Origin: Agrobacterium tumefaciens | Lineage (GTDB): Bacteria; Pseudomonadota; Alphaproteobacteria; Rhizobiales; Rhizobiaceae | Length of the DNA: 64,000 nucleotides | Reading direction: 5' to 3' | Assembly (NCBI GenBank): GCA_017744915.1 | Contig: JAGIAH010000004.1 | Coordinates: forward strand, 62,001-126,000 | In this document: positions 1 through 64,000 of the stretch, piece by piece | Position numbering within the stretch: position 1 is the stretch's first letter | Layout: each line of letters starts with the position of its first letter | Program-made: the position numbers and the translations under genes | Notes under the pieces: generated by a model | Seen by the model: only the letters and a program-made list of their open reading frames with translations | Database searches by the model: none | What the model was told of the DNA's origin: nothing

Positions 1-40
1 ACAGCAGGCCATCACCGGCGGTGGCGGCGGTCTTTATTGA
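1..40 (+). CDS. C-terminal end of a penicillin-binding protein 1A-like gene (partial)
   Basis: Only the last 12 codons are present, read from base 2, ending in a glycine run followed by Leu-Tyr and TGA at 38-40. A short Gly-rich tail ending in an aromatic residue fits the rhizobial bifunctional transglycosylase/transpeptidase PBP1A (mrcA). I recall mrcA lying directly upstream of prfB in Rhizobiales, so this is an inference from order plus a very short tail. A hairpin follows the stop. Confidence 0.4.
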   Translation, partial: QQAITGGGGGLY

Positions 41-59
41 TCTCAAGTTCCGGGATCAT

Positions 60-98
60 CGGGGGGCGTGGGTCTTTACATCCGCGCCCCCCGCATTT
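60..98 (+). terminator. Probable terminator after the PBP1A-like gene
   Basis: A 9-bp perfect GC-rich inverted repeat (arms 60-68 and 85-93) encloses a 16-nt loop and is followed by an A/T-rich but imperfect T tract. It starts 20 bases after the stop of the upstream gene and ends before prfB. Confidence 0.5.
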
Positions 99-139
99 AT
101 TTGAGCAGCAAGTTTCAATGAAGGCGAAGAACCAGCGAA

Positions 140-1271
140 ATGCGCAATGAAATCGTGAATGTAGTCGACGAAATCAAGCAGGCCATAAGCCTGCTGAGGA
201 GGCATCTTTGACTGGGACCAGGCGATAAGACGACTGGACTGGTTGAATAACAAGGCAGAGGATCCGACCCTCTGGAACGATGCCTCCGAGGCCCAGAAGC
301 TGATGCGCGAACGCCAGCAGCTGGATGACAGCATCAACGGCGTCAAGGCGCTGGAGCAGCAGCTCAAGGACAATGTCGAGCTGATTGAACTCGGCGAGAT
401 GGAAGGCGACGACGAGATCGTCAAGGACGCCGAAGACGCGCTGAAGGCGCTGAGAAGCGAAGCGAACCGCCGTCAGGTGGAAGCCATGCTTTCCGGCGAG
501 GCCGACAGCAACGACACCTATGTGGAAGTGCATTCCGGCGCAGGCGGCACCGAAAGCCAGGATTGGGCGAACATGCTGCTGCGCATGTACACCCGCTGGG
601 CCGAGCGTCAGGGCTTCAAGGTCGAAGTTCTCGAAATCCACGACGGCGATGAAGCTGGCATCAAGTCGGCCACGATCCTGGTCAAGGGCCATAACGCCTT
701 CGGCTGGATGAAGACGGAATCGGGCGTTCACCGCCTCGTTCGCATCTCGCCCTATGACAGCAATGCCCGGCGTCACACCTCGTTTTCTTCCATCTGGGTC
801 TATCCGGTGGTCGATGATTCGATCCAGATCGACATCAATGAAAGCGATTGCCGCATCGATACATACCGTTCGTCCGGTGCAGGCGGCCAGCACGTTAACA
901 CCACCGACTCGGCCGTGCGTATCACGCATATTCCGACCGGCATCGCCGTCGCCTGCCAGCAGGAGCGCTCCCAGCACAAGAACCGCGCCAAGGCGTGGGA
1001 CATGCTGCGTGCCCGCCTCTACGAGGTGGAACTGCAGAAGCGCGAAGAGGCTGCAAACGCCCAGGCCGCATCCAAGACCGATATCGGCTGGGGCCACCAG
1101 ATCCGTTCCTACGTTCTGCAGCCCTACCAGCTGGTCAAGGACCTGCGCACCGGCGTGGAAAGCACCGCGCCCGGCAACGTGCTGGACGGTGACCTGAACG
1201 AGTTCATGGAAGCCGCACTCGCCCATCGCATCAGCGGCGGCGCGGATGTGGAAGTCGCGGATATCGATTAA
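140..1271 (+). CDS. prfB: Peptide chain release factor 2, made by programmed +1 frameshift
   Basis: RF2 reads UGA and UAA stop codons and triggers peptide release. The gene is split into a 23-codon zero-frame segment (140-208, then TGA 209-211) and a +1-frame body from 210. Together they give 376 residues, the usual RF2 length. The catalytic GGQ is at residues 248-250. The stop-recognition tripeptide is Ser-Pro-Tyr (203-205) where E. coli has SPF. The ATG at 140 is fixed by an in-frame TGA at 119-121. An ORF caller that ignores the shift would wrongly start at TTG 243. A strong terminator follows. Confidence 0.96.
197..212 (+). promoter_or_regulatory. prfB autoregulatory +1 frameshift site
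   Basis: A Shine-Dalgarno-like AGGAGG (197-202) stands three bases before CTT TGA C (206-212). This is the same geometry as the E. coli prfB site (AGGGGG, three bases, CTT TGA C). When RF2 is scarce the ribosome pauses at UGA, slips from CUU to UUU and continues in the frame that encodes RF2. Confidence 0.95.
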
Positions 1272-1299
1272 GACGCCCGATGCGTCGATCGGAAAATTG

Positions 1300-1328
1300 C
1301 CCCTCGCAACCCATTGCGAGGGGTTTTT
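1300..1328 (+). terminator. Rho-independent terminator of prfB
   Basis: A perfect 10-bp stem (1300-1309 with 1314-1323) has a 4-nt loop and is followed directly by five T residues. It begins 29 bases after the prfB stop codon. Confidence 0.92.
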
Positions 1329-1342
1329 CGTTGGAGGGATGC

Positions 1343-1813
1343 ATGAAACAGGTGCTCTACATCGTCGACGTTCAGCCGAGCTTCAATCCGCCGGCCGCAT
1401 TGGTGGCGGAGATTTCAGCACTTGCCGGAACCATGCCCAGCATTGCCACCGTCGAGCGCCATGATGAAAGCGTGACACCTTTCGAACGGCAGCTTGGCTG
1501 GAAACCGGGCAGGGATGACTGCTCGCTTGTCGCGGCGGACCACATCTTCATCAAGCACGGTTATGCGCCGCCGAAAGCGGCGATCGACCATCTCCTGTCT
1601 CTCAAGCCGGAGCGAGTGCTGGTCTGCGGTATTCAGGCAGATACCTGCGTGCTGGCCGCCGGTTTTGCCCTCTTCGACGCGGGGCTGCATCCTACGCTTC
1701 TGCCGTGGCTGACGGTGGGCTCCAGTCTCGACCGCAGCGGTGAACTCGGGGCGAGATTATGGAAGCATCATTTCGGAGCGGTTCTCGCCGGGCCGCATGA
1801 GCTGAACGACTAG
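1343..1813 (+). CDS. Isochorismatase-family cysteine hydrolase
   Basis: This 156-residue protein has the family triad in order: Asp9 (in IVDVQ), Lys71 (in FIKHGY) and Cys102 (in IQADTCV). The family includes isochorismatases, nicotinamidases and other amidohydrolases. The protein is shorter than typical nicotinamidases (about 200 residues) and the substrate cannot be assigned. The ATG at 1343 is preceded by GGAGG at 1333-1337. Longer in-frame extensions would run through the prfB terminator, so I reject them. Confidence 0.85.
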   Translation: MKQVLYIVDVQPSFNPPAALVAEISALAGTMPSIATVERHDESVTPFERQLGWKPGRDDCSLVAADHIFIKHGYAPPKAAIDHLLSLKPERVLVCGIQADTCVLAAGFALFDAGLHPTLLPWLTVGSSLDRSGELGARLWKHHFGAVLAGPHELND

Positions 1814-1896
1814 AGTATTCCAGTACGGCTGTCAGTCCTGAAACTGCTTTGGATCAGGCAACGAATGCACCCGATACTTTGACTGGCATTTTCCTT

Positions 1897-2015
1897 TTCC
1901 GTCATGTCGGCCTTGAGCCGGTATCCAGTCGACACGCGTCGGCGCGGCGGGAAGAGTCCCTTCAGCCCAAGGAGTTGGGCTGGCTAGTTTCCGGCTCAGG
2001 GCCGGAATGACGGAA
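1897..2015. repeat. RIME-like palindromic intergenic repeat
   Basis: The ends are inverted copies of each other: 1897-1921 pairs with 1991-2015 with few mismatches, both built around TTCCGTCAT and CCGGCTCA. The inside carries further short inverted repeats. A second element of the same style is at 30703-30816. Rhizobial chromosomes are known to carry RIME/ABC-type intergenic mosaic elements with these features. It lies between two convergent genes. Confidence 0.75.
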
Positions 2016-2038
2016 GAGAGTGAACCCACAATACCGGG

Positions 2039-2539
2039 TTAGTTCGAGGCTTTTTCGACCTTCATCTCACCGAGCTCGTCGATCAGGATCGTCCAGCTTT
2101 CCGCTTCCTTGGCCATCGGGTCCGTCTTCAGGTAAACCGTTACAAACAGGCCGGGCGAGGCGGGGGCGCCATTCGAGCTTTCCGGACGGATATCCGTGAC
2201 ATAGGACTTCATCTGGTTGAATTCTTCCAGCTCGATATTTTCGAGGAGGCTAGGGCCATCGGCGGTAAAGACGATGCGCTGCAGGTAGATTTTCGCCGTG
2301 CCGTCGCCCTGGCGGATTGCAATGACCTTGTAATAGCCCCGTGTGGGCGAGGCAGGCGGTGGCCGCAATTGTCCGTCAGGGCCTTTTACCGGCTCAAGGT
2401 TCCGATCTTCCCACATGCCGCTGCTGACGACGAATATGGCAGAAACAGGCAGCGTGTCGATCGCCTGCGTCTGCGCCCGCGCGGGCAAGACGGTCGTGGC
2501 AACAAGCAGGGCAGCTAGGAGGGATTTTTTGGCGTACAT
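2039..2539 (-). CDS. Hypothetical secreted protein
   Basis: The 166-residue protein begins with a classical Sec signal peptide (positive MYAKKS, hydrophobic LLAALLVATTV, then a PARAQ cleavage region). The mature part is a mixed beta-rich sequence with no motif I recognise and no cysteines. The ATG at 2537-2539 was preferred over longer in-frame starts because it puts the signal peptide at the N-terminus. It lies 19 bases downstream of nadK on the same strand and is probably co-transcribed with it. Confidence 0.75.
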   Translation of the reverse strand: MYAKKSLLAALLVATTVLPARAQTQAIDTLPVSAIFVVSSGMWEDRNLEPVKGPDGQLRPPPASPTRGYYKVIAIRQGDGTAKIYLQRIVFTADGPSLLENIELEEFNQMKSYVTDIRPESSNGAPASPGLFVTVYLKTDPMAKEAESWTILIDELGEMKVEKASN

Positions 2540-2558
2540 GGCTATCGTGGTGGTTGGT

Positions 2559-3332
2559 TTAGTTATTGAACTGTTCGGCCAGAACCCGGTCCGACCATGA
2601 ACGATCCGGATCCGAGAGAATTCTCGCCGTCCTGTCCTGCGATTGTGCGATCCGAACATGACGAACGGATTTCACCTCGGTGTGGTCGGCCACCGCGTTC
2701 ACCGGGCGCTTGTCGCGTTCGAGGACATGAATATCGACCGTTACCTTGTTCGGCAAAAGCGCACCGCGCCAGCGCCGCGGACGGAACGCACTGACGGGGG
2801 TGAGTGCCAGAAGCGGCGATTCGAGCGGCAGGATCGGCCCATGGGCGGAGAAGTTATAGGCTGTCGACCCTGCCGGGGTCGCTACCATCATGCCGTCGCA
2901 GATCAGCTCCTCCAGCCGCACCTTGCCATCCACTTCGACACGCAGCTTTGCGGCCTGGTGCGATTGCCGAAACAGGCTCACCTCGTTCATGGCAAGGGCG
3001 GTAAACTCGTCGCCGTCGGAATCCGTCGTCGTCATGCGCAGGGGATGGAAATCATTGCCGCTCGCTACCGCGATGCGCTGTATGAGGCCTTCCACCCGAT
3101 AGTCGTTCATCAGGAAACCGACGGATCCCCGGTTCATGCCATAGACCCGCTTGCCCGAATTCATTGTCTGGTTGAGGATTTGCAGCATGAAGCCGTCGCC
3201 GCCAAGCGCGACGATCACGTCCGCCTCATCGAAAGGCGTATCGCCGTAAATGTCCTTCAGTTCTTTCAGCGCCGTTTGAGCCTCCTCGGTTGCCGAGGCG
3301 ACGAAGGACAGTGAATAGGTAGAATGCGACAT
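2559..3332 (-). CDS. nadK: NAD kinase
   Basis: This enzyme phosphorylates NAD to NADP in the cytoplasm. The 257-residue product carries the diagnostic GGDG at residues 44-47 (VALGGDGFML), the downstream NE motif (AMNEVSL) and the glycine/threonine-rich substrate segment (DGMMVATPAGSTAY). The ATG at 3330-3332 gives the normal rhizobial length, while the longer frame to 3566 adds a low-complexity Arg-rich extension typical of non-coding sequence. It is divergent from the PhzF-family gene. Confidence 0.93.
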   Translation of the reverse strand: MSHSTYSLSFVASATEEAQTALKELKDIYGDTPFDEADVIVALGGDGFMLQILNQTMNSGKRVYGMNRGSVGFLMNDYRVEGLIQRIAVASGNDFHPLRMTTTDSDGDEFTALAMNEVSLFRQSHQAAKLRVEVDGKVRLEELICDGMMVATPAGSTAYNFSAHGPILPLESPLLALTPVSAFRPRRWRGALLPNKVTVDIHVLERDKRPVNAVADHTEVKSVRHVRIAQSQDRTARILSDPDRSWSDRVLAEQFNN

Positions 3333-3636
3333 CCGCTTCCCTCGACAACGGCGCAGACCGGACCCGGCCCGCGCAGGACGCTGTAACCCGTTGAAGCGGC
3401 TCGAAATCTTCAAACCCCGATGAAGAGGCCGATAACAAGCCGCCAGACGCACCCTTGGTACATGAAGACGGCGGCAGGCCACAAGGCCTTTCGGACCCGC
3501 AGGCGTTCCGTTGCGATCGGTCTTGTCGTTCCGGTCCACAGCTTCTTGATTTGCGGCTGCCGACAAGGGTTGCGATGCGGGGCGGCCTGATGCAGTTTGC
3601 CAGGGCAGCCGGAATGACGAGTGGCAGGAGACGGAT
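3333..3636. other. Intergenic region between divergent nadK and PhzF-like genes
   Basis: About 300 bases without a supportable gene. Frames crossing it give Arg/Pro/Ser-rich translations without family features. It must hold the promoters of both flanking genes, but I see no convincing consensus. Several short GC-rich inverted repeats occur near 3470-3570. Confidence 0.5.
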
Positions 3637-4554
3637 GTGGCGCTGAACTACGATATCTACGATGTCTTTACCGAGACGAAAATGGCGGGAAATCCGCTGG
3701 CGGTCATGTATGACGCCGATGATCTTCCCCAGGACACCATGCAGGCGATTGCGCGGGAAATGAACCTCTCCGAGACGGTTTTCATCAACCGCTCGACCAA
3801 TCCGGCTCATGCCGCTTCGCTGCGCATCTTCACGCCTTCGGGCGAATTGCCTTTCGCTGGCCACCCGACCGTCGGCGCGGCCGTCGCCATTGCCGAGCGC
3901 AATCGCAGCGAGGGCGATGACGATATCGACATGGTTTGCGTGCTGGAGGAAAAGGTGGGGCCGGTGCGCTGCGCCGTGAAGATGCGCGCGGGCGCGGTCA
4001 GCTTTGCGGAATTCGACCTGCCGCGCAAATCCTCCCGCGTCGAGCTGCCGCTCGATCATACCGCGCTTGCCGACGCGCTTGGCGTGAGCGAGGGACATTT
4101 AGGCTTCGAGAATCATGTGCCGTCGATCTGGACGGCCGGCGTGCCTTTCCTGCTGGTGCCGATGCACAATATCGCCGCCGTGCGCGACATGGATTTCGAC
4201 GCCAATCTCTGGCTGCGCACCGCGCCTTTGGTCGAAGGCTTGCTGACGGCGGCCTATATCTACTGTCGCGGTGGCGTCAATCACGCGGCAAAATTCCATG
4301 CGCGCATGTTCTCCCCGGAAATGGGGATTGCGGAAGACCCCGCCACCGGCTCGGCCGCCGCCGCCCTTTCCGGTGCGATACACCATTTCGACGGACTGAC
4401 GGACGGTCACCATCCACTCCTGATAGAGCAGGGCGTGGAGATGGAAAGACCATCCCACATCCACCTGCGCATGGACATCAAGGACAACGAAATCGCCCGC
4501 GCCCGCATCGGCGGCCACGCGGTGCGGGTTGCATCGGGCACGTTCGAGATTTGA
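3637..4554 (+). CDS. PhzF-family epimerase/isomerase-like protein
   Basis: The 305-residue protein has the two-lobed PhzF layout. Catalytic Glu46 lies in NLSETVFI, the first-lobe signature is FAGHPTVGAAV (near residue 73) and the second-lobe signature is DPATGSAAAALSG (near residue 233). PhzF relatives isomerise or epimerise small acids, but outside phenazine clusters the substrate is usually unknown. No phenazine genes are nearby. Translation most likely starts at GTG 3637, preceded by GGCAGGAG. A terminator shared with the convergent GPR gene follows. Confidence 0.88.
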   Translation: MALNYDIYDVFTETKMAGNPLAVMYDADDLPQDTMQAIAREMNLSETVFINRSTNPAHAASLRIFTPSGELPFAGHPTVGAAVAIAERNRSEGDDDIDMVCVLEEKVGPVRCAVKMRAGAVSFAEFDLPRKSSRVELPLDHTALADALGVSEGHLGFENHVPSIWTAGVPFLLVPMHNIAAVRDMDFDANLWLRTAPLVEGLLTAAYIYCRGGVNHAAKFHARMFSPEMGIAEDPATGSAAAALSGAIHHFDGLTDGHHPLLIEQGVEMERPSHIHLRMDIKDNEIARARIGGHAVRVASGTFEI

Positions 4555-4617
4555 TCTAAACGTAACAGGATAAGTTCGCGCCGTTGAGGCGCGACGAAAA
4601 AGCCAGAAAGCTAAAAG

Positions 4618-4644
4618 AAAAACCCCGGTCTTGACCGGGGTTTT
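4618..4644. terminator. Bidirectional Rho-independent terminator
   Basis: A 12-bp stem (AAAACCCCGGTC with its complement, 2-nt loop) has A residues before it and T residues after it. It can therefore stop transcripts from both the plus-strand PhzF gene and the minus-strand GPR gene that converge here. Confidence 0.93.
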
Positions 4645-4664
4645 GTCATTTCAGCATCTGTCGG

Positions 4665-7600
4665 TCAATTAAACCGGCCCGCCGCATGGGCAAGCATCGT
4701 ATAGACCTTGCCGGTATCGGAGGTGAGGTAGGACTGGGTGACGGTCCGGTCGCGGTCGGTGCGGGCCACGTCGGCCAGCAGCTTCTCGAAATCGGTGATG
4801 TAGCGGTCCACGGCGGTGCGGAATTCCGCTTCGCGCTCGTATTTGCGCTTGATCTCGTCAAACGTCGTCTGGCCCTTCAGCGTGTAGAGGCGACGGGTGA
4901 AGACGTCGCGCTCGCCGCGCTGGTAACGGCGCCACAGTTCCACCGATGCGTCGTGATCGATGGCGCGGGCGATATCGACCGAAAGCGAGTTCAGCGATTC
5001 CACCATGTGGCGCGGATTGCGGGTGTCGGCCGCACGGGTCGGCTGCTGCTCAGTGCCGGCGCGCGGTGTGGACGCTGCGGGCGTCTCCTGGGACGCACCG
5101 CGCAGCAGATCGCTGATCCAGCCGCCACCTTCTTCCCGGCGTCCAGCCGGGTTGGTCGCGACCGGCTGTGCCGGGGCGGGTGCCTGACGATTTTCGACTT
5201 GGCGGTTTTCGACCTGGCGGTTCTCAAGCGGCAGCGTACCACGCAGTGCGGGGGCGGGCTGCGGCTGCGCCGGGCGCTGCTGCACCGGAGCGGCTGCTGC
5301 CGGCTGCGGACGCGGCTCGACGCGGCGTTCTGCGGCGGGCTGGGTTGCCGCAATGGCCCGGGCGACGGGTTCGGACACTTCCATCTGGTGGGTCGAGCGA
5401 CCGACGAGCTGGGAGATATCCTGCAGGGCCTTGATCTGTTCGGAAACGGCGCGGCGCATGGCAGCCGCACTTTCCTTGGCTTCTTCCGGCAGGTCGAAGG
5501 CTCCGCGCTTCAGTTCGGCGCGGGTCGCATCCAGTTCGCGGCGGATATCGTGGCTGGAGCGGCGGATTTCGTCCGTCGCACCGGCAAAGCGGCTGACGGC
5601 TTCTTCCACGGCCTGACGCAGTGTTTCCTTGAGGTTCGCTGCGGCGGCATTGGATTTTTCCGAGGCACTGCCGAGAAGATTGTCGACTTCGGAGAGCGAG
5701 GATTCGACACCGCCGCGCAGGCGGTTGACCAGCTCGTCGGAATATTTCTGCGCGTCGGAGAGCGTGCTTTCGATCGAGCGGCTGGCATCCTGACCGGCGG
5801 AGAGCAGGGCGCCCCGCATGGTCTGTGCCGCCGAGCGGGCGCGCTGTTCCGTCTCGTCGAGCGAGCGGCCGATATCGGAGAAGGAGGCCTGCAGATTGTC
5901 ACGCAGATTACCCGCGACATTCTGCGAACGCTCCTCGGCCTCGTTGAGGGTGTTTTCCACGACGCCGACGACGTTGCGCATGGCGCTTTCGATTTCTTCG
6001 GAACGCTTGACAAGGCCGACCGACAGGCTGCGAAGCGCGTCCTGGCGCTCTTCCAGCGTGCCGACGAGGCTCGATTGTGCGGCATTGAGCAGTTCCGACG
6101 CCTGGCTCAGCACCTTCGAATGTTCCTCGAAGCGTCCGACGATGCCGGCAACCTGCGCCAGCGTCTGACCGGAGATATTCGACAGGCGGTCGATCTTTCC
6201 TTCCAGCAGACGGCTGGAGCTGGAGACCATGTCGGCAGCCTGCGAAGCGGATTCGGAGAAGCGGGTCGCAGAGGCGTTCAATGCTTCATCGGCCGCGCCG
6301 AAGCCCTGTGCGGCGCGCTCTACGGCCGAGTTGAAGTTGGTTGCCGACTGCTCGACGATTTCGGCCATGCTGTTATGGGTCTGCGACAGCATATCCGTGC
6401 TCTGCCGGGTGGCTGCGACCAGCTTGTTGGCCGCATCGCTGCCGGCGCGGGCATATTTGTCGATGCCCTGTTCGACGGCATCCGCCATGGCGGTATGGGT
6501 CTCGGACAACATGTCGGTGCTCTGGCGCGTGGCGGCAACGAGCTTGCTTGCCGCATCCGTTCCGGCATTGGCGTAATCGCTGATCGCCTGTTCCACCATG
6601 CCGACCATGCCGCTGTTGCTCTGCGACAGAAGATCTGCGCTCTGCTGGGCGGCGGAGACGATCTTTTCAGCAGCTTCCCGGCCGATATTGGCATATTCGT
6701 CGACGACGGGTTTCGCCTTTTCTTCGATCAGGCGCGACAGTTCGGCAGAACGGCTGGCCAGCATCGAGTTGAGTTCGCGGGTGCGGTTGTCCAGCGCCGA
6801 GCGGATGGATTCGCCGCGGGCATCGAGGGCGGATTCCACACCCGTCAGCGTCTCGGAAATGACGCCGACCTGAGAGCGCACGACGGCTTCGGCTTCGGCC
6901 ACCTTGTTGACGATGATGTTGCCCGCTTCGGAGAAGGTCTGGGCGACGGCGGCGGCCTGACCGGAGAGGCGTGTCTGCGCATCGGAAATGCGGTTGACGA
7001 TCTCGCCGGAGCGTTCCTCGATGGCCTTGGTGAAGGCCTCGTTCTGCGCCTGCACCTGTTCGGCGAATTCCGAGCCGGACTTGGCGAGCAGGGCAGAGGA
7101 GCGAGCCGCTTCATCGCCGATATTCTGGGTGGCGGAGGTGACTGCGCCGCGCAGGCTGACGGCCAGATCGCTCGCCTTGCCTTCGATGGTGCGGTTGACA
7201 TTGTCGAGGCCGATCGTCAGCGCCCGGTCCATGGTGCCGAGGCGTTCGTCGATACGGGCCGTGCCGGCATCGAAGGTTTCGGCCAGACGGCTGGTGCGGT
7301 TTTCGAACGTGTCTGCGACGCGCGTCGTCTGCTCGTCCAGAATGCCGGTGATGCGCTCGGCGGCCTCATCGCTGGTGCGGGCGAACACGGCCGTCTTGTC
7401 TTCCAGTGCGTCAGCAAAGCGGCGGCCGGCATCCTCGATCGAGGTGTTCACATTGGCCAGATCGCCACCGACGCGTGCCTGCAGCGTATCGAGCGACGTC
7501 TCGATACGGGAGCCGGTCTCATCGAGACGGGCGGTGACATTGCCGATGGAGGTCTCGATTTTCGAGGACAGGGCATCCGTCGCGCCGCCGATTTCGCGGG

Positions 7601-10600
7601 CGGCTTCACCGATCTTGACGGCGATGTCGCCGGCGCTGTTGCGAAGGCGCTCTTCCAGCGTTGCGGCACTGCCGTCGATCGCCTTCTGCAACGTGTCCTG
7701 CTGGGTTTCGAGCGACAATTCGAGCATGCTGGCGCTGGAGGCGACCGTGGTGCCGATCATCATCGCCTGCTCGGAGAGCATGTCGCCCATCTGGGTCGTG
7801 GCGGAGGTGAGCGTGGTGGCGATGTCCGCGTGGCGCTGTTCGAGTGTGGTGCGGATATCCTCGTGAGACTGCGATAGATTGCTTTCGAGGCGCGAGACGC
7901 CTTCTTCCACCGTCTGGGCAAAACGGCTGCTGCCGTCCTCCACGACGCTTTCGATGCGGTTGGCGGCACCCGAAACGCTCTGCTCGATCAGGCCGCTATT
8001 GCGTTCCAGCGAACCGGCAATGCGTTCGGCCTGCGAGCCGAGCATGGTTTCCAACCGCTCGTGGCCGCTGGCAAGGGCGTTTTCAAGCGTAAAGGCGGTT
8101 GCCTCGAGGCGCTGGCCGACGCCGGCAGCGGCGAGCGAAAGCGACGAGGCCCTCGCATCCATCGCCTCGGCGATCCGCTCTTCGACGCCCGAAATCGTCA
8201 TGTCGAGCGCCACGGTGCGGCTGTCGAGTGCGTCCGCGATGCGCTCCTCCGCGCTGGAGACAATGCCCGAAAGGGCCGAAGTGCGGCTGTCGAGCGCGCT
8301 CGCGATGCGGTCCTCGACGCCGGAAACGGCGCTGTGCAGGGCCGCGGTGCGACCGTCGAGAATATCGGCGATCTTTTCTTCCACACCGGAGAAGCTCATG
8401 TCGAGCGCCATGGTGCGGCTGTCGAGCACATCGGTGATCCGCTCTTCCGCGCCGGAAACGATGGTCTTCAGCGAATCCGTACGGCTGTCGAGCGCGCCGG
8501 CAATGCGGGTCTCGGCGCCTGCAACCAGCTCGCCAAGGGCTGCGGTGCGGGTATCGAGCGCTTCGGTAATTTTTTCCTCGGCGCCGGAGAACGCCATGTC
8601 GAGCGCCATGGTGCGGCTGTCGAGTGCATCGGCAATGCGCTCTTCGGCACCCGAAACCACGGCGTTGAGGGCTGCGGTGCGGCCATCGAGCGTTTCGGCG
8701 ATACGGGTTTCGGCACCGGCAACCACGTCGCCGAAGGTGGCCGTGCGGCTGTCGAGCGCGCCGGCGATCTTTTCTTCGGCACTTGCAACAATGCCAGTGA
8801 GGGCGGAGGTGCGGTTGTCGAGCGTCTCGGAAAGCCGTTCCTCGACATTGGCGAAGGTCATGTCGAGAGACAGAGTGCGGCTGTCCATGGTGTCGGCAAT
8901 GCGTTCCTCAACGCCGGAAATCGCGCTGGAGAGAGCGGCGGTGCGGCCGTCAAGCGTATCGGCGATACGGCTCTCCGCACCGGCGACGACGTCGTGCAGG
9001 GCGGCCGTGCGGCTTTCCAGCGTGTCGGAGATACGGTCCTCGATGCCGGATACCGCGCCGGTGATGGCGGCGGCCCGGGTTTCGAGCGTTTCGGCAAGGC
9101 GACGCTCGACATCGGCGACAACGCTGTTGATCGCGGCTGCGCGTTCATCGAGCATGGCGGCAAGACGCTCGGCCGTGCCGGAGACGGAGCCGGTAATCGC
9201 CATCGAACGGCTGGCGAGCGCCTCGTCGAAACGGTTCTGGCTGGCCGAAAGCGCGCCGAACAGGGCATTGCTGCGTTCCGCCAGCACGGCGTCGATCTTT
9301 TCGTGCGAATTGGCGAAGGCATCGGTGATTTCGGCGGTGCGCTGGCCGATGGCGTCGCTGAAGGCCTGTGTCCGGCTTTCAAGCGCACTTTCCAGCATTT
9401 CCTGACCCGTTCCCAGCGCGGTTGCGAGCGCCAGCGACTGATCGGTCATGGTGGTGCCGATGCGCTCCAAACCGGCGCTCAGCATGGTGTCGAGCGCTTC
9501 GGAGCCGCCGGCAACGGTTTCGTTGATGCGGGCGAGGCTTTCCATCAGCTTGCTGTCGAGGCTGCCGGCGCGCTGGTCGAAGGCGCTGGCGAACTGCGCC
9601 ACATGCTCGTCGAAGGCAGAGTTGACCTGACCGACCGTCGCCTGCATGCGCTCTTCATAGAGGCCGGAGCGAAGATCGAGATCCATGATCGCATCGTCGG
9701 CCGTGCTCTGCAGACTCTGGCGGAAGGAGAGGCCCTTTTCTTCAAGCGTAGTCGAAAGCTTGTCGAGAACCGTATCCAGCGAACCGCCGATGACCTGCTG
9801 GCCACGTTCGATATTGCGGTTAAGTTCCAGCGAGCGGTTGGACAGTGTTTCGTTAAGCTGGCGGGTGCGTTCCTCAAGCGCGCTGTTGAGGCTTTCCACG
9901 CCGCTATCCAGCGTCGATGCATGGATTGCGAAACGCTCCAGCAGCACTTCACCACGCTCGTCGAGCGTCGAGGTGAGGTTGTGCAGGCGCATGTCGAATT
10001 CGTTGGAAATCGTCGTGCCGGAGGAGTTCAGCGCCTGCAGCAGGTTTTCCGTCTTGGCGGCGATCAGGCTGCCCATCGCTTCGGTCGAGGCGCGCGATTT
10101 TTCGAGCAGCGCGGCAGAGCGCGTGTCGATCATCGAGGCGAAAGCTTCGCCGGTCGTGGCGATCCGCATCGAAAGCTCTTCGCCGACGATGGAGAGTTCT
10201 TCCTTGATCTGTTCCTGCGCGCCGACGATGGAGGAGCGAATACGCTCCGCATGGTTGACGATGGCGTCGCGCTCGGCTGTCAGTTCCTGCACGAGGCTGC
10301 GGACGCGCAGTTCATTGTCGGCGTAGCTGCGCTCAAGCGCGTTGACTTCGGAATGAACCAGCGTTTCGAGTTCCGTCGCACGGGCAATGGTGCGCTCGAT
10401 GCCGTCATTCATGGCCGAGACTTCGCGGCGAACCGCCTGGCCGACGGACATGATGCGGTCAGACGCCACCGTTTCCGGTTCCGCAAGGCGAAGGGCGACT
10501 TCGGCCATGGAGCGGGCGGCATTCCGCAGATCGCGGGCGCGCGCCATCATGATAGCGAAGGCGAAGAACAGCATGACGGGAACGAGGATGCCGACGACGA

Positions 10601-11027
10601 TCGCCATCAGGCCGGGGATCGCGGTAAGATCGGCCAGAGAACCGATGTTCCACAGCGCATTGCCGTAAAGGAGATGTGCGATGCCAAGGCCACCGAGCGC
10701 CCAGATGACCGACATGATCGTGGCGTTGCGGAGCGCGCCGCCGATGGAGCCGCCTTCCAGCGATTTCAGGATCATGGCCGGGCTGCGCTTGGAGCCGTCA
10801 TTGGCGGCTTCGAGATTGGGCGATCTGGGCGTCTGTTCGGCAGGCGCGCGGGCGGCCTCGGGAGCAGGGGTCTGTCTGCTTGCTTCCTTCACTCTGGCCT
10901 CCGGCTGCTTCGGCGCTGCAGTTTTCCGCGATTCCGGCTTTTCTTCGAAAGCGCCAAGCTGCAGGGCATCTTCCAATGCCTGGAATGCAGTCTCGTCGAC
11001 AGAGTCGCTGATCTTGTTATTCGCCAT
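4665..11027 (-). CDS. gpr: Growth pole ring protein (GPR/RgsE type), giant coiled-coil membrane protein
   Basis: The 2,120-residue product matches what I know of A. tumefaciens GPR (Atu1348) and S. meliloti RgsE, which form a ring at the growing pole and are needed for polar growth. In order it has an acidic Pro/Ala-rich cytoplasmic N-terminus (1-100), two membrane helices (about 101-121 and 139-161), a long alpha-helical region with sixteen 22-residue apolipoprotein-like repeats (629-980), three 40-residue repeats (1445-1564), a Pro/Gln linker with three ENRQ repeats, and a compact charged C-terminal domain. The ATG at 11025-11027 is the likely start; an upstream start at 11075 adds 16 unconvincing residues. 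Confidence 0.9.
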   Translation of the reverse strand: MANNKISDSVDETAFQALEDALQLGAFEEKPESRKTAAPKQPEARVKEASRQTPAPEAARAPAEQTPRSPNLEAANDGSKRSPAMILKSLEGGSIGGALRNATIMSVIWALGGLGIAHLLYGNALWNIGSLADLTAIPGLMAIVVGILVPVMLFFAFAIMMARARDLRNAARSMAEVALRLAEPETVASDRIMSVGQAVRREVSAMNDGIERTIARATELETLVHSEVNALERSYADNELRVRSLVQELTAERDAIVNHAERIRSSIVGAQEQIKEELSIVGEELSMRIATTGEAFASMIDTRSAALLEKSRASTEAMGSLIAAKTENLLQALNSSGTTISNEFDMRLHNLTSTLDERGEVLLERFAIHASTLDSGVESLNSALEERTRQLNETLSNRSLELNRNIERGQQVIGGSLDTVLDKLSTTLEEKGLSFRQSLQSTADDAIMDLDLRSGLYEERMQATVGQVNSAFDEHVAQFASAFDQRAGSLDSKLMESLARINETVAGGSEALDTMLSAGLERIGTTMTDQSLALATALGTGQEMLESALESRTQAFSDAIGQRTAEITDAFANSHEKIDAVLAERSNALFGALSASQNRFDEALASRSMAITGSVSGTAERLAAMLDERAAAINSVVADVERRLAETLETRAAAITGAVSGIEDRISDTLESRTAALHDVVAGAESRIADTLDGRTAALSSAISGVEERIADTMDSRTLSLDMTFANVEERLSETLDNRTSALTGIVASAEEKIAGALDSRTATFGDVVAGAETRIAETLDGRTAALNAVVSGAEERIADALDSRTMALDMAFSGAEEKITEALDTRTAALGELVAGAETRIAGALDSRTDSLKTIVSGAEERITDVLDSRTMALDMSFSGVEEKIADILDGRTAALHSAVSGVEDRIASALDSRTSALSGIVSSAEERIADALDSRTVALDMTISGVEERIAEAMDARASSLSLAAAGVGQRLEATAFTLENALASGHERLETMLGSQAERIAGSLERNSGLIEQSVSGAANRIESVVEDGSSRFAQTVEEGVSRLESNLSQSHEDIRTTLEQRHADIATTLTSATTQMGDMLSEQAMMIGTTVASSASMLELSLETQQDTLQKAIDGSAATLEERLRNSAGDIAVKIGEAAREIGGATDALSSKIETSIGNVTARLDETGSRIETSLDTLQARVGGDLANVNTSIEDAGRRFADALEDKTAVFARTSDEAAERITGILDEQTTRVADTFENRTSRLAETFDAGTARIDERLGTMDRALTIGLDNVNRTIEGKASDLAVSLRGAVTSATQNIGDEAARSSALLAKSGSEFAEQVQAQNEAFTKAIEERSGEIVNRISDAQTRLSGQAAAVAQTFSEAGNIIVNKVAEAEAVVRSQVGVISETLTGVESALDARGESIRSALDNRTRELNSMLASRSAELSRLIEEKAKPVVDEYANIGREAAEKIVSAAQQSADLLSQSNSGMVGMVEQAISDYANAGTDAASKLVAATRQSTDMLSETHTAMADAVEQGIDKYARAGSDAANKLVAATRQSTDMLSQTHNSMAEIVEQSATNFNSAVERAAQGFGAADEALNASATRFSESASQAADMVSSSSRLLEGKIDRLSNISGQTLAQVAGIVGRFEEHSKVLSQASELLNAAQSSLVGTLEERQDALRSLSVGLVKRSEEIESAMRNVVGVVENTLNEAEERSQNVAGNLRDNLQASFSDIGRSLDETEQRARSAAQTMRGALLSAGQDASRSIESTLSDAQKYSDELVNRLRGGVESSLSEVDNLLGSASEKSNAAAANLKETLRQAVEEAVSRFAGATDEIRRSSHDIRRELDATRAELKRGAFDLPEEAKESAAAMRRAVSEQIKALQDISQLVGRSTHQMEVSEPVARAIAATQPAAERRVEPRPQPAAAAPVQQRPAQPQPAPALRGTLPLENRQVENRQVENRQAPAPAQPVATNPAGRREEGGGWISDLLRGASQETPAASTPRAGTEQQPTRAADTRNPRHMVESLNSLSVDIARAIDHDASVELWRRYQRGERDVFTRRLYTLKGQTTFDEIKRKYEREAEFRTAVDRYITDFEKLLADVARTDRDRTVTQSYLTSDTGKVYTMLAHAAGRFN
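6336..6695 (-). repeat. Three tandem 40-residue (120-nt) repeats in GPR
   Basis: GPR residues 1445-1564 are three successive 40-residue units starting YANIGREAAEK, YANAGTDAASK and YARAGSDAANK. Units 2 and 3 are nearly identical in the stretch KLVAATRQSTDMLS. Unit 1 is more diverged. Confidence 0.9.
8088..9143 (-). repeat. Sixteen tandem 22-residue (66-nt) repeats in GPR
   Basis: GPR residues 629-980 divide exactly into sixteen units of 22 residues, each starting with Arg-Thr or Arg-Ala and ending in a (D/E)xx(L/M)(D/E)(S/G/T) segment, for example RTAALNAVVSG then AEERIADALDS. Twenty-two residues is the period of amphipathic repeats in apolipoproteins A/E, which explains the apolipoprotein-like domain name given to this family. 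Confidence 0.93.
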
Positions 11028-11503
11028 GCGGTTACGCCTCGTTACACATACGCCCGGCTTCATGCCGTTGACCACTTGCTATCGGCAAGCGGACTGCCGC
11101 CATCATGCCAGCGGAACATTATCTCTTACGAGAGAACAATTCCGCCATTGCCAAATCCCGAATTGCTGGTGGTCCAGCTTTCGGGCGAAATTACATCACT
11201 GTGCCGCAATAACAAAGCTTGAGCTTAAGCCCTGTGAGAACGGCAGTACCGTAGTGACACATTTAGGTGTTCGAAACAATTAATGCGGATTTGCGGCGGC
11301 GGCGAAGTGTCGGCTTTTTAACAGTTTTTAAACCTGAGTTTCGCGCTGAACGCCTTGTTTCGCATAAGTTTAACATAAATTAACCATAGCAGAAGATTTT
11401 CGCCTGCGTCACGCCGTAATTTAAGCCGATAGCAGCCGCCAGCATGCGTGAATACGACACATATGTGACACGAAACAGGAAACGGTGAGACAGGATTCCA
11501 ACC
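11028..11503. promoter_or_regulatory. Divergent promoter region of gpr and the HPt gene
   Basis: The 476 bases are clearly more A/T-rich than the flanking genes, especially 11260-11400. They separate two divergent starts and must carry both promoters. No coding frame is supportable. A CtrA-like motif is annotated separately within it. Confidence 0.6.
11370..11387 (+). promoter_or_regulatory. Possible CtrA-binding site (imperfect spacing)
   Basis: Two TTAAC half-sites occur in tandem, at 11370-11374 and 11380-11384, the second extended to TTAACCAT. The alphaproteobacterial CtrA consensus is TTAA-N7-TTAAC. Here the spacer is 6, so the match is close but not exact. It lies about 120 bases upstream of the HPt start. 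Confidence 0.4.
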
Positions 11504-11872
11504 ATGGCAGCGGTCAGTATTGTTTTCGAAGCTCCCGATAATTACGGCGGCGCGTCTGCCGCCAGCAAGAAGCCAATCGATTTCGATCATCTCGCCCGGC
11601 AGACCATGGGTGACAAGGATCTGGAGATCGAGGTGCTGCAACTGTTCAGCCGCAACGCCCGCGCCGCCCTGCATGAAATGGCGGGCGCAGACGCCAAGGC
11701 CATCATGGCAACGGCCCACCGTCTGAAGGGTGCGGCGCAGGCCGTCGGCGCCTCCGCCGTGTCCGCGGCCGCAGCGGCGGTTGAGGAAAAGGGTAATGAC
11801 GGCGCGGCGATCGCAAAACTCGCGGCGGCCATTGTCGAAGCCGAAAATTTCATCCTCAAGCTCTGCCGCTAA
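11504..11872 (+). CDS. Single-domain histidine phosphotransferase (HPt) protein
   Basis: The 122-residue protein is a single four-helix HPt domain. The phospho-accepting His72 sits in the canonical AHRLKGAAQAVGA motif. Such proteins carry phosphoryl groups between receiver domains in multistep phosphorelays. No kinase or receiver gene is adjacent, so its partners are unknown. It lies divergent from gpr, and the hybrid kinase CckA is encoded 10 kb away. The ATG at 11504 is the first in-frame start and gives a compact protein. Confidence 0.88.
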   Translation: MAAVSIVFEAPDNYGGASAASKKPIDFDHLARQTMGDKDLEIEVLQLFSRNARAALHEMAGADAKAIMATAHRLKGAAQAVGASAVSAAAAAVEEKGNDGAAIAKLAAAIVEAENFILKLCR

Positions 11873-12002
11873 GGCGCAGGCGATCAAATTTGCCATTTTG
11901 CAAGGCCGGTTCAGCCTGTGCGCCCCTGAAGCGGGTTGCCAAGGCGAACCGGCCTTTCTATGTGTTTAGAACAATTCTCAGATCACATTTTGGATTTCCG
12001 GC

Positions 12003-12323
12003 ATGACAAAACTGACCATCGTTGCCTTTGACGGCACGCCCCATGAACTCGACGTGAGCAACGGCTCCACCGTCATGGAGAATGCGGTGCGCAACTCCAT
12101 TCCCGGCATCGATGCGGAATGCGGCGGCGCCTGCGCCTGCGCGACCTGCCACGTCTATGTCGACGATGCCTGGGCAGAGCGCGTCGGCGGACCGGAGCCG
12201 ATGGAAGAGGATATGCTGGATTTCGCCTTCGACGTTCGCCCCACCTCGCGGCTTTCCTGTCAGATCAAGATGAATGACGAGCTTGACGGTCTCGTCGTTC
12301 ATGTTCCCGAACGCCAGGGCTGA
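12003..12323 (+). CDS. 2Fe-2S ferredoxin, adrenodoxin type
   Basis: This 106-residue electron carrier has cluster ligands Cys40, Cys46, Cys49 and Cys86, giving the exact CX5CX2CX36C spacing of vertebrate-type/adrenodoxin ferredoxins. An extra Cys44 lies in the loop. In alphaproteobacteria such ferredoxins (FdxB/FdVI-like) serve cytochrome P450s or Fe-S assembly, and the partner here is unknown. It stands alone and is followed by a GC-rich hairpin. Confidence 0.92.
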
Positions 12324-12353
12324 AAGCTTTCGGTATGGCCTGAGATAGAAAAA

Positions 12354-12384
12354 GCCCCGCTCACCTGTTAGCGGGGAGCGGGGC
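12354..12384 (+). terminator. Possible terminator hairpin after the ferredoxin gene
   Basis: A 9-bp GC-rich stem (12354-12362 with 12376-12384) starts 31 bases after the ferredoxin stop, preceded by A residues. There is no clear T tract, so termination is plausible rather than certain. Confidence 0.5.
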
Positions 12385-12457
12385 GAGGCGGGTACGCAGC
12401 ATGCAGGCGAGGGAGGAAACACCTGCGAGCCCTCAAGCGCGCACCGGGAGAACCGGA

Positions 12458-12473
12458 GACGGTTGCAACCGTC
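12458..12473. repeat. Perfect 16-bp palindrome
   Basis: GACGGTTGCAACCGTC is self-complementary without a loop. This is the form of a dimeric regulator's operator rather than a terminator. It lies in the non-coding gap between the ferredoxin and DUF922 genes. Confidence 0.55.
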
Positions 12474-12567
12474 GGACCCGCCGTGGGCCGCAACCATTTC
12501 AAACCGTATGAACAAGCTACAATGAGTCTTGCCGGCCGCACCATGACGAGAATTCACGGGTGATATC

Positions 12568-12590
12568 GGACATGACGTTACGTCATGTCC
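12568..12590. repeat. Near-perfect 23-bp inverted repeat
   Basis: Two 11-base arms (12568-12578 and 12580-12590) are exact complements around one central base, starting GGACATGACGT. The downstream side is only mildly T-rich. It sits 41 bases beyond the stop of the minus-strand DUF922 gene, so it could terminate that gene or act as a binding site. Confidence 0.6.
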
Positions 12591-12630
12591 CTGTTGTTGC
12601 TTGGGATTTGGAATGGGCAGCCAACAAGCG

Positions 12631-13257
12631 TCAGCGGCGGTTCTGACCCTGTTCCAGCCGGTTCTTTAAAAGCCTTGTCATGCGGGTATCGAAGTTTCTC
12701 GATTCCACCACATCGAAGCGCAACTGATCGCGATCGTGCTCATCCATCACCGTCTGGGTGATCTTGCCGACCATTTCCTGCAGCGTCTCGCAGTTTTTCT
12801 GCGGGCGAAGGCCCGTCAGCTGCCTTTCGAGCGAGCGGGCATGGGTGCGGGCGATTTCCGCGTGACGTTCCTCGTGGCGCTTGATATCGGCAAGCAGCGT
12901 ATCCCAGATGAAGGCCAGTTCCGCCGAGGTGCGGCGGCGGTTTTTCCACTGGGGCAGGAGAATGCGGGTGTTGAGCAACACCTTGGCCGTGCCGACGCTG
13001 CACAGGCCGTTTTTCTCGACATAGGTGAGTTCACCGCCGAACTTGATTTCGGTCGCACCGGGATGGCGCGCGCCGGTATTGCGGGTCAGCGGGCCATGCT
13101 TGGAAAGCTGCTGGTCGAGATCGGCTGCGGTTTTGCCGCCGATCGAAAAATAGGAATAGGTCTTGCGGACGATGGTTTCGGAAAAAGCCGGTCCGGACAG
13201 GGAAAGGGCCAATGCGCCTGCAAAAACGGCGCAGAGAGCGCGTGATGATTTGGTCAT
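12631..13257 (-). CDS. DUF922-family secreted protein with HExxH motif
   Basis: The 208-residue protein has a Sec signal peptide (cleavage near ALSLSGPAFSE) and a periplasmic domain of the DUF922 type. It shows HEERH at residues 128-132, a zinc-metallopeptidase-like HExxH that the family is named for, plus further His residues at 137-139. Proteolytic activity is inferred from the family and not shown here. It is divergent from folP, and the ATG at 13255-13257 gives a clean signal peptide. Confidence 0.78.
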   Translation of the reverse strand: MTKSSRALCAVFAGALALSLSGPAFSETIVRKTYSYFSIGGKTAADLDQQLSKHGPLTRNTGARHPGATEIKFGGELTYVEKNGLCSVGTAKVLLNTRILLPQWKNRRRTSAELAFIWDTLLADIKRHEERHAEIARTHARSLERQLTGLRPQKNCETLQEMVGKITQTVMDEHDRDQLRFDVVESRNFDTRMTRLLKNRLEQGQNRR

Positions 13258-13361
13258 GACCCGGCCTTCCGGTTGAACTTGAAAAAGGTTTGCTGCATAG
13301 GCGGAGCGGAACTTATAAGAATTGGCATAACACTCCGTTATTCCCGAAAGGCGCGTGTTAC

Positions 13362-14222
13362 GTGATAACAGTCGGCAGCAACGCGTGGCAAGCGGCCCAT
13401 GGCCGCTCCCTGAAACTTGATGGGCGTGGCCGTATTATGGCCATCGTCAATGCAACGCCTGATTCCTTTTCCGATGGCGGCCGTTATCTTGCCGTCGATG
13501 CGGCTTTTTCCCATGCGCTGACCTGCGTGGAGGAGGGCGCCGACATCATCGATATCGGCGGCGAATCCACGCGGCCGGGTGCGGCGGCGGTCACGGGTGC
13601 GGAGGAGCAGGACCGGGTGCTGCCGGTCATTGAAAAATTGCGCCGCGAGACCGATGTGCTGATTTCCGTCGATACCTATCGCGCTTCGACGGCAAGGCTG
13701 GCGATCAGTGCCGGCGCCCATATCGTCAATGACGTCTTCGGGCTGCAAAAGGATGGGGAAATGGCGGGCGTGGTCGCCTCCACCCGCGCGGGTGTCTGCG
13801 TCATGCATACCGGCCGCGACCGGCAGAAGCTTGCCGATGTCATCAAGGACCAGTTCGAATTCCTCAATCGCTCACTCGAGATCGCCGAGGATGCGGGAAT
13901 TGCCCGCGATGCCGTCGTGCTCGATCCCGGTTTCGGCTTTGCCAAGGACGAAAGCGAAAATGTCGAGCTGATGGCACGTTTCGGCGAACTTGCCGCTTTC
14001 GGCCTGCCGGTTCTTGCCGGCACGTCGCGCAAGCGTTTCATCGGGTCGCTGACGGGCAGGGATGTTGCGGAGGAACGCGATATCGGAACGGCAGCGACCA
14101 CCGCAATCCTGAGGCTCGCGGGTGCTTCGATTTTTCGCGTGCATAATGTCGCCGCGACCCGTGATGCACTGGCTATTGCCGATGCGGTTCTTGCCAAAGC
14201 GTCGGCAAAGGCCGATGCGTAG
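13362..14222 (+). CDS. folP: Dihydropteroate synthase
   Basis: This enzyme condenses the pterin pyrophosphate with p-aminobenzoate in folate synthesis and is the sulfonamide target. The motifs present are IVNATPDSFSDGG, the GGESTRPGA loop, DPGFGFAKD and SRKRFIG, in the normal TIM-barrel order. I chose GTG 13362 (286 residues), close to the family length. Earlier in-frame starts back to 13290 add a sequence without family similarity. It heads folP-folB-folK. Confidence 0.9.
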   Translation: MITVGSNAWQAAHGRSLKLDGRGRIMAIVNATPDSFSDGGRYLAVDAAFSHALTCVEEGADIIDIGGESTRPGAAAVTGAEEQDRVLPVIEKLRRETDVLISVDTYRASTARLAISAGAHIVNDVFGLQKDGEMAGVVASTRAGVCVMHTGRDRQKLADVIKDQFEFLNRSLEIAEDAGIARDAVVLDPGFGFAKDESENVELMARFGELAAFGLPVLAGTSRKRFIGSLTGRDVAEERDIGTAATTAILRLAGASIFRVHNVAATRDALAIADAVLAKASAKADA

Positions 14223-14300
14223 ATCAACGAGTGCCGGAATGCCGTGTCCTGAAGATGGCGCGGCTTTCAGGCGAAACAGTCCTGCCATGGAGGCGATGCG

Positions 14301-14666
14301 ATGAGCCGCTATACCATCATCCTGAAAAACTGTTCCTTTTTCGCCCGTCATGGCCTTCTCGAGCAGGAGGAGGTGCTGGGTCAGCGCTTTTTCGTCGATG
14401 CCGAGATGGAAGTCGAGGCCGGTGATGCGCTGGAAACCGACGATATCGAAAACACCGTCGATTATGGCGTGGCTTTCGCCGTCATCGAAAAAAGTGTTGT
14501 CGGGCAGCGCCGTTATCTCATCGAGGCGCTGGCGAATGATATCGCCAAGGCGCTTCGCGCGCGTTATCCGCAGATCGTCTGGCTGCGCATCACGGTGCGC
14601 AAGCCATCCGCGCCGGTTCCGGGCATTCTCGACTATGCGCAGGTGAGCGTTGAGCACCATGCCTGA
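14301..14666 (+). CDS. folB: Dihydroneopterin aldolase
   Basis: The 121-residue protein cleaves dihydroneopterin to the hydroxymethyl pterin used by FolK. It shows the FolB pattern: the start MSRYTIILKNCSFFARHGLLEQE, written here in part as FFARHGLLEQE, the ENTVDYG segment and a C-terminal VRKPSAPVPG. Its start follows TGGAGG. Its last eight bases overlap the start of folK, which points to translational coupling. Confidence 0.93.
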   Translation: MSRYTIILKNCSFFARHGLLEQEEVLGQRFFVDAEMEVEAGDALETDDIENTVDYGVAFAVIEKSVVGQRRYLIEALANDIAKALRARYPQIVWLRITVRKPSAPVPGILDYAQVSVEHHA

Positions 14667-15186
14667 GAAAATGACCGTCGCCGCGTTGGGCCTCGGAGGC
14701 AATATCGGCGATCCCGCCGCCGCCATGGCGCGGGCATTGCGCGAACTCGACGGGCATGGCGATTGCCGGGTGCTGGCCGTTTCCGGCCTTTACCGCACGC
14801 CGCCCTGGGGCAAGACGGATCAGGCGGATTTCTTCAATTGCTGCGCGCTGGTAGAAACCTCGCTTTCAGCGCCCGCGCTGCTGCAACTGTGCCTCGATAT
14901 CGAAAAGGGCATGAAGCGGGTGCGGACGGAGCGCTGGGGCCCGCGCACCATCGATATCGATGTGTTGACCTATGGGAATGAGGTTCTCGTTACGGAAAGC
15001 ATCGAAGTGCCGCATCCGCGCATGACGGAACGGGCGTTCGTGCTGATGCCGCTCGCCGACATCGCCCCTGACCTCGAGGTCAAGGGTAAGCCCGTGCGGG
15101 AATGGCTTCAGCAGGTGGACAGGAGCGGCATTGTCCGCGCAAATGAAAAGCGGGAGTGGTGGACACTCCCGCTCGGTGATGGCTGA
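14659..15186 (+). CDS. folK: 2-amino-4-hydroxy-6-hydroxymethyldihydropteridine pyrophosphokinase
   Basis: FolK transfers pyrophosphate from ATP to the pterin that FolP then uses. The 175-residue sequence has GLGGNIGD near the N-terminus, LYRTPPWGKTDQ, and the HPPK signature RWGPRTIDIDVLTYG. The ATG at 14659 overlaps the folB stop (ATGCCTGA). A TTG nine bases earlier is also in frame but less likely. It is convergent with the next gene, with 14 bases between stops. Confidence 0.93.
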   Translation: MPEKMTVAALGLGGNIGDPAAAMARALRELDGHGDCRVLAVSGLYRTPPWGKTDQADFFNCCALVETSLSAPALLQLCLDIEKGMKRVRTERWGPRTIDIDVLTYGNEVLVTESIEVPHPRMTERAFVLMPLADIAPDLEVKGKPVREWLQQVDRSGIVRANEKREWWTLPLGDG

Positions 15187-15200
15187 GAAGATTACGGCTT

Positions 15201-15761
15201 TTACGGCTTGATCGAGCCGACGGCGATCTGGTCGATATCACGGGCCAGCGTGACGCCGATCACCGGGATCATCTGATCGGCGACCTTGACCGAAATGGTG
15301 ATGTTCATGGAATTGTCGTTCGAAACGCGGGCAACCATGGCGCCGTTGAGCTTGGCGCGGTTGATGCCAACGACGACCTTGTCACCGCTCACCTGACCGG
15401 AAGTGATGTCAAGACCCTTGCCGGCGGCGCCATCAAGGAACTTGCCTTCGTAGCTGCTGCCGTTCTGGGTGATGACGGCGGACATGGGTTGGCTGAAGAC
15501 ACCGACGCGGCAGGTGCCGCCGAGCTTGATGCCGGTCTGCTTGTCGTCGAGCGGTTCGCCCGTCAGGTCGCAGGTGAATTTGGTGCCCTTGTATTTGCCG
15601 GCGACGATTTCGCCCGGACCCTTCCAAACTCCGGCCACGGAACGGAAGAAGACGTCGTCGCGATCGCGCGATGCGGCATGGACGTCAGACATGCCGAAGC
15701 CGCCGCTGACGGACAAAATGGCGGCAAGTCCGCCCACAAGCGAAAAGAAGCGCGAATACAT
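15201..15761 (-). CDS. Hypothetical secreted protein
   Basis: The 186-residue protein starts with a signal peptide (MYSRFFSLVGGLAAILSVSG, cleavage near VHAAS). The mature region is Gly/Val-rich and beta-stranded, with two cysteines (CDLTG, GTCRVG) that could form a disulfide. The text resembles small rhizobial periplasmic proteins of unknown function. No catalytic motif was recognised. It stands alone between convergent folK and the YcjF gene. Confidence 0.75.
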   Translation of the reverse strand: MYSRFFSLVGGLAAILSVSGGFGMSDVHAASRDRDDVFFRSVAGVWKGPGEIVAGKYKGTKFTCDLTGEPLDDKQTGIKLGGTCRVGVFSQPMSAVITQNGSSYEGKFLDGAAGKGLDITSGQVSGDKVVVGINRAKLNGAMVARVSNDNSMNITISVKVADQMIPVIGVTLARDIDQIAVGSIKP

Positions 15762-15890
15762 GATACTTTCCCCGGCGAAGAAGCCTGTTCGATAGGCTGC
15801 AATCTACCGGCGGAATGGTTAATGCTTGGTTTATTTCACTCTCATTTGCGGCTTCGTCCGTAACCTTTTGAACCGTCCGAGCCCGGCAAA

Positions 15891-16970
15891 TCAGGCTTTC
15901 TCACCGCTTTTTCCACCGCTTAAATCGGGCGTGAGATCGGACATGAAGTCGCCGATGCCCGGCCGCTTCACGGCCCTGAACGGCAGCGGACGGCAAAGAT
16001 CCATCGCCGCAATGCCGATTCGCGCCGTCATCAACCCGTTGATGACACCTTCGCCGAGACGGGCGGAGAGTTTCGAGGCGAGACCGTGGCCGAGGACCTG
16101 CTGGGCAAGCCCGTCGCCGACGGCAATCGACCCCGTGACGGCCAGATGGGCAATGACATCGCGCAGCAGCTTCAGCATGCCGAGCGTGCCGGGGCGGCCG
16201 CCATAAAGCTCCGCCATGGCGCGCACCAGCCGCGTCACTTCAAACAGCACATAAGCAAGATCGACCACCGCGCGCGGGCTCACCGCAGTGACGACGGAGA
16301 CACGCTTGGAGGAATTGAGAATGAGGGCACGGGCCTGCCGGTCTAGCGGCACCAGCAATTCGCGTTCGGCAAGCTCGATCAGATGTGGGCCGTCGATGAC
16401 GTCGTTTTCGGTTTCCTTCAGCGCCGCGCGGCCCTTGGCCGTTTCGGCCCGGTGCGAAAGGACGGCATTGAGGCGGGTGACGATGGCACGGGCGGGTTTC
16501 GGGCTCTTGTCGAGGCTCGCCTTCTCGGCGTCTGCCTTGAGAGACTGCACGGCATTGAGCCGCATGATGCCGAAGACTTCGCGACCGACGAGGGCAAGAA
16601 CCGCAAAGAGCGCCACGATGAGCGCGATCGTCGCCGTGTAGCCCAGCCAGTCGGAGCGGGAGAAGAGATTGCGGATAAGCTGATCCGCCCAGAGCCCGAA
16701 GGCGAGCGAGAACAGGACGCCCAATGCGCCGAGCGCGAGCTTGCCGAAAGAGAATCGGCTTTTCTTCGGCGTCGCGACCGGTAATGCGGCGGCGTCGATC
16801 TCTTCAGGCGCCAGAAACGGATCATCCTCGTCGGGCGTCAGCGAAATCTCGGCACCGAAACTGCGCGGCGCACGTTTCTGCGTGGCGGATGGACGTGCCG
16901 TCTCCTCGGTATCGAGCGTGAAAGCCGCGGGACGGCGCGTCTGCGGGTCGTTTTGTGTGGGAGCTTTCAT
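15891..16970 (-). CDS. YcjF-family (DUF697) inner membrane protein
   Basis: The 359-residue protein has a disordered charged N-terminus (about 1-65), two hydrophobic helices (about 75-95 and 108-130, including YTATIALIVALFAVLALVG) and a C-terminal helical DUF697-like domain. Its start overlaps the stop of the YcjX-like gene by four bases (ATGA), the same order as ycjX-ycjF in E. coli, where the pair is stress-induced and of unclear function. Assignment rests on this pairing and topology. Confidence 0.85.
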   Translation of the reverse strand: MKAPTQNDPQTRRPAAFTLDTEETARPSATQKRAPRSFGAEISLTPDEDDPFLAPEEIDAAALPVATPKKSRFSFGKLALGALGVLFSLAFGLWADQLIRNLFSRSDWLGYTATIALIVALFAVLALVGREVFGIMRLNAVQSLKADAEKASLDKSPKPARAIVTRLNAVLSHRAETAKGRAALKETENDVIDGPHLIELAERELLVPLDRQARALILNSSKRVSVVTAVSPRAVVDLAYVLFEVTRLVRAMAELYGGRPGTLGMLKLLRDVIAHLAVTGSIAVGDGLAQQVLGHGLASKLSARLGEGVINGLMTARIGIAAMDLCRPLPFRAVKRPGIGDFMSDLTPDLSGGKSGEKA

Positions 16971-18445
16971 GCGAGCTTGTCTCCGAACAGGAACTGCATG
17001 GCGCGGTCGAGCCTGATATGGGGAACGGAAAGCCGGATGCCGCCGCTTCCCGGCTCGTCAATATTGGGCGGACGGAAACGCACGACATTGACATCGGGCA
17101 GCGATGCCTTGTCGCCATCCCTGTCGATGCTGCGGAACAGCGGTTCCGGGTCATCCGGCAGGTCACCGGGGAAGATCGCCGTCTTGCGATTGCCGTCGAA
17201 GGTCTCGCCATTGATGGTTTCACCGGCCATCGGTGTGCCGACGATAACCGGCAGTTCGTGGCCGTCCTGCCGCACGCTGGCCTCTCTGGTGGCACGCACG
17301 GAGGCAAGCGCCATGACCTCGATGCCGGCGCCATTCATGCCGATGGTGGTGATGGCGCGGTCCACCAGACGGCGGGTCAGGCGCTCCAGCCGGTCATGGC
17401 TTTCATGGTGCAGATGGTCGGCCTTGGTGGCGGCGATCAGCACCTTGTCGATGCGCCGGCCAATCAGCGACGACAGCAGGCTGTTGGTGCCGGGGCGGAA
17501 ACAGGCAAGAACATCGCCCAGCGCCCGCTCCAGATCCTGCACGGCCTCGGGACCGCGATTGACCGCCTGCAGCGTGTCTATCAGCACGATCTGCCGGTCG
17601 AGCCGGGCAAAATGTTCGCGGAAGAAGGGTTTCACCACGATCGATTTATAGGCGTCGTAGCGCCGTTCCATCATGGCGCGCAACGAGCCTTTCGGTGCTT
17701 TCTCGTCGGTCAGGCCCGGAAGCGGCGCGAAGGTCAGCGCCGGCGATCCTTCGAGATCGCCCGGCATCAGAAAGCGCCCCGGTGGCAGGGTGGAGAGCGA
17801 CCTTTCGTCGGATTTGCACGCCTTCAGATAGGCCGCGAAACTTTCCGCCAGACGACGCGCCGTCATTTCATCGGCGGGTGCATTGATATCGAGCGAAGAG
17901 GAGATCGCCAGCCATTCCTGCGCCAGCTCGGCGCGGATGCCGGTTCCGGCCAGTGCAACGGTCGCATCGCTGAACTGCTTGTAGTCCTGCGACAGCAGCG
18001 GCAGGTCGAGCAGCCATTCGCCGGGATAGTCGACGATATCGATGGAAAGCTTGCCGGCCGAAAACCATCGGCCCCAGCCGCTGGCACTCTGATAATCCAG
18101 CGTGATTCGAAGTTCCGAGATCGCCCGCGTCGAATCCGGCCAGAGCCTGTCGCGCACCAGTGCCTGGATATGGTCTTCATACTGGAAGCGGGGAATGGCG
18201 TCGTCCGGCTGCGGCTCCAGGCGCACATTCGAGACGCGGCCGGATCGCATGGCCTCGAACAGCGGCAACCGACCGCCATTCAGGAGGTTATGCACGAGGG
18301 AGGAGATGAAAACCGTCTTGCCCGCCCGCGAAAGGCCGGTGACGCCAAGCCGCAATGTCGGATGGGTGAGGTTGCTCGCACGGTCGGCCAGATTATCGAA
18401 AGCGATAAGCGCGCTGTCTGTCAGGGACGTAAGAGAAGGCGGCAA
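16967..18445 (-). CDS. YcjX-family (DUF463) P-loop GTPase-like protein
   Basis: The 492-residue protein has a Walker A loop GLSRAGKT at 37-44 and further GTPase-like elements (DTLQAVN, TKADHLHHE as an NKxD-like guanine motif). The family binds GTP/GDP and is linked to membrane or phage stress, but its role is unsolved. It is translationally coupled to the YcjF-family gene downstream. The ATG at 18443-18445 places the P-loop at the usual distance. Confidence 0.87.
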   Translation of the reverse strand: MPPSLTSLTDSALIAFDNLADRASNLTHPTLRLGVTGLSRAGKTVFISSLVHNLLNGGRLPLFEAMRSGRVSNVRLEPQPDDAIPRFQYEDHIQALVRDRLWPDSTRAISELRITLDYQSASGWGRWFSAGKLSIDIVDYPGEWLLDLPLLSQDYKQFSDATVALAGTGIRAELAQEWLAISSSLDINAPADEMTARRLAESFAAYLKACKSDERSLSTLPPGRFLMPGDLEGSPALTFAPLPGLTDEKAPKGSLRAMMERRYDAYKSIVVKPFFREHFARLDRQIVLIDTLQAVNRGPEAVQDLERALGDVLACFRPGTNSLLSSLIGRRIDKVLIAATKADHLHHESHDRLERLTRRLVDRAITTIGMNGAGIEVMALASVRATREASVRQDGHELPVIVGTPMAGETINGETFDGNRKTAIFPGDLPDDPEPLFRSIDRDGDKASLPDVNVVRFRPPNIDEPGSGGIRLSVPHIRLDRAMQFLFGDKLA

Positions 18446-18574
18446 TGGCAGTTTCCTGGCTGTGTTTCACGGTCACGGCTGCATATAGGAAGTTGCAGCT
18501 GCCCAAAAAAGAAGCGTGCCGGCGGATTTTCAGCGTGGCTGCTTGCCCGGCATCCTTGTTGAGCGCTGCGGCGA

Positions 18575-19084
18575 TTATTTGCCCGGTGCGAGGAAGTCGA
18601 CCAGCCGCCAGCGGTTTTTGCCATTCGTGGCGCCGTCGTCGTGGTCGAGAACCGCAAGGCCGGATGTGGGGAAACCCGAGGGCAGGGCGGCGTGCAGCAG
18701 ATCCTCGCCGATCATCGCCTCCAGCGTCGCCTCCATAGTGGGATTGTGTCCCACCAGCATGACCGACTGCACGTCCGTCTGCGCGGCGATGAGGGAAAGA
18801 TAGGTCTCGCTGCGCGCATTATACATCTCATCGACGTAGAAGACGTCTATGCCTTCGTTGAAGGCCCGCTTCCAGGCCTGTGTCGTCTGCCGGCAGCGCG
18901 CAGCCGTGGAAGACAGGAGAACGTCGGGGTGGTAGCGCCGGTCGGCGGCAAGGTCGGCGATGATCTCCGCCTCGGCAAAACCGGCCTCGTTCAATCCCCG
19001 GTCGAAATCGCGTTCTCCCGGCGCCGCCCAGGCGGCCTTGGCGTGGCGCAGAAGATAAACTCGGCTGAGGGGAGAAGCTGTCAA
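18575..19084 (-). CDS. SixA-like phosphohistidine phosphatase (histidine phosphatase superfamily)
   Basis: The 169-residue protein has the RHA catalytic motif at residues 13-15 (YLLRHAK) and the second His in LVGHNPT. This is the short SixA branch, which in E. coli dephosphorylates phosphohistidine on HPt domains or PTS proteins. The start appears to be TTG 19084, because an in-frame TAG lies just upstream and there is no ATG before the RHA motif. The target is unknown. Confidence 0.85.
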   Translation of the reverse strand: MTASPLSRVYLLRHAKAAWAAPGERDFDRGLNEAGFAEAEIIADLAADRRYHPDVLLSSTAARCRQTTQAWKRAFNEGIDVFYVDEMYNARSETYLSLIAAQTDVQSVMLVGHNPTMEATLEAMIGEDLLHAALPSGFPTSGLAVLDHDDGATNGKNRWRLVDFLAPGK

Positions 19085-19354
19085 GGGCAGGGACCGGCGT
19101 TCGAAACTCTAGGGCACGGCCTGAATGCTACAGGATAGGATCACGGGACCGCAAGTCCTCTTTCCTGTTGGCAAGTCGCACTTAAGTGATCGAAGAAGAG
19201 ATCGCTCCTACGCCAATAACGGATAAAAATTAGTCATTTAGATGATTTTTGTGTCAGTTTTAAAAATGCCTGAAAACTGATCTGTAGACTTGAACCGGCC
19301 TATATCATTGGAGTATACACCGCCGCATTGAGATGTTCTTCGAGGAGAATCGCG

Positions 19355-19774
19355 TTGAGTGAGAAGATCGATCTTAGCAAATATGTACTCTCGGAAGACG
19401 ACGAGTTCATGAATGCCAGCCAGCGTGCCTACTTCCGCGCGAAGCTGGTCGCCTGGAAAAATGACATCCTGAGAGAAGCGCGCGAGACCCTCGGACATCT
19501 CGCCGAAGAAAGCGCCAATCACCCCGATCTCGCCGATCGGGCCTCCTCCGAAACAGACCGGGCGATCGAATTGCGCGCCCGCGACCGTCAGCGCAAGCTG
19601 ATCTCGAAGATCGATGCAGCCCTTCAGCGGATCGAAGACGGCACCTACGGTTATTGCGAGGAAACGGGCGAGCCCATCGGCCTCAAGCGTCTGGACGCCC
19701 GCCCGATCGCAACGCTTTCCATCGAGGCGCAGGAGCGTCACGAGCGTCGCGAAAAAGTCTACCGCGACGAATAA
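19355..19774 (+). CDS. dksA: DksA/TraR-family transcription factor lacking most zinc ligands
   Basis: DksA binds the RNA polymerase secondary channel and with ppGpp adjusts transcription. The 139-residue protein keeps the coiled-coil tip motif DLADRA (58-63, DxxDxA). In the C-terminal finger only Cys101 of the four expected cysteines remains; the others are Thr104, Ser122 and Ala125. Start TTG 19355 is preceded by GAGGAG and gives MSEKIDLSKYVLSEDDE. A strong terminator follows. The finger must be held by packing rather than zinc. Confidence 0.92.
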   Translation: MSEKIDLSKYVLSEDDEFMNASQRAYFRAKLVAWKNDILREARETLGHLAEESANHPDLADRASSETDRAIELRARDRQRKLISKIDAALQRIEDGTYGYCEETGEPIGLKRLDARPIATLSIEAQERHERREKVYRDE

Positions 19775-19815
19775 GGCGTTTCGGCCAGCAGGCCGGAAAA
19801 CCGCATCACCATTTA

Positions 19816-19850
19816 AAAAAGGGCACGGAAACGATTTCCGTGCCCTTTTT
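19816..19850 (+). terminator. Rho-independent terminator of dksA
   Basis: A 16-bp perfect stem flanked by an A run and a T run, with a 3-nt loop, starts 42 bases after the dksA stop. Its A/T flanks make it symmetrical, so it may also serve minus-strand transcripts from the FliO-like gene. Confidence 0.95.
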
Positions 19851-19977
19851 GCTGTCCTGATCCCGTCGCCGGAACCTACGTCCATGGAACGTCTCCGGGA
19901 AAAGTGGCCCCCGGCTTCCCGTCCGGAAATGCGACGACATGGAGTTGGCGTGTCGTCGCATTTCGAGGGGAAACGCT

Positions 19978-21240
19978 CTAGCGGTCGCGGGTGACGGAAA
20001 GCTCTCCGAAAATACGCGCCATTTCCTTCTGTACGTCACCGTCCGGTGAAGCGCCGGTGACGGGCGGCGAGACGGGCTGCGCCTTGGCCTGTTTTTCGCC
20101 GGCAGGGGCGATTGACGGCTCATTATCCGCTTCCTTGCTTTTGGCGATCTCCGCCTCAAGAAAGCTTTCGAAATCGCTCGCCAGTTCGTCGGAAAATTTC
20201 GGCTCGGCGTCGTTGGTGGCCATGGCCGGATTTTCAGGCTTCGGCGCGAAGGCGGCGGGCGGCGTATTCTGTCCGGGCGTCAGGCCGGGAAGAACCCGCT
20301 CCCGTGCGGCATCGAGGAAATCGGCGGCGATGGATTGGTCGATCACCGGCTCGCGTGCGGTAAAGACCGGCGGCGCAAACTCGGACGACCGTTCTTCCGC
20401 CGCCCTTGCCTGCTGAGGCACCTGGACGGTCTGGGCAGGGATGATGGGCGGCGCCACGGGCGCTGGGGCGGATGCGGCAGGCTCGGAACGCTTCTGCTCG
20501 GGCCGTTCCGCAGCCATGTCGAGCGTTGCGGCGGCAGCGGGCAAAATGGCGGCAGCCGGGGCGGCGACAGCCACCGGTATCGGCGGCGGCGCGGGGCGCG
20601 CGGTTTCCCGCTCGGGTGCCGCCGGTCTTGCCGGGGGAACGGGTTCACGCGCCGTTACGGGCGCAGCGGTGGGTTGCGGCGGTGCCGACGGGCGGGGCGG
20701 CGGCGTAACCGTTGCGGAGACCGGGGCAGGGCGCGGAGCCGGGGCAGGAGGCTCAGGCCGCTGCGGCTGCTTCACGGGTTCTTCGGCGACGGAAACGGGC
20801 GCTGCGGCTGGAACCGGCGCTTGTTGCTGCGGCAGGGCGGCGCGACGTTCCTGGGGAATCGGCGGCTCGGCTCTTTTCTGCTCGCTTTCCTGGCGCGGTA
20901 GCGCCTTCAATTCCGGCTCCTGCACGTCCCTGACGATGGGGATCGCACCGATACCGCTTTCGATGACGATATCGGTCGGGCCGCCGATCATGACCAGATG
21001 TTCGACATTGTCGCGGCGCACCAGCACCAGACGGCGGCGAGCATCCACGGCCGTCGCATCGAGAACCTGCAGGCGCGGCTGGCGGTTGCGGCCGCCGCGA
21101 ATAAAGGGAGCCGAACCGTTGCGCCTGCGCAGAAGCCATAAAGCGATCGCCAGAACGAGGAGCGCCACACCCACACCGACGACGGCGACGATGAGATTGT
21201 TTCCATAGGTGCCGATAAAATCTTCCATCATGGAGATCAT
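19978..21240 (-). CDS. FliO-like membrane protein with long Pro/Ala-rich tail
   Basis: The 420-residue protein has one N-terminal membrane helix (VAVVGVGVALLVLAIALWLL), then a FliO-type segment (RLQVLDATAVDARRRLVLVRRDNVEHLVMIGG). About 250 residues rich in Pro, Ala, Gln and Glu follow, and a short conserved-looking end (KEMARIFGELSVTRDR). FliO assists flagellar export-gate assembly, but no flagellar gene lies here, so the role is uncertain. I chose ATG 21240; other in-frame ATGs lie within 40 bases. Confidence 0.72.
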   Translation of the reverse strand: MISMMEDFIGTYGNNLIVAVVGVGVALLVLAIALWLLRRRNGSAPFIRGGRNRQPRLQVLDATAVDARRRLVLVRRDNVEHLVMIGGPTDIVIESGIGAIPIVRDVQEPELKALPRQESEQKRAEPPIPQERRAALPQQQAPVPAAAPVSVAEEPVKQPQRPEPPAPAPRPAPVSATVTPPPRPSAPPQPTAAPVTAREPVPPARPAAPERETARPAPPPIPVAVAAPAAAILPAAAATLDMAAERPEQKRSEPAASAPAPVAPPIIPAQTVQVPQQARAAEERSSEFAPPVFTAREPVIDQSIAADFLDAARERVLPGLTPGQNTPPAAFAPKPENPAMATNDAEPKFSDELASDFESFLEAEIAKSKEADNEPSIAPAGEKQAKAQPVSPPVTGASPDGDVQKEMARIFGELSVTRDR

Positions 21241-21473
21241 CCCTTCAGATTTTTTGGCTTTTAGTTTCTTGGGCAATTAATATTGCCGTGGTTCCTATAA
21301 CGTGAACATCAAGCAGGAAAAGACGATTTTTTTGGGCGCGATACAAGGTTTATTCATTTCGCCCCACAGGATCGCCGTATCAACCGGACGACGCCACCAA
21401 AACACCATATCCCGTCCTTCAATGCTGAAAGACAGGGAAAGTTGCAATTCTTTCGCCCCAGGAGCGGTCATAA

Positions 21474-21749
21474 ATGATCAGGACATTGCATGTTGGCAGG
21501 TCTCCTGCATTCTGTCTCTTTGCCGCGGTTTTTTTGTTGCTGCCGGCTTTCGTTTTTCCGTATCAGGCTGCGGCAGATGACAAGGCGCCCCAAAACGCCG
21601 CCACCATGGCGGAATTCGTGCGAGACAATCCGTCCTGCCTTGATTTCACGGACGGGTGCTCGGTTTGCACCGTCACCGATGGCAAGATCATTTGTTCCGC
21701 GCCACGCATTCAATGCCAGGTGAAGGAGCTGACCTGCACCCGGCAGTGA
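21474..21749 (+). CDS. Small cysteine-rich secreted protein of unknown function
   Basis: The 91-residue protein has a signal peptide ending near PYQAAAD. A roughly 55-residue mature part carries six cysteines (SCLDF, DGCSVC, IICSA, IQCQV, LTCTR), enough for three disulfides. No family was recognised. It stands alone between the FliO-like gene (divergent) and cckA (same strand, 174 bases downstream). Confidence 0.68.
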   Translation: MIRTLHVGRSPAFCLFAAVFLLLPAFVFPYQAAADDKAPQNAATMAEFVRDNPSCLDFTDGCSVCTVTDGKIICSAPRIQCQVKELTCTRQ

Positions 21750-21923
21750 TCTTTCAACGCCTTTATACACCTTTCAGGCCGTTTTCGCTGTGCGTTTTTA
21801 AGCCTTTGTGTCGTGGCGGAGCTTTTTGACGGTCAAGTGAGTTGCTACAAGAAATTCTGCTGCCCGATTCCGTCGACGGAATAAGGCTGACCGAATGACG
21901 ACCTGCACGACTGCGAGGCCAAG

Positions 21924-24512
21924 ATGACACGGGTGCGCGAGACAAGCGACAACGACCTTCCGCTGGTGGACAGGCGTGCCCGTTCCGGCACGGTCTTGCG
22001 CATTCTGCTTCTGGCGCTGGTGCTGATCGCGGCGGCGGCCGCCTTCGTTTATTTCAAGGATTCGCTGGAAAACGAAATCGTGCTCGGCATCCTCGGCGTG
22101 CTGGCCATGATGGGCATCTTTTTTCTGGTCTCGTCGATCATCGGTTTCATCGAGGTCATGCCGCAATCGCAATCGGACGGGCTTGCCCGCCGGTTTCTCT
22201 CGGCCCATCCCGATGGCACGCTGATCACCGACGCCAAGGGGCATATGATCTATGCCAACGCCACCTATTGCCGCATGAGCGGCACCACCAGGGCGAGCGA
22301 CATACAGAGCCTCGAGACGCTTTTGTCGCGCAGCCGGGAATCGACCGAAGCGCTGTACCGGCTCATCAACGTGCTGCGCGAGGGCCGTGACGGTTACGAG
22401 GAATTCCGGCTGCTGAAGCCGCTCGGAGAGGATTCCGGCACAGGGCCGCATTGGTACAGGCTGAAGGGCCGGGTGCTGAAGGATGCGGGCGGCGAGGGGC
22501 TGCACGTTTTCCAGATCGCCGATATCACGCCGGAGCGCGAGGATCAGGAACGCTTCTTCCGCGAATTGCAGAATGCCATCGATTATCTCGATCACGCGCC
22601 GGCCGGTTTCTTTTCCGCCGGCCGCAAGGGCGAGATCGTTTATCTGAACGCCACCCTTTCCGAATGGCTCGGCATCGATCTGGCGCAGTTTTCGCCGGGC
22701 TCGATGACCATTTCGGATATCGTCGCCGGCGAAGGCATGGCGCTGATCGAATCGGTGCATCCCCAGGGCACGGCCAAGCGCACCGAAATCCTCGATCTCG
22801 ACATGCGCCGGGTGAACGGCCAGAGCATGCCGGCCCGTCTCGTGCATCAGGTCACCGCAAGGGATGGTGCGCCGGGTGAGAGCCGGACGATTGTCTTGAT
22901 GCGCCCGAAGGGGCAGGAGGACACGGAATCCTCCTCCGCCATGCGCTTCACGCGCTTCTTCAACAATACGCCGATGGCGATCGCCTCGCTTGACGGCGAA
23001 GGCCGCATCCTGCGCATCAACGCGCCCTTCCTGAAATTGTTCTCCGGCGTTGTCGGGCGTGATGATATCGACCGCGGCGTGGCGCTCGAAACCGTTATCC
23101 ACGACAATGAGAAGCCGCGGCTTGAACAGGCGCTGGCCGAGGCCAAGGATCGCCAGGGCGATATTGCGCCCTTCGATTCCCGCCATCCGAGCGACGAGGG
23201 CCGGCACTTCCGTTTCTACGTCAACGCCGTCATCGACCAGGACGACGAGGCACCAGAAGAGGTGGCGATCGTTTATGCCATCGAGGTGACAGAGCAGAAG
23301 GCGCTCGAGACCCAGATGGCGCAGACCCAGAAGATGAATGCGGTGGGTACGCTTGCGGGCGGCATCGCCCATGACTTCAACAACGTTCTCACCGCCATCC
23401 TGCTCTCGTCCGACCATCTGCTGCTGCAGGCGCGGCCCGCCGACCCGAGCTTTGCCGATCTCATGGAGATCAAACGCAACGCCAACCGCGCCGCCGTGCT
23501 GGTACGCCAGCTTCTCGCTTTCTCGCGCAAGCAGACGATGCGTCCGGCCGTCCTCAACCTGACGGATGTTATCGGCGATCTGCGCATGCTGGTGGACCGG
23601 TTGATTTCCGGCACCAATGTCAAGCTGGAGGTCGATTACGGCCGCGATCTCTGGCCAGTGAAGACCGATCTTTCGCAATTTGAGCAGGTGCTCATCAATC
23701 TCTGCGTCAATGCGCGCGACGCCATGCCGGATGGTGGCAAGATCACCATCCGGACGCGCAACGTCGATGCGGAGGAAGTCGCAGCGCTTGGCCGACCCGA
23801 ATTCCCGGCCGAAGACATGGTCATGGTGGAAGTCGCCGATAACGGTACCGGCATTCCGCCCGAGATCATGGACAAGATCTTCGAGCCCTTCTTCACCACC
23901 AAGGAAGTCGGCAAGGGCACGGGCCTTGGTCTGTCCATGGTCTATGGCATCGTCAAGCAGTCGGGCGGCTACATCTATCCCGAATCGGAAATGGGCAAGG
24001 GAACGGCCTTCCGCATTTACCTGCCGCGCCATGTCGTGGAGGCCGTTCAGGGCAACGGACAGCAGCCCGGCGAGGCAGCACTTGCTCCGGTCGTCGCAGC
24101 CGAGCCGGTGAAGGAAGAACCGCTGGACCTCACCGGCAAATCCGCCGTCGTGCTTCTCGTGGAAGACGAGGAGGCGGTGCGGCGCGGTGGCAAGCGCATG
24201 CTGGAAACCCGCGGCTACACCGTGCATGAGGCCGGCTCAGGCACCGAGGCGCTGGAGGTGATGGAGGAGCTGGAAGGCAAGGTCGATATCGTCGTCTCCG
24301 ACGTCGTGATGCCGGAAATGGACGGCCCGTCGCTGCTGCGGGAATTGCGCAAGTCCTATCCCGACCTGAAATTCATCTTCGTTTCGGGTTATGCCGAGGA
24401 TGCTTTCGCGAAAAACCTGCCGGCGGACGCCAAGTTCGGCTTCCTGCCAAAACCGTTCTCGCTGAAGCAGCTCGCCATCGCCGTTCGCGAAATGCTCGAC
24501 GACAAGGAGTAG
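21924..24512 (+). CDS. cckA: Cell-cycle hybrid sensor histidine kinase CckA
   Basis: CckA phosphorylates, through ChpT, the master regulator CtrA and CpdR. The 862-residue protein has two N-terminal membrane helices (about 25-45 and 54-74), PAS-like domains (about 90-470), a kinase core with His483 in [18 protein letters not shown]-site motifs ([32 protein letters not shown]), and a C-terminal receiver with phospho-acceptor Asp793 ([11 protein letters not shown]). This is the CckA architecture. I recall it as Atu1362 in strain C58. Confidence in the symbol comes from domain order and the PAS/kinase sequence style. Confidence 0.92.
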
Positions 24513-24793
24513 GGCTGGCGGCGGCGAACGGGATTCGCCTGCGCCATGACCTGCCCCTGCGTTTATGTCCGGGCTGAAATGTGCCGTTCCTGCCGGTTCG
24601 TCTCTCCTTGCGCCGCTTGCAGCCTCCGCAACCGTACTTTTCCCGAGGTTTGCCTCTTCGCAAACGCAATAGTGATTGCACCGTTTCGCAAGGGGCTTAA
24701 AATCGCGTCTTAACGACCTAGATATGAAGAGGCGAAGTTCTCCCTCCTGGCAAAGAACTGTCGGTTTGAGAACAGTTTGGAGAATGATGAAAG

Positions 24794-25150
24794 ATGATCG
24801 CTAAGCCGATCTACATGCAGGGCGAGGGCGAAGGGGAAGACGGGGGCGGCACCAACCGCGGAACGTCTGTTATCACCCGCGTCAAGCCAAAGACGAAAAG
24901 ACCGAATTTGTACCGTGTTCTTTTACTGAATGACGACTACACTCCCATGGAATTCGTCATCCATATTCTGGAACGGTTTTTCCAGAAGGATCGCGAAGCG
25001 GCAACCCGCATCATGCTGCACGTGCACCAGCACGGCGTGGGCGAATGCGGGGTGTTTACATATGAGGTCGCAGAGACGAAAGTAAGCCAGGTCATGGATT
25101 TCGCCCGACAGCACCAGCATCCGCTGCAATGCGTCATGGAAAAGAAATAA
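24794..25150 (+). CDS. clpS: ATP-dependent Clp protease adaptor ClpS
   Basis: ClpS delivers N-end rule substrates to ClpAP. The 118-residue sequence has a flexible Gly/Glu-rich N-terminus and the conserved core: [16 protein letters not shown] (the NDD substrate pocket), [21 protein letters not shown] and the C-terminal helix. It is followed after 10 bases by clpA, its partner. Confidence 0.95.
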
Positions 25151-25160
25151 GGATCGCAAC

Positions 25161-27671
25161 GTGCCAACTTTTTCCCCAAGTCTCGAGAAGGCGCTGCACC
25201 AGGCACTGACCTTTGCAAATGAGCGTCACCACGAATATGCGACGCTCGAACATCTCCTTCTGGCGCTGATCGACGACGCGGATGCCGCCGCCGTGATGGC
25301 TGCCTGCAATGTCGATCTCGATGCGCTGCGCAAGACTGTCAGCGACTATGTCGACAATGAACTGACCAACCTCGTCACCGGTTACGACGAGGATTCCAAA
25401 CCCACATCCGGCTTCCAGCGCGTCATCCAGCGGGCCGTCATCCATGTTCAGTCATCCGGCCGCGAGGAAGTGACCGGCGCGAACGTGCTCGTCGCCATTT
25501 TCGCCGAGCGTGAAAGCCATGCCGCCTATTTCCTGCAGGAACAGGAAATGACCCGGTATGATGCGGTCAATTACATCTCCCATGGCATCGGCAAGCGTCC
25601 GGGCACGTCGCAGACGCGCGCGCCCCGTGGTGCCGATGAGCCGGAAAGCGAAAACAAGGCGAGCCGCAGCAATCCCGAGGAAGATGGATCTTCCGCCAAG
25701 AAGCAGCAGGATGCGCTGAAAGCCTATTGCGTTAACCTCAATGAAAAGGCGAAAAACGGCAAGATCGATCCGCTGATCGGCCGTCATGACGAGGTCAACC
25801 GCACGATCCAGATTCTTTGCCGCCGCTCCAAGAACAACCCGCTTTATGTGGGCGATCCCGGCGTGGGCAAGACGGCGATCGCCGAAGGTCTGGCCAAGCG
25901 CATCGTCGAGGGCAAGGTGCCGGAGGCTCTCGCCAATGACACGATCTTCTCGCTCGATATGGGCACGCTGCTTGCCGGAACCCGCTATCGCGGTGATTTC
26001 GAAGAACGCCTGAAGCAGGTCGTCAAGGAACTCGAGGAGTTTCCGGGCGCGGTTCTGTTCATCGATGAAATCCACACCGTCATCGGTGCCGGCGCCACCT
26101 CTGGCGGCGCAATGGATGCATCGAACCTGCTGAAGCCGGCGCTGTCCTCGGGTGCGATCCGCTGCATCGGTTCGACCACCTACAAGGAATATCGCCAGTT
26201 CTTCGAGAAGGACCGCGCGCTTGTGCGTCGTTTCCAGAAGATCGACGTCAACGAACCGTCCATCGATGACGCCATCGCCATCATGAAGGGCCTGAAGCCC
26301 TATTTCGAGGATTACCATCACCTCAGATATTCCAATGAGGCGATCAAGGCTGCCGTCGAGCTGTCGGCCCGCTACATCTCCGACCGCAAGCTGCCGGACA
26401 AGGCGATCGACGTGATCGACGAGACCGGTGCGGCGCAGATGCTGCTGCCGGCGTCCAAGCGCCGCAAGCTGATCACCGAACGGGAAATCGAGGCCACCAT
26501 CGCAACGATGGCCCGCATTCCCCCGAAGACGGTCTCCAAGGACGACGAGATGGTTCTCGCCAATCTCGAAAAGGAACTGCGCTCGGTCGTTTATGGTCAG
26601 GACATCGCCATCGAGGCGCTGGCCACCGCCATCAAGCTGGCGCGCGCGGGCCTGCGCGAACCGAACAAGCCGATCGGCTCTTACGTCTTCTCCGGCCCCA
26701 CGGGCGTGGGCAAGACGGAAGTGGCCAAGCAGCTTGCCGCCTCGCTCGGCGTCGAGATGCTGCGCTTCGACATGTCGGAATATATGGAACGGCATACCGT
26801 GTCTCGCCTGCTCGGGGCACCTCCCGGTTATGTCGGCTTCGATCAGGGCGGTCTCCTCACCGATGGCGTCGACCAGCATCCGCATTCCGTGGTGCTGCTG
26901 GACGAAATCGAGAAGGCGCATCCGGATATCTACAACATCCTGTTGCAGGTGATGGACCATGGCTCGCTGACCGACCATAACGGCAAGAAGATCGATTTCC
27001 GCAACGTCATCCTCATCATGACGACCAATGCGGGTGCGTCCGAAATGGCGAAATCGGCGATCGGTTTCGGCTCTTCGCGCCGCACGGGTGAGGATGAAGA
27101 GGCAATCAACCGCCTGTTCACGCCGGAATTCCGCAACCGTCTGGATGCGATCATTCCGTTCTCGCCGCTGCCGACCGCCGTTATCCACAAGGTCGTGCAG
27201 AAGTTCGTCATGCAGCTGGAAACCCAGCTCTCCGAGCGCAACGTCACCTTCGATCTGCATGAAGATGCGATCTCCTGGCTGGCGGAGAAGGGTTACGACG
27301 AAAAGATGGGCGCTCGCCCGCTGTCGCGCGTGATCCAGGAGAACATCAAGAAGCCGCTCGCCAATGAAATCCTCTTTGGCAAGCTGAAGAAGGGCGGCGT
27401 CGTCAGCGTCACCGTTGGTAAGAAGGATGACGGCTCCGACGGTTTGATCCTTGAGGTTCTGCCGGAGACCGCACCCGTGAAGCCGCAGCCGGAAGCCGAG
27501 CTGAAGGCGGCGAAATCGCCGGGCAAGGCAAAGGCCAAGGCAAAACCGGCCTCGAAGGCGGCGAAGGCCAATGAGGATGCGGATGTTCTTGTTGCCGAGG
27601 CGGACAAGGCGGACGAGGACAAGCCGCGCCGCAAGACCAACACGGTGCCGAAGGTGCCGAAGAAGAAATAA
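25161..27671 (+). CDS. clpA: ATP-dependent Clp protease ATP-binding subunit ClpA
   Basis: ClpA is the AAA+ unfoldase that feeds ClpP. It has 836 residues with a Clp N-domain (1-140), two AAA modules with Walker A loops at 231-238 (GDPGVGKT) and 512-519 (GPTGVGKT), Walker B (VLFIDEIHT, VLLDEIEKAHP), and the ClpA-type C-terminal domain. The start is GTG 25161. The last 70 or so residues form a Lys/Ala-rich tail not found in the 758-residue E. coli protein. Confidence 0.96.
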   Translation: MPTFSPSLEKALHQALTFANERHHEYATLEHLLLALIDDADAAAVMAACNVDLDALRKTVSDYVDNELTNLVTGYDEDSKPTSGFQRVIQRAVIHVQSSGREEVTGANVLVAIFAERESHAAYFLQEQEMTRYDAVNYISHGIGKRPGTSQTRAPRGADEPESENKASRSNPEEDGSSAKKQQDALKAYCVNLNEKAKNGKIDPLIGRHDEVNRTIQILCRRSKNNPLYVGDPGVGKTAIAEGLAKRIVEGKVPEALANDTIFSLDMGTLLAGTRYRGDFEERLKQVVKELEEFPGAVLFIDEIHTVIGAGATSGGAMDASNLLKPALSSGAIRCIGSTTYKEYRQFFEKDRALVRRFQKIDVNEPSIDDAIAIMKGLKPYFEDYHHLRYSNEAIKAAVELSARYISDRKLPDKAIDVIDETGAAQMLLPASKRRKLITEREIEATIATMARIPPKTVSKDDEMVLANLEKELRSVVYGQDIAIEALATAIKLARAGLREPNKPIGSYVFSGPTGVGKTEVAKQLAASLGVEMLRFDMSEYMERHTVSRLLGAPPGYVGFDQGGLLTDGVDQHPHSVVLLDEIEKAHPDIYNILLQVMDHGSLTDHNGKKIDFRNVILIMTTNAGASEMAKSAIGFGSSRRTGEDEEAINRLFTPEFRNRLDAIIPFSPLPTAVIHKVVQKFVMQLETQLSERNVTFDLHEDAISWLAEKGYDEKMGARPLSRVIQENIKKPLANEILFGKLKKGGVVSVTVGKKDDGSDGLILEVLPETAPVKPQPEAELKAAKSPGKAKAKAKPASKAAKANEDADVLVAEADKADEDKPRRKTNTVPKVPKKK

Positions 27672-27695
27672 CCCTGGTGTTTCACCAATAAACCG

Positions 27696-27720
27696 ATGCC
27701 GGGCGAAAGCCCGGCATTTT
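27696..27720 (+). terminator. Rho-independent terminator of clpSA
   Basis: A 9-bp perfect stem (27696-27704 with 27709-27717) closed by a GAAA tetraloop, followed by four T residues, starts 24 bases after the clpA stop. An in-frame ATG at 27722 for the next gene abuts it, which argues for the later azlC start. Confidence 0.88.
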
Positions 27721-27739
27721 CATGCATAGTGGAAGCCGA

Positions 27740-28498
27740 ATGCAAACTGCCGACAGCGATGCCATCCCCCTCAGCGGCTGGTTCTTCCGGGGAATGCGGG
27801 GCATATTTTCGCTACCCTCGCTCATTCTCATGACATCTTTTGTCGGTTTCAGCGCCTTTGCGCTGGAGTCGGGTGTCGCGCGTGGCGAAGCGGTGTTCAT
27901 GACGCTGGTGATCTGGGCCCTGCCGGCCAAGATGATCCTGATCGGCTCCATGGTCGGCGGCGCCAACCTTGCCGCCTGCTTTCTGGCGGTCACCCTATCT
28001 TCGGTCCGGATGATGCCGATGGTCGCCTCCATCGTTCCGGAAATGCGCGGTGCGAAGACGCCGACATGGATCTTGCTGTTTCTCTCCCATTTCGTCGCAA
28101 TCACGGCCTGGGTTTTTGCCACACAGAATCTCTCCAAGGTGCCGCGTGAAGCGCGCGCCGCCTGGTTTGCCGGTTTCGGCATCACGCTCACCGTCGTTAA
28201 TGCCATCATTGTCGGCCTGTGTTACGGTGTTGTCGCTGCCTTTCCGCCGCTCGTTGCGGGTGTGCTGTTCTTCCTGACGCCGGTTTATTTCATCGCATCC
28301 ATCTGGGCCTCGGCCCGTCATTCCGTCGTCAAGGTCGCCTTCGTCATCGGCGTCATCGCCGGACCGGCCTTTGCGGTGATCGCGCCGGAATTCGACATTC
28401 TTTATGCCGGCATCGGCGGCGGGACGGTGGCTTATCTCATTGACCGCTTCGTTTTCCGCCGCAGGATCAAACCCGTTTCACCGGAGAGTGAACCATGA
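27740..28498 (+). CDS. azlC: AzlC-family branched-chain amino acid exporter, large subunit
   Basis: The 252-residue integral membrane protein has about six hydrophobic helices and AzlC-type sequence (ESGVARGEAVFMTLVIWALPAK, given here only as its ALPAK end, and RMMPM). With AzlD it exports branched-chain amino acids or analogues in the few systems studied. I chose ATG 27740 because GGAAG precedes it; ATG 27722 touches the terminator. It overlaps azlD by four bases (ATGA). Confidence 0.85.
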   Translation: MQTADSDAIPLSGWFFRGMRGIFSLPSLILMTSFVGFSAFALESGVARGEAVFMTLVIWALPAKMILIGSMVGGANLAACFLAVTLSSVRMMPMVASIVPEMRGAKTPTWILLFLSHFVAITAWVFATQNLSKVPREARAAWFAGFGITLTVVNAIIVGLCYGVVAAFPPLVAGVLFFLTPVYFIASIWASARHSVVKVAFVIGVIAGPAFAVIAPEFDILYAGIGGGTVAYLIDRFVFRRRIKPVSPESEP

Positions 28499-28839
28499 TG
28501 AGCGAGAACTGGTGGGCGCCCTATCTCTTCATCGCCATTGCCGGCTGGCTGGCGACCGATTTCTGGCGCTGGCTCGGTGTGCTTGCCGGCAACCGGCTGA
28601 AGGAGGATTCCGAGGCGCTTTATTGGGTGCGGGCGGTTGCCACAGCACTCGTCATGGCCGTCACTGCGAAACTCATCGTCTTTCCGACCGGAACGCTGGA
28701 AGCTTCGCCGATGTGGCTGCGCATCGGTGCAGCTTCGCTTGGTTTCATCGCATTCCTGATGGCGGGCCAGCGCGTCATCGTCGGGGTGGCGGTTCCGATC
28801 CTGCTCCTGGCCGGTGGGCTGTTTGGGCTCGGTTTCTAA
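28495..28839 (+). CDS. azlD: AzlD-family branched-chain amino acid exporter, small subunit
   Basis: The 114-residue membrane protein has three to four hydrophobic helices (WWAPYLFIAIAGWLATDFW, AVATALVMAVTAKLIVF and two C-terminal). Small size and direct overlap with azlC identify it as the AzlD partner. The next gene is convergent, with 17 bases between stops. Confidence 0.83.
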   Translation: MMSENWWAPYLFIAIAGWLATDFWRWLGVLAGNRLKEDSEALYWVRAVATALVMAVTAKLIVFPTGTLEASPMWLRIGAASLGFIAFLMAGQRVIVGVAVPILLLAGGLFGLGF

Positions 28840-28856
28840 CGCCGGCTGATTCGATG

Positions 28857-29720
28857 TCAGAGATCGCTTCGGTGTGCCTCCGCCACCAGCCAGTCCGCAA
28901 GAAGCCGGGCCGGCACACTCATCTCTTCCGCCTCCATCAGCCAGTAATATTTTTCCGTATCGGTGGCACGCTCGAAAAGCACGGTCAGTTGGCCATTGGC
29001 AATTTCATCGCGCAAAAGCGCCGTCGGGCAAAGGCCGATTCCCTGTCCCGCCTTGAGGGCGGTCACGAGCAGATTGAAATCCGCGAAAACGGGGCCGGCG
29101 CCATCCGGCAGGGACAGGCCTTCGGCTGCGAACCAGTCCCGCCATGCCGCCTCGGTGTCGTCATGCAGCAGTTCCGCCTGCAACAGGCTGGCAACCTCAT
29201 CGAAAGGGCCGAACTCGGCGGCGTAGCCCGGTGCGCAGGTCGGGCGTGTCTCGGCACTGAAAAGCGCCACGGCGTTTTTACCGGAAGCCACCCCATGCCT
29301 TATGGTCAGGTCGGACGGCTTTACCTGATGCGCCCCGGAATAGCTGATTGATACCTGTATATTGGGATGCAGCGACCGGAAGCGCGGCAGGCGGGGTGTG
29401 AGAAAATACGTCACCACCGAGGGCAGGCTGGCAAGCCGGACAGTCTTGCGTTCGCGGCCCTTACGGATGCGTTCTGCGCCGGAAGCGATCTGCCGCAGGC
29501 TGGCCGAAACCGTGCCGCCGAATTCCTTTCCAGCCGGGGTGAGTGCCACGCCTCTCGCGTGCCGTTCGAAAAGCGGAACGCCGAGCCATGCTTCCAGATT
29601 GCGCACATGCTGGCTCACGGCGGTCGCCGTCATGCCCAGTTCCTGCGCGGCCAGAGAAAAACTCGTTCTTCTGGCGGCGGCTTCGAAAGCGCGGAGGGTG
29701 GCGAGCGGCGGAAGCGTCAT
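28857..29720 (-). CDS. LysR-type transcriptional regulator (GcvA-like)
   Basis: The 287-residue protein has an N-terminal winged HTH (LRAFEAAARRTSFSLAAQEL, with recognition helix TATAVSQHVRNLE) and a C-terminal effector domain. The start MTLPPLATLRAFE is typical for the GcvA/AmpR branch. It is divergent from the DUF1989 gene 108 bases away, the usual arrangement for a LysR regulator and its target. The ATG at 29718-29720 is preferred over a start 36 bases earlier. Confidence 0.9.
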   Translation of the reverse strand: MTLPPLATLRAFEAAARRTSFSLAAQELGMTATAVSQHVRNLEAWLGVPLFERHARGVALTPAGKEFGGTVSASLRQIASGAERIRKGRERKTVRLASLPSVVTYFLTPRLPRFRSLHPNIQVSISYSGAHQVKPSDLTIRHGVASGKNAVALFSAETRPTCAPGYAAEFGPFDEVASLLQAELLHDDTEAAWRDWFAAEGLSLPDGAGPVFADFNLLVTALKAGQGIGLCPTALLRDEIANGQLTVLFERATDTEKYYWLMEAEEMSVPARLLADWLVAEAHRSDL

Positions 29721-29828
29721 GATCGCAAGGGTAAGTGAGGCTTGGGCTGAGCGCAAGAAAAACCCGTCTTGCCAGATAGGCCTTCATGCCGCAATTTCGC
29801 AGCGATATTTCATCGCTCCGAGGATTTC

Positions 29829-30689
29829 ATGCCCGCCATGCCCCCAATGCCCAATGCCGAACCCGTGGATGCCGCCACGCGCCGAGCCGTCCGTCCCGTC
29901 GTTGTCTACCCGAACGGCACGCTGGAGGTGCCGGACCTTGCAAGGCTGCAAAGGGCCAGGGAGGGCATGGAAAAGATCGATGAGGTCATCGTGCCGCCGC
30001 GCGACGGCCGCAGCTTTCATGTGCCGAAGGGGCATTTCTTCCGCATCGTCAGCATCGAAGGGCCGCAGGTCGGAGATTTGAACCTGTGGAACGCCCATGA
30101 TCTGAGCGAGCGCTTTTTCAGCGGCAAGACCCGTGCGCTGCATGCCACCCATGTATCCGTCGGCAACCGGCTGTGGAGCAATCTGCCATCCCTGCGGCCG
30201 ATGGCGACCATCACCCATGATACGCTGTCATGGTATGGCTTCGACGAGGATGGCGGCGGTGTGCATGACGTGATCGGCACACGCTGCGATCCTTATACCA
30301 ACAAATTGCTGAGTGGCGGCGACTATCACCATTGCTGCCATTCGAACCTTACGAATGCGCTTGCTTCGGCCAAGGGCCTGTCGTTCCGCGAGGCCGAGCC
30401 GCATGCGCATGATGTACTGAATGTCTTCATGTGCACGGGTTTCACCCGCGATACACATCAATATTTCATGAAGGCAAGCCCGGTGCGGCCCGGGGACTAT
30501 CTGGAGTTTTTTGCGGAAATCGATCTCATAGGCGCGCTTTCCGCCTGCCCGGGCGGTGATTGCAGCGCCACGCATTCGAGCGATACGGCGGCCTGTTATC
30601 CGCTGAAGGTGGAAATCTTCCGGCCGGATATGACGGTGCTCGAAGGCTGGCCGTGGCCGGAGAGGAACGCGTACCGTCCTGTCGAGTGA
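29829..30689 (+). CDS. DUF1989 (urea carboxylase-associated) family protein
   Basis: The 286-residue protein matches the DUF1989 pattern: a conserved FRIVSIEGPQVGDLN segment, DVIGTRCDPYTNKLL, and a His/Cys cluster GGDYHHCCHSN that probably binds metal. Family members are often beside urea amidolyase genes, which are absent here, and their reaction is not settled. The ATG at 29829 follows a GAGG. The gene is probably controlled by the divergent LysR regulator. Confidence 0.8.
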   Translation: MPAMPPMPNAEPVDAATRRAVRPVVVYPNGTLEVPDLARLQRAREGMEKIDEVIVPPRDGRSFHVPKGHFFRIVSIEGPQVGDLNLWNAHDLSERFFSGKTRALHATHVSVGNRLWSNLPSLRPMATITHDTLSWYGFDEDGGGVHDVIGTRCDPYTNKLLSGGDYHHCCHSNLTNALASAKGLSFREAEPHAHDVLNVFMCTGFTRDTHQYFMKASPVRPGDYLEFFAEIDLIGALSACPGGDCSATHSSDTAACYPLKVEIFRPDMTVLEGWPWPERNAYRPVE

Positions 30690-30702
30690 TAAAAACACCA
30701 TT

Positions 30703-30816
30703 GTCGTCATGCCGGACTAGATCCGGCATCCAGCACGGCGCGTCTGCGCCGTGAAAGAGTCTCCCGCGATCAAGGACCTGATCGCGCTGGACCGCGGATC
30801 AGGTCCGGGGTGACGG
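30703..30816. repeat. RIME-like palindromic intergenic repeat, second copy
   Basis: The element begins GTCGTCATGCCGGAC and ends GTCCGGGGTGACGG, so the ends are inverted relatives. Inside are two further hairpin-forming pairs (GGCGCG...CGCGCC-like and GATCAGG-type repeats). It resembles the element at 1897-2015 in length and end sequence. It fills most of the gap between convergent genes. Confidence 0.75.
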
Positions 30817-30867
30817 CCTGCGGATACCGTGGTCCTGCTGCCAAACGCCCATGCGTCTTGACGCTCT

Positions 30868-31299
30868 TCACGAAGCGAGCGCCGCCCTAATCTTCTCCGC
30901 GTGGGCCTTCAATACTTCGCCATCGGCCATCACGCCGGAATGCGGCTTCAGCGGCTCGCCTTCCTTGCGCGGAATGACGTGGAAATGCAGGTGGAACACG
31001 GTCTGGCCGGCCGCCGGTTCGTTGAACTGGGCTACAAAGACACCATCTGCATCAAAGGCTTCCTTCGCCGCGACGGCGAGTTTCTGCACAACGGGAATGG
31101 TCCTCGCCAGCACTTCCGGGTCGGCATCCAGCAGGTTGCGGGAGCCGGTTTTCGGAACGACGAGCAGATGGCCGGGGGCCTGCGGCATCACATCCATGAA
31201 GGCCAGCGTGTGTTCATCCTCATAAAGCTTGTGGCTCGGAATTTCGCCGCGCAGGATTTTCGCGAAGATATTGTTGTCGTCATAGGCGCTGGCCGTCAT
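30868..31299 (-). CDS. HIT-family nucleotide-binding hydrolase
   Basis: The 143-residue protein has the histidine triad HLHFH (in TVFHLHFHVIP) and the upstream HINT-type N-terminal pattern (NIFAKILRGEIPSHKLYEDE). HINT proteins hydrolyse AMP-linked phosphoramidates. It lies 22 bases downstream of the DUF482 gene on the same strand, so it probably ends that operon. The ATG at 31297-31299 gives the standard HINT length. Confidence 0.93.
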   Translation of the reverse strand: MTASAYDDNNIFAKILRGEIPSHKLYEDEHTLAFMDVMPQAPGHLLVVPKTGSRNLLDADPEVLARTIPVVQKLAVAAKEAFDADGVFVAQFNEPAAGQTVFHLHFHVIPRKEGEPLKPHSGVMADGEVLKAHAEKIRAALAS

Positions 31300-31321
31300 C
31301 GTGGTCTCTCCTCTATGCGGA

Positions 31322-32515
31322 CTATACGTCCGGCTCCTGTCTCTCACCCTTGCGGAAGGGCGTATGGTCTTCCAGATAGTCACCGATATGCTCGACCTCT
31401 TCGCGCTCGCGCTGAAGATAATCGGCAATGGCGCGGCGCAGGCCCGGATGGGCGATGAAATGCGCCGAATGGGTGGTGACCGGCACATAACCGCGCGCCA
31501 GCTTGTGTTCGCCCTGGGCGCCGGCTTCGACCCGTTTCAATCCCCTGGAAAGCGCGAAATCGATCGCCTGATGGTAACAGACTTCGAAATGCAGAAAGGG
31601 GTGGTCCTCGATGCAGCCCCAATGACGGCCATAAAGCGCATCCGAACCGATGAAGTTGATCGCGCCGGCAATATAGCGCCCCTCGCGTTTCGCCATGACC
31701 AGCAGTACGTCATCGGCCATGCGTTCGCCGATCAGCGAATAAAATTCCCGCGTCAGATAGGGCCGGCCCCATTTGCGGCTGCCGGTATCCATGTAGAAGG
31801 CGAAGAACTGGTCCCAGATATCCTCGGTCAGATCGCGTCCAGTCAGCCAGTCGATCTCGATGCCGTGTTCCAGCGCCGCGCGGCGTTCCTTTTTCAGCCC
31901 CTTGCGCTTGCGTGAAGAGAGGGCCTCGAGAAAATCATCATGGTCGCGATAACCGTCATTGATGAAGTGGAACTGCTGGTCGGTCCGATGCAGGAAATCG
32001 CGCGGCAGCAGAGCGGAGAGGTCGTCTTCCTGCAAAAACGTGACATGTGCCGAGGAAACGCCGATCTTTTCCGTCACCTGCGCGAGACCGGAGGCCAGAA
32101 GCGGCTTGAAGCGCGTGGCGTCGGCCGTTTCGGCAACAAGCAGCCGCGGGCCGGTCGCAGGCGTGAAGGGAACCGAACATTGCAGTTTCGGATAATAGTG
32201 GCCGCCAGCCCTTTCGAAAGCATCCGCCCAGCCATGGTCAAACACATATTCGCCCTGGCTGTGGTTCTTCAGATAGGCCGGAACAGCGCCGACAAGCGTG
32301 CCCGTAGCATCTTCGAGCAGCAGGTGGTGTCCAAGCCAGCCGGTCTTTGCCGTCGCCGAGCCAGACTCCTCCATGGAGGATAGAAATTCATGGGAAATAA
32401 ATGGGTTGTAGTACTTTCCTGATGCATTGCGTGATGTCCCGGAAAGCCGTTTCCAGCTTTCCGGATCGATATCCGCGAAGGATTGCGCAATGCTTATGGA
32501 ATAGTCGTCTGTCAT
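31322..32515 (-). CDS. DUF482/FemAB-like GNAT-fold protein
   Basis: The 397-residue protein has the DUF482 layout: an N-terminal half with YYNPFISHEFLSSMEESGSA, and a C-terminal acyltransferase-like half with GAINFIGSDALYGRHWGC and YCHQAID-type helices (CYHQAIDFAL). The family is described as peptidoglycan biosynthesis/recognition-like, but the acceptor is unproven. It overlaps the GDPD gene by four bases. Confidence 0.83.
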   Translation of the reverse strand: MTDDYSISIAQSFADIDPESWKRLSGTSRNASGKYYNPFISHEFLSSMEESGSATAKTGWLGHHLLLEDATGTLVGAVPAYLKNHSQGEYVFDHGWADAFERAGGHYYPKLQCSVPFTPATGPRLLVAETADATRFKPLLASGLAQVTEKIGVSSAHVTFLQEDDLSALLPRDFLHRTDQQFHFINDGYRDHDDFLEALSSRKRKGLKKERRAALEHGIEIDWLTGRDLTEDIWDQFFAFYMDTGSRKWGRPYLTREFYSLIGERMADDVLLVMAKREGRYIAGAINFIGSDALYGRHWGCIEDHPFLHFEVCYHQAIDFALSRGLKRVEAGAQGEHKLARGYVPVTTHSAHFIAHPGLRRAIADYLQREREEVEHIGDYLEDHTPFRKGERQEPDV

Positions 32516-33252
32516 GCCGTGGCGGAGGGGTTCTCTCTCGGGTCGAAACCTTCGAATGTCATCTGGTCCGCATATTTATAGGTAGTCGCACGCGCATTTT
32601 CATCCCTGACAGTCCAGGTAATCACCGGAAGCCCGAGTTTTCTTTGCGCTTCGATGAAGCTGTTGGGCAGATGTCCCCAATGATAGGAGATGAAATCGAG
32701 CCCCAGCTGCATCGCTTCGTCATGTTTGAAGAAGTCTTCCGGCTTGTCGCCTTCGGCGGTCAGCCCCAGCGGCCAGGGCGAACCTGCGGCCTTCAGGTCC
32801 TTCAGCAAATGATGATCGAAGCTCATCAGCGCCACATGGCCCTTGTAGCCCTCGAGGTCTTCCAGCACCGCCTCGGCAAAACCGTCATCGACACCTTCGC
32901 CGGTACGGCCCTTCAGCTCGATGACCAGCGGCACCTTGCCGGCGCAGAGCGCGAGAAGCTGCTTGAGGGTAGGGACCCGGTCGCCGGTCTGGCCAACGGC
33001 GAGAAGCGACAGCTCGGCCGATGTGCGTTCCCGCACATCGCCCTTTATGCCGGTCAGCCTTTCCAGATCGTGGTCATGGAAAACCACTGGCACGCTGTCC
33101 GCTGCCAGCTGTACGTCGCATTCAATGGCGAAACCGGCCTCGATGGCGCGAGAAAAGGCGGAGAGCGTGTTTTCCCAGACCGCCTTGTTGAGGTCGTGAT
33201 AACCGCGATGGGCGACGGGCTCAGCCGTCAGCCAGGAGAGTTTCAGCGTCAT
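32512..33252 (-). CDS. Glycerophosphodiester phosphodiesterase-family protein
   Basis: The 246-residue TIM-barrel protein has the GDPD residues: AHRGYHD with His15, ENTLSAF with Glu, the ECDVQ acid pair and the catalytic FHDH. There is no signal peptide, so it should act in the cytoplasm. It is translationally coupled at both ends, overlapping the RidA gene and the DUF482 gene by four bases each. Confidence 0.9.
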   Translation of the reverse strand: MTLKLSWLTAEPVAHRGYHDLNKAVWENTLSAFSRAIEAGFAIECDVQLAADSVPVVFHDHDLERLTGIKGDVRERTSAELSLLAVGQTGDRVPTLKQLLALCAGKVPLVIELKGRTGEGVDDGFAEAVLEDLEGYKGHVALMSFDHHLLKDLKAAGSPWPLGLTAEGDKPEDFFKHDEAMQLGLDFISYHWGHLPNSFIEAQRKLGLPVITWTVRDENARATTYKYADQMTFEGFDPRENPSATA

Positions 33253-33719
33253 ACGTCGATTTCCACGATGGCGTCGATTTCGACGGCGGCATTGAAGGGC
33301 AGGCAGGCCATGCCGACGGCGGCGCGGGCATGTTTGCCGGGTTCACCGAGAACATTGGCAATGAGATTGGAAGCGCCGTTGATGACGAGGTGCTGTTCCA
33401 CGAACTCCGGAACCGACGCAACAAAGCCGTTCAGCTTGACGACACGGCGGATTTTCGAGAGGTCGCCATTCAAAGCGGCCTTGACCTGTGCGAGAATGTT
33501 AACGGCGCATAATTCGGCGGCGCGCTGGGCGCCCGCGACGTCTACATCGCGGCCAACGAGGCCTGTCACCGCAATCTTGCCCGATTCCATCGGCAGTTGA
33601 CCCGATACATAAAGCAGATTGCCGCTGATGGTGAACGGAACGTAGTTTGCGGCTGGTGCTGCCGCGACAGGAAGCGTAAAGCCAAGTTCCTTGAGGCGGC
33701 CTTCGATGACGTCCGACAT
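33249..33719 (-). CDS. RidA-family (YjgF/YER057c/UK114) protein
   Basis: The 156-residue protein has the RidA fold sequence: SGNLLYVSGQLPM, the VVKLNGFVASVPEF strand and the C-terminal RAAVGMACLPFNAAVEIDAI. It belongs to the longer subgroup of about 150 residues, not the 128-residue archetypal enamine deaminase, so its substrate is uncertain. It is first in an operon with GDPD, DUF482 and HIT genes. Confidence 0.87.
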   Translation of the reverse strand: MSDVIEGRLKELGFTLPVAAAPAANYVPFTISGNLLYVSGQLPMESGKIAVTGLVGRDVDVAGAQRAAELCAVNILAQVKAALNGDLSKIRRVVKLNGFVASVPEFVEQHLVINGASNLIANVLGEPGKHARAAVGMACLPFNAAVEIDAIVEIDV

Positions 33720-33835
33720 TTTCGTCTCCGGTTTTGTTGTAAATCCTTCAAGAATCCGGCATTCAGAAGATGTTGATCCAAAAGCCGGGCGGTTGCTTGT
33801 ACAATATGAGCGGCGAGTCCAACAGGAGATATTGC

Positions 33836-34678
33836 ATGTTTGTCAGGACGCTTGGTTTCGTTGCCGCAACAGGGCTCATGACCGGCCTGTCGAACGCCGC
33901 CAATGCCTTGCCAGTCGCGGTTCCGGATCTCGTAGCGCACCGCGCCGTCTACGACCTCGAGCTCAAGGATGCGTCCGATCGCTCCGGCATCGAGGGCATG
34001 ACGGGCCGCATGGTCTATGAATTCACCGGCTCGGCCTGTCAGGGTTACAAGACGGATTTCCGTTTCGTGACGCAGATCAACACCGGCGACGCCGTGCGCA
34101 TGACCGATCAGCAGACCACCACCTTCGAGGATCTTGCGGCGAAGAAATTCACCTTCGAGACCAAGTCCTACACCGACGACAAGCTGGACAAGGAAGTGCA
34201 GGGGGCTGCGACCGACAATACTGAGGGCGTGAAGGTCGATCTGACCCGCCCGGATGCCCGCCAGGTCAATCTCGTCGCCAGCGAGTTTCCAACCCAGCAC
34301 ATGTTCCAGGTCATCGAAAACGCCAGGCAGGGAAAGCGTATCTTCGAATCGCGCATTTTCGACGGGTCGGATGACGGCGATGAGAGCCTGATCACGTCGA
34401 CGCTGCTCGGCAAGTCGCAGATGCCGAAGGATGGCGATGCGGAAGCCGGCAAGGCGGGCGAATTCGGCAAAGCCGCGTTCTGGCCGGTGACGATCGCCTA
34501 TTACAACGACAAGACCGGCACCGACGCCCTGCCGATCTACCGCATGTCGTTCAAGCTTTACGAAAACGGAATCACCCGCGATCTGACGATGGATTACGGC
34601 GATTTCGTCCTGACGGGAAAGCTTGCGAAGCTTGATATTCTCAAGCCGGAAACCTGCGAAAACAAGCCGGTTCGCTGA
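33836..34678 (+). CDS. eipB: EipB-family (DUF1849) periplasmic envelope-integrity protein
   Basis: The 280-residue protein has a signal peptide (MFVRTLGFVAATGLMTGLSNAA) and the DUF1849 beta-spiral sequence. Brucella EipB needs two conserved cysteines that form a disulfide; the matching ones here are in SACQGYK and near the C-terminus in ETCENK. EipB maintains the cell envelope. The ATG at 33836 follows AACAGGAG. The nearby block of envelope genes is consistent with this role but starts after rpsB. Confidence 0.85.
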   Translation: MFVRTLGFVAATGLMTGLSNAANALPVAVPDLVAHRAVYDLELKDASDRSGIEGMTGRMVYEFTGSACQGYKTDFRFVTQINTGDAVRMTDQQTTTFEDLAAKKFTFETKSYTDDKLDKEVQGAATDNTEGVKVDLTRPDARQVNLVASEFPTQHMFQVIENARQGKRIFESRIFDGSDDGDESLITSTLLGKSQMPKDGDAEAGKAGEFGKAAFWPVTIAYYNDKTGTDALPIYRMSFKLYENGITRDLTMDYGDFVLTGKLAKLDILKPETCENKPVR

Positions 34679-34871
34679 AACACGGGCCGTTCTCGCGGTT
34701 TTTTCGCATAAATGCTTGCATTTTCATGCGGGCGACTGTATGCGGCTCACCATTCCACACGCGAAGCTTGGGATGTTCCGGGAGAAATCCGGTCCGTTCC
34801 GCCCGGTGGTGTCGATGAAAATCGGCGCTGTTCGCTTCGCGGGGGTTAAACCGGAAAAGGAGTAACAAGGC

Positions 34872-35639
34872 ATGGCATTGCCCGATTTTTCTATGCGTCA
34901 GCTTCTGGAAGCTGGTGTTCACTTCGGCCACCAGACGCACCGCTGGAACCCGAAGATGAAGCCGTACATCTTCGGCGACCGTAACAACATCCACATCATC
35001 GACCTGGCTCAGACCGTTCCGATGCTGTCGCGCGCCCTTCAGGTCGTGTCCGACACCGTTGCCCGTGGTGGCCGCGTTCTGTTCGTTGGCACCAAGCGCC
35101 AGGCGTCGGAAATCATCGCCGACAGCGCAAAGCGTTCGGCCCAGTACTACGTCAACTCCCGCTGGCTCGGCGGCATGATGACCAACTGGAAGACCATCTC
35201 GAACTCGATCCAGCGCCTGCGCAAGGTTGACGAGATCCTGAACTCGGAAGCTTCCGGCTACTCCAAGAAGGAACGCCTGAACCTCGAGCGCGAACGCGAA
35301 AAGCTTGAAAAGGCTCTCGGCGGTATCCGCGATATGGGCGGCGTTCCGGACCTGATGTTCATCATCGACACCAACAAGGAAAAGATCGCGATCGAAGAAG
35401 CCAAGCGTCTTGGCATTCCGGTCGTTGCGATCATCGACAGCAACTGCGACCCGGACCACATCGACTACCCGATCCCGGGTAACGACGATGCTTCGCGCGC
35501 CATCTCGCTCTACTGCGACCTGATCGCCCGCGCTGCCATCGACGGTATCGCCCGTCAGCAGGGCGCTTCCGGCCGCGACATTGGCGCTTCTGAAGAAGCT
35601 CCGATCGAGCCCGCTCTCGAAGACGAGGCTGGCGCCTGA
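34872..35639 (+). CDS. rpsB: 30S ribosomal protein S2
   Basis: The 255-residue S2 is recognised by [21 protein letters not shown] (quoted core [18 protein letters not shown]), [12 protein letters not shown] and [13 protein letters not shown], through to the conserved [17 protein letters not shown]. It is preceded by GGAGTAACAAGGC. It heads the long co-directional translation and envelope block. The tail after residue 235 is acidic. Confidence 0.98.
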
Positions 35640-35999
35640 TTTAGGCCCTGTCTGGCGGCGATTTCGGTCGCCGTCTCCTCGACCAGGATATGACAAGGCC
35701 GTCAAAGACCTTTCACGGGTTGACGGCCTTGTTCGTTTCATACCGCTCCGTCACGTTTTTGAGGAAACCGCTGGCGTCTGATGTGGTTGAAACGGAAGGC
35801 AGTCTTCATAACGCTGTCACACTTCAGCGGCACCCATCATTTCGATGCATGGAGACGCCGCAGCACTTGGGAATGCGCATGCCCCTTTCCTGAAATCCTC
35901 TCCGGTTTCAGAGGGTGTGCGGCCGGGTACAGTCATCACCCAGAACTTCGGCACGGCAAATTCCGCCGGCTGACCGATCGAACCGATAAGAGGCAAACA
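35640..35999 (+). other. Long rpsB-tsf spacer
   Basis: There are 360 bases between rpsB and tsf. A frame open from 35781 into tsf gives a Trp/Arg/His-rich extension unlike EF-Ts, so I read it as untranslated leader. The hairpin at 35693-35732 is annotated separately. The rest probably contains a tsf promoter, but I see no clear consensus. Confidence 0.6.
35693..35732 (+). terminator. Strong hairpin between rpsB and tsf (terminator or attenuator)
   Basis: A 13-bp perfect stem (35693-35705 with 35720-35732) has a 14-nt loop. It is followed by CGTTTC rather than a continuous T run. It begins 54 bases after the rpsB stop, and could reduce rather than stop transcription into tsf, adjusting S2 relative to EF-Ts. 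Confidence 0.75.
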
Positions 36000-36926
36000 A
36001 TGACCGAAATCACAGCCGCAATGGTGAAGGAACTGCGCGAGAAGTCTGGCGCAGGCATGATGGACTGCAAGAAGGCTCTTGCTGAAACCAATGGCGACAT
36101 GGAAGCGGCAATCGACTGGCTGCGCGCCAAGGGCATCGCAAAGGCCGACAAGAAGTCTGGCCGCACGGCTGCCGAAGGTCTGGTCGGCGTTGCCACCATG
36201 GGTCACAAGGCTGTCGTTGTCGAGCTGAACTCCGAAACCGACTTCGTTGCCCGCAACGACGCGTTCCAGGACCTCATCCGCGGTATCGCCCAGGTTGCCC
36301 TCACCACCAACGGTACCGTTGATGCTGTTTCCGCTGCCACCTATCCGGCAACCGGCAAGTCTGTTTCCGACAGCATCAAGGACGCGATTGCAACGATCGG
36401 CGAAAACATGACGCTCCGCCGCTCGGCAGCGCTCGAAGTTCCGCATGGTGTTGTTGCGACCTACATCCACAACGCTGCCGGCGACGGCATCGGCAAGCTC
36501 GGCGTTCTCGTTGCCCTGAAGTCGGAAGGCGACAAGGCCGTTCTGAACTCCATCGGCCGCCAGGTTGCCATGCACATTGCTGCGACCAACCCGCTCGCCA
36601 TCCGCGCTGAAGAGGTTGACGCCGCCGTTGCCGAGCGCGAGCGCAACGTGTTCATCGAACAGGCCCGCGAATCCGGCAAGCCGGAAGCCATCATTGAAAA
36701 GATGGTTGATGGCCGCATGCGCAAGTTCTTCGAAGAAGTCGCCCTTCTGTCGCAGGCTTTCGTCATCAACCCCGACCTGACCGTCGGCGACGCCGTCAAG
36801 GCAGCCGAAAAGGAAGCCGGCGCTTCCATCGAAGTGACGGGCATGGTTCGCCTGCTGCTCGGCGAAGGCGTTGAGAAGGAAGAAAGCGATTTCGCAGCCG
36901 AAGTCGCAGCCGTCGCCAAGGGCTGA
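36000..36926 (+). CDS. tsf: Translation elongation factor Ts
   Basis: EF-Ts recycles EF-Tu by GDP release. The 308-residue protein begins [20 protein letters not shown] and includes the signature [10 protein letters not shown] and the TDFVARND core motif that displaces Mg/GDP from EF-Tu. The ATG is at 36000, preceded by AAGAGGC. It is followed by a hairpin and pyrH. Confidence 0.98.
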
Positions 36927-36956
36927 TTATATTTACCCAATCTTGGGAAAACGGGA

Positions 36957-36982
36957 GGGCATCGCGTGACAACGCGGTGCCC
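36957..36982 (+). terminator. Imperfect hairpin between tsf and pyrH
   Basis: GGGCA and TGCCC close a stem that continues as CGCGT/ACGCG with one mismatch, and is followed by a weak CTTCGT tail. It starts 31 bases after the tsf stop. Partial termination between tsf and pyrH is plausible. Confidence 0.5.
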
Positions 36983-37020
36983 TTCGTGTATCCGCGTTTC
37001 GGTTACATTTCCGAGGAGTC

Positions 37021-37746
37021 ATGATGTCTTCCAAGCCGATCTACAAACGTGTTCTTCTCAAGGCTTCCGGTGAAGCCCTCATGGGCGATCAGGGTTTCGG
37101 TATCGATGTGGCGGTGGCCGACCGTATCGCCTCCGATATTGCCGCGGCGAGGGCGATGGGCGTCGAAGTCGGCGTTGTCGTCGGCGGCGGTAATATTTTC
37201 CGCGGCGTGGCCGTGGCCTCCAAGGGCGGCGATCGCGTTACCGGCGACCATATGGGCATGCTGGCCACCGTCATCAACGCGCTGGCGCTTGCCACCTCGC
37301 TGCGCAAGCTCAGCATTGACACCGTCGTTCTTTCGGCAATCGCCATGCCTGAAATCTGTGAGAGCTTCTCGCAGCGCGCAGCGCTCCATCATCTCGCGCA
37401 GGGTCGCGTGGTGATTTTTGCCGGCGGCACGGGCAATCCCTTCTTCACCACCGATTCCGCCGCAGCACTCCGCGCCGCGGAAATGGGCGCCGAGGCGATC
37501 TTCAAGGGTACCCAGGTTGACGGCATCTATTCCGCCGACCCGAAGAAGGATCCGACGGCCACCCGTTTCGACGAACTGACCCACAGCGAAGTGCTCGGCA
37601 AGGGGCTCGCGGTCATGGACGTCGCCGCTGTCGCGCTTGCGCGCGAAAACCACATCCCGATCATTGTTTTCTCGATCCACGAGAAGGGTGGTTTTACGCA
37701 GATATTGACCGGCGGCGGCCGCAAGACCATCGTGCACGACAAATAA
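37021..37746 (+). CDS. pyrH: Uridylate kinase
   Basis: UMP kinase of the amino acid kinase fold, 241 residues. It begins with YKRVLLKASGEALMGDQGFG, followed by the Gly-rich VVVGGGNIFRG and TGDHMGMLATVINALAL, and then GGTGNPFFTTDSAAALRA and the DGIYSADPKKDP loop that sets specificity. Two adjacent ATG codons (37021, 37024) follow GAGGAG and either could be used. Confidence 0.98.
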   Translation: MMSSKPIYKRVLLKASGEALMGDQGFGIDVAVADRIASDIAAARAMGVEVGVVVGGGNIFRGVAVASKGGDRVTGDHMGMLATVINALALATSLRKLSIDTVVLSAIAMPEICESFSQRAALHHLAQGRVVIFAGGTGNPFFTTDSAAALRAAEMGAEAIFKGTQVDGIYSADPKKDPTATRFDELTHSEVLGKGLAVMDVAAVALARENHIPIIVFSIHEKGGFTQILTGGGRKTIVHDK

Positions 37747-37809
37747 TCAAAACGATGCCGCCCCACGGGCGAATTACGGCCGCCATGGCCGACAAGATGG
37801 AGTATCAAG

Positions 37810-38367
37810 ATGAGTGGTATTGACCTCAACGATATCAAGCGCCGTATGGATGGTGCCATCAATGCGTTCAAGAGCGATATCGCATCGCTGCGCACCGGCC
37901 GCGCCTCGGCCAATATTCTCGACCCGGTGACCATCGATGCCTATGGCTCGCGCGTGCCGCTCAACCAGGTTGCGAACATCACCGTTCCGGAGCCGCGCAT
38001 GCTCGGCGTCAACATCTGGGACAAGTCGATGGTCAATGCCGTCGACCGCGCCATCCGCGAATCCAATCTCGGTCTCAACCCCATTGTCGACGGTCAGAAC
38101 CTGCGTATTCCGCTGCCTGAACTGAACGAGGAACGCCGCAAATCGCTCGTCAAGGTGGCCCACGAATATTCCGAAAAAGCAAAAGTGGCGATTCGCCATG
38201 TGCGCCGAGACGGCATGGACGGTCTGAAAAAAGCCGAAAAAGACGGCGATATCGGTCAGGACGAAAGCCGTGGACAGTCGGAAAAGGTGCAGAAAATCAC
38301 CGACGACACGATTTCGGAAATTGACCGCTTGCTTGGCGAGAAGGAAAAGGAAATCATGCAGGTCTGA
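37810..38367 (+). CDS. frr: Ribosome recycling factor
   Basis: RRF splits post-termination ribosomes with EF-G. The 185-residue sequence has the typical start ([23 protein letters not shown]), the [14 protein letters not shown] region and the [19 protein letters not shown] helix. Its C-terminal half is highly charged, as in the family. pyrH-frr order is standard. Confidence 0.97.
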
Positions 38368-38431
38368 TATCGCTTGCGATAGACCTGTATTTTATCCGTT
38401 TTAATTCCGCGCTGCCTGTTACTGGATCGAT

Positions 38432-39175
38432 ATGCCGACGACGACACGTTCCTCCATACCCGAGCACGTTGCCATCATCATGGATGGCAATGGCCGCTGG
38501 GCAAAACAGCGCGGTCTTCCGCGCGTGATGGGGCATCGCCGCGGGGTGGAGGCCGTGCGCGAGACCGTGCGTGCGGCCGGCGAATGCGGAATACGCTATC
38601 TCACGCTGTTCGCCTTCTCCTCGGAAAACTGGCGCAGGCCCGAAGCCGAGGTGAGCGACCTGATGGGGCTCCTGAAGGCTTTCATCCGGCGTGACCTGGC
38701 GGAACTGCATCGCGAAAACGTCCGTGTGCGCATCATCGGCGACCGGCAGGGGCTGAAGAACGATATACGCTCCCTTCTTGAAGAGGCGGAGCATATGACG
38801 GCGGACAACACCAAGCTGACGCTGGTGATCGCCTTCAATTACGGTAGCCGTGACGAGATCGCGCGTGCGACAGCGTCAATCGCCCGCGATGTCGCCGAAG
38901 GTCGACTCAGTGCCGACGCCATTACGCCTGAGATGATTTCGGCGAGACTCGATACCTCGGGAATGCCGGATCCGGATCTGATTATCCGCACCAGTGGCGA
39001 AGAGCGGCTGTCGAACTTCCTGCTCTGGCAGGCTGCCTATTCCGAGTTCCTGTTCGTTCCCGAATATTGGCCGGACTTCGACCGGAAGCTCTTCTTCTCC
39101 GCAATCGAGCAATATGCAACGCGTGATCGCCGCTTTGGCGCAATCACGGAGCAGGTTGCCGTGGCAGGCGCCTGA
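38432..39175 (+). CDS. uppS: Isoprenyl (undecaprenyl diphosphate) synthase
   Basis: UppS makes the C55 lipid carrier for peptidoglycan and O-antigen. The 247-residue protein has the cis-prenyltransferase motif [15 protein letters not shown], the [11 protein letters not shown] segment and the C-terminal [19 protein letters not shown]. Its TGA shares one base with the cdsA ATG (TGATG). Confidence 0.97.
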
Positions 39176-40008
39176 TGAGCCGTGAACTCAGACTGCGGAT
39201 CGTGTCCGCAATCGTCATGGCGGCGGTCATTCTGGCCGCGACCTGGTATGGCGGCATCTTGTTCCGCATTGTCGCGGGCCTTCTGGCGATCCTCATCTAT
39301 TATGAGTGGTCGACGATTACCCGGCTGTCCGAAACCAATTCCACCGGCAATGCCTGGGGCTGGTTCGCGGTCGCCGTCATCGCCGGCAATACGATTTTTG
39401 GCGAACCTTCGCTCGATCTGCCGCTTTTATCCGGATTCACGTTGACCTCGGCGCTGTTTCCGGTCTTGCGCGGCAAGAACTGGTGGCTGGTGGGCGGCAT
39501 TCTTTATGCGGGTCTGAGCGGCATAGCGCTCGCCGCCATTCGTGGTGATGAACTGACGGGTTTCGTCTCCATCCTGTTCATTTTCGCCGTCGTCTGGTCG
39601 ACGGATATCCTGGCCTATTTCGTTGGACGCGCCATTGGCGGGCCGAAGCTTGCACCTTCGATTTCGCCCGGCAAGACCTGGTCCGGTGCCATTGGCGGGG
39701 CGGTGGCGGCGGTGATCGGCGGTGCGGCGGTCTCCATGGCCTATCATGGCAGGATCAGCCTGCTGGTGCTCGGGCTCGCCCTCATCCTCTCGGTGTTCAG
39801 CCAGATTGGCGATCTTTTCGAATCCTTCGTGAAACGGCGTTTCCAGGTCAAGGATTCCAGTCATCTCATTCCGGGCCACGGCGGCTTCATGGACCGTGTT
39901 GACGGTCTTGTTTTTGCCTGCTTTACGGTATTCCTCATAGCTTTCGTGCATGCAGCGGCAACTGGCGACGTGCCCGGATCGGGCGGCGGTCTGCTGCCGG
40001 GCTTCTAG
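39175..40008 (+). CDS. cdsA: Phosphatidate cytidylyltransferase
   Basis: CdsA forms CDP-diacylglycerol in the inner membrane. The 277-residue protein has about seven to eight hydrophobic helices, and the C-terminal signature SFVKRRFQVKDSSHLIPGHG followed by GFMDRVD, which contains the catalytic Lys-Asp and the HGG-x-DR motif. It is coupled to uppS by a one-base overlap. Confidence 0.96.
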   Translation: MSRELRLRIVSAIVMAAVILAATWYGGILFRIVAGLLAILIYYEWSTITRLSETNSTGNAWGWFAVAVIAGNTIFGEPSLDLPLLSGFTLTSALFPVLRGKNWWLVGGILYAGLSGIALAAIRGDELTGFVSILFIFAVVWSTDILAYFVGRAIGGPKLAPSISPGKTWSGAIGGAVAAVIGGAAVSMAYHGRISLLVLGLALILSVFSQIGDLFESFVKRRFQVKDSSHLIPGHGGFMDRVDGLVFACFTVFLIAFVHAAATGDVPGSGGGLLPGF

Positions 40009-40045
40009 GCGGCGCGAAAGGTCACGACATAAAGGGCAGATTGTC

Positions 40046-41179
40046 ATGAACACAGTAATGGCGGCGACGGGTTTTCTGACCGGCTATATCGTGCCCTTCA
40101 TCCTGGTGCTTTCCCTGCTCGTTTTCGTTCATGAAATGGGGCATTACCTTGTCGGCCGCTGGTGCGGCATCCGCTCCACGGCATTCTCCATCGGTTTCGG
40201 CCCGGAGCTGATCGGTTTTACCGACAAGCGTGGCACGCGATGGAAGGTTTCGGCGATTCCGCTCGGCGGCTACGTCAAGTTCTTCGGCGATGAAGATGCG
40301 GCAAGCAAGCCGGACAGTTCCGGCCTGTCGCATATGTCGCTGGAGGAGAGGGCGCAGACCCTTTCCGGCGCAAAGCTGTGGAAAAGGGCGGCCACGGTTG
40401 CTGCCGGCCCGATCGCAAATTTCATCCTCGCAATTCTCATCTTCGCGGTGCTCTTCGGTGTCTATGGCCGGATGATCGCCGATCCGGTCGTGGCCGAGGT
40501 GCGTGAAAACAGCGCCGCCGCCGCCGCCGGCGTGCGCCCGGGTGACCGGCTGGTGGCGATCGACGGTGAAAAAGTGACGACCTTCGAGGATGTTCGCCGT
40601 TATGTCGGCATCCGGCCGGGCACGCCGATTACGGTAACAGTCGAAAGGGCAGGCGAGGCGCTTAAGCTGCCGATGGTCCCGACGCGCACCGAAACCACCG
40701 ACCAGTTCGGCAACAAGCTGGAAATGGGTATTATCGGCATCGTCACCGACCAGACCAGTGGCAATTTCCGTCATATCGAATATTCGCCGTCGGAGGCTCT
40801 GGTTGAGGGCGTGCGCGAAACGGGCCACGTCATAACCGGTACCGTCAATTATATCGGCAATCTCGTGACGGGGCGCATGAATGCCGATCAGCTGGGCGGC
40901 CCGGTGCGTGTGGCGCAGGCCTCCGGACAGATGGCGACGCTCGGCATTTCCGCCGTTATCCAGCTCGCCGCCGTTCTTTCCGTCTCGATCGGTTTGTTGA
41001 ACCTGATGCCCGTGCCAGTTCTGGACGGTGGGCATCTGGTATTCTACGCCATTGAGGCCATCCGCGGCAGGCCGCTCGGGGCGGGCGCGCAGGAAGTGGC
41101 GTTCCGTATCGGCATGATGATGATTTTGGGTCTTATGTTTTTTGCAACATGGAATGATATCAGCAGCTTGATCGGCTGA
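40046..41179 (+). CDS. rseP: Intramembrane site-2 protease RseP/MmpA
   Basis: This zinc metalloprotease cleaves transmembrane substrates such as anti-sigma factors; in Caulobacter the homologue MmpA acts on PodJ. The 377-residue protein has the HEMGH catalytic motif in the first helix (about residue 30), one PDZ domain (about 120-205) and the NLMPVPVLDGGH third-ligand motif. ATG 40046 was chosen because the family starts close to the first helix. The longer frame from 39950 overlaps cdsA. Confidence 0.96.
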   Translation: MNTVMAATGFLTGYIVPFILVLSLLVFVHEMGHYLVGRWCGIRSTAFSIGFGPELIGFTDKRGTRWKVSAIPLGGYVKFFGDEDAASKPDSSGLSHMSLEERAQTLSGAKLWKRAATVAAGPIANFILAILIFAVLFGVYGRMIADPVVAEVRENSAAAAAGVRPGDRLVAIDGEKVTTFEDVRRYVGIRPGTPITVTVERAGEALKLPMVPTRTETTDQFGNKLEMGIIGIVTDQTSGNFRHIEYSPSEALVEGVRETGHVITGTVNYIGNLVTGRMNADQLGGPVRVAQASGQMATLGISAVIQLAAVLSVSIGLLNLMPVPVLDGGHLVFYAIEAIRGRPLGAGAQEVAFRIGMMMILGLMFFATWNDISSLIG

Positions 41180-41378
41180 GGATTGTGTTTTAACGGTTTT
41201 GTTAGTTATTTGTTTACCGTGTTTTTATGCCGAAGTGGCGAATGAGCCACTCTGGAGCACGAAGTAAACAGAATTTAACGTTCACGCTTGCTTGTAGGGG
41301 AAAAGCAGGTAAAACGACGCACATGGCCGGAGTCGGGTTCCGCCCGCTGAGGGACAACGTAAAAAGGTAAGAATTGAA

Positions 41379-43703
41379 ATGAAGGCTGGTTCAAGATTTT
41401 TGAACGCTGTGTCGGCGGTTGCTCTGTCTGCCGGTGTTTCTTCGGTTGCGGGCCTTGGCGTGCTTGCCTCTGCTGGTGCTGCAAATGCAGCTGTCATCAG
41501 CAAGATCGATGTTCGCGGGGCTGAACGGTCCGGTGCGGACTCCGTGCGTTCCAACATCACCATTGCGCCAGGTAAGAACTTTTCCAATTCGGACATCGAT
41601 GAATCGGTGAAGCGTCTTTACGCCACCGGTTATTTCTCGAATGTCTCCATGCGCGTTTCCGGCAGCACGCTGGTCGTAACGGTCAACGAGAATCAGATGG
41701 TCAATCAGGTTGTCTTCAACGGCAACCGCAAGATCAAGGACGACAAGCTCACCGGCATTGTGCAGACCCAGTCGCTCGGTCCGTTTAACCAGGCCATCGT
41801 GACGGCGGATATTGCCCGCATCAAGGAAGCCTACGCCGCCATCGGCCGTAGTGATGTCGAAGTCACCACGCAGACCGTTTCCGTCGGTCAGGGCCGCGTG
41901 AACATTGCTTTCGTCATCAATGAAGGCGAGCGCACGAAGATTGGCCGTATCGACTTCGTTGGCAACAATGCCTACAGCGATGGTCGTCTGGCTGCTGTCA
42001 TCAATACCAAGAAGTCCAACATGCTGTCGTTCCTGACGCGTAAGGACGTTTATAACGAGGACAAGCTGCGCGCCGACGAAGAGGCGCTGCGCCAGTTCTA
42101 TTACAACCGCGGTTATGCCGACTTCCGGGTCGTGGGTTCCGAGGCTGTGCTGGACGAGTCCAAGAACGAATACAACATCACCGTCACGGTCGATGAAGGT
42201 CAGCGTTACAACTTCGGCGGTGTCGCGGTCGAATCGACTGTTCCAGGTGTCGACGGTTCGGAGTTGCAGGGCCTCGTGGAAACCCGCCAGGGTGCGAGCT
42301 ACAGCGCCAAGGAAGTTCAGCAGAGCATGGAAGCGATTTCCAAGCGCGTTGCCGGTGAAGGTTATCCCTTCGCCCGTGTTACGCCGCGCGGCGACCGAGA
42401 CATGGCTGGCAACACCATCGGCGTGACCTACATCGTCGATCAGGGCGAGCGCGCTTATGTCGAGCGTATCGAAATCCGCGGCAACACCCGCACGCGTGAC
42501 TACGTCATCCGTCGCGAGTTCGACATTTCCGAAGGCGATGCGTTCAACCAGACGGTCATCACCGCTGCAAAGCGCCGTCTCGAAGCGCTCGGTTATTTCT
42601 CCAAGGTCAATATCTCGACCGCCGGCGGCAGTGCGCCGGACCGCGTCGTGATCGTTGTCGATGTCGAGGATCAGTCGACGGGTTCGTTCGGTATCGGTGC
42701 GGGTTACTCGCAGAACGACGGCGTTCTGCTCGAAGCATCCATCGAAGAAAAGAACTTCCTCGGCCGTGGCCAGTACATCCGTCTCGCGGCGGGTGCGGGT
42801 GAAGACGATGCGCGCACCTATACGCTGTCCTTCACCGAGCCTTATTTCCTTGGCTACCGTCTGGCCGCAGGTTTCGACCTGTTCAAGAGCCAGAGCCGCA
42901 GCGAAGATTATTACGACTACGACGAGCAGGGCTTCTCGCTGCGCGTGACCGCGCCGATCACCGAGGACCTCTCGACGACGTTCAAATATACCTACAAGCA
43001 GCTCAACTATGATGGTGAGGGCGACTGGGAAACCGGCAGCAACCTTGCCGAGCCCTACAAGGATTTGATTCGCGGTGGCGACTGGACCCAGTCCATCATC
43101 TCGAACACGCTGAACTACAATACGCTCGACGACCGCAACATGCCGCGTGAAGGCTGGCAGGCTGCTCTGACGAACGAATTTGCAGGTCTCGGCGGCGATT
43201 CCGAATATTACAAGGTCTACGCCAAGGCGCGCTTCTTCTACACGCTGTCAGACGAGTACGATGTCATCGGCTCGATCACCGGTCAGGCGGGTCATGTCGT
43301 GCCGACGGGCGACAATCTGCTGGTCTTCGATCAGTTCAAGTTTGGCGGTCGTCAGGTTCGCGGCTTCAAGAACGACGGTATTGGCCCGCGTATCGGCTCC
43401 GACTCCATCGGCGGCACGACCTATTTCGCGGCCTCTGCTGAAGTCACGGCTCCGATGCCTGGTGTTCCGGAAGATTTCGGCCTGCGTCTTGCTGGCTTCG
43501 TGGATGCCGGTACGTTGTATGGCAACAAGGTTGCCAACAGTGCAGGTGTGAAGGATGATAACTCCATCCGCGCCTCTGCCGGTGTTGGCGTGATGTGGGC
43601 GTCGCCCTTCGGTCCGATCCGCGTTGACTATGCTGTACCGATCGCCAAGGAAGACTACGACGAGGAACAGCGTTTCCGGTTTGGCATGTCCAACACTTTC
43701 TGA
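41379..43703 (+). CDS. bamA: Outer membrane protein assembly factor BamA
   Basis: BamA inserts beta-barrels in the outer membrane. The 774-residue protein has a signal peptide (to about LASAGAANAA), five POTRA repeats (about 35-430, with GNRKIKDDKL and GNTRTRDYVIRREFDISEGD-type starts), and a 16-strand barrel with the lid loop FKFGGRQVRGFKNDG. It ends in Phe, as outer-membrane barrels do. A 199-base gap separates it from rseP and may contain its own promoter. Confidence 0.97.
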   Translation: MKAGSRFLNAVSAVALSAGVSSVAGLGVLASAGAANAAVISKIDVRGAERSGADSVRSNITIAPGKNFSNSDIDESVKRLYATGYFSNVSMRVSGSTLVVTVNENQMVNQVVFNGNRKIKDDKLTGIVQTQSLGPFNQAIVTADIARIKEAYAAIGRSDVEVTTQTVSVGQGRVNIAFVINEGERTKIGRIDFVGNNAYSDGRLAAVINTKKSNMLSFLTRKDVYNEDKLRADEEALRQFYYNRGYADFRVVGSEAVLDESKNEYNITVTVDEGQRYNFGGVAVESTVPGVDGSELQGLVETRQGASYSAKEVQQSMEAISKRVAGEGYPFARVTPRGDRDMAGNTIGVTYIVDQGERAYVERIEIRGNTRTRDYVIRREFDISEGDAFNQTVITAAKRRLEALGYFSKVNISTAGGSAPDRVVIVVDVEDQSTGSFGIGAGYSQNDGVLLEASIEEKNFLGRGQYIRLAAGAGEDDARTYTLSFTEPYFLGYRLAAGFDLFKSQSRSEDYYDYDEQGFSLRVTAPITEDLSTTFKYTYKQLNYDGEGDWETGSNLAEPYKDLIRGGDWTQSIISNTLNYNTLDDRNMPREGWQAALTNEFAGLGGDSEYYKVYAKARFFYTLSDEYDVIGSITGQAGHVVPTGDNLLVFDQFKFGGRQVRGFKNDGIGPRIGSDSIGGTTYFAASAEVTAPMPGVPEDFGLRLAGFVDAGTLYGNKVANSAGVKDDNSIRASAGVGVMWASPFGPIRVDYAVPIAKEDYDEEQRFRFGMSNTF

Positions 43704-43752
43704 TATCGGCAGTCCAGAACTGCAACTTTGAACGTTCTGGAGTTTCCGGCTG

Positions 43753-44820
43753 ATGGAATACAACGCCTTTTTTCCGCCCCACGAGGGACTGCGATTGAAA
43801 GATATCGCAGTCCGTTTTGGGGCGGAACTGTCTGATGAAACGGCAGGGGAGCGGATCATTCGGTCCGTTGCGCCGGTCTACCGGGCAAAACCGGACCAGC
43901 TCTGTTATATTCTTTCGCGCAAGAGCCGCGATGAGCTGCAAACCTGCGAAGCTGGCGCCGTCATTTGTGACGCGGCGCTTGTAGACATGCTTCCGTCTCA
44001 CACCCCTGCGCTGATATCGAAAAACCCGCACACGCTTTTTGCGCAGGTTGGTGCCATGCTGCATCCTTCCGCCATGCGTCCCGGTCCGATAGCGCGGATG
44101 GAAGCTGAAATTTCTCATGCGGCACATGTCGATCCATCGGCGAAGCTGGAGGCTGGTGTCATCGTCGAGTCGCTCGCGGTGATCGGGGCTGGCGCCCATA
44201 TCGGCGCCGGCACGCGGATCGGCCCCGGCGTCATCATCGGGCAGGATGTGCAGATCGGGCGCGATTGCACCATTGCCGGCGGCGCAAGCGTTCTTGCCGC
44301 GCTCATCGGTAATAATGTGATTATCCATAATGGTGCGCGCATCGGTCAGGACGGGTTCGGTTATGCGCCCGGTCCGCGCGGCATGCTGAAGATCGTGCAG
44401 ATCGGCCGGGTGATCATCCAGGACAATGTCGAGATCGGCGCCAACACCACGATCGATCGCGGCACCATGGATGACACGGTCATCGGCGAAGGCACCAAGA
44501 TCGACAACCAGGTCCAGATCGGCCACAACGTTCGCATCGGCCGCCATTGCGGCATCGTCAGCAAGGTCGGCATTGCGGGCAGCACCCGCATCGGCGACGG
44601 TGTGATGATTGGTGGCGCGGCCGGCATCAATGGCCATATCACCATTGGCGACGGCGTGCAGATCGCGGCGATGAGCGGTGTTGTGGCGGACGTACCGGCA
44701 GGCGCCCGTTATGGCGGAACGCCTGCGCGTCCGATGAAATATTTCCTGCGCGACATGGCCGAAATTCTGGCACGCGCTGAAGGGCGTGATAAAAAAACAG
44801 GAGAGAAAAATAATGACTGA
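43753..44820 (+). CDS. lpxD: UDP-3-O-acylglucosamine N-acyltransferase
   Basis: LpxD adds the N-linked 3-hydroxyacyl chain in the third step of lipid A synthesis. The 355-residue protein has an N-terminal uridine-binding domain (1-110), then left-handed beta-helix hexapeptide repeats (about 115-320, for example [20 protein letters not shown]) with the catalytic His in the [11 protein letters not shown] stretch. Its last eight bases overlap the fabZ start. Confidence 0.96.
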
Positions 44821-45280
44821 AGAAACGAAGACGACGCTTGGCGCGGCTGACATTCTGGAAGTCATGAAGCTTTTGCCGCATCGTTACCCGTTCCTGCTGA
44901 TCGACAAGATCATCGAGATCGACGGTAATAATTCGGCGATCGGCATCAAGAATGTGACGGTCAACGAACCGCATTTCACCGGCCATTTCCCGGACCGGCC
45001 GATCATGCCGGGCGTTCTGATCGTCGAAGCCATGGCCCAGACAGCAGGTGCGATATGCGCTCGCAGCCAGGGCGAGGGTGGTCACCTGGTTTACTTCATG
45101 ACGATCGACAATGCGCGTTTCCGCAAACCCGTGATCCCCGGTGATCGTCTGGAAATCCATGTCACCAAGCAGCGTCAGCGCGGTAATGTCTTCAAGTTCC
45201 ATTGCGAAGCGAAGGTGGACGGTGCGCTGGTGGCGGAGGCAGATGTCGGCGCCATGATGATCCCCGAGGACCAGCAATGA
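44813..45280 (+). CDS. fabZ: 3-hydroxyacyl-ACP dehydratase
   Basis: FabZ dehydrates 3-hydroxyacyl-ACP. The 155-residue sequence holds the catalytic His and Glu in [20 protein letters not shown], and the substrate-controlling [15 protein letters not shown] 44813 overlaps the lpxD stop (ATGACTGA). Its position between lpxD and lpxA fits competition between FabZ and the Lpx acyltransferases for 3-hydroxyacyl-ACP. It overlaps lpxA by four bases. Confidence 0.97.
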
Positions 45281-46092
45281 GCACGATCGCGGCCTCGGCC
45301 AGAATTCACCCGACGGCCGTCATCGAAGACGGAGCGGTCATCGGTGAAAACGTTGTCGTCGGTGCGCTTGCCTATGTCGGACCGAAGGTAACGCTGCATG
45401 ACGATGTCCGGCTGCACAACCACGCCGTGGTGTCCGGCCTCACCGTCATCGGCCGCGGTTCGGTCATTCATCCCATGGCGGTTATCGGCGGTACGCCGCA
45501 GGCGGTTCGCCACGACGGTTCGGAAACGACGCTCGAGATCGGTGAGCGTTGCATCATGCGCGAAGGCGTGACGATGAATGCCGGCAGTTCCGATGGCGGC
45601 GGCAAGACGATTATTGGCGACGACAATCTCTTCCTGGCCAATTCACATGTGGCGCATGATTGCCGCCTCGGCAGCCATATCATCCTGTCCAATAATGTGA
45701 TGCTGGCGGGCCATGTCACCATCGAGGACCGCGCCATACTGGGCGGTGGTTGCGCCGTGCATCAGTTCACCCGCATCGGCCGTCAGGCCTTTATCGGCGG
45801 GCTGTCGGCGGTCAATTACGATGTGATCCCTTACGGTATGCTGAACGGCAATCCCGGCATCCTCGGTGGCCTGAATGTCGTGGGCATGACGCGCGCGGGC
45901 ATCGAGCGCGCGGATATCCACAAGGTCAGACGCGTCTACAAGGCGATTTTCGAGGCCGAGGGTACGATCCGCGGCAATGCGGCGGCCATCGACCGCAATG
46001 ACTATCTGGATTGCCCGCAGGCGCTTGAAGTCATCGATTTCATCGGCGCGGGCACCGATCGCGCGATTTCTTCGCCCAACCGGGGCAAGTGA
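45277..46092 (+). CDS. lpxA: UDP-N-acetylglucosamine acyltransferase
   Basis: LpxA catalyses the first step of lipid A synthesis. The 271-residue hexapeptide-repeat protein starts [20 protein letters not shown] and carries the conserved region around the catalytic His ([14 protein letters not shown]) and [19 protein letters not shown]. The ATG at 45277 lies inside the end of fabZ (ATGA). Confidence 0.97.
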
Positions 46093-46095
46093 GCC

Positions 46096-46977
46096 GTGAC
46101 AGGCGGCGGGCGTCTCGCCATCGTGGCCGGCAGCGGCCAGTTGCCGCTTTATGTGGCGGTCGCCGCCCGTGAGATGGGCGAGAACCCCTTCATCGTGCGC
46201 TTGCGCGATGATTCCCGTTTCGACTGGAGCGGTTTTGACAATGCCGTCATCAGCGTTGGCGATGTCGCCGGGCTTGGTCGTCTGCTGCGCGAAAACCAGG
46301 TAGATCGTGTCGTGCTGTCTGGTGGTGTCGCCCGGCGGCCGGAATGGCGCGAAATCCGCCCCACAGCCGGCATCCTGCTGAAATTGCCATCCATCGTCAA
46401 AACGCTGCTTTCGGGCGGCGACGATGCGGTTCTGCAGATGGTGATCAAGATCATCAGCACGCTCGGCGCAAAGGTCATCGGCGCGCACGAGATTGCGCCC
46501 GGCCTTTTGGCAACGACCGGCCCTTTCGGCGGGCAGAAACCTGCCGAAGAGGATCAGAAGGATATTCGCAAGGCTGCCGAGGCGGCGCTTGCGCTTGGCA
46601 AGCTCGATGTCGGGCAGGGGGCGGTCTCCGTTGGCGGCCGTATCGTGGCGCTGGAAGGCGTCGAGGGTACGGATGCCATGCTGGCGCGCGTCGCGGCGTT
46701 GCGTGCCGAAGGCCGCATATCGCCACGCCGTAAGGGTGTGCTGGTCAAGCTCTGCAAGCCGCAGCAGGATGTGCGCGCCGATCTGCCGACCATCGGCATC
46801 GAAACCGTGGAAAACGCGAAAAAAGCCGGGCTGGCGGGCATTGCTGTCGAAGCCGGGCGAGCATTGGTGCTTGATCGCGAGGCGATGTTGAAAGCGGCGG
46901 ATGAGGCGGGCATATTCGTCTGCGGCATCGATACGTCACTCGGTGGCGACATGGTTGGCGGAGACATGAACGCATGA
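46096..46977 (+). CDS. lpxI: UDP-2,3-diacylglucosamine pyrophosphatase LpxI
   Basis: LpxI (formerly DUF1009) hydrolyses UDP-2,3-diacylglucosamine to lipid X in alphaproteobacteria, replacing LpxH of E. coli. The 293-residue protein begins LAIVAGSGQLPLYVAVAARE, and contains the C-terminal segment GIAVEAGRALVLDREAMLKAAD. The start is GTG 46096, three bases after the lpxA stop. Its position between lpxA and lpxB is the standard alphaproteobacterial arrangement. Confidence 0.96.
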   Translation: MTGGGRLAIVAGSGQLPLYVAVAAREMGENPFIVRLRDDSRFDWSGFDNAVISVGDVAGLGRLLRENQVDRVVLSGGVARRPEWREIRPTAGILLKLPSIVKTLLSGGDDAVLQMVIKIISTLGAKVIGAHEIAPGLLATTGPFGGQKPAEEDQKDIRKAAEAALALGKLDVGQGAVSVGGRIVALEGVEGTDAMLARVAALRAEGRISPRRKGVLVKLCKPQQDVRADLPTIGIETVENAKKAGLAGIAVEAGRALVLDREAMLKAADEAGIFVCGIDTSLGGDMVGGDMNA

Positions 46978-48158
46978 CGGCGGCACTCAAAGTGGCGGTT
47001 ATTGCCGGTGAGGTGTCCGGCGATCTTCTCGGCGCGGATCTGATCCGGTCGCTTAAAGTCCAATATCCGGGTCCTGTGGAGCTGGTGGGCGTTGGCGGCG
47101 AAGCGCTGGAGGCGCAGGGGCTCACCTCGCTGTTCGATTATTCCGAACTTTCCATCATGGGCTTCACGCAGGTTCTCAAGAAGCTGCCGAAGCTCATTGC
47201 GCGGATCAACCAGACTGCGCAGGCGATCATTGCCGCAAGGCCGGATGTTCTGCTGATCATCGACAGTCCGGATTTCACCCATCGCGTCGCGAAAAAAGTC
47301 CGCAAGCAATTGCCGCAGCTGCCGGTCGTCAATTATGTCTGCCCTAGCGTTTGGGCGTGGAAGGAATATCGCGCCACCGCGATGTTGTCCTATGTCGATC
47401 ACGTTCTGGCGCTGCTGCCCTTCGAGCCGGAGGCAATGCGCCGCCTTGGCGGCCCGCCGACAACCTTCGTTGGCCATCGCCTGAGCGTTGATCCCGATGT
47501 GCTGGCGGTGCGGCAGAGGCGAGCGGAGCGGCCTCTGCCGGAACAGGGCCAGTCGAAGACCATTCTTCTCCTGCCGGGATCACGCTCCACCGAAACGACA
47601 CGGCTGATGGAGCCATTTCAGCAGGCGGCAAGAGCCTTCGTGGAACGCAACGGCCCGACCCGTTTCGTGCTGCCCACCGTTCAGCGTCAGGAAAACCGTC
47701 TCCGTGAACTGGCCGCGACATGGCCGGAAGATGTCAGGCCCGAGATCGGCATAGATCCCGCCTTCAAGTGGAATGCGTTTGCGCAGGCCGATGCGGCCAT
47801 AGCCGCTTCCGGCACTGTCATTCTCGAACTGGCGCTGGCCGGTGTGCCGACAATTTCCGTCTACAAGACAGACTGGATTTTCACCATGCTGAGCAAGCGG
47901 GTGAAGACCTGGACGGGCGCACTGCCGAACCTGATTGCGGACTATGCCGTGGTGCCGGAATATTTCAACGAAGTGGTCCGGGCAGGTTCGATGCTGCGCT
48001 GGGCCGAACGCCTGTCTTCCGATACCATCGAACGACAGGCGATGCTGGAAGGTTATGCGCTGGTGCAGCAGCGTCTGCGCACGGACGTCCCCCCAGGCGA
48101 AACCGGTGCGGCCATCCTTCTCGATGTCCTGAAGAGCAAAGATAGCCGCTCAGCCTGA
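46974..48158 (+). CDS. lpxB: Lipid-A-disaccharide synthase
   Basis: LpxB joins lipid X and UDP-diacylglucosamine. The 394-residue GT19 glycosyltransferase begins VAVIAGEVSGDLLGADLIRS and has SFDSPDFTHRVAK-like (IIDSPDFTHRVAKK) and LLPGSRSTETTRLMEPF nucleotide-binding motifs, and a C-terminal AAIAASGTVILELALAGVPT. It overlaps lpxI by four bases and ends the lipid A operon. Confidence 0.97.
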   Translation: MTAALKVAVIAGEVSGDLLGADLIRSLKVQYPGPVELVGVGGEALEAQGLTSLFDYSELSIMGFTQVLKKLPKLIARINQTAQAIIAARPDVLLIIDSPDFTHRVAKKVRKQLPQLPVVNYVCPSVWAWKEYRATAMLSYVDHVLALLPFEPEAMRRLGGPPTTFVGHRLSVDPDVLAVRQRRAERPLPEQGQSKTILLLPGSRSTETTRLMEPFQQAARAFVERNGPTRFVLPTVQRQENRLRELAATWPEDVRPEIGIDPAFKWNAFAQADAAIAASGTVILELALAGVPTISVYKTDWIFTMLSKRVKTWTGALPNLIADYAVVPEYFNEVVRAGSMLRWAERLSSDTIERQAMLEGYALVQQRLRTDVPPGETGAAILLDVLKSKDSRSA

Positions 48159-48324
48159 TCACATCTTCATGTTCGAGGTGCCGGAATTGCGGTTCGCCAG
48201 CGGGCGAAGCTCACGGCCATCCTGCTGCGGATCGAGGCAGACGAGGGGCCTGTTTTAACGCATTTGATCGTTAGGGCGGCAGGCAATGCACCGTCAAATG
48301 GCCAATAGTCTCTAGATTTACGTC

Positions 48325-48340
48325 TGGCACGGCTCTTGCT
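48325..48340 (+). promoter_or_regulatory. Sigma-54 (RpoN) promoter
   Basis: TGGCACG (48325-48331), four bases, then TTGCT (48336-48340). Every conserved position of the YTGGCACGrNNNTTGCW consensus is met, including the C before the motif. The GG and GC are correctly spaced for -24 and -12. The predicted start of transcription, 12 bases on, is about 48351, one base before the ATG of the GntR gene. Confidence 0.83.
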
Positions 48341-48344
48341 TTCA

Positions 48345-48360
48345 ATCTTGTATGCAAGAT
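48345..48360 (+). promoter_or_regulatory. Palindromic operator covering the GntR gene's start codon
   Basis: ATCTTG and CAAGAT are exact complements around TATG (48345-48360). The core TTGTATGCAA is one base away from the TTGTATACAA type of site used by several FCD-subgroup GntR regulators. It overlaps both the predicted transcription start and the ATG at 48352, so autorepression is the simplest reading. Confidence 0.65.
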
Positions 48361-49062
48361 AGCCATACATCCGAAAGCGCCCAGAGCGCGGTAGAAGACG
48401 CCATCATCTCCGGCATTCTCTCCGCGCGCATTCGTCCGGGCACCCGCCTCAGCGAGAACCAGCTCGCCAGCCTTTTTGGCGTGTCACGCACGCGCATCCG
48501 CGAGGCGATGATGCGGCTTGAAACGCGTGGCATCGTCACCGTCAGTCCGCGTCGCGGCTGGTTCGTGGTGGAGCCTTCTGCGGAAGAATCCATCAAGGTC
48601 TATGAGGCGCGCCGCATCATTGAATATGGGCTTCTGCGCAATCTTTCCGTTGTCAGCCCGGAAGGCATCTCCATCCTTGCCGGTCACCTCGACGAGGAGA
48701 AGGCGGCCATCGCCAAGGGTGATCGCCAGCGCCTGACCTGCCTGATGGGTGATTTCCATATCCGCATCGCGGAAATCGCCGGAAACGACATCATCGTCGA
48801 AACGCTCCGAGACCTGACCGCCAGAACCATCCTCATCTCCATGCTCTATCAGTCTGATTTCCATGCGCAGCAATCGCATGACGGGCACTGCCGCATCTTC
48901 GAGGCGATCCAGGCAGCCGATTTCCACGCCGCCGCCGAACTCGCCATCCGCCACCTCGATGAGGTCGAAACCGGTCTCGATCTCACCCGCAGGCCGGACC
49001 CGCTCTACGAGCTTCGCAATTCCCTTTCACTGCAGCCGCTTTTCTCAAGCCCCAAGGAGTAG
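48352..49062 (+). CDS. GntR-family (FCD subgroup) transcriptional regulator
   Basis: The 236-residue protein has an N-terminal GntR winged helix (residues 10-75; LSENQLASLFGVSRTRIREAM) and an all-helical FCD effector domain with metal-binding-type residues (GDFHIRIAEIAGN, GHCRIFEAI). The start is bounded: an in-frame TAG lies 39 bases upstream with no ATG, GTG or TTG between. No Shine-Dalgarno sequence is present. It lies 6 bases before the ABC transporter genes and presumably controls them. Confidence 0.9.
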   Translation: MQDSHTSESAQSAVEDAIISGILSARIRPGTRLSENQLASLFGVSRTRIREAMMRLETRGIVTVSPRRGWFVVEPSAEESIKVYEARRIIEYGLLRNLSVVSPEGISILAGHLDEEKAAIAKGDRQRLTCLMGDFHIRIAEIAGNDIIVETLRDLTARTILISMLYQSDFHAQQSHDGHCRIFEAIQAADFHAAAELAIRHLDEVETGLDLTRRPDPLYELRNSLSLQPLFSSPKE

Positions 49063-49068
49063 TCTCCC

Positions 49069-49854
49069 ATGTTGTCCAGACGTTCATTGCTTGCCATTGC
49101 CGCGATTTCCGCAACGATTGGTTTTTCATCTGCTGCCCTTGCCGATACGCTCGGCGATATCACCTCCCGCGGCACGATCCGCGTTGCCGTCCCACAGGAT
49201 TTTCCGCCCTTCGGTAGCGTCGGTACGGATATGGCCCCACAGGGCTATGATATCGATGTCGCCAATCTGATCGGCGAGAAGCTGGGCGTGAAGGTCGAGC
49301 TGGTGCCGGTCACCAGCGCCAACCGCGTTCCCTATCTGCAGACCAACAAGGTCGATCTCGTCATTTCGAGCCTCGGCAAGAACCCGGACCGTGAAAAGGT
49401 CATCGATTTCTCCACCGCCTATGCGCCTTTCTTCAACGGCGTGTTTGCTCCGGACTCGGTTACCGTCGCCAAGGCAGAAGATCTGGCGGGCAAGACCATC
49501 GGCGTCACCCGTGGCGCGGTCGAAGATCTGGAACTCACCAAGGTCGCTCCGGCCGACACGACCATCAAGCGTTACGAGGACAATAACGGCACCATCTCCG
49601 CCTTCCTCGCCGGCCAGGTGGAAGCCGTGGCCACTGGCAATGTCGTGGCTGCCGCCATTCTGGCCAAGAACCCGCCGAAGCGTCCCGAGCTGAAATTCCT
49701 GATCAAGAATTCCCCCTGCTATATCGGCCTGAACAAGGAACAGCCGGCACTGCTTGAAAAGGTCAACGCCATCATCGCGACTGCAAAGACCGATGGTTCG
49801 CTGAACACAATCGCACAGAAGTGGCTGAAAACCGATCTTCCGAAGGATCTCTGA
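49069..49854 (+). CDS. Polar amino acid ABC transporter substrate-binding protein
   Basis: The 261-residue periplasmic protein has a Sec signal peptide (MLSRRSLLAIAAISATIGF, cleavage after ALA) and the family-3 solute-binding sequence: GTIRVAVPQDFPPFG, GYDIDVANLIGEKLG and the DLVISSLGKNPDREK strand. One mature cysteine lies near the C-terminal lobe (NSPCYIG). The ligand within the polar amino acid group cannot be told from sequence. It is followed by two permeases and an ATPase. Confidence 0.93.
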   Translation: MLSRRSLLAIAAISATIGFSSAALADTLGDITSRGTIRVAVPQDFPPFGSVGTDMAPQGYDIDVANLIGEKLGVKVELVPVTSANRVPYLQTNKVDLVISSLGKNPDREKVIDFSTAYAPFFNGVFAPDSVTVAKAEDLAGKTIGVTRGAVEDLELTKVAPADTTIKRYEDNNGTISAFLAGQVEAVATGNVVAAAILAKNPPKRPELKFLIKNSPCYIGLNKEQPALLEKVNAIIATAKTDGSLNTIAQKWLKTDLPKDL

Positions 49855-49934
49855 TCAACCCGGCAAATCCACGCGCCGGTCCTGTCTGATCCCGGCCCGG
49901 CGCATGGTTTGTCCTCCCCGAAAGGAAACATCGG

Positions 49935-50606
49935 GTGAAATACACATTCGATTTTGGATGGCTTCTCGATTATTACCCGCAGATCGCCAAGGGCATTGCC
50001 GTCACGCTGGAATTGATCGCCGTCGGCGGCGTTCTTGGCATCACGCTTGGCATATTCTGCGCCTGGGTGCGCGCGCTCGGACCTAAATGGCTGCGGCCGC
50101 CGGTCGCGACCTATGTGGAACTCATTCGCAATACGCCATTTCTCATACAATTGTTTTTCATCTTTTTCGGCCTGCCGTCGCTTGGCCTGCAACTATCGGA
50201 ACTGAGTGCGGCCAACATCGCCATGGTGGTCAATCTCGGAGCCTATAGCTGCGAGATCATCCGTGCCGGCATTCAGGCAACGCCGAAGGGGCAGTTCGAA
50301 GCGGGGGCAAGTCTTGCCATGACCCGTTTCGAAACCTTCCGACATGTGGTGCTGGTGCCGTCCCTGCAACGCATCTGGCCGGCGCTGTCCTCGCAGGTGG
50401 TGATCGTCATGCTCGGCTCGTCGGTCGTATCGCAGATCGCGGCCGAGGATTTGACCTTCGCCGCCAATTTCATCCAGTCGCGCACCTTCCGCGCCTTCGA
50501 AGCCTACATGGTCTCCACCGTCATCTATCTCGTACTGGCCATTCTTCTCCGGCAGGTGCTTGTCATGGGCGGCAACCTTATCTTTCCGCGCAGGAGTGTC
50601 CGATGA
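49935..50606 (+). CDS. Amino acid ABC transporter permease (HisM/GlnP type)
   Basis: The 223-residue membrane protein has about five helices and the His/Glu/Gln/Arg/opine-type permease pattern: YVELIRNTPFLIQLFFIFFG, and the EAA-loop GIQATPKGQFEAGASLAMT. The start is GTG at 49935. It overlaps the second permease by four bases. Confidence 0.93.
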   Translation: MKYTFDFGWLLDYYPQIAKGIAVTLELIAVGGVLGITLGIFCAWVRALGPKWLRPPVATYVELIRNTPFLIQLFFIFFGLPSLGLQLSELSAANIAMVVNLGAYSCEIIRAGIQATPKGQFEAGASLAMTRFETFRHVVLVPSLQRIWPALSSQVVIVMLGSSVVSQIAAEDLTFAANFIQSRTFRAFEAYMVSTVIYLVLAILLRQVLVMGGNLIFPRRSVR

Positions 50607-51262
50607 TCGAATTCTCCACCTGGGATATTCTCAGAAACCTGTTGCTCGCCACGCGCTGGACCGTGCTGCTCTCGCTCGTTTCCTTTGCCGGCGGTGGCCT
50701 TGTGGCGCTGCTTCTGCTGTTCATGCGCATTTCCCGTAAAAAATCGATGCGGGCTTTCGCGCGTTATTATGTCGAGCTTTTCCAGGGCACGCCGCTGCTG
50801 ATGCAGCTCTTTATCGCCTTTTTCGGCCTTGGCCTGTTCGGCATCGACGTGCCGGCCTGGCTGGCGGCGGGCCTGACGCTGATCCTGTGGGCCGCTGCCT
50901 TCCTCACCGAAATCTGGCGCGGCTGCGTCGAATCCGTCGCCAAGGGGCAATGGGAGGCTTCGGCAAGCCTTGCCATGGGGCGTCTGCAGCAGATGCGTTA
51001 TGTCATCCTGCCGCAGGCCATGCGGGTGGCCATTCCGCCAACCGTCGGTTTCTTCGTCCAGGTCATCAAGGGCACGGCCGTGACCTCGATCATCGGCTTC
51101 GTGGAACTGTCCAAGGCAGGCACGGTCGTCACCAACGCCACCTTCCAACCCTTCACCGTTTATGGCCTCGTCGCCCTCATCTATTTCGCGCTGTGCTGGC
51201 CTCTGTCGAAGAGCAGCCAGATCCTCGAAAGGAAGCTCAATGTCGCTCATCGAAATCACTGA
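50603..51262 (+). CDS. Amino acid ABC transporter permease, second subunit
   Basis: The 219-residue membrane protein is a paralogue of the preceding permease: YVELFQGTPLLMQLFIAFFG and the EAA loop GCVESVAKGQWEASASLAMG. The pair would form the heterodimeric channel. Its last 23 bases overlap the start of the ATPase gene. Confidence 0.93.
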   Translation: MIEFSTWDILRNLLLATRWTVLLSLVSFAGGGLVALLLLFMRISRKKSMRAFARYYVELFQGTPLLMQLFIAFFGLGLFGIDVPAWLAAGLTLILWAAAFLTEIWRGCVESVAKGQWEASASLAMGRLQQMRYVILPQAMRVAIPPTVGFFVQVIKGTAVTSIIGFVELSKAGTVVTNATFQPFTVYGLVALIYFALCWPLSKSSQILERKLNVAHRNH

Positions 51263-51974
51263 AGTCCGTAAAAGCTATGGCAGCAACGAGGTTCTGAAAG
51301 GCATCAACCTTGATGTGGAGCCGGGTGAGGTCATCGCCATCATTGGCAAGAGCGGATCGGGAAAGTCGACCCTGCTTCGCTGCATCAACGGGCTGGAGAC
51401 GATATCGGCCGGTTCCATATCGGTCGCCGGTGCGCAGCTTCTCGAAGACGATCTGCATCTGAAAGCCCTGCGGCTGAAGGTCGGCATGATCTTCCAGCAA
51501 TTCAATCTCTTCCCGCACCAGACCGTCGGCGGCAATGTCATGCTGTCGCAGACCGTTGTGAAGAAGACGCCGAAACCGGAAGCGGAAGCCGTTGCCCGCA
51601 AGATGCTGGAACGGGTTGGGCTGGCGCATAAGTTCGACGCCTATCCCGATGAATTGTCCGGTGGTCAGCAGCAGCGTGTCGCCATTGCCCGTGCACTCGC
51701 CATGCAGCCGATCGCGCTTCTTTGCGACGAGATCACCTCGGCACTCGATCCCGAACTGGTCTCGGAGGTGCTGGCGGTGGTGCGTGAACTGGCCGGCGAA
51801 GGCATGACGCTTTTGATGGTGACGCATGAAATGAAATTTGCGCGCGACGTCTGTTCCCGCGTCGTTTTCATGCATGAGGGCAGGGTGCATGAAATCGGCC
51901 CGCCGGAAGAGGTGTTCTCCAATCCGGCCACGCCCGAACTCAAGCAGTTCCTGGGCGTTGCCGCGCGTCACTGA
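51240..51974 (+). CDS. Amino acid ABC transporter ATP-binding protein
   Basis: The 244-residue protein has Walker A GKSGSGKST at 36-44, the Q-loop (MIFQQFNLFPHQT), the signature LSGGQQQRVAIARAL, Walker B (LLCDEITSALDPE) and the H-loop (MVTHEMKFARDV). Typical of HisP/GlnQ. The Walker B segment reads CDEITSALDPE where most relatives have FDEPTSALDPE. The start ATG 51240 lies inside the permease end. A terminator follows. Confidence 0.95.
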   Translation: MSLIEITEVRKSYGSNEVLKGINLDVEPGEVIAIIGKSGSGKSTLLRCINGLETISAGSISVAGAQLLEDDLHLKALRLKVGMIFQQFNLFPHQTVGGNVMLSQTVVKKTPKPEAEAVARKMLERVGLAHKFDAYPDELSGGQQQRVAIARALAMQPIALLCDEITSALDPELVSEVLAVVRELAGEGMTLLMVTHEMKFARDVCSRVVFMHEGRVHEIGPPEEVFSNPATPELKQFLGVAARH

Positions 51975-52000
51975 GAACTATTGGGACGACGTTCAACAAA

Positions 52001-52032
52001 AAAGGCCGGCGGGTGAAAACCTGCCGGCCTTT
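52001..52032. terminator. Bidirectional terminator between the ABC operon and gltA
   Basis: AAAGGCCGGC (52001-52010) and GCCGGCCTTT (52023-52032) form a 10-bp stem, extended inward by G-C pairs, with A and T flanks. The ABC operon and gltA converge here, with 79 bases between stops. Confidence 0.9.
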
Positions 52033-52053
52033 GATCTTGCTGGGTTTCGTCGC

Positions 52054-53343
52054 TTAGCGCTTGGAAACCGGAACGTAGTCACGCTTGCCGGCGCCCGTAT
52101 AGAGCTGGCGCGGACGGCCGATACGCTGCTGCGGATCTTCGATCATTTCGTTCCACTGTGCGATCCAGCCGACGGTGCGGGCGAGAGCGAAGAGAACGGT
52201 GAACATGGTCGTGGGGAAGCCGAGCGCCTTCAGCGTGATGCCCGAATAGAAGTCGACGTTCGGGTAGAGCTTCTTTTCGACGAAGTAGGGGTCGGAAAGG
52301 GCGATCTTTTCCAGTTCCAGCGCGACCTGCATGATCGGATCGTCGGAGTTGCCGGTGGCTTCCAGCACTTCGTACATCGTCTTCTGCATGATCTTGGCGC
52401 GCGGGTCATAGTTCTTGTAGACGCGGTGACCAAAGCCCATCAGGCGGAACGGATCGTTCTTGTCCTTGGCGCGGGCGATATATTCCGGAATGCGGTCAAC
52501 CGTGCCGATTTCATTCAGCATGTTGAGCGCCGCTTCGTTGGCACCGCCGTGAGCCGGGCCCCAGAGGCAGGCGATACCAGCCGCGATACAGGCGAACGGA
52601 TTTGCACCCGACGAACCGGCAAGACGCACCGTGGAAGTGGAGGCGTTCTGCTCGTGATCGGCATGCAGGATGAAGATGCGGTCCATGGCGCGGGCCAGAA
52701 CCGGATCCACCTTGTAGTCCTCGCACGGCACGGCAAAGCACATGTGCAGGAAGTTGGAGGCGTAATCCAGATCGTTCTTCGGGTAAACGAAGGGCTGGCC
52801 GATATGGTACTTGTAAGCCATGGCGGCGATCGTCGGCATCTTCGCGATCATGCGCAGCGAGGCGACCATGCGCTGGTGCGGATCGGTGATGTCGGTGGAG
52901 TCGTGGTAGAAGGCCGAGAGAGCGCCGACCGTGCCGCACATGACGGCCATCGGATGCGCATCGCGACGATAGCCGGTGAAGAAGCGGCTCATCTGCTCAT
53001 GCACCATGGTGTGGCGCGTGACGCGGGTGTCGAAATCCTTCTTCTGTGCAGCCGTCGGCAGTTCGCCGTAAAGCAGCAGGTAGCAGGTTTCCAGGAAGTC
53101 GCCCTGTTCGGCAAGCTGCTCGATCGGGAAGCCGCGATGTAGCAGAACGCCCTCGTCACCATCGATATAGGTGATCTTGGATTCGCAGGAGGCCGTCGAC
53201 GTGAAACCCGGGTCGTAGGTGAAGGAGCCCGTGTGCTTGTAGAGCGTGGCGATATCGACGACGCTTGGTCCAATCGTGCCTTCCCTGACCGGGAGTTCCA
53301 CCTGCTTTTCGCCAAGTGTCACTGTAGCGCTTTTTTCCGTCAT
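52054..53343 (-). CDS. gltA: Citrate synthase
   Basis: Citrate synthase condenses acetyl-CoA and oxaloacetate. The 429-residue protein has the type II (hexameric, NADH-sensitive) layout: GYPIEQLAE-like [12 protein letters not shown], the catalytic His region [15 protein letters not shown], the [17 protein letters not shown] segment, and a C-terminal [20 protein letters not shown]. The ATG at 53341-53343 gives the usual 429-residue length. Confidence 0.98.
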
Positions 53344-53545
53344 ACTGATCCTCCGAGAACATGCGGGTGGAGGCGTTGAGACACGCCTCGCGGTTAAGCG
53401 TCTACCGATTAGCTATATGATCCTGGCGCCGATGCCAAGCTATCCAAAGGTCAAATTGTGCATTGCGGCAAACGCAATCGCGTTGCTTTCAGCTTTATCG
53501 GCAATAGCAATTCAATCTCGGTCAACGCATGGTTAAAGGAAAGCA

Positions 53546-56080
53546 TTGCAATCCCGCGCGTTCATCTGCAAACCTGTTTCCGGTGCGGCAGGGGCGCGGC
53601 GCAGATTGCTTGATCAAGGGGAAAAACAGCATTTCGGATATGCCGAAACGATGCAGGGCGGCTTGCCCCGCACGGCGGATATCCTGTCTCCGCTGCGCCG
53701 GACCGGCGAAGTCGCAACATATGATCTGCCGGCCATTGTCAGCAAACCGAAACTGCAAACTGCGGTTCTCCAAAAAATCACCATCTGCCTCGCCGAAGAA
53801 CGCGCATTCGGCCATGATTTTCTTTTTGTGCCGGTCTTCATCGGCTGTGGAGCGATCCTCTGGTTTTCGCTGGATGCCACACCTTCATTGCTGCTTCTGG
53901 CTATCGCATTTTCGCTTGCCGCCAGCCTGGCGCTCGCCACCCGATATCGCGCGCACCTTGCAGCCACGGCCTGCAGCCTCGCTGCGCTGCTGTTGCTGGG
54001 CATGCTTTTCGCCGGGTTCGAAACCTGGCGGGCAGGGACCGTGCTGCTGGATACGCCCGTTACCACCACCATCACCGGCACGGTGATGCGTCGGGAGGTC
54101 GATGCGCGTGGTGACTGGCGGTATGTCGTGCAACTGGCTGCGACGGAAGCGCCGGCATTGTCACGCCCGCCGCAGAAGGTTTCGTTGCTTGCCCGCGGCG
54201 GGGGTGAGCCTGTTACACTCGGCGCGACCATCCGCGGCAAGGCGCGGCTTTCTCCACCATCCGGTCCGGCCTTGCCGGGTCTCAACGATTTCGCCTTCGC
54301 CTCCTATTTCAGGGGCATAGGTGCGACAGGCTTCTTTTATAAGCCGCCGCAGGCCGTAGCACCACCTGACATCGACGCGATAACTGGCTGGCTGGAATGG
54401 GCCGATATGCGGCTTTATGGCCTGCGCACCGCCATTGCCGAGCGCATCCGCAACACGATCGGCGGTGATGCCGGCGCTTTTGCCGCCTCCATCGTCACCG
54501 ATGAGAGACAGGCCATATCGGCCGGGACGATGGAAGCGTTGCGGCTTTCCGGTCTTGCCCATATCGTCGCCATATCCGGGCTCAACATGGCGCTCGCTTC
54601 CGGCATATTCTTCGTGGGACTGAGGCTCGCCTTCAGCCTGTTTCCGGCTTTCGCGCAGCGCTGGCCGGTGAAGAAGATGTCCGCCTTCGCAGCGCTCCTG
54701 ATGACGCTGGCCTATTATCTGATTTCCGGTTTCGCCGTCTCCGCCGAACGCGCCTGGCTGATGATGTCGGTGATGCTGATTGCGGTGTTGTTCGACCAAC
54801 CTTCGCTCAGCCTCAGGAATGTTGCGCTTTCCGCTCTGGTCATTCTCGCCCTTTCGCCTTCGGAAATCATGGGGCCGAGCTTTCAGATGTCCTTTGCCGC
54901 GACAATTGCGCTCGTTTCCGCCTATGCCGCCTGGAGCCGCTGGCGCAGAGATCGTGAGCGTCTCGTCATTGGTCGCAAACCGGCGTGGATGACGATTGCG
55001 CAAACGGCAGGCGCCGTTGTTGGCGGGGTCGTCACCACATCGCTGATCGGTGGGCTTTCGACGGCGATCTATTCGGCTGAACATTTTCAGCGTGTCACCA
55101 CCTATGGACTTTTTGCCAATCTGGCGGCGATGCCGCTGATGTCGCTGATCGTCATGCCTTTCGGCCTCATCGCCATGCTGCTGATGCCCTTCGGGCTCGA
55201 TGCGCCTTTCCTGAAGGTCATGGGTTTTGGCATGGCGCTCGTCATCGAGGTTGCGCAGGAGGTGGCGTCCTGGGGCGGCAGCGCTGCGACCGGGCGGCCG
55301 CATGGCTGGTTCATCGGCATTGCCTCTGGGGGCTTTCTGTTGCTGACATTGCTGCGCACCCGTCTGGCGCTTCTCGGAATTCCGCTTCTGCTCTTTGCCT
55401 TTGGCCTGTCCGGAGCGGTCGCCCAACGCGGTCTGCCTGATCTGCTTATTCATGAGGAAGGCAGGCTGGTCGCCCTTCTGGACGAGGGCAAGGTCTATAC
55501 CACAAAAACGCGGCCGCAGGGCTTCATCTATGAGCAATGGCAGAGGGCGCTGCTATTGCCTGAGAAACCGCTCTCACCGGTCCTTCTCAAGTCGGGGGTT
55601 CCGGCAACCACCGTTGCTTTAAGCGCAAAATCGAAGCTTGCGCCGGAAGAGATGAAGGCCGTGGCGCGGGAGATGACGGCTGCCCTGAGGGACGCTGCGC
55701 CGGGAGCCTTTACCTGCAGGACAGGCATCTGGTGTGCGGCGCGCGCGCGAAGCGGCGAGTGGATCATTGTGCTGGAAGACGGCCGGTTTGCCGGGAAAGC
55801 CTGCGACATTGCCGATATCGTCATTGTTTCCCGCAGAACCTCGTTTGCGCAATGCCGCTCGGGAGCCTTGCTGCTCAACCGCGATATTTTACGGCGCATC
55901 GGTTCGGTGGAGGTCAATTTCGCCGGAAGCGATCAAACCGGGGTCGTCGGAAGGATGCGCGCGGCAACCGCGGGAACCGACAGGCCTTGGAGCGAACATC
56001 GCTTCTACGACTGGAAAAGCGGCCGTTTTGACCATGAGGTGCCCGAAGCCGTCACCCGGCTGCTGGCGGCGTCACAATGA
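53546..56080 (+). CDS. ComEC/Rec2-family membrane protein without C-terminal lactamase-like domain
   Basis: The 844-residue protein has an N-terminal DUF4131-like region with three hydrophobic helices (about 85-155), an OB-like segment, and the Competence domain (about 300-590) with the conserved ALRLSGLAHIVAISGLNMAL motif (quoted core LSGLAHIVAISG) and multiple helices. After the membrane region only about 190 soluble residues remain, without the HxHxDH motif of metallo-beta-lactamase ComEC proteins. The start is uncertain (TTG 53546, or ATG 53651). Confidence 0.87.
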   Translation: MQSRAFICKPVSGAAGARRRLLDQGEKQHFGYAETMQGGLPRTADILSPLRRTGEVATYDLPAIVSKPKLQTAVLQKITICLAEERAFGHDFLFVPVFIGCGAILWFSLDATPSLLLLAIAFSLAASLALATRYRAHLAATACSLAALLLLGMLFAGFETWRAGTVLLDTPVTTTITGTVMRREVDARGDWRYVVQLAATEAPALSRPPQKVSLLARGGGEPVTLGATIRGKARLSPPSGPALPGLNDFAFASYFRGIGATGFFYKPPQAVAPPDIDAITGWLEWADMRLYGLRTAIAERIRNTIGGDAGAFAASIVTDERQAISAGTMEALRLSGLAHIVAISGLNMALASGIFFVGLRLAFSLFPAFAQRWPVKKMSAFAALLMTLAYYLISGFAVSAERAWLMMSVMLIAVLFDQPSLSLRNVALSALVILALSPSEIMGPSFQMSFAATIALVSAYAAWSRWRRDRERLVIGRKPAWMTIAQTAGAVVGGVVTTSLIGGLSTAIYSAEHFQRVTTYGLFANLAAMPLMSLIVMPFGLIAMLLMPFGLDAPFLKVMGFGMALVIEVAQEVASWGGSAATGRPHGWFIGIASGGFLLLTLLRTRLALLGIPLLLFAFGLSGAVAQRGLPDLLIHEEGRLVALLDEGKVYTTKTRPQGFIYEQWQRALLLPEKPLSPVLLKSGVPATTVALSAKSKLAPEEMKAVAREMTAALRDAAPGAFTCRTGIWCAARARSGEWIIVLEDGRFAGKACDIADIVIVSRRTSFAQCRSGALLLNRDILRRIGSVEVNFAGSDQTGVVGRMRAATAGTDRPWSEHRFYDWKSGRFDHEVPEAVTRLLAASQ

Positions 56081-56098
56081 TGCCGCCAGCGTGGTCCA

Positions 56099-56776
56099 TC
56101 AGGCCTTGACGCGCAGATCCGCGGTCAATTCGCCAATGCCGCCGACTTCCTCTTCATGGGGCAGATCGCGCCAGATTTCCTTCAACCCTGCTTCGTACCA
56201 TTCGCGCATGGCCGGCAGGTCGAGCAGCCGGTCGCAATAGGTTTTGGCCGCCGGCGAGAGGTCGGCGCCGTAGGTCTGGAAACGGAATGCCACCGGGCAG
56301 AAGAAAGCATCGACCGCCGTGAATTTCTGACCGGCGAGAAAAGGTCCGCCGAATTTCGTGAGGCCTTCGCTCCAAAGCGCATCGATGCGCTTTATATCGG
56401 CCGCAAGCCCGGCGTCGCCGCCTTTCGGCTTTACCCGGATGCCGACTGACATGGGATAGAGATTGCGCAGCGACGAGAAGCCCGCATGCATTTCACTCGC
56501 CGCCGAGCGCGACCAGGCCCTTGCCTGCTTGTCGCTCGCCCACACACCCTGATGTCTCTCGGCAAGATACTCGGCGATCGACAGCGTTTCCCAGATCGTC
56601 ACGCCCTCATCGACAAGGCAGGGCACCTTGCCGGTCGGCGAAAAGCTGGAAAATGAGACGCCTTCGCCAAAGGGAACGAGTTTTTCATTGAAGGCGATGC
56701 CGAGCGTGCGCATCAATATCCAGGGCCGCAGCGACCATGAGGAATAGTTCTTGTTGGCGATATAAAGATCGTACAT
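56099..56776 (-). CDS. Glutathione S-transferase-family protein
   Basis: The 225-residue protein has a thioredoxin-like N-domain (LYIANKNYSSWSLRPWILM; a Ser-rich SSWSLRPW site typical for YliJ/GstZ-like members) with the cis-Pro GKVPCLV and ETLSIAEYLA, and an all-helical C-domain. Substrate unknown. The ATG at 56774-56776 is preferred over an upstream start 27 bases away. It is convergent with the ComEC-like gene, with 18 bases between stops. Confidence 0.9.
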   Translation of the reverse strand: MYDLYIANKNYSSWSLRPWILMRTLGIAFNEKLVPFGEGVSFSSFSPTGKVPCLVDEGVTIWETLSIAEYLAERHQGVWASDKQARAWSRSAASEMHAGFSSLRNLYPMSVGIRVKPKGGDAGLAADIKRIDALWSEGLTKFGGPFLAGQKFTAVDAFFCPVAFRFQTYGADLSPAAKTYCDRLLDLPAMREWYEAGLKEIWRDLPHEEEVGGIGELTADLRVKA

Positions 56777-57205
56777 GGTATGTCTCCCCGATATGACGCG
56801 CATTTCTATACCGGCAATGCGGCCCGGAATATTGCAAATAATCCATGGCTTCCATAAGCCGGATTGATGAATGGTGGCCGGGCAGGGGAAGGAATTCCAC
56901 GCATATCACCACCTGGAGACGACCGAAAAGGTGCGAGGCGATTGGCTGCCCATGGCTCGCGAAGAAGGGAAATGCGCCTTTTCCGCGATTGCAGCCAGCG
57001 TCATTTTGCCGTTGCGCCTGCAGCGCAACCGAAACATCAAGCGTGAAAGCTGGAATTGCTCTTTGCAGGAAACGGCATGTCGATCCGCCGGATGGTGCGT
57101 CCCCTCATGAACGCGGTAAACGCGCCGTTCTTCGGACCGACGGCCAAGTATCACAAGAGACCGTCCTCTCGCCATCGCGAAAGGGACGGGCTCGATATCA
57201 GCCAT
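56777..57205. other. Gene-free region between lexA and the GST gene
   Basis: The 429 bases have no supportable gene. Overlapping short frames on both strands give Arg/Pro/His-rich translations without family features. It contains a 7-bp inverted repeat (GTTGCGC...GCGCAAC) near 57013-57031 and a 6-bp GC stem near 57160-57190 that may be weak lexA terminators. I see no clear promoter. Confidence 0.5.
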
Positions 57206-57928
57206 TCAATGGTAACGGCGGATCAGTCCCACCAGCTTGCCCTGGATCTTCACCCGGTCCGGCCCGAAAATGCGAGTTTCATAAGCGGGGTTGGCCGCTT
57301 CAAGCGCAATGGAAGCACCCTTGCGGCGGAAACGCTTCAACGTCGCTTCTTCATCATCCACCAGCGCCACGACGATATCGCCCGGATTGGCAGTGTTGCC
57401 GTTGCGGATGATGACGGTGTCGCCATCAAAAATGCCGGCCTCGATCATCGAGTCGCCTTTGACTTCCAGAGCGTAATGTTCGCCCGAACCCAGCATGTCG
57501 ACCGGCACGGCCACATCATGGGTGTTGTTCTGGATAGCGGAAATCGGCACACCGGCGGCAATACGGCCCATGACCGGCACGGTGACCGCACCGCCGAGAT
57601 CATTGGCAGGCGCCTTGGGGGCGGGGGCGGGTTCCGGCGTCTTCGGCTTGCCGAGGCTGCCTTCGATGACGCTCGGCGAAAAGCCGCGTTGCGGCCTCGC
57701 ACCCGGCGTGTAGGCCTCCGGCAATTTGATCACTTCCAGCGCCCGCGCCCTGTTAGGTAGCCGGCGAATAAATCCGCGCTCCTCGAGTGCGGTGATCAGC
57801 CGGTGGATGCCGGATTTGGAGGCAAGATCGAGTGCGTCCTTCATTTCATCGAAGGAGGGCGGCACGCCGGACTCTTTCATTCTTTCATGAATGAAGAGAA
57901 GCAATTCCTGCTGTTTGCGCGTGAGCAT
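57206..57928 (-). CDS. lexA: LexA SOS repressor
   Basis: LexA represses the DNA damage regulon and cleaves itself when RecA is activated. The 240-residue protein has an N-terminal HTH (1-65), a long Pro/Ala-rich linker (about 95-112), the Ala125-Gly126 cleavage site (RIAAGVP), the nucleophile Ser160 (GDSMIEAG) and Lys198. An operator of the alphaproteobacterial type lies just upstream, consistent with autoregulation. Confidence 0.97.
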
Positions 57929-57991
57929 GAGGAAAACACCCTTGAGAATCGTCGTTGAAGTCGCGAAACAAATACAGAACGAACACTATAT

Positions 57992-58006
57992 GTTCCATAT
58001 GTGTTC
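57992..58006 (-). promoter_or_regulatory. LexA-binding site (SOS box) of lexA
   Basis: On the lexA strand, GAAC, seven bases, GAAC (read here on the plus strand as GTTC-N7-GTTC). This is the direct-repeat operator known for alphaproteobacterial LexA. It lies 64 bases upstream of the lexA start codon. Two further GAAC sequences (57977-57984) are adjacent. Confidence 0.9.
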
Positions 58007-58175
58007 CGCAATCCCCTAAAATTTCGTGAAGGGTGTATCGCAGATGGTGATTTGATCGTCGAAACCGTGAACAAACCGGATTTGATTACTTAAGCGAGGT
58101 GTCTCGAACGCCAAAACCACCGGCCGGGGAGAATCGGCCGATGGTTTCCGTTGCCATTTTGCTGCGGGCTGAATG

Positions 58176-59435
58176 TCAGTAGATCGTGAGCGCAGGAATG
58201 AAGCTGACCGCGATGAGAAGCAGCATCGCCATGGTGAAGAACGGCCACAATTCCCTCGTCGTCGCGCCGAGCGGTGCTCTGGCAATGGAGGACGAGATGA
58301 ACAGCGTTGTGCCGATCGGCGGAGTGTAGAGCCCGATACCCAGATTGATCACCATCATCATGCCGAGCTGTACCCGGTCGAGCCCTATCATATCGGCCAG
58401 TGGCACGAAGATCGGTCCGAGCAGCAGGATCGAAGGCGGCAGATCGAGCGGCATGCCGATGATCAGCATCAGGATGTTCATCATGAGAATGATCAGGATC
58501 GGGTTCGAAATATTCTCTGCCACCCAGGTGGCGAAATGCTGGGGTGCCTGATCGAAGGTGAGGACCCAGCCCACCGCGGCACTTCCCATGATGACCAGCA
58601 TGACGACGCCGGTTGCCGAGCCTGCCTCGACGAAATTGTCGCAGAAACGCTTCCACGTCAGATCGCGATAAAAGAAGATGCTGAGCACGAGCGAATAGAC
58701 GACAGAAAGAACGGCGACTTCCGTTGGCGTTGCAAAGCCGAAACGCAGGCCGAGGATGATCAGGATCGGCAAAAGGATTGCCGGCAGGCTGCGGAACGCA
58801 AGGAGCGCCAGATCGCGCTTGCGGATACTTTCGTCACGCACCGCATAGCCCCGCCGCACAGCGATGGCCCAGCAGACGAAGATGAAGCCCACCGCCATGA
58901 GCAGGCCCGGCAGAATGCCGGCGATGAACAGGTTGGCGATGCTGACGCCGCTGACCAATGAATAGAGGATCATCGGGATCGACGGCGGAATGAGCACATC
59001 GATGACCGCGGAGGTGGCGTTGTTCGCCGCACAGAGAGGCGCGGGGTAACCCTGACGTTTCTGCCATGGAATAAGCACCGAACCGAGCGCACTGGCATTG
59101 GCGACCGCCGAGCCAGAAACGCCGCCGAACACAACCGAAGAAATGACTGTCGTGGAAAGCGGGCCGCCGCGCCAGCGCTGCATGGCCTTGGAAGCGAGTT
59201 CCAGAAGCTGGTTTCCGAGTTTGCCGCCGAGCATCAGCGTGCCCGCGAGCATGAAGAATGGCAGCGCCAGCATGGGGAAGGATTGGGTCTGGTCGTAAAC
59301 CTGCTGCGCCACGATCGAAAGCGGCACATAACCGTTCCACAGCACGGCGACACCCGCAGAGATGATCAGGGCGTAGCCGACCGGAACCGCAATCATCATG
59401 AGAATACAAAATGCAATGATCATCACGATGGTCAT
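58176..59435 (-). CDS. TRAP transporter large membrane subunit (DctM type)
   Basis: The 419-residue protein has about 12 hydrophobic helices and the DctM pattern: a start like MTIVMIIAFCILMMIAVPVG, internal GGVSGSAVANASALGSVLI and a C-terminal GLYTPPIGTTLF. It is the Na+-coupled transport subunit. It is the last gene of the minus-strand operon and overlaps the small subunit by four bases. Confidence 0.95.
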   Translation of the reverse strand: MTIVMIIAFCILMMIAVPVGYALIISAGVAVLWNGYVPLSIVAQQVYDQTQSFPMLALPFFMLAGTLMLGGKLGNQLLELASKAMQRWRGGPLSTTVISSVVFGGVSGSAVANASALGSVLIPWQKRQGYPAPLCAANNATSAVIDVLIPPSIPMILYSLVSGVSIANLFIAGILPGLLMAVGFIFVCWAIAVRRGYAVRDESIRKRDLALLAFRSLPAILLPILIILGLRFGFATPTEVAVLSVVYSLVLSIFFYRDLTWKRFCDNFVEAGSATGVVMLVIMGSAAVGWVLTFDQAPQHFATWVAENISNPILIILMMNILMLIIGMPLDLPPSILLLGPIFVPLADMIGLDRVQLGMMMVINLGIGLYTPPIGTTLFISSSIARAPLGATTRELWPFFTMAMLLLIAVSFIPALTIY

Positions 59436-59965
59436 AGCGGCATCTCCTCGGTTGCGCCGTGCGGGCGGGCATGCCAGCCGCCGGAGAGAATGCGCAGGCT
59501 GGCCGTTGCGGTGGTGACCGAAACCAGTGCCGCGCCGAAGGCGATGGAATAATATCCGATGCTGTTGGGCAGTTGCAGGACGGGGCTGATTTCCGCGCCT
59601 GCGATCTCGGCAACGACAAGCGCCTGCTGCGCGAGAATGATGAAGCTTGCGACAGTGACGAGATTGGCGAACAGCAGAACGCCCACCTTGCCGCGTTCGT
59701 CGAACTTGTCATAGATCCATTCCACCGCCATATGCGCGCCGCTCTGCGCGGCAAGGGTAATGCCGGCGACGATGAACCATGGAAACAGCATGGTCGGCAG
59801 CTCTTCCGCAAAATCCAGACCGCCGGATGTCGATAGATAGCGGACGATGACGTTTGCGGTCATGATGACCGTGAGCAGAATGCCGGATGCCACGATGATG
59901 ATGCGGCAGAGGATGGCGATGAAACTGTCAACGCGATTGGCGGCGGACAAGGCTCCTTCGAGCAT
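59432..59965 (-). CDS. TRAP transporter small membrane subunit (DctQ type)
   Basis: The 177-residue protein has four hydrophobic helices and the DctQ pattern (ANVIVRYL, EELPTMLFPWFIVAG and AAQSGAHMAVEWI). It supports the large subunit. I chose ATG 59963-59965; the frame extends upstream to 60316, but that part is a shadow of the binding protein gene. Confidence 0.92.
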   Translation of the reverse strand: MLEGALSAANRVDSFIAILCRIIIVASGILLTVIMTANVIVRYLSTSGGLDFAEELPTMLFPWFIVAGITLAAQSGAHMAVEWIYDKFDERGKVGVLLFANLVTVASFIILAQQALVVAEIAGAEISPVLQLPNSIGYYSIAFGAALVSVTTATASLRILSGGWHARPHGATEEMPL

Positions 59966-60086
59966 TGGCGCATCTCCTGAAAACTGAAACCGTATGAATG
60001 TCGGCGTGAGCTTAGGCTCCCGCCGATCCTGTCGGTGGACATGAAGGCGAGGCCGGGCGGCATGAGCCGGCCCGGCATCCTGATCG

Positions 60087-61094
60087 TCAGCCCTTGGCGG
60101 CCTTTTCCAGCTCAGCGACGAAATCGCCGAAGGGCTTCTGCTTCCATGTCTCCAGAACCTGCGCGGTGGCCTTCGCGAAAGCGGCGTGGTCGATGTCTTC
60201 CACCACCTCGATAGCGGCATTGGCCTTGAAGGCGGCCAGCGATGCGCTTGCCTTTTCAGCCGAAAGTTTGCGTTGAAGCACCCCGGCCTCCTTCGCAGCC
60301 GCCTTGACCGCCTCAAAATCCTTGCCCAGCCGCCCCTCGGCGAATTTGGACATCAGGAATGGCGTGGATTCCCATTTATGAGCGGTGAGGCTGATATGTT
60401 TGTTTACCTCGTAAAGCTTGGAGCTTTCGATGTTGACCAGAGGGTTTTCCTGCCCGTCCACAACGCCCTGCTGAAGCGCGATGTAAAGTTCGCCAAAGGC
60501 GATCTGAACCGTCGCCGCATCCAGCGCCTTGAAAATATCCATCGTCATCGGGTCGGCGGGCGTGCGGATTTTCAGGCCTGCGACATCCTGCGGCCTGGTG
60601 ATGGCGTGTTTGGAATTGGAAACATGGCGGATGCCGTTATCCCACCAGTCAAGCGGCACGATGCCGACCTTCTGAAAACGTGTGTCGAGCGACGCGCCGA
60701 CATCGCCCTCAAGCACCTTGATCGCCTGATCGGCATTGCTGAACAGGAAGGGCAGGCCGAGCGCCGCGAGTTCTGGAACAACGCTCGAAACCGGACCCTG
60801 GCTATTGGCGGTGAAATCCAGTGCCCCGGTGCGCAGGCTGGTCAGCATGGCGGCGTCGCTGCCAAGCGTTTCCGAACCGGCGACGTTGATCGCCACACGG
60901 CCTTCGGTTTTCTCTCCGACGAGTTCCGCGAATTTCGCGGCTGCGAGCGTGCGCGGATTGCCCGGTGCCGCACCATGACCGAGCGTCAGCGTTGTGGCGG
61001 CCTGGGCATTGCGGGCCGCCGTCAGAACGGCCGGTGCCGCCAGTGCCAGTCCGGTACCGGTCAGGAACATGCGCCTGTTGATGGAAATACTCAT
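60087..61094 (-). CDS. TRAP transporter substrate-binding protein (DctP type)
   Basis: The 335-residue protein has a signal peptide with adjacent arginines (INRRMFLTGTGLALAAPAV), so Tat export is possible. The mature part has the DctP pattern: GHGAAPGNPRTLAAAKFAEL, the conserved Arg-containing GLKIRTPADPM that binds carboxylate, and VVDGQENPLVNI. The ligand is likely a carboxylate or sugar acid. It starts 120 bases after the transketolase genes on the same strand. Confidence 0.93.
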   Translation of the reverse strand: MSISINRRMFLTGTGLALAAPAVLTAARNAQAATTLTLGHGAAPGNPRTLAAAKFAELVGEKTEGRVAINVAGSETLGSDAAMLTSLRTGALDFTANSQGPVSSVVPELAALGLPFLFSNADQAIKVLEGDVGASLDTRFQKVGIVPLDWWDNGIRHVSNSKHAITRPQDVAGLKIRTPADPMTMDIFKALDAATVQIAFGELYIALQQGVVDGQENPLVNIESSKLYEVNKHISLTAHKWESTPFLMSKFAEGRLGKDFEAVKAAAKEAGVLQRKLSAEKASASLAAFKANAAIEVVEDIDHAAFAKATAQVLETWKQKPFGDFVAELEKAAKG

Positions 61095-61214
61095 TTTTTC
61101 CTCCCTGGATTTAAATACCCTCAGCGTTGTCCGATCATGCGGATAACGCGCTCCACTCCCTTAAAACCGCCGGCTCCCCCCGGCTGATTCTGCGCGATGT
61201 CTTCACCTCAGCCT

Positions 61215-62246
61215 TTAGACCGAACCGCGCGGTACTTCAAAACCTTCATTCTCCAGCCAGCCTCTAACGCGCGCCACGATCGTTGCCGTCGAGATGCCGT
61301 AGCGGTCGTGCAGGGTGGGCAGCGCACCCGCACCCAGAAAGGCATCGGGCAGGGCGATATGCTGCAGTCGCGGCGCCCGGCCGCTTTTCATCAACGCCAT
61401 TGCCACGGCCTCTCCGAGACCACCTATTTCGCTATGGTTTTCCGCCACGATGACAAGACGATCGGCCCTGTCCACCTCCGCGAAGATCGAGGCGGTATCG
61501 AGCGGTTTGATGGTGGGGGAATGTAGAACGGCGCAGCCGACGCCCTCCTTCTCAAGCAGGGCAGCCGCTTCGAGAACCCGCATCGTCAATATGCCGGATG
61601 ATATGAAAAGGACCTGCGCACCATCACGAATGAGTTTGGCCTTACCGAGTTCGAACCTGTAGCCATATTCTTCGAGTACCACCGGCACCTGGCCGCGCAA
61701 CAGGCGCATATAGACCGGGCCGTTGTAAGCCGTAATCGCCGGCACCGCGCCTTCTATATCGGTCGCATCGCATGGGTCGATGATCGTCATGTTCGGCAGC
61801 GCGCGAAAGATCGCCAGATCGTCGGTCGCCTGATGACTGGGGCCATAACCCGTTGTCAGGCCGGGCAGGGCGCAGACGATCTTCACCGGCAGGTTTTCTT
61901 CGGCAATCGCCATCGCGATGAAATCATAGGCGCGGCGGGCGGCGAAGACCGCATAGGTGGTCGCGAAGGGCACGAAGCCCTCGCGCGCCAGACCGGCGGC
62001 AGTGCTCATCAGCAGCTGCTCGGCCATGCCCATCTGATAAAAGCGCTCGGGAAAGGCTTTGGCGAAAATATGCAGGTCGGTATATTTGCCGAGATCGGCG
62101 GTAAGGCCGACAATATCCTCGCGTTCTTTCGCCAGCTGAACAAGAGCATGACCGAAGGGCGCAGGGCGTGTCGGCTGACCTTCGGCGGCAATGGAGGCGA
62201 TCATCGCCGATGTGGTGAGGCGCTTCTGCGGGGCTGCTGCACTCAT
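61215..62246 (-). CDS. Transketolase-like protein, C-terminal subunit
   Basis: The 343-residue protein matches the pyrimidine and C-terminal domains of transketolase: the acidic ThDP-activating Glu region GMAEQLLMSTAAG, TGYGPSHQATDDLAIFR, and a C-terminal domain starting near residue 210. It should pair with the neighbouring N-terminal subunit to make one active enzyme. It overlaps that gene by four bases. Confidence 0.93.
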   Translation of the reverse strand: MSAAAPQKRLTTSAMIASIAAEGQPTRPAPFGHALVQLAKEREDIVGLTADLGKYTDLHIFAKAFPERFYQMGMAEQLLMSTAAGLAREGFVPFATTYAVFAARRAYDFIAMAIAEENLPVKIVCALPGLTTGYGPSHQATDDLAIFRALPNMTIIDPCDATDIEGAVPAITAYNGPVYMRLLRGQVPVVLEEYGYRFELGKAKLIRDGAQVLFISSGILTMRVLEAAALLEKEGVGCAVLHSPTIKPLDTASIFAEVDRADRLVIVAENHSEIGGLGEAVAMALMKSGRAPRLQHIALPDAFLGAGALPTLHDRYGISTATIVARVRGWLENEGFEVPRGSV

Positions 62247-63115
62247 GACGGCCGTCCTTCCTCAAGGGCGTCGAGCGCCAGTTTCCATTCATGCGCCTCC
62301 ACGCGAATGAAATGGGTGATTTCTCGGTTTTCGAGAAAGGGCACGCCACGGCCCATTCGGGTATCGAAGATGATGGCGCGCGGCCTGTCATCGACAAGTG
62401 ACATGGCGATGTCGAAAGCCTCACGAACTTTGTCGATATCATTGCCGTTGACGCGTTGCACATGCCAGCCGAAGGCCGCGAATTTGCCGTCGACGGGTTC
62501 GGAGGACAGCATTTCGCGGGAAGGGCCATCCGCCTGCTGATTGTTGAAATCCACGAGATTGATGAGATTGCCGAGCCTGTGATGGGATGCGCCCATGGCG
62601 GCCTCCCAGGTCGAGCCTTCCCCCAACTCGCCATCCGACATCAGGTTTATGATGAACCGGTCTGAACTCTTGCGTTTGAGGCCGAGAGCCATGCCAACGG
62701 CAATGCCAAGCCCGTGGCCGAGCGAGCCGCCGGTGATTTCCATGCCCGGCGTATAGGAGGCCATGCCGGACATGGGCAGGCGCGAGCCGTCGCAGCCATA
62801 GGTCTCCAGCTCGTCTTCCGGGATGACGCCCGCCTCGATGAGTGCTGCGTAAAGTGCAATCGCATAATGGCCGATGGAGAGCAGAAACCGGTCGCGGCCC
62901 TCCCAGTGCGGATCGTCCGCCCGGTAGCGCATGGTGTGAAACCACGCCACGGCCAGAACATCGGCAATACCGAGCGCCTGACCGACATAACCCTGTCCCT
63001 GAACTTCACCCATCAACAGGGCGTTGCGCCGGATGCGCCAGGCGCGTTCCGCCAGCGATACATTCGCCAGTGCCGCTTCCCTCGTTGCATCGGTATCCGA
63101 ATACGCCTGAGCCAT
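62243..63115 (-). CDS. Transketolase-like protein, N-terminal subunit
   Basis: The 290-residue protein is the ThDP-diphosphate-binding half of transketolase: GSLGHGLGIAVGMALGLK, and the ThDP motif region MSDGELGEGSTWEA...VDFNNQQ. The first residue of the usual GDG is Ser (SDG). I chose ATG 63113-63115; the longer frame runs into the SDR gene. The gene is 58 bases downstream of the SDR gene. Confidence 0.92.
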   Translation of the reverse strand: MAQAYSDTDATREAALANVSLAERAWRIRRNALLMGEVQGQGYVGQALGIADVLAVAWFHTMRYRADDPHWEGRDRFLLSIGHYAIALYAALIEAGVIPEDELETYGCDGSRLPMSGMASYTPGMEITGGSLGHGLGIAVGMALGLKRKSSDRFIINLMSDGELGEGSTWEAAMGASHHRLGNLINLVDFNNQQADGPSREMLSSEPVDGKFAAFGWHVQRVNGNDIDKVREAFDIAMSLVDDRPRAIIFDTRMGRGVPFLENREITHFIRVEAHEWKLALDALEEGRPS

Positions 63116-63173
63116 GGTTTCCTCCTCCCGGTCAGAAAATCGAAGCCGGCTTCCCGGCTTCGAAAGATGGTTT

Positions 63174-63935
63174 TCAGTGAATGAGCATTCCGCCATTCAC
63201 ATCGACAACCGCACCGGTGACGTAGGAGGAGAGATCCGAGGCGAGGAAAAGATAGATATTGGCCACATCGACGGCGTCGCCGAGACGGTTGAGCGGAATG
63301 CCCTTGAGAATGTCGCGGCGCATGTCGTCGGTGAGCTTGCCGCCGGTAATGTCTGTCTGGATCAGGCCGGGGGTAACGGAGTTGACACGAATGCCGTCGG
63401 GGCCGAATTCACGCGCCATGGCCTTTGCGAGACCGAGAACACCTGCCTTGGCCGCCGAATAATGCGGCCCGCCGAAAATGCCGCCGCCGCGCTGCGCGGA
63501 AACCGACGACATGCAGGCAATCGAACCGCCACCGTTATCGCGCATATTGGGGATGAAGGCCTGGCTGAAATTCAGCACACCGGTCATGTTAACGTCGACG
63601 ATGCGCTGCCAGTCCGTGGCGGTAATGTCGAGCGTCTTGACCGGCTGAGTGATGCCGGCATTGTTGATGAGGATATCGATCTTGCCGAAAGCGGCGATGA
63701 CTTTTTGCGCGGCCGCCTCGCAGGAGGCGCGATCTGCGACATTGCCGCCGACGCCGAGATGCTCGCCACCAGCCACTTTTTCAAGCGAGGCCGCAGCTTC
63801 GATGCTGCCGGCTTCGTCGAGATCCACGATGGCGACGCGGGCGCCGTGGCGGGCGAAAAGTTCCGCCGTGGCGCGGCCGATGCCGCGTTTGCTGGCGGCG
63901 CCTGAAATAACCGCGGTCTTTCCATTCAACAACAT
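63174..63935 (-). CDS. Short-chain dehydrogenase/reductase (SDR)
   Basis: The 253-residue classical SDR has the cofactor motif near GAASKRGIGRA, the NNAG motif, catalytic Ser (MSSVSAQRGG) and Tyr/Lys (HYSAAKAG), and the C-terminal GAVVDVNGG. Asp after the second strand (AIVDLDEA) suggests NAD preference. ATG 63933-63935 is preceded by GGGAGGA. It leads the visible part of an operon with the transketolase pair and TRAP transporter. The next gene upstream is cut by the window end. Confidence 0.93.
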   Translation of the reverse strand: MLLNGKTAVISGAASKRGIGRATAELFARHGARVAIVDLDEAGSIEAAASLEKVAGGEHLGVGGNVADRASCEAAAQKVIAAFGKIDILINNAGITQPVKTLDITATDWQRIVDVNMTGVLNFSQAFIPNMRDNGGGSIACMSSVSAQRGGGIFGGPHYSAAKAGVLGLAKAMAREFGPDGIRVNSVTPGLIQTDITGGKLTDDMRRDILKGIPLNRLGDAVDVANIYLFLASDLSSYVTGAVVDVNGGMLIH

Positions 63936-64000
63936 GAGCAATCCTCCCAAGCCAGGCGGGCCGGCTTCATACGCTTGACGGCGGTGCTCCCGACCTGCCG

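Follow-up and report, generated by a model that had tools for sequence, protein, structure and literature searches.

A LysR-linked divergent gene module with a split transketolase in Agrobacterium tumefaciens, possibly for the catabolism of a sugar acid

Organisation of the locus and its divergent neighbour

The window considered here, a stretch of 64,000 nucleotides from Agrobacterium tumefaciens (assembly GCA_017744915.1, contig JAGIAH010000004.1), ends with six open frames on the same strand, all with family matches, which encode an SDR oxidoreductase, the two halves of a split transketolase (TK-N and TK-C) and the DctP, DctQ and DctM proteins of a complete TRAP transporter (Table 1). The gene order and minus strand that the preliminary description had given for 58176-63935 are thereby borne out. 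TK-N and TK-C overlap by 4 bases, as do DctQ and DctM; all six genes are under purifying selection, with dN/dS values of 0.008 to 0.077 against the sister genome G024, and, as judged from gene spacing only, they are probably co-transcribed. The same description held the operon to be cut at the end of the window, which proved wrong: it is complete there, because the SDR gene has its start at 63935, and 170 bases beyond lies that of a divergent LysR gene. Nor did the apparent lack of a kinase and an isomerase stand, since genes of both kinds are present on the contig past 64000, where the proposed check of the upstream genes, meant to reveal a kinase, aldolase or regulator, led to the regulator and the kinase. 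These upstream genes suggest a tetrulose-phosphate route without naming its substrate.

Table 1. Features of the module, in window coordinates or, for the divergent operon, in those of locus L004
Feature	Position	Strand	Remarks
DctM, TRAP large permease	58176..59435	-	TIGR00786 468.9 bits vs cut-off 268.45
DctQ, TRAP small permease	59432..59965	-	PF04290 76.6 bits (longer reading); start codon picked by reading
DctP, TRAP solute-binding protein	60087..61094	-	PF03480 241 bits
TK-C half (Transket_pyr + Transketolase_C)	61215..62246	-	PF02779 114.6 bits, PF02780 79.2 bits
TK-N half (Transketolase_N, ThDP-binding)	62243..63115	-	PF00456 132.4 bits (longer ORF)
10-bp hairpin + TTTT between SDR and TK-N	63140..63163	-	candidate terminator or attenuator
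SDR oxidoreductase	63174..63935	-	opens the operon; putative sugar-acid dehydrogenase yielding a terminal ketol
SDR/LysR divergent intergenic region, 169 bp	63936..64000 in window	.	remainder beyond window
LysR	L004 8106-8993	+	beyond window
TIM barrel	L004 9144-10019	+	beyond window
DhaK	L004 10076-11068	+	beyond window
DhaL	L004 11080-11724	+	beyond window
DerI	L004 11783-12220	+	beyond window

The SDR matches adh_short_C2 with 228.8 bits when its frame is read from an upstream TTG, and its best PDB match is 7krk (351.5 bits, the next distinct PDB sequence scoring 166.8 bits); no paper on 7krk/7krm was found in the literature searched. The terminator-like hairpin between SDR and TK-N is present in genomes G000 and G024, a comparable one being absent from the folded stretches of seven other loci, and it may uncouple the two genes. 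In the divergent intergenic region, the motif TGAA-N5-TTCA lies close to the LysR end in 7/7 aligned SDR/LysR sequences. An Rfam search of L004 (1500-12800) gave no match, two promoter-like sites were found against a shuffle mean of 3.5, and the terminator-like sites numbered 14 against a shuffle mean of 10.4 (sd 3.3).

Active site of the split transketolase

The two neighbouring transketolase genes divide the PP domain from the Pyr and C domains, and together they have a split-transketolase-like fold. The best PDB match of both halves (187 and 226 bits) is the split enzyme of Carboxydothermus hydrogenoformans (6yaj/6yak), whose domains are likewise divided between two chains in the same way and which has been assayed with hydroxypyruvate and aldehydes (PMC7661550, in the part available). 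It differs in that, in the alignments, S385 and both His residues, H26 and H100, are conserved (residues of the reference, E. coli TktA; numbers of the proteins studied here omit the first Met). Residues were counted first on length-filtered rows (71 TK-N and 74 TK-C homologues plus the window) and then recounted on all loci, 93 for TK-N and 92 for TK-C. The catalytic Glu E76 (TktA E411) is found in 92/92 loci and the Mg-ThDP ligands D160 and N190 in 93/93; altogether, the equivalents of E411, D155, N185, H66, H261, H473 and R520 are retained. In contrast, Y42 and S115 replace H26 and H100 in 93/93 loci and Y55 replaces S385 in 92/92, whilst the position of H461, here A126, is occupied by Ala in 91 and Gly in one of 92. 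The R358 position varies (V in 33, R in 24 and K in 9 of 75).

As controls served 14 split transketolases from outside the family, with 32 to 40% identity to it and several of them almost the same sequence. Both His residues are present in 14/14 of these and S385 in 13/14; H461 is lost in 11/14 and D469 in 14/14, so that the loss of these last two is not specific to the family. Since the 93 loci and the 14 controls include many close relatives, the counts do not represent independent events. If His at H26 and H100 is taken to define the split-transketolase family, a criterion that is our own judgement, the proteins studied here fall outside it, although they resemble split transketolases in their fold and ThDP residues. 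H461 is normally tied to phosphate binding, and in the E. coli enzyme H461S and R520V raised the activity on glycolaldehyde and propionaldehyde, while D469Y and H26Y reversed the enantioselectivity (PMC3657141, in the part available). The R520 equivalent is kept in 92/92 loci, and the acceptor may therefore still be phosphorylated.

These replacements bear on the parallels by which the preliminary description had explained the pair. AptA/AptB, which shares with the present pair a split transketolase within a catabolic operon, reportedly acts on a phosphorylated ketose, apulose 4-phosphate. Here several residues of the phosphate site are replaced (those at S385 and H461 among them, though R520 is kept), and on this ground, by description, AptA/AptB is tentatively set apart and the apulose-phosphate analogy is left unsupported; in TktA these residues contact phosphate. 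No paper combining apulose with transketolase was found in the literature searched. The sulfosugar analogy found no support either. The sulfo-transketolase pathway with SqwGH employs, as is proposed here, a transketolase on a non-phosphorylated sugar derivative and an RpiB-family isomerase (PF02502), but among the annotated genes of the 19-kb locus there is no sulfoglycolytic gene of the kind given in the part of PMC9594981 available, and an SDR, DhaKL and a DerI-type RpiB distinguish the present module, SqwGH being set apart by description.

It might also be supposed that the pair merely supplies the pentose phosphate pathway with a second, ordinary transketolase, split by chance, given that its ThDP residues are intact and that an ordinary full-length transketolase gene lies nearby in 13/80 loci. 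However, residues of the donor and phosphate sites are replaced, the genome already carries a full-length transketolase frame of its own (C11, 672 aa), and the split enzyme is patchy within the genus, occurring with at least 69% identity in 5/37 genomes, its own included; we consider this very improbable indeed.

Binding protein, conserved core and variable neighbours

With regard to the imported compound, the model of DctP (pLDDT 92.1) lies near sugar-acid binders, and DctPAm of Advenella (7bbr/7bco), a "sugar acid binding protein", is among its closest PDB chains, with Z 41.8 and an rmsd of 1.7 to 1.9 over 305 to 306 aligned residues. Nevertheless, the two proteins are only 32% identical and other SBPs score equally well (within Z 1), so the ligand is not transferable. 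R156 and R177, which we take to be the carboxylate-binding residues, are invariant in 38 aligned SBPs (alignment A2, 37 of 42 homologues found plus the window), in agreement with the earlier remark that the binding Arg is kept. The accompanying guess of a sugar-acid ligand gains from the lactonases of two unrelated families described below, although these accompany no more than 10/80 loci.

From the genome collection 80 loci were kept, some of which end at contig ends. TK-N and TK-C are adjacent on one strand in 79/80, and an SDR gene lies on the same strand within 6 kb in 72/80, in 62 directly adjacent. Around this conserved SDR-TKN-TKC core the transporters and accessory genes vary, with TRAP, MFS, or a sugar ABC system together with a lactonase of one of two unrelated families. 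For instance, three genomes of the same genus (G002, G025 and G022) combine the LysR-SDR-TK-TRAP set with sugar-ABC proteins and an Amidohydro_2 protein, in place of which L045 and L082 have a gluconolactonase-type PF08450 protein (97.4 and 96.4 bits). Lactonase matches are missing from 70/80 loci and DhaK from 64/80, and therefore neither defines the core. Among accessory proteins (HIBDH, TKfull, c20 and GlcrK are cluster names given here), the threonate-dehydrogenase, fuconolactonase and glycerate-kinase models all score under their cut-offs. More widely, in a collection with one genome per species at least 599 stretches match two TK-N peptide patterns, and among those listed 574 encode a relative (tblastn, E 1e-3); in a plasmid search, relatives below 60% identity (515/704 records) were left out of the signature survey. 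That import, oxidation and ketol transfer act on one compound, as first proposed, fits the conserved core and the likeness of DctP to sugar-acid binders.

DhaK occurs nearby in 16/80 loci, always with the TIM barrel, and this association would be accounted for by a polyol or ketose pathway: the SDR would oxidise a polyol to a free ketose, the transketolase would take two carbons, the TIM barrel would isomerise the remaining aldose (glyceraldehyde or a tetrose) to DHA or erythrulose, and DhaKL would phosphorylate the product. The L004 TIM barrel has the fold of a sugar isomerase/epimerase, the model of a Shinella homologue being closest, among the best 50 rows, to ketose 3-epimerases and sugar isomerases (Z 23 to 25.5), and an RbsB-like sugar-binding protein is present in 9/80 loci; a PDB sequence search with the genome's own TIM barrel gave no match at E 0.001. 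The TIM alignment (A4) comprises 15/19 rows of A3, without L057 (wrong frame) and the redundant L061, L064 and L099. Yet acids are favoured by the two unrelated lactonase families beside the core and by the resemblance of the DctP model to sugar-acid binders, and a polyol or ketose pathway appears unlikely.

As to the remaining genes of the divergent operon, DerI scores 248.1 bits with NF051858, above the NCBIfam cut-off of 240, and the kinase subunits score 372.7 (Dak1) and 173.6 bits (Dak2), a family match that cannot separate DHA from erythrulose. LerK is a DhaK/DhaL-type kinase. A comparable set is found at L104, where the core adjoins a TIM barrel, a fused DhaKL, a TpiA-like protein that passes the plain triose-phosphate isomerase model and an RpiB-type protein marginally below the DerI cut-off (238.9 bits vs 240); the latter two are 79% and 83% identical to proteins of a Shinella operon with erythritol-operon layout. 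LerK, LerI and DerI form a route from erythrulose to erythrose 4-phosphate (PMC10733421, in the part available), to which the DerI-type isomerase and DhaK/DhaL kinase are akin, the TIM barrel being no more than a candidate LerI. Unlike this route and the erythritol-type Shinella operon L117, the present genes are joined to an SDR, a split transketolase and a TRAP transporter. Since an 18.8-kb stretch of Rhizobium tropici has TIM, DhaK and DhaL with a TRAP transporter and an HIBDH-like protein and without SDR or transketolase, the tetrulose branch may not require the latter.

The DerI of the window's genome is also 77% identical to that of the OiaX-annotated oxidative D-apiose operon of Rhizobium sp. 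N324 (L120), and OiaC is a TIM barrel. A D-apiose-type branched C5 acid could accordingly be considered, with the SDR and/or the HIBDH-like enzyme forming 3-oxo-isoapionate or an isomer, from which the transketolase would release hydroxypyruvate or the TIM barrel, by decarboxylation, L-erythrulose for DhaKL and DerI. A 2-hydroxyacid dehydrogenase (6/80) and a glycerate-2-kinase-like protein (4/80) lie beside some loci; however, the OiaX, four-carbon acid sugar kinase and PGDH_C-type protein of the N324 operon are absent among the annotated genes of L004, and we regard such a substrate as distinctly unlikely. Shorter acids come into view through the HIBDH-like accessory protein, near 25/80 loci, for which L-threonate dehydrogenase gives the best score (285.1 bits, under the cut-off of 350), and through erythronate, presumably the ligand in 4pdd, 4pdh and 4p9k. 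Threonate or erythronate would be oxidised to 3-keto-tetronate; this would be decarboxylated to DHA, which DhaKL would phosphorylate to DHAP, and the transketolase would split 3-keto-tetronate into glyoxylate and a two-carbon unit. Here DerI, and the TpiA-like/RpiB pair in L104, favour a C4 ketose phosphate over DHA, which makes a C4 acid quite improbable.

A possible route for free sugar acids

From the observed gene order, families, conservation, residue changes and lactonase and kinase associations, we infer a substrate, a transketolase donor, acceptor and product, and a reaction for the TIM barrel. Our preferred reading, held tentatively and somewhat short of probable, is a LysR-linked divergent catabolic module for a sugar acid, likeliest an aldonate or its lactone; C5 is perhaps a likelier chain length than C4 or C6. 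C4, C5 and C6 acids each match part of the gene context. The TRAP transporter would import the sugar acid, and the SDR would oxidise the secondary alcohol beside its terminal CH2OH to give a keto-acid that carries no phosphate and ends in HOCH2-CO-. The split transketolase, whose donor site is altered and whose phosphate contacts are fewer, would then move the two-carbon ketol from this free keto-acid to an aldehyde and leave an aldehyde acid, which would be tartronate semialdehyde in the case of C5. Transketolase cleavage of 5-keto-gluconate has precedents (PMC11066805 and PMC7970118, in the parts available). The tetrulose, erythrulose, could arise if glycolaldehyde accepted the ketol, or if the TIM barrel catalysed a carbonyl shift with decarboxylation, and in this genome the divergent operon would turn erythrulose into erythrulose phosphate (DhaKL) and then erythrose 4-phosphate (DerI).

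A bolder proposal, which we think rather unlikely as a whole, is that the enzymes constitute a distinct ThDP family that cleaves free keto-sugar acids (4-keto-pentonates or similar), with two conserved His residues of the donor site changed to Tyr and Ser and a stereochemistry possibly opposite to that of normal transketolase. They would then be central to an as yet undescribed aldonate/lactone pathway that has spread among the Proteobacteria, in part by way of plasmids. No description of an SDR-split transketolase-TRAP cluster was found in the literature searched, outside whose coverage most subscription papers lie; the part of PMC9007349 available mentions gluconate eight times, and transketolase, TRAP, erythrulose, tartronate and xylonate not at all.

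The SDR-TKN-TKC module is common. Both H26Y and H461S are laboratory changes, made for stereochemistry or for activity on non-phosphorylated aldehydes (PMC3657141, in the part available), and in this family Tyr at the H26 position and Ala at H461 occur naturally. If the preferred reading holds, bacterial metabolism would gain a route in which a transketolase processes free sugar acids.

Gene organization of the split transketolase operon

When considered on the minus strand, the operon comprises an SDR gene, the two halves of a split transketolase (TK-N and TK-C) and the TRAP genes dctP, dctQ and dctM, the order already given in a preliminary description; the start codons of TK-N, DctQ and SDR were picked by reading. 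The window covers positions 62001-126000 of contig C21. The preliminary description took the operon to be cut at the window end, which does not hold, since the contig read onward shows SDR to be the first gene and the operon complete. The check that it proposed, a search upstream for a kinase, aldolase or regulator, turned up a LysR gene and DhaK/DhaL beyond SDR. Its observation is confirmed, and its interpretation is partly supported. The LysR gene starts 170 bases past SDR on the opposite strand and is followed, in the longer contig stretch L004, by an AP_endonuc_2 TIM barrel, the kinase halves DhaK and DhaL and an RpiB-type protein, the latter scoring 248.1 bits against an NCBIfam cut-off of 240 for D-erythrulose-4-phosphate isomerase (DerI).

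Genes of the operon in the window
Gene	Position	Strand	Basis
SDR	63174-63935	-	family match
TK-N	62243-63115	-	family match
TK-C	61215-62246	-	family match
DctP	60087-61094	-	family match
DctQ	59432-59965	-	family match
DctM	58176-59435	-	family match

The entire arrangement is present in the sister genome G024 at 93.4 to 99.5% protein identity, and against it the six window genes and five divergent-operon genes are under purifying selection (dN/dS 0.008 to 0.118). In both genomes, a 10-bp hairpin with a TTTT tail lies between SDR and TK-N (window 63140-63163, minus strand); it is absent from the folded stretches of seven other loci and is a possible attenuator. The strand opposite to DerI carries, further along (L004 12391-18979), a D-2-hydroxyacid dehydrogenase gene together with ABC genes of amino acid type and of MalK type, as read by eye. 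Among solved structures a single close relative of the SDR is available, PDB 7krk/7krm (351.5 bits; next, 166.8), which we take to be from Acinetobacter and whose label, 3-oxoacyl-ACP reductase, may be wrong.

Distribution of the conserved core

A pattern scan of a one-genome-per-species collection gave at least 599 stretches, at least 574 of them confirmed, and the best 80 loci were kept; with at least 4 kb on both flanks in 66 of these, neighbour counts are lower bounds. TK-C adjoins TK-N in 79/80 loci, and SDR lies on the same strand within 6 kb in 72 (directly adjacent in 62). Near the TK, a LysR-type match occurs in 66 loci, TRAP genes in 54, and an MFS transporter or a sugar-binding protein in nine each. 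Transporters are freer than the enzymes, since the best DctP match, where found, is 30 to 75% identical and TK-C 66 to 82% (loci L025-L110). SDR-TKN-TKC is a widespread catabolic core with changing surroundings, of which no description was found in the literature searched.

Within the genus the family is patchy (5/37 genomes at 69% identity or more, own genome counted), and it occurs in 1/24 genomes of other families. Plasmid-borne examples were also found; plasmid pGJ3-1 of the gammaproteobacterium Photobacterium sp. GJ3 carries in one cluster TK-N, TK-C, TRAP, an HIBDH-like gene, SDR and a distant TIM21-like protein (37%).

Transketolase donor site

TK-N was read at 65 to 96% identity in 93 loci, whereas other split transketolases in 61 related genomes reach at most 40%. 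Numbered on an alignment with E. coli TktA, the family retains the equivalents of Glu411, Asp155, Asn185, His66, His261, His473 and Arg520. Tyr replaces His26 and Ser replaces His100 in 93/93 loci, Tyr replaces Ser385 in 92/92, and His461 is replaced by Ala in 91 and Gly in one of 92; the Asp469 position or its neighbour is occupied by Tyr in 92/92, next to a one-residue deletion. The Arg358 position, where the alignment is uncertain, holds V in 33, R in 24, K in nine and others in nine of 75 loci.

As controls, 14 non-family split transketolases were used, with identities of 35 to 40% for the N half and 32 to 36% for the C half. Since these keep His26 and His100 (14/14), mostly Ser385 (13/14), and Arg358 in 11/14, the changes His26Tyr, His100Ser and Ser385Tyr mark the family, whereas the losses of His461 (also absent in 11/14 controls) and Asp469 (14/14) do not. 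These controls (L011-L024, 32 to 40% identity) have Leu at Asp469 and Ser at His461 in 11/14, with normal His26/His100.

Judged by these residues, the family is a split transketolase whose donor site is unusual. His100 and Ser385 of TktA presumably contact donor and phosphate. The changes fit, without proving either, a non-phosphorylated donor and perhaps a stereochemistry other than the usual; Arg520 is kept. E. coli transketolase becomes more active towards glycolaldehyde and propionaldehyde with H461S or R520V, and its enantioselectivity is reversed by D469Y and by H26Y (PMC3657141). Another source proposes 5-keto-gluconate cleavage by transketolase in plants and reports an E. coli transketolase mutant active on this compound (PMC11066805).

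Substrate clues and a proposed route

The DctP model (pLDDT 92.1) is close to many TRAP solute-binding proteins, including the 'sugar acid binding protein' DctPAm at Z 41.8, tied with the top match (Z 42.3) as are all rows within 1 of it. In three genomes of the same genus (G002, G025 and G022), sugar-ABC proteins and an Amidohydro_2 protein are encoded after the LysR-SDR-TK-TRAP set. The Amidohydro_2 protein scores 105.3 for fuconolactonase, under the NCBIfam cut-off of 400, and has a distant PDB relative, 4dlf (56.5 bits), presumably a lactonase. A PF08450 gluconolactonase-type protein takes its place in loci L045 and L082 (97.4 and 96.4 bits); one or the other lies near the TK in 10/80 loci, in seven with a sugar-binding protein. 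The motif TGAA-N5-TTCA, with conserved flanking bases, occurs in 7/7 SDR-LysR intergenic regions from loci of both kinds, which suggests, without proving, one regulator and inducer class.

DhaK lies near the TK in 16/80 loci, always accompanied by a TIM barrel from one of two families. The Sphaerotilus locus has its TIM barrel between the TRAP and TK genes; upstream lies a protein annotated as DhaL but of DhaKL type. Next to the core in Tropicimonas (L104) are a TIM barrel, a fused DhaKL, a TpiA-like protein that passes a triose-phosphate isomerase model and an RpiB-type protein whose score of 238.9 is just short of the 240 required for DerI. The TpiA-like and RpiB-type proteins are 79% and 83% identical to those of a Shinella operon whose layout resembles that of the erythritol operon. 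DerI of the window locus is 77% identical to that of a Rhizobium sp. N324 operon annotated with OiaX. The known route leads from L-erythrulose to erythrose 4-phosphate via LerK, LerI and DerI (PMC10733421).

A related path is found on plasmid a of Rhizobium tropici CIAT 899, typed conjugative, where a stretch (L118) carries TRAP, HIBDH-like, alpha/beta hydrolase, LysR, TIM barrel, DhaK and DhaL genes. No SDR or TK was found in that stretch, and no DhaK match near the TK in 64/80 loci, which counts against a tight link between tetrulose branch and transketolase.

We infer a mechanism in which an aldonate would enter by TRAP-type uptake, or a lactone would enter and be hydrolysed, and the SDR would turn the aldonate into a keto-acid that ends in HOCH2-CO-. 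The split transketolase would take the ketol off, leaving an aldehyde acid that would go onward, in some loci perhaps via an HIBDH-like reductase (near the TK in 25/80 loci), a 2-hydroxyacid dehydrogenase (6/80) and a glycerate-2-kinase-like protein (4/80), while DhaKL and DerI would draw tetrulose into erythrose 4-phosphate. A C5 acid is preferred because, among simple C4 to C6 acids, only C5 gives both a C3 aldehyde acid on ketol removal and tetrulose on decarboxylation. Of the models considered, this one accounts for most of the observations.
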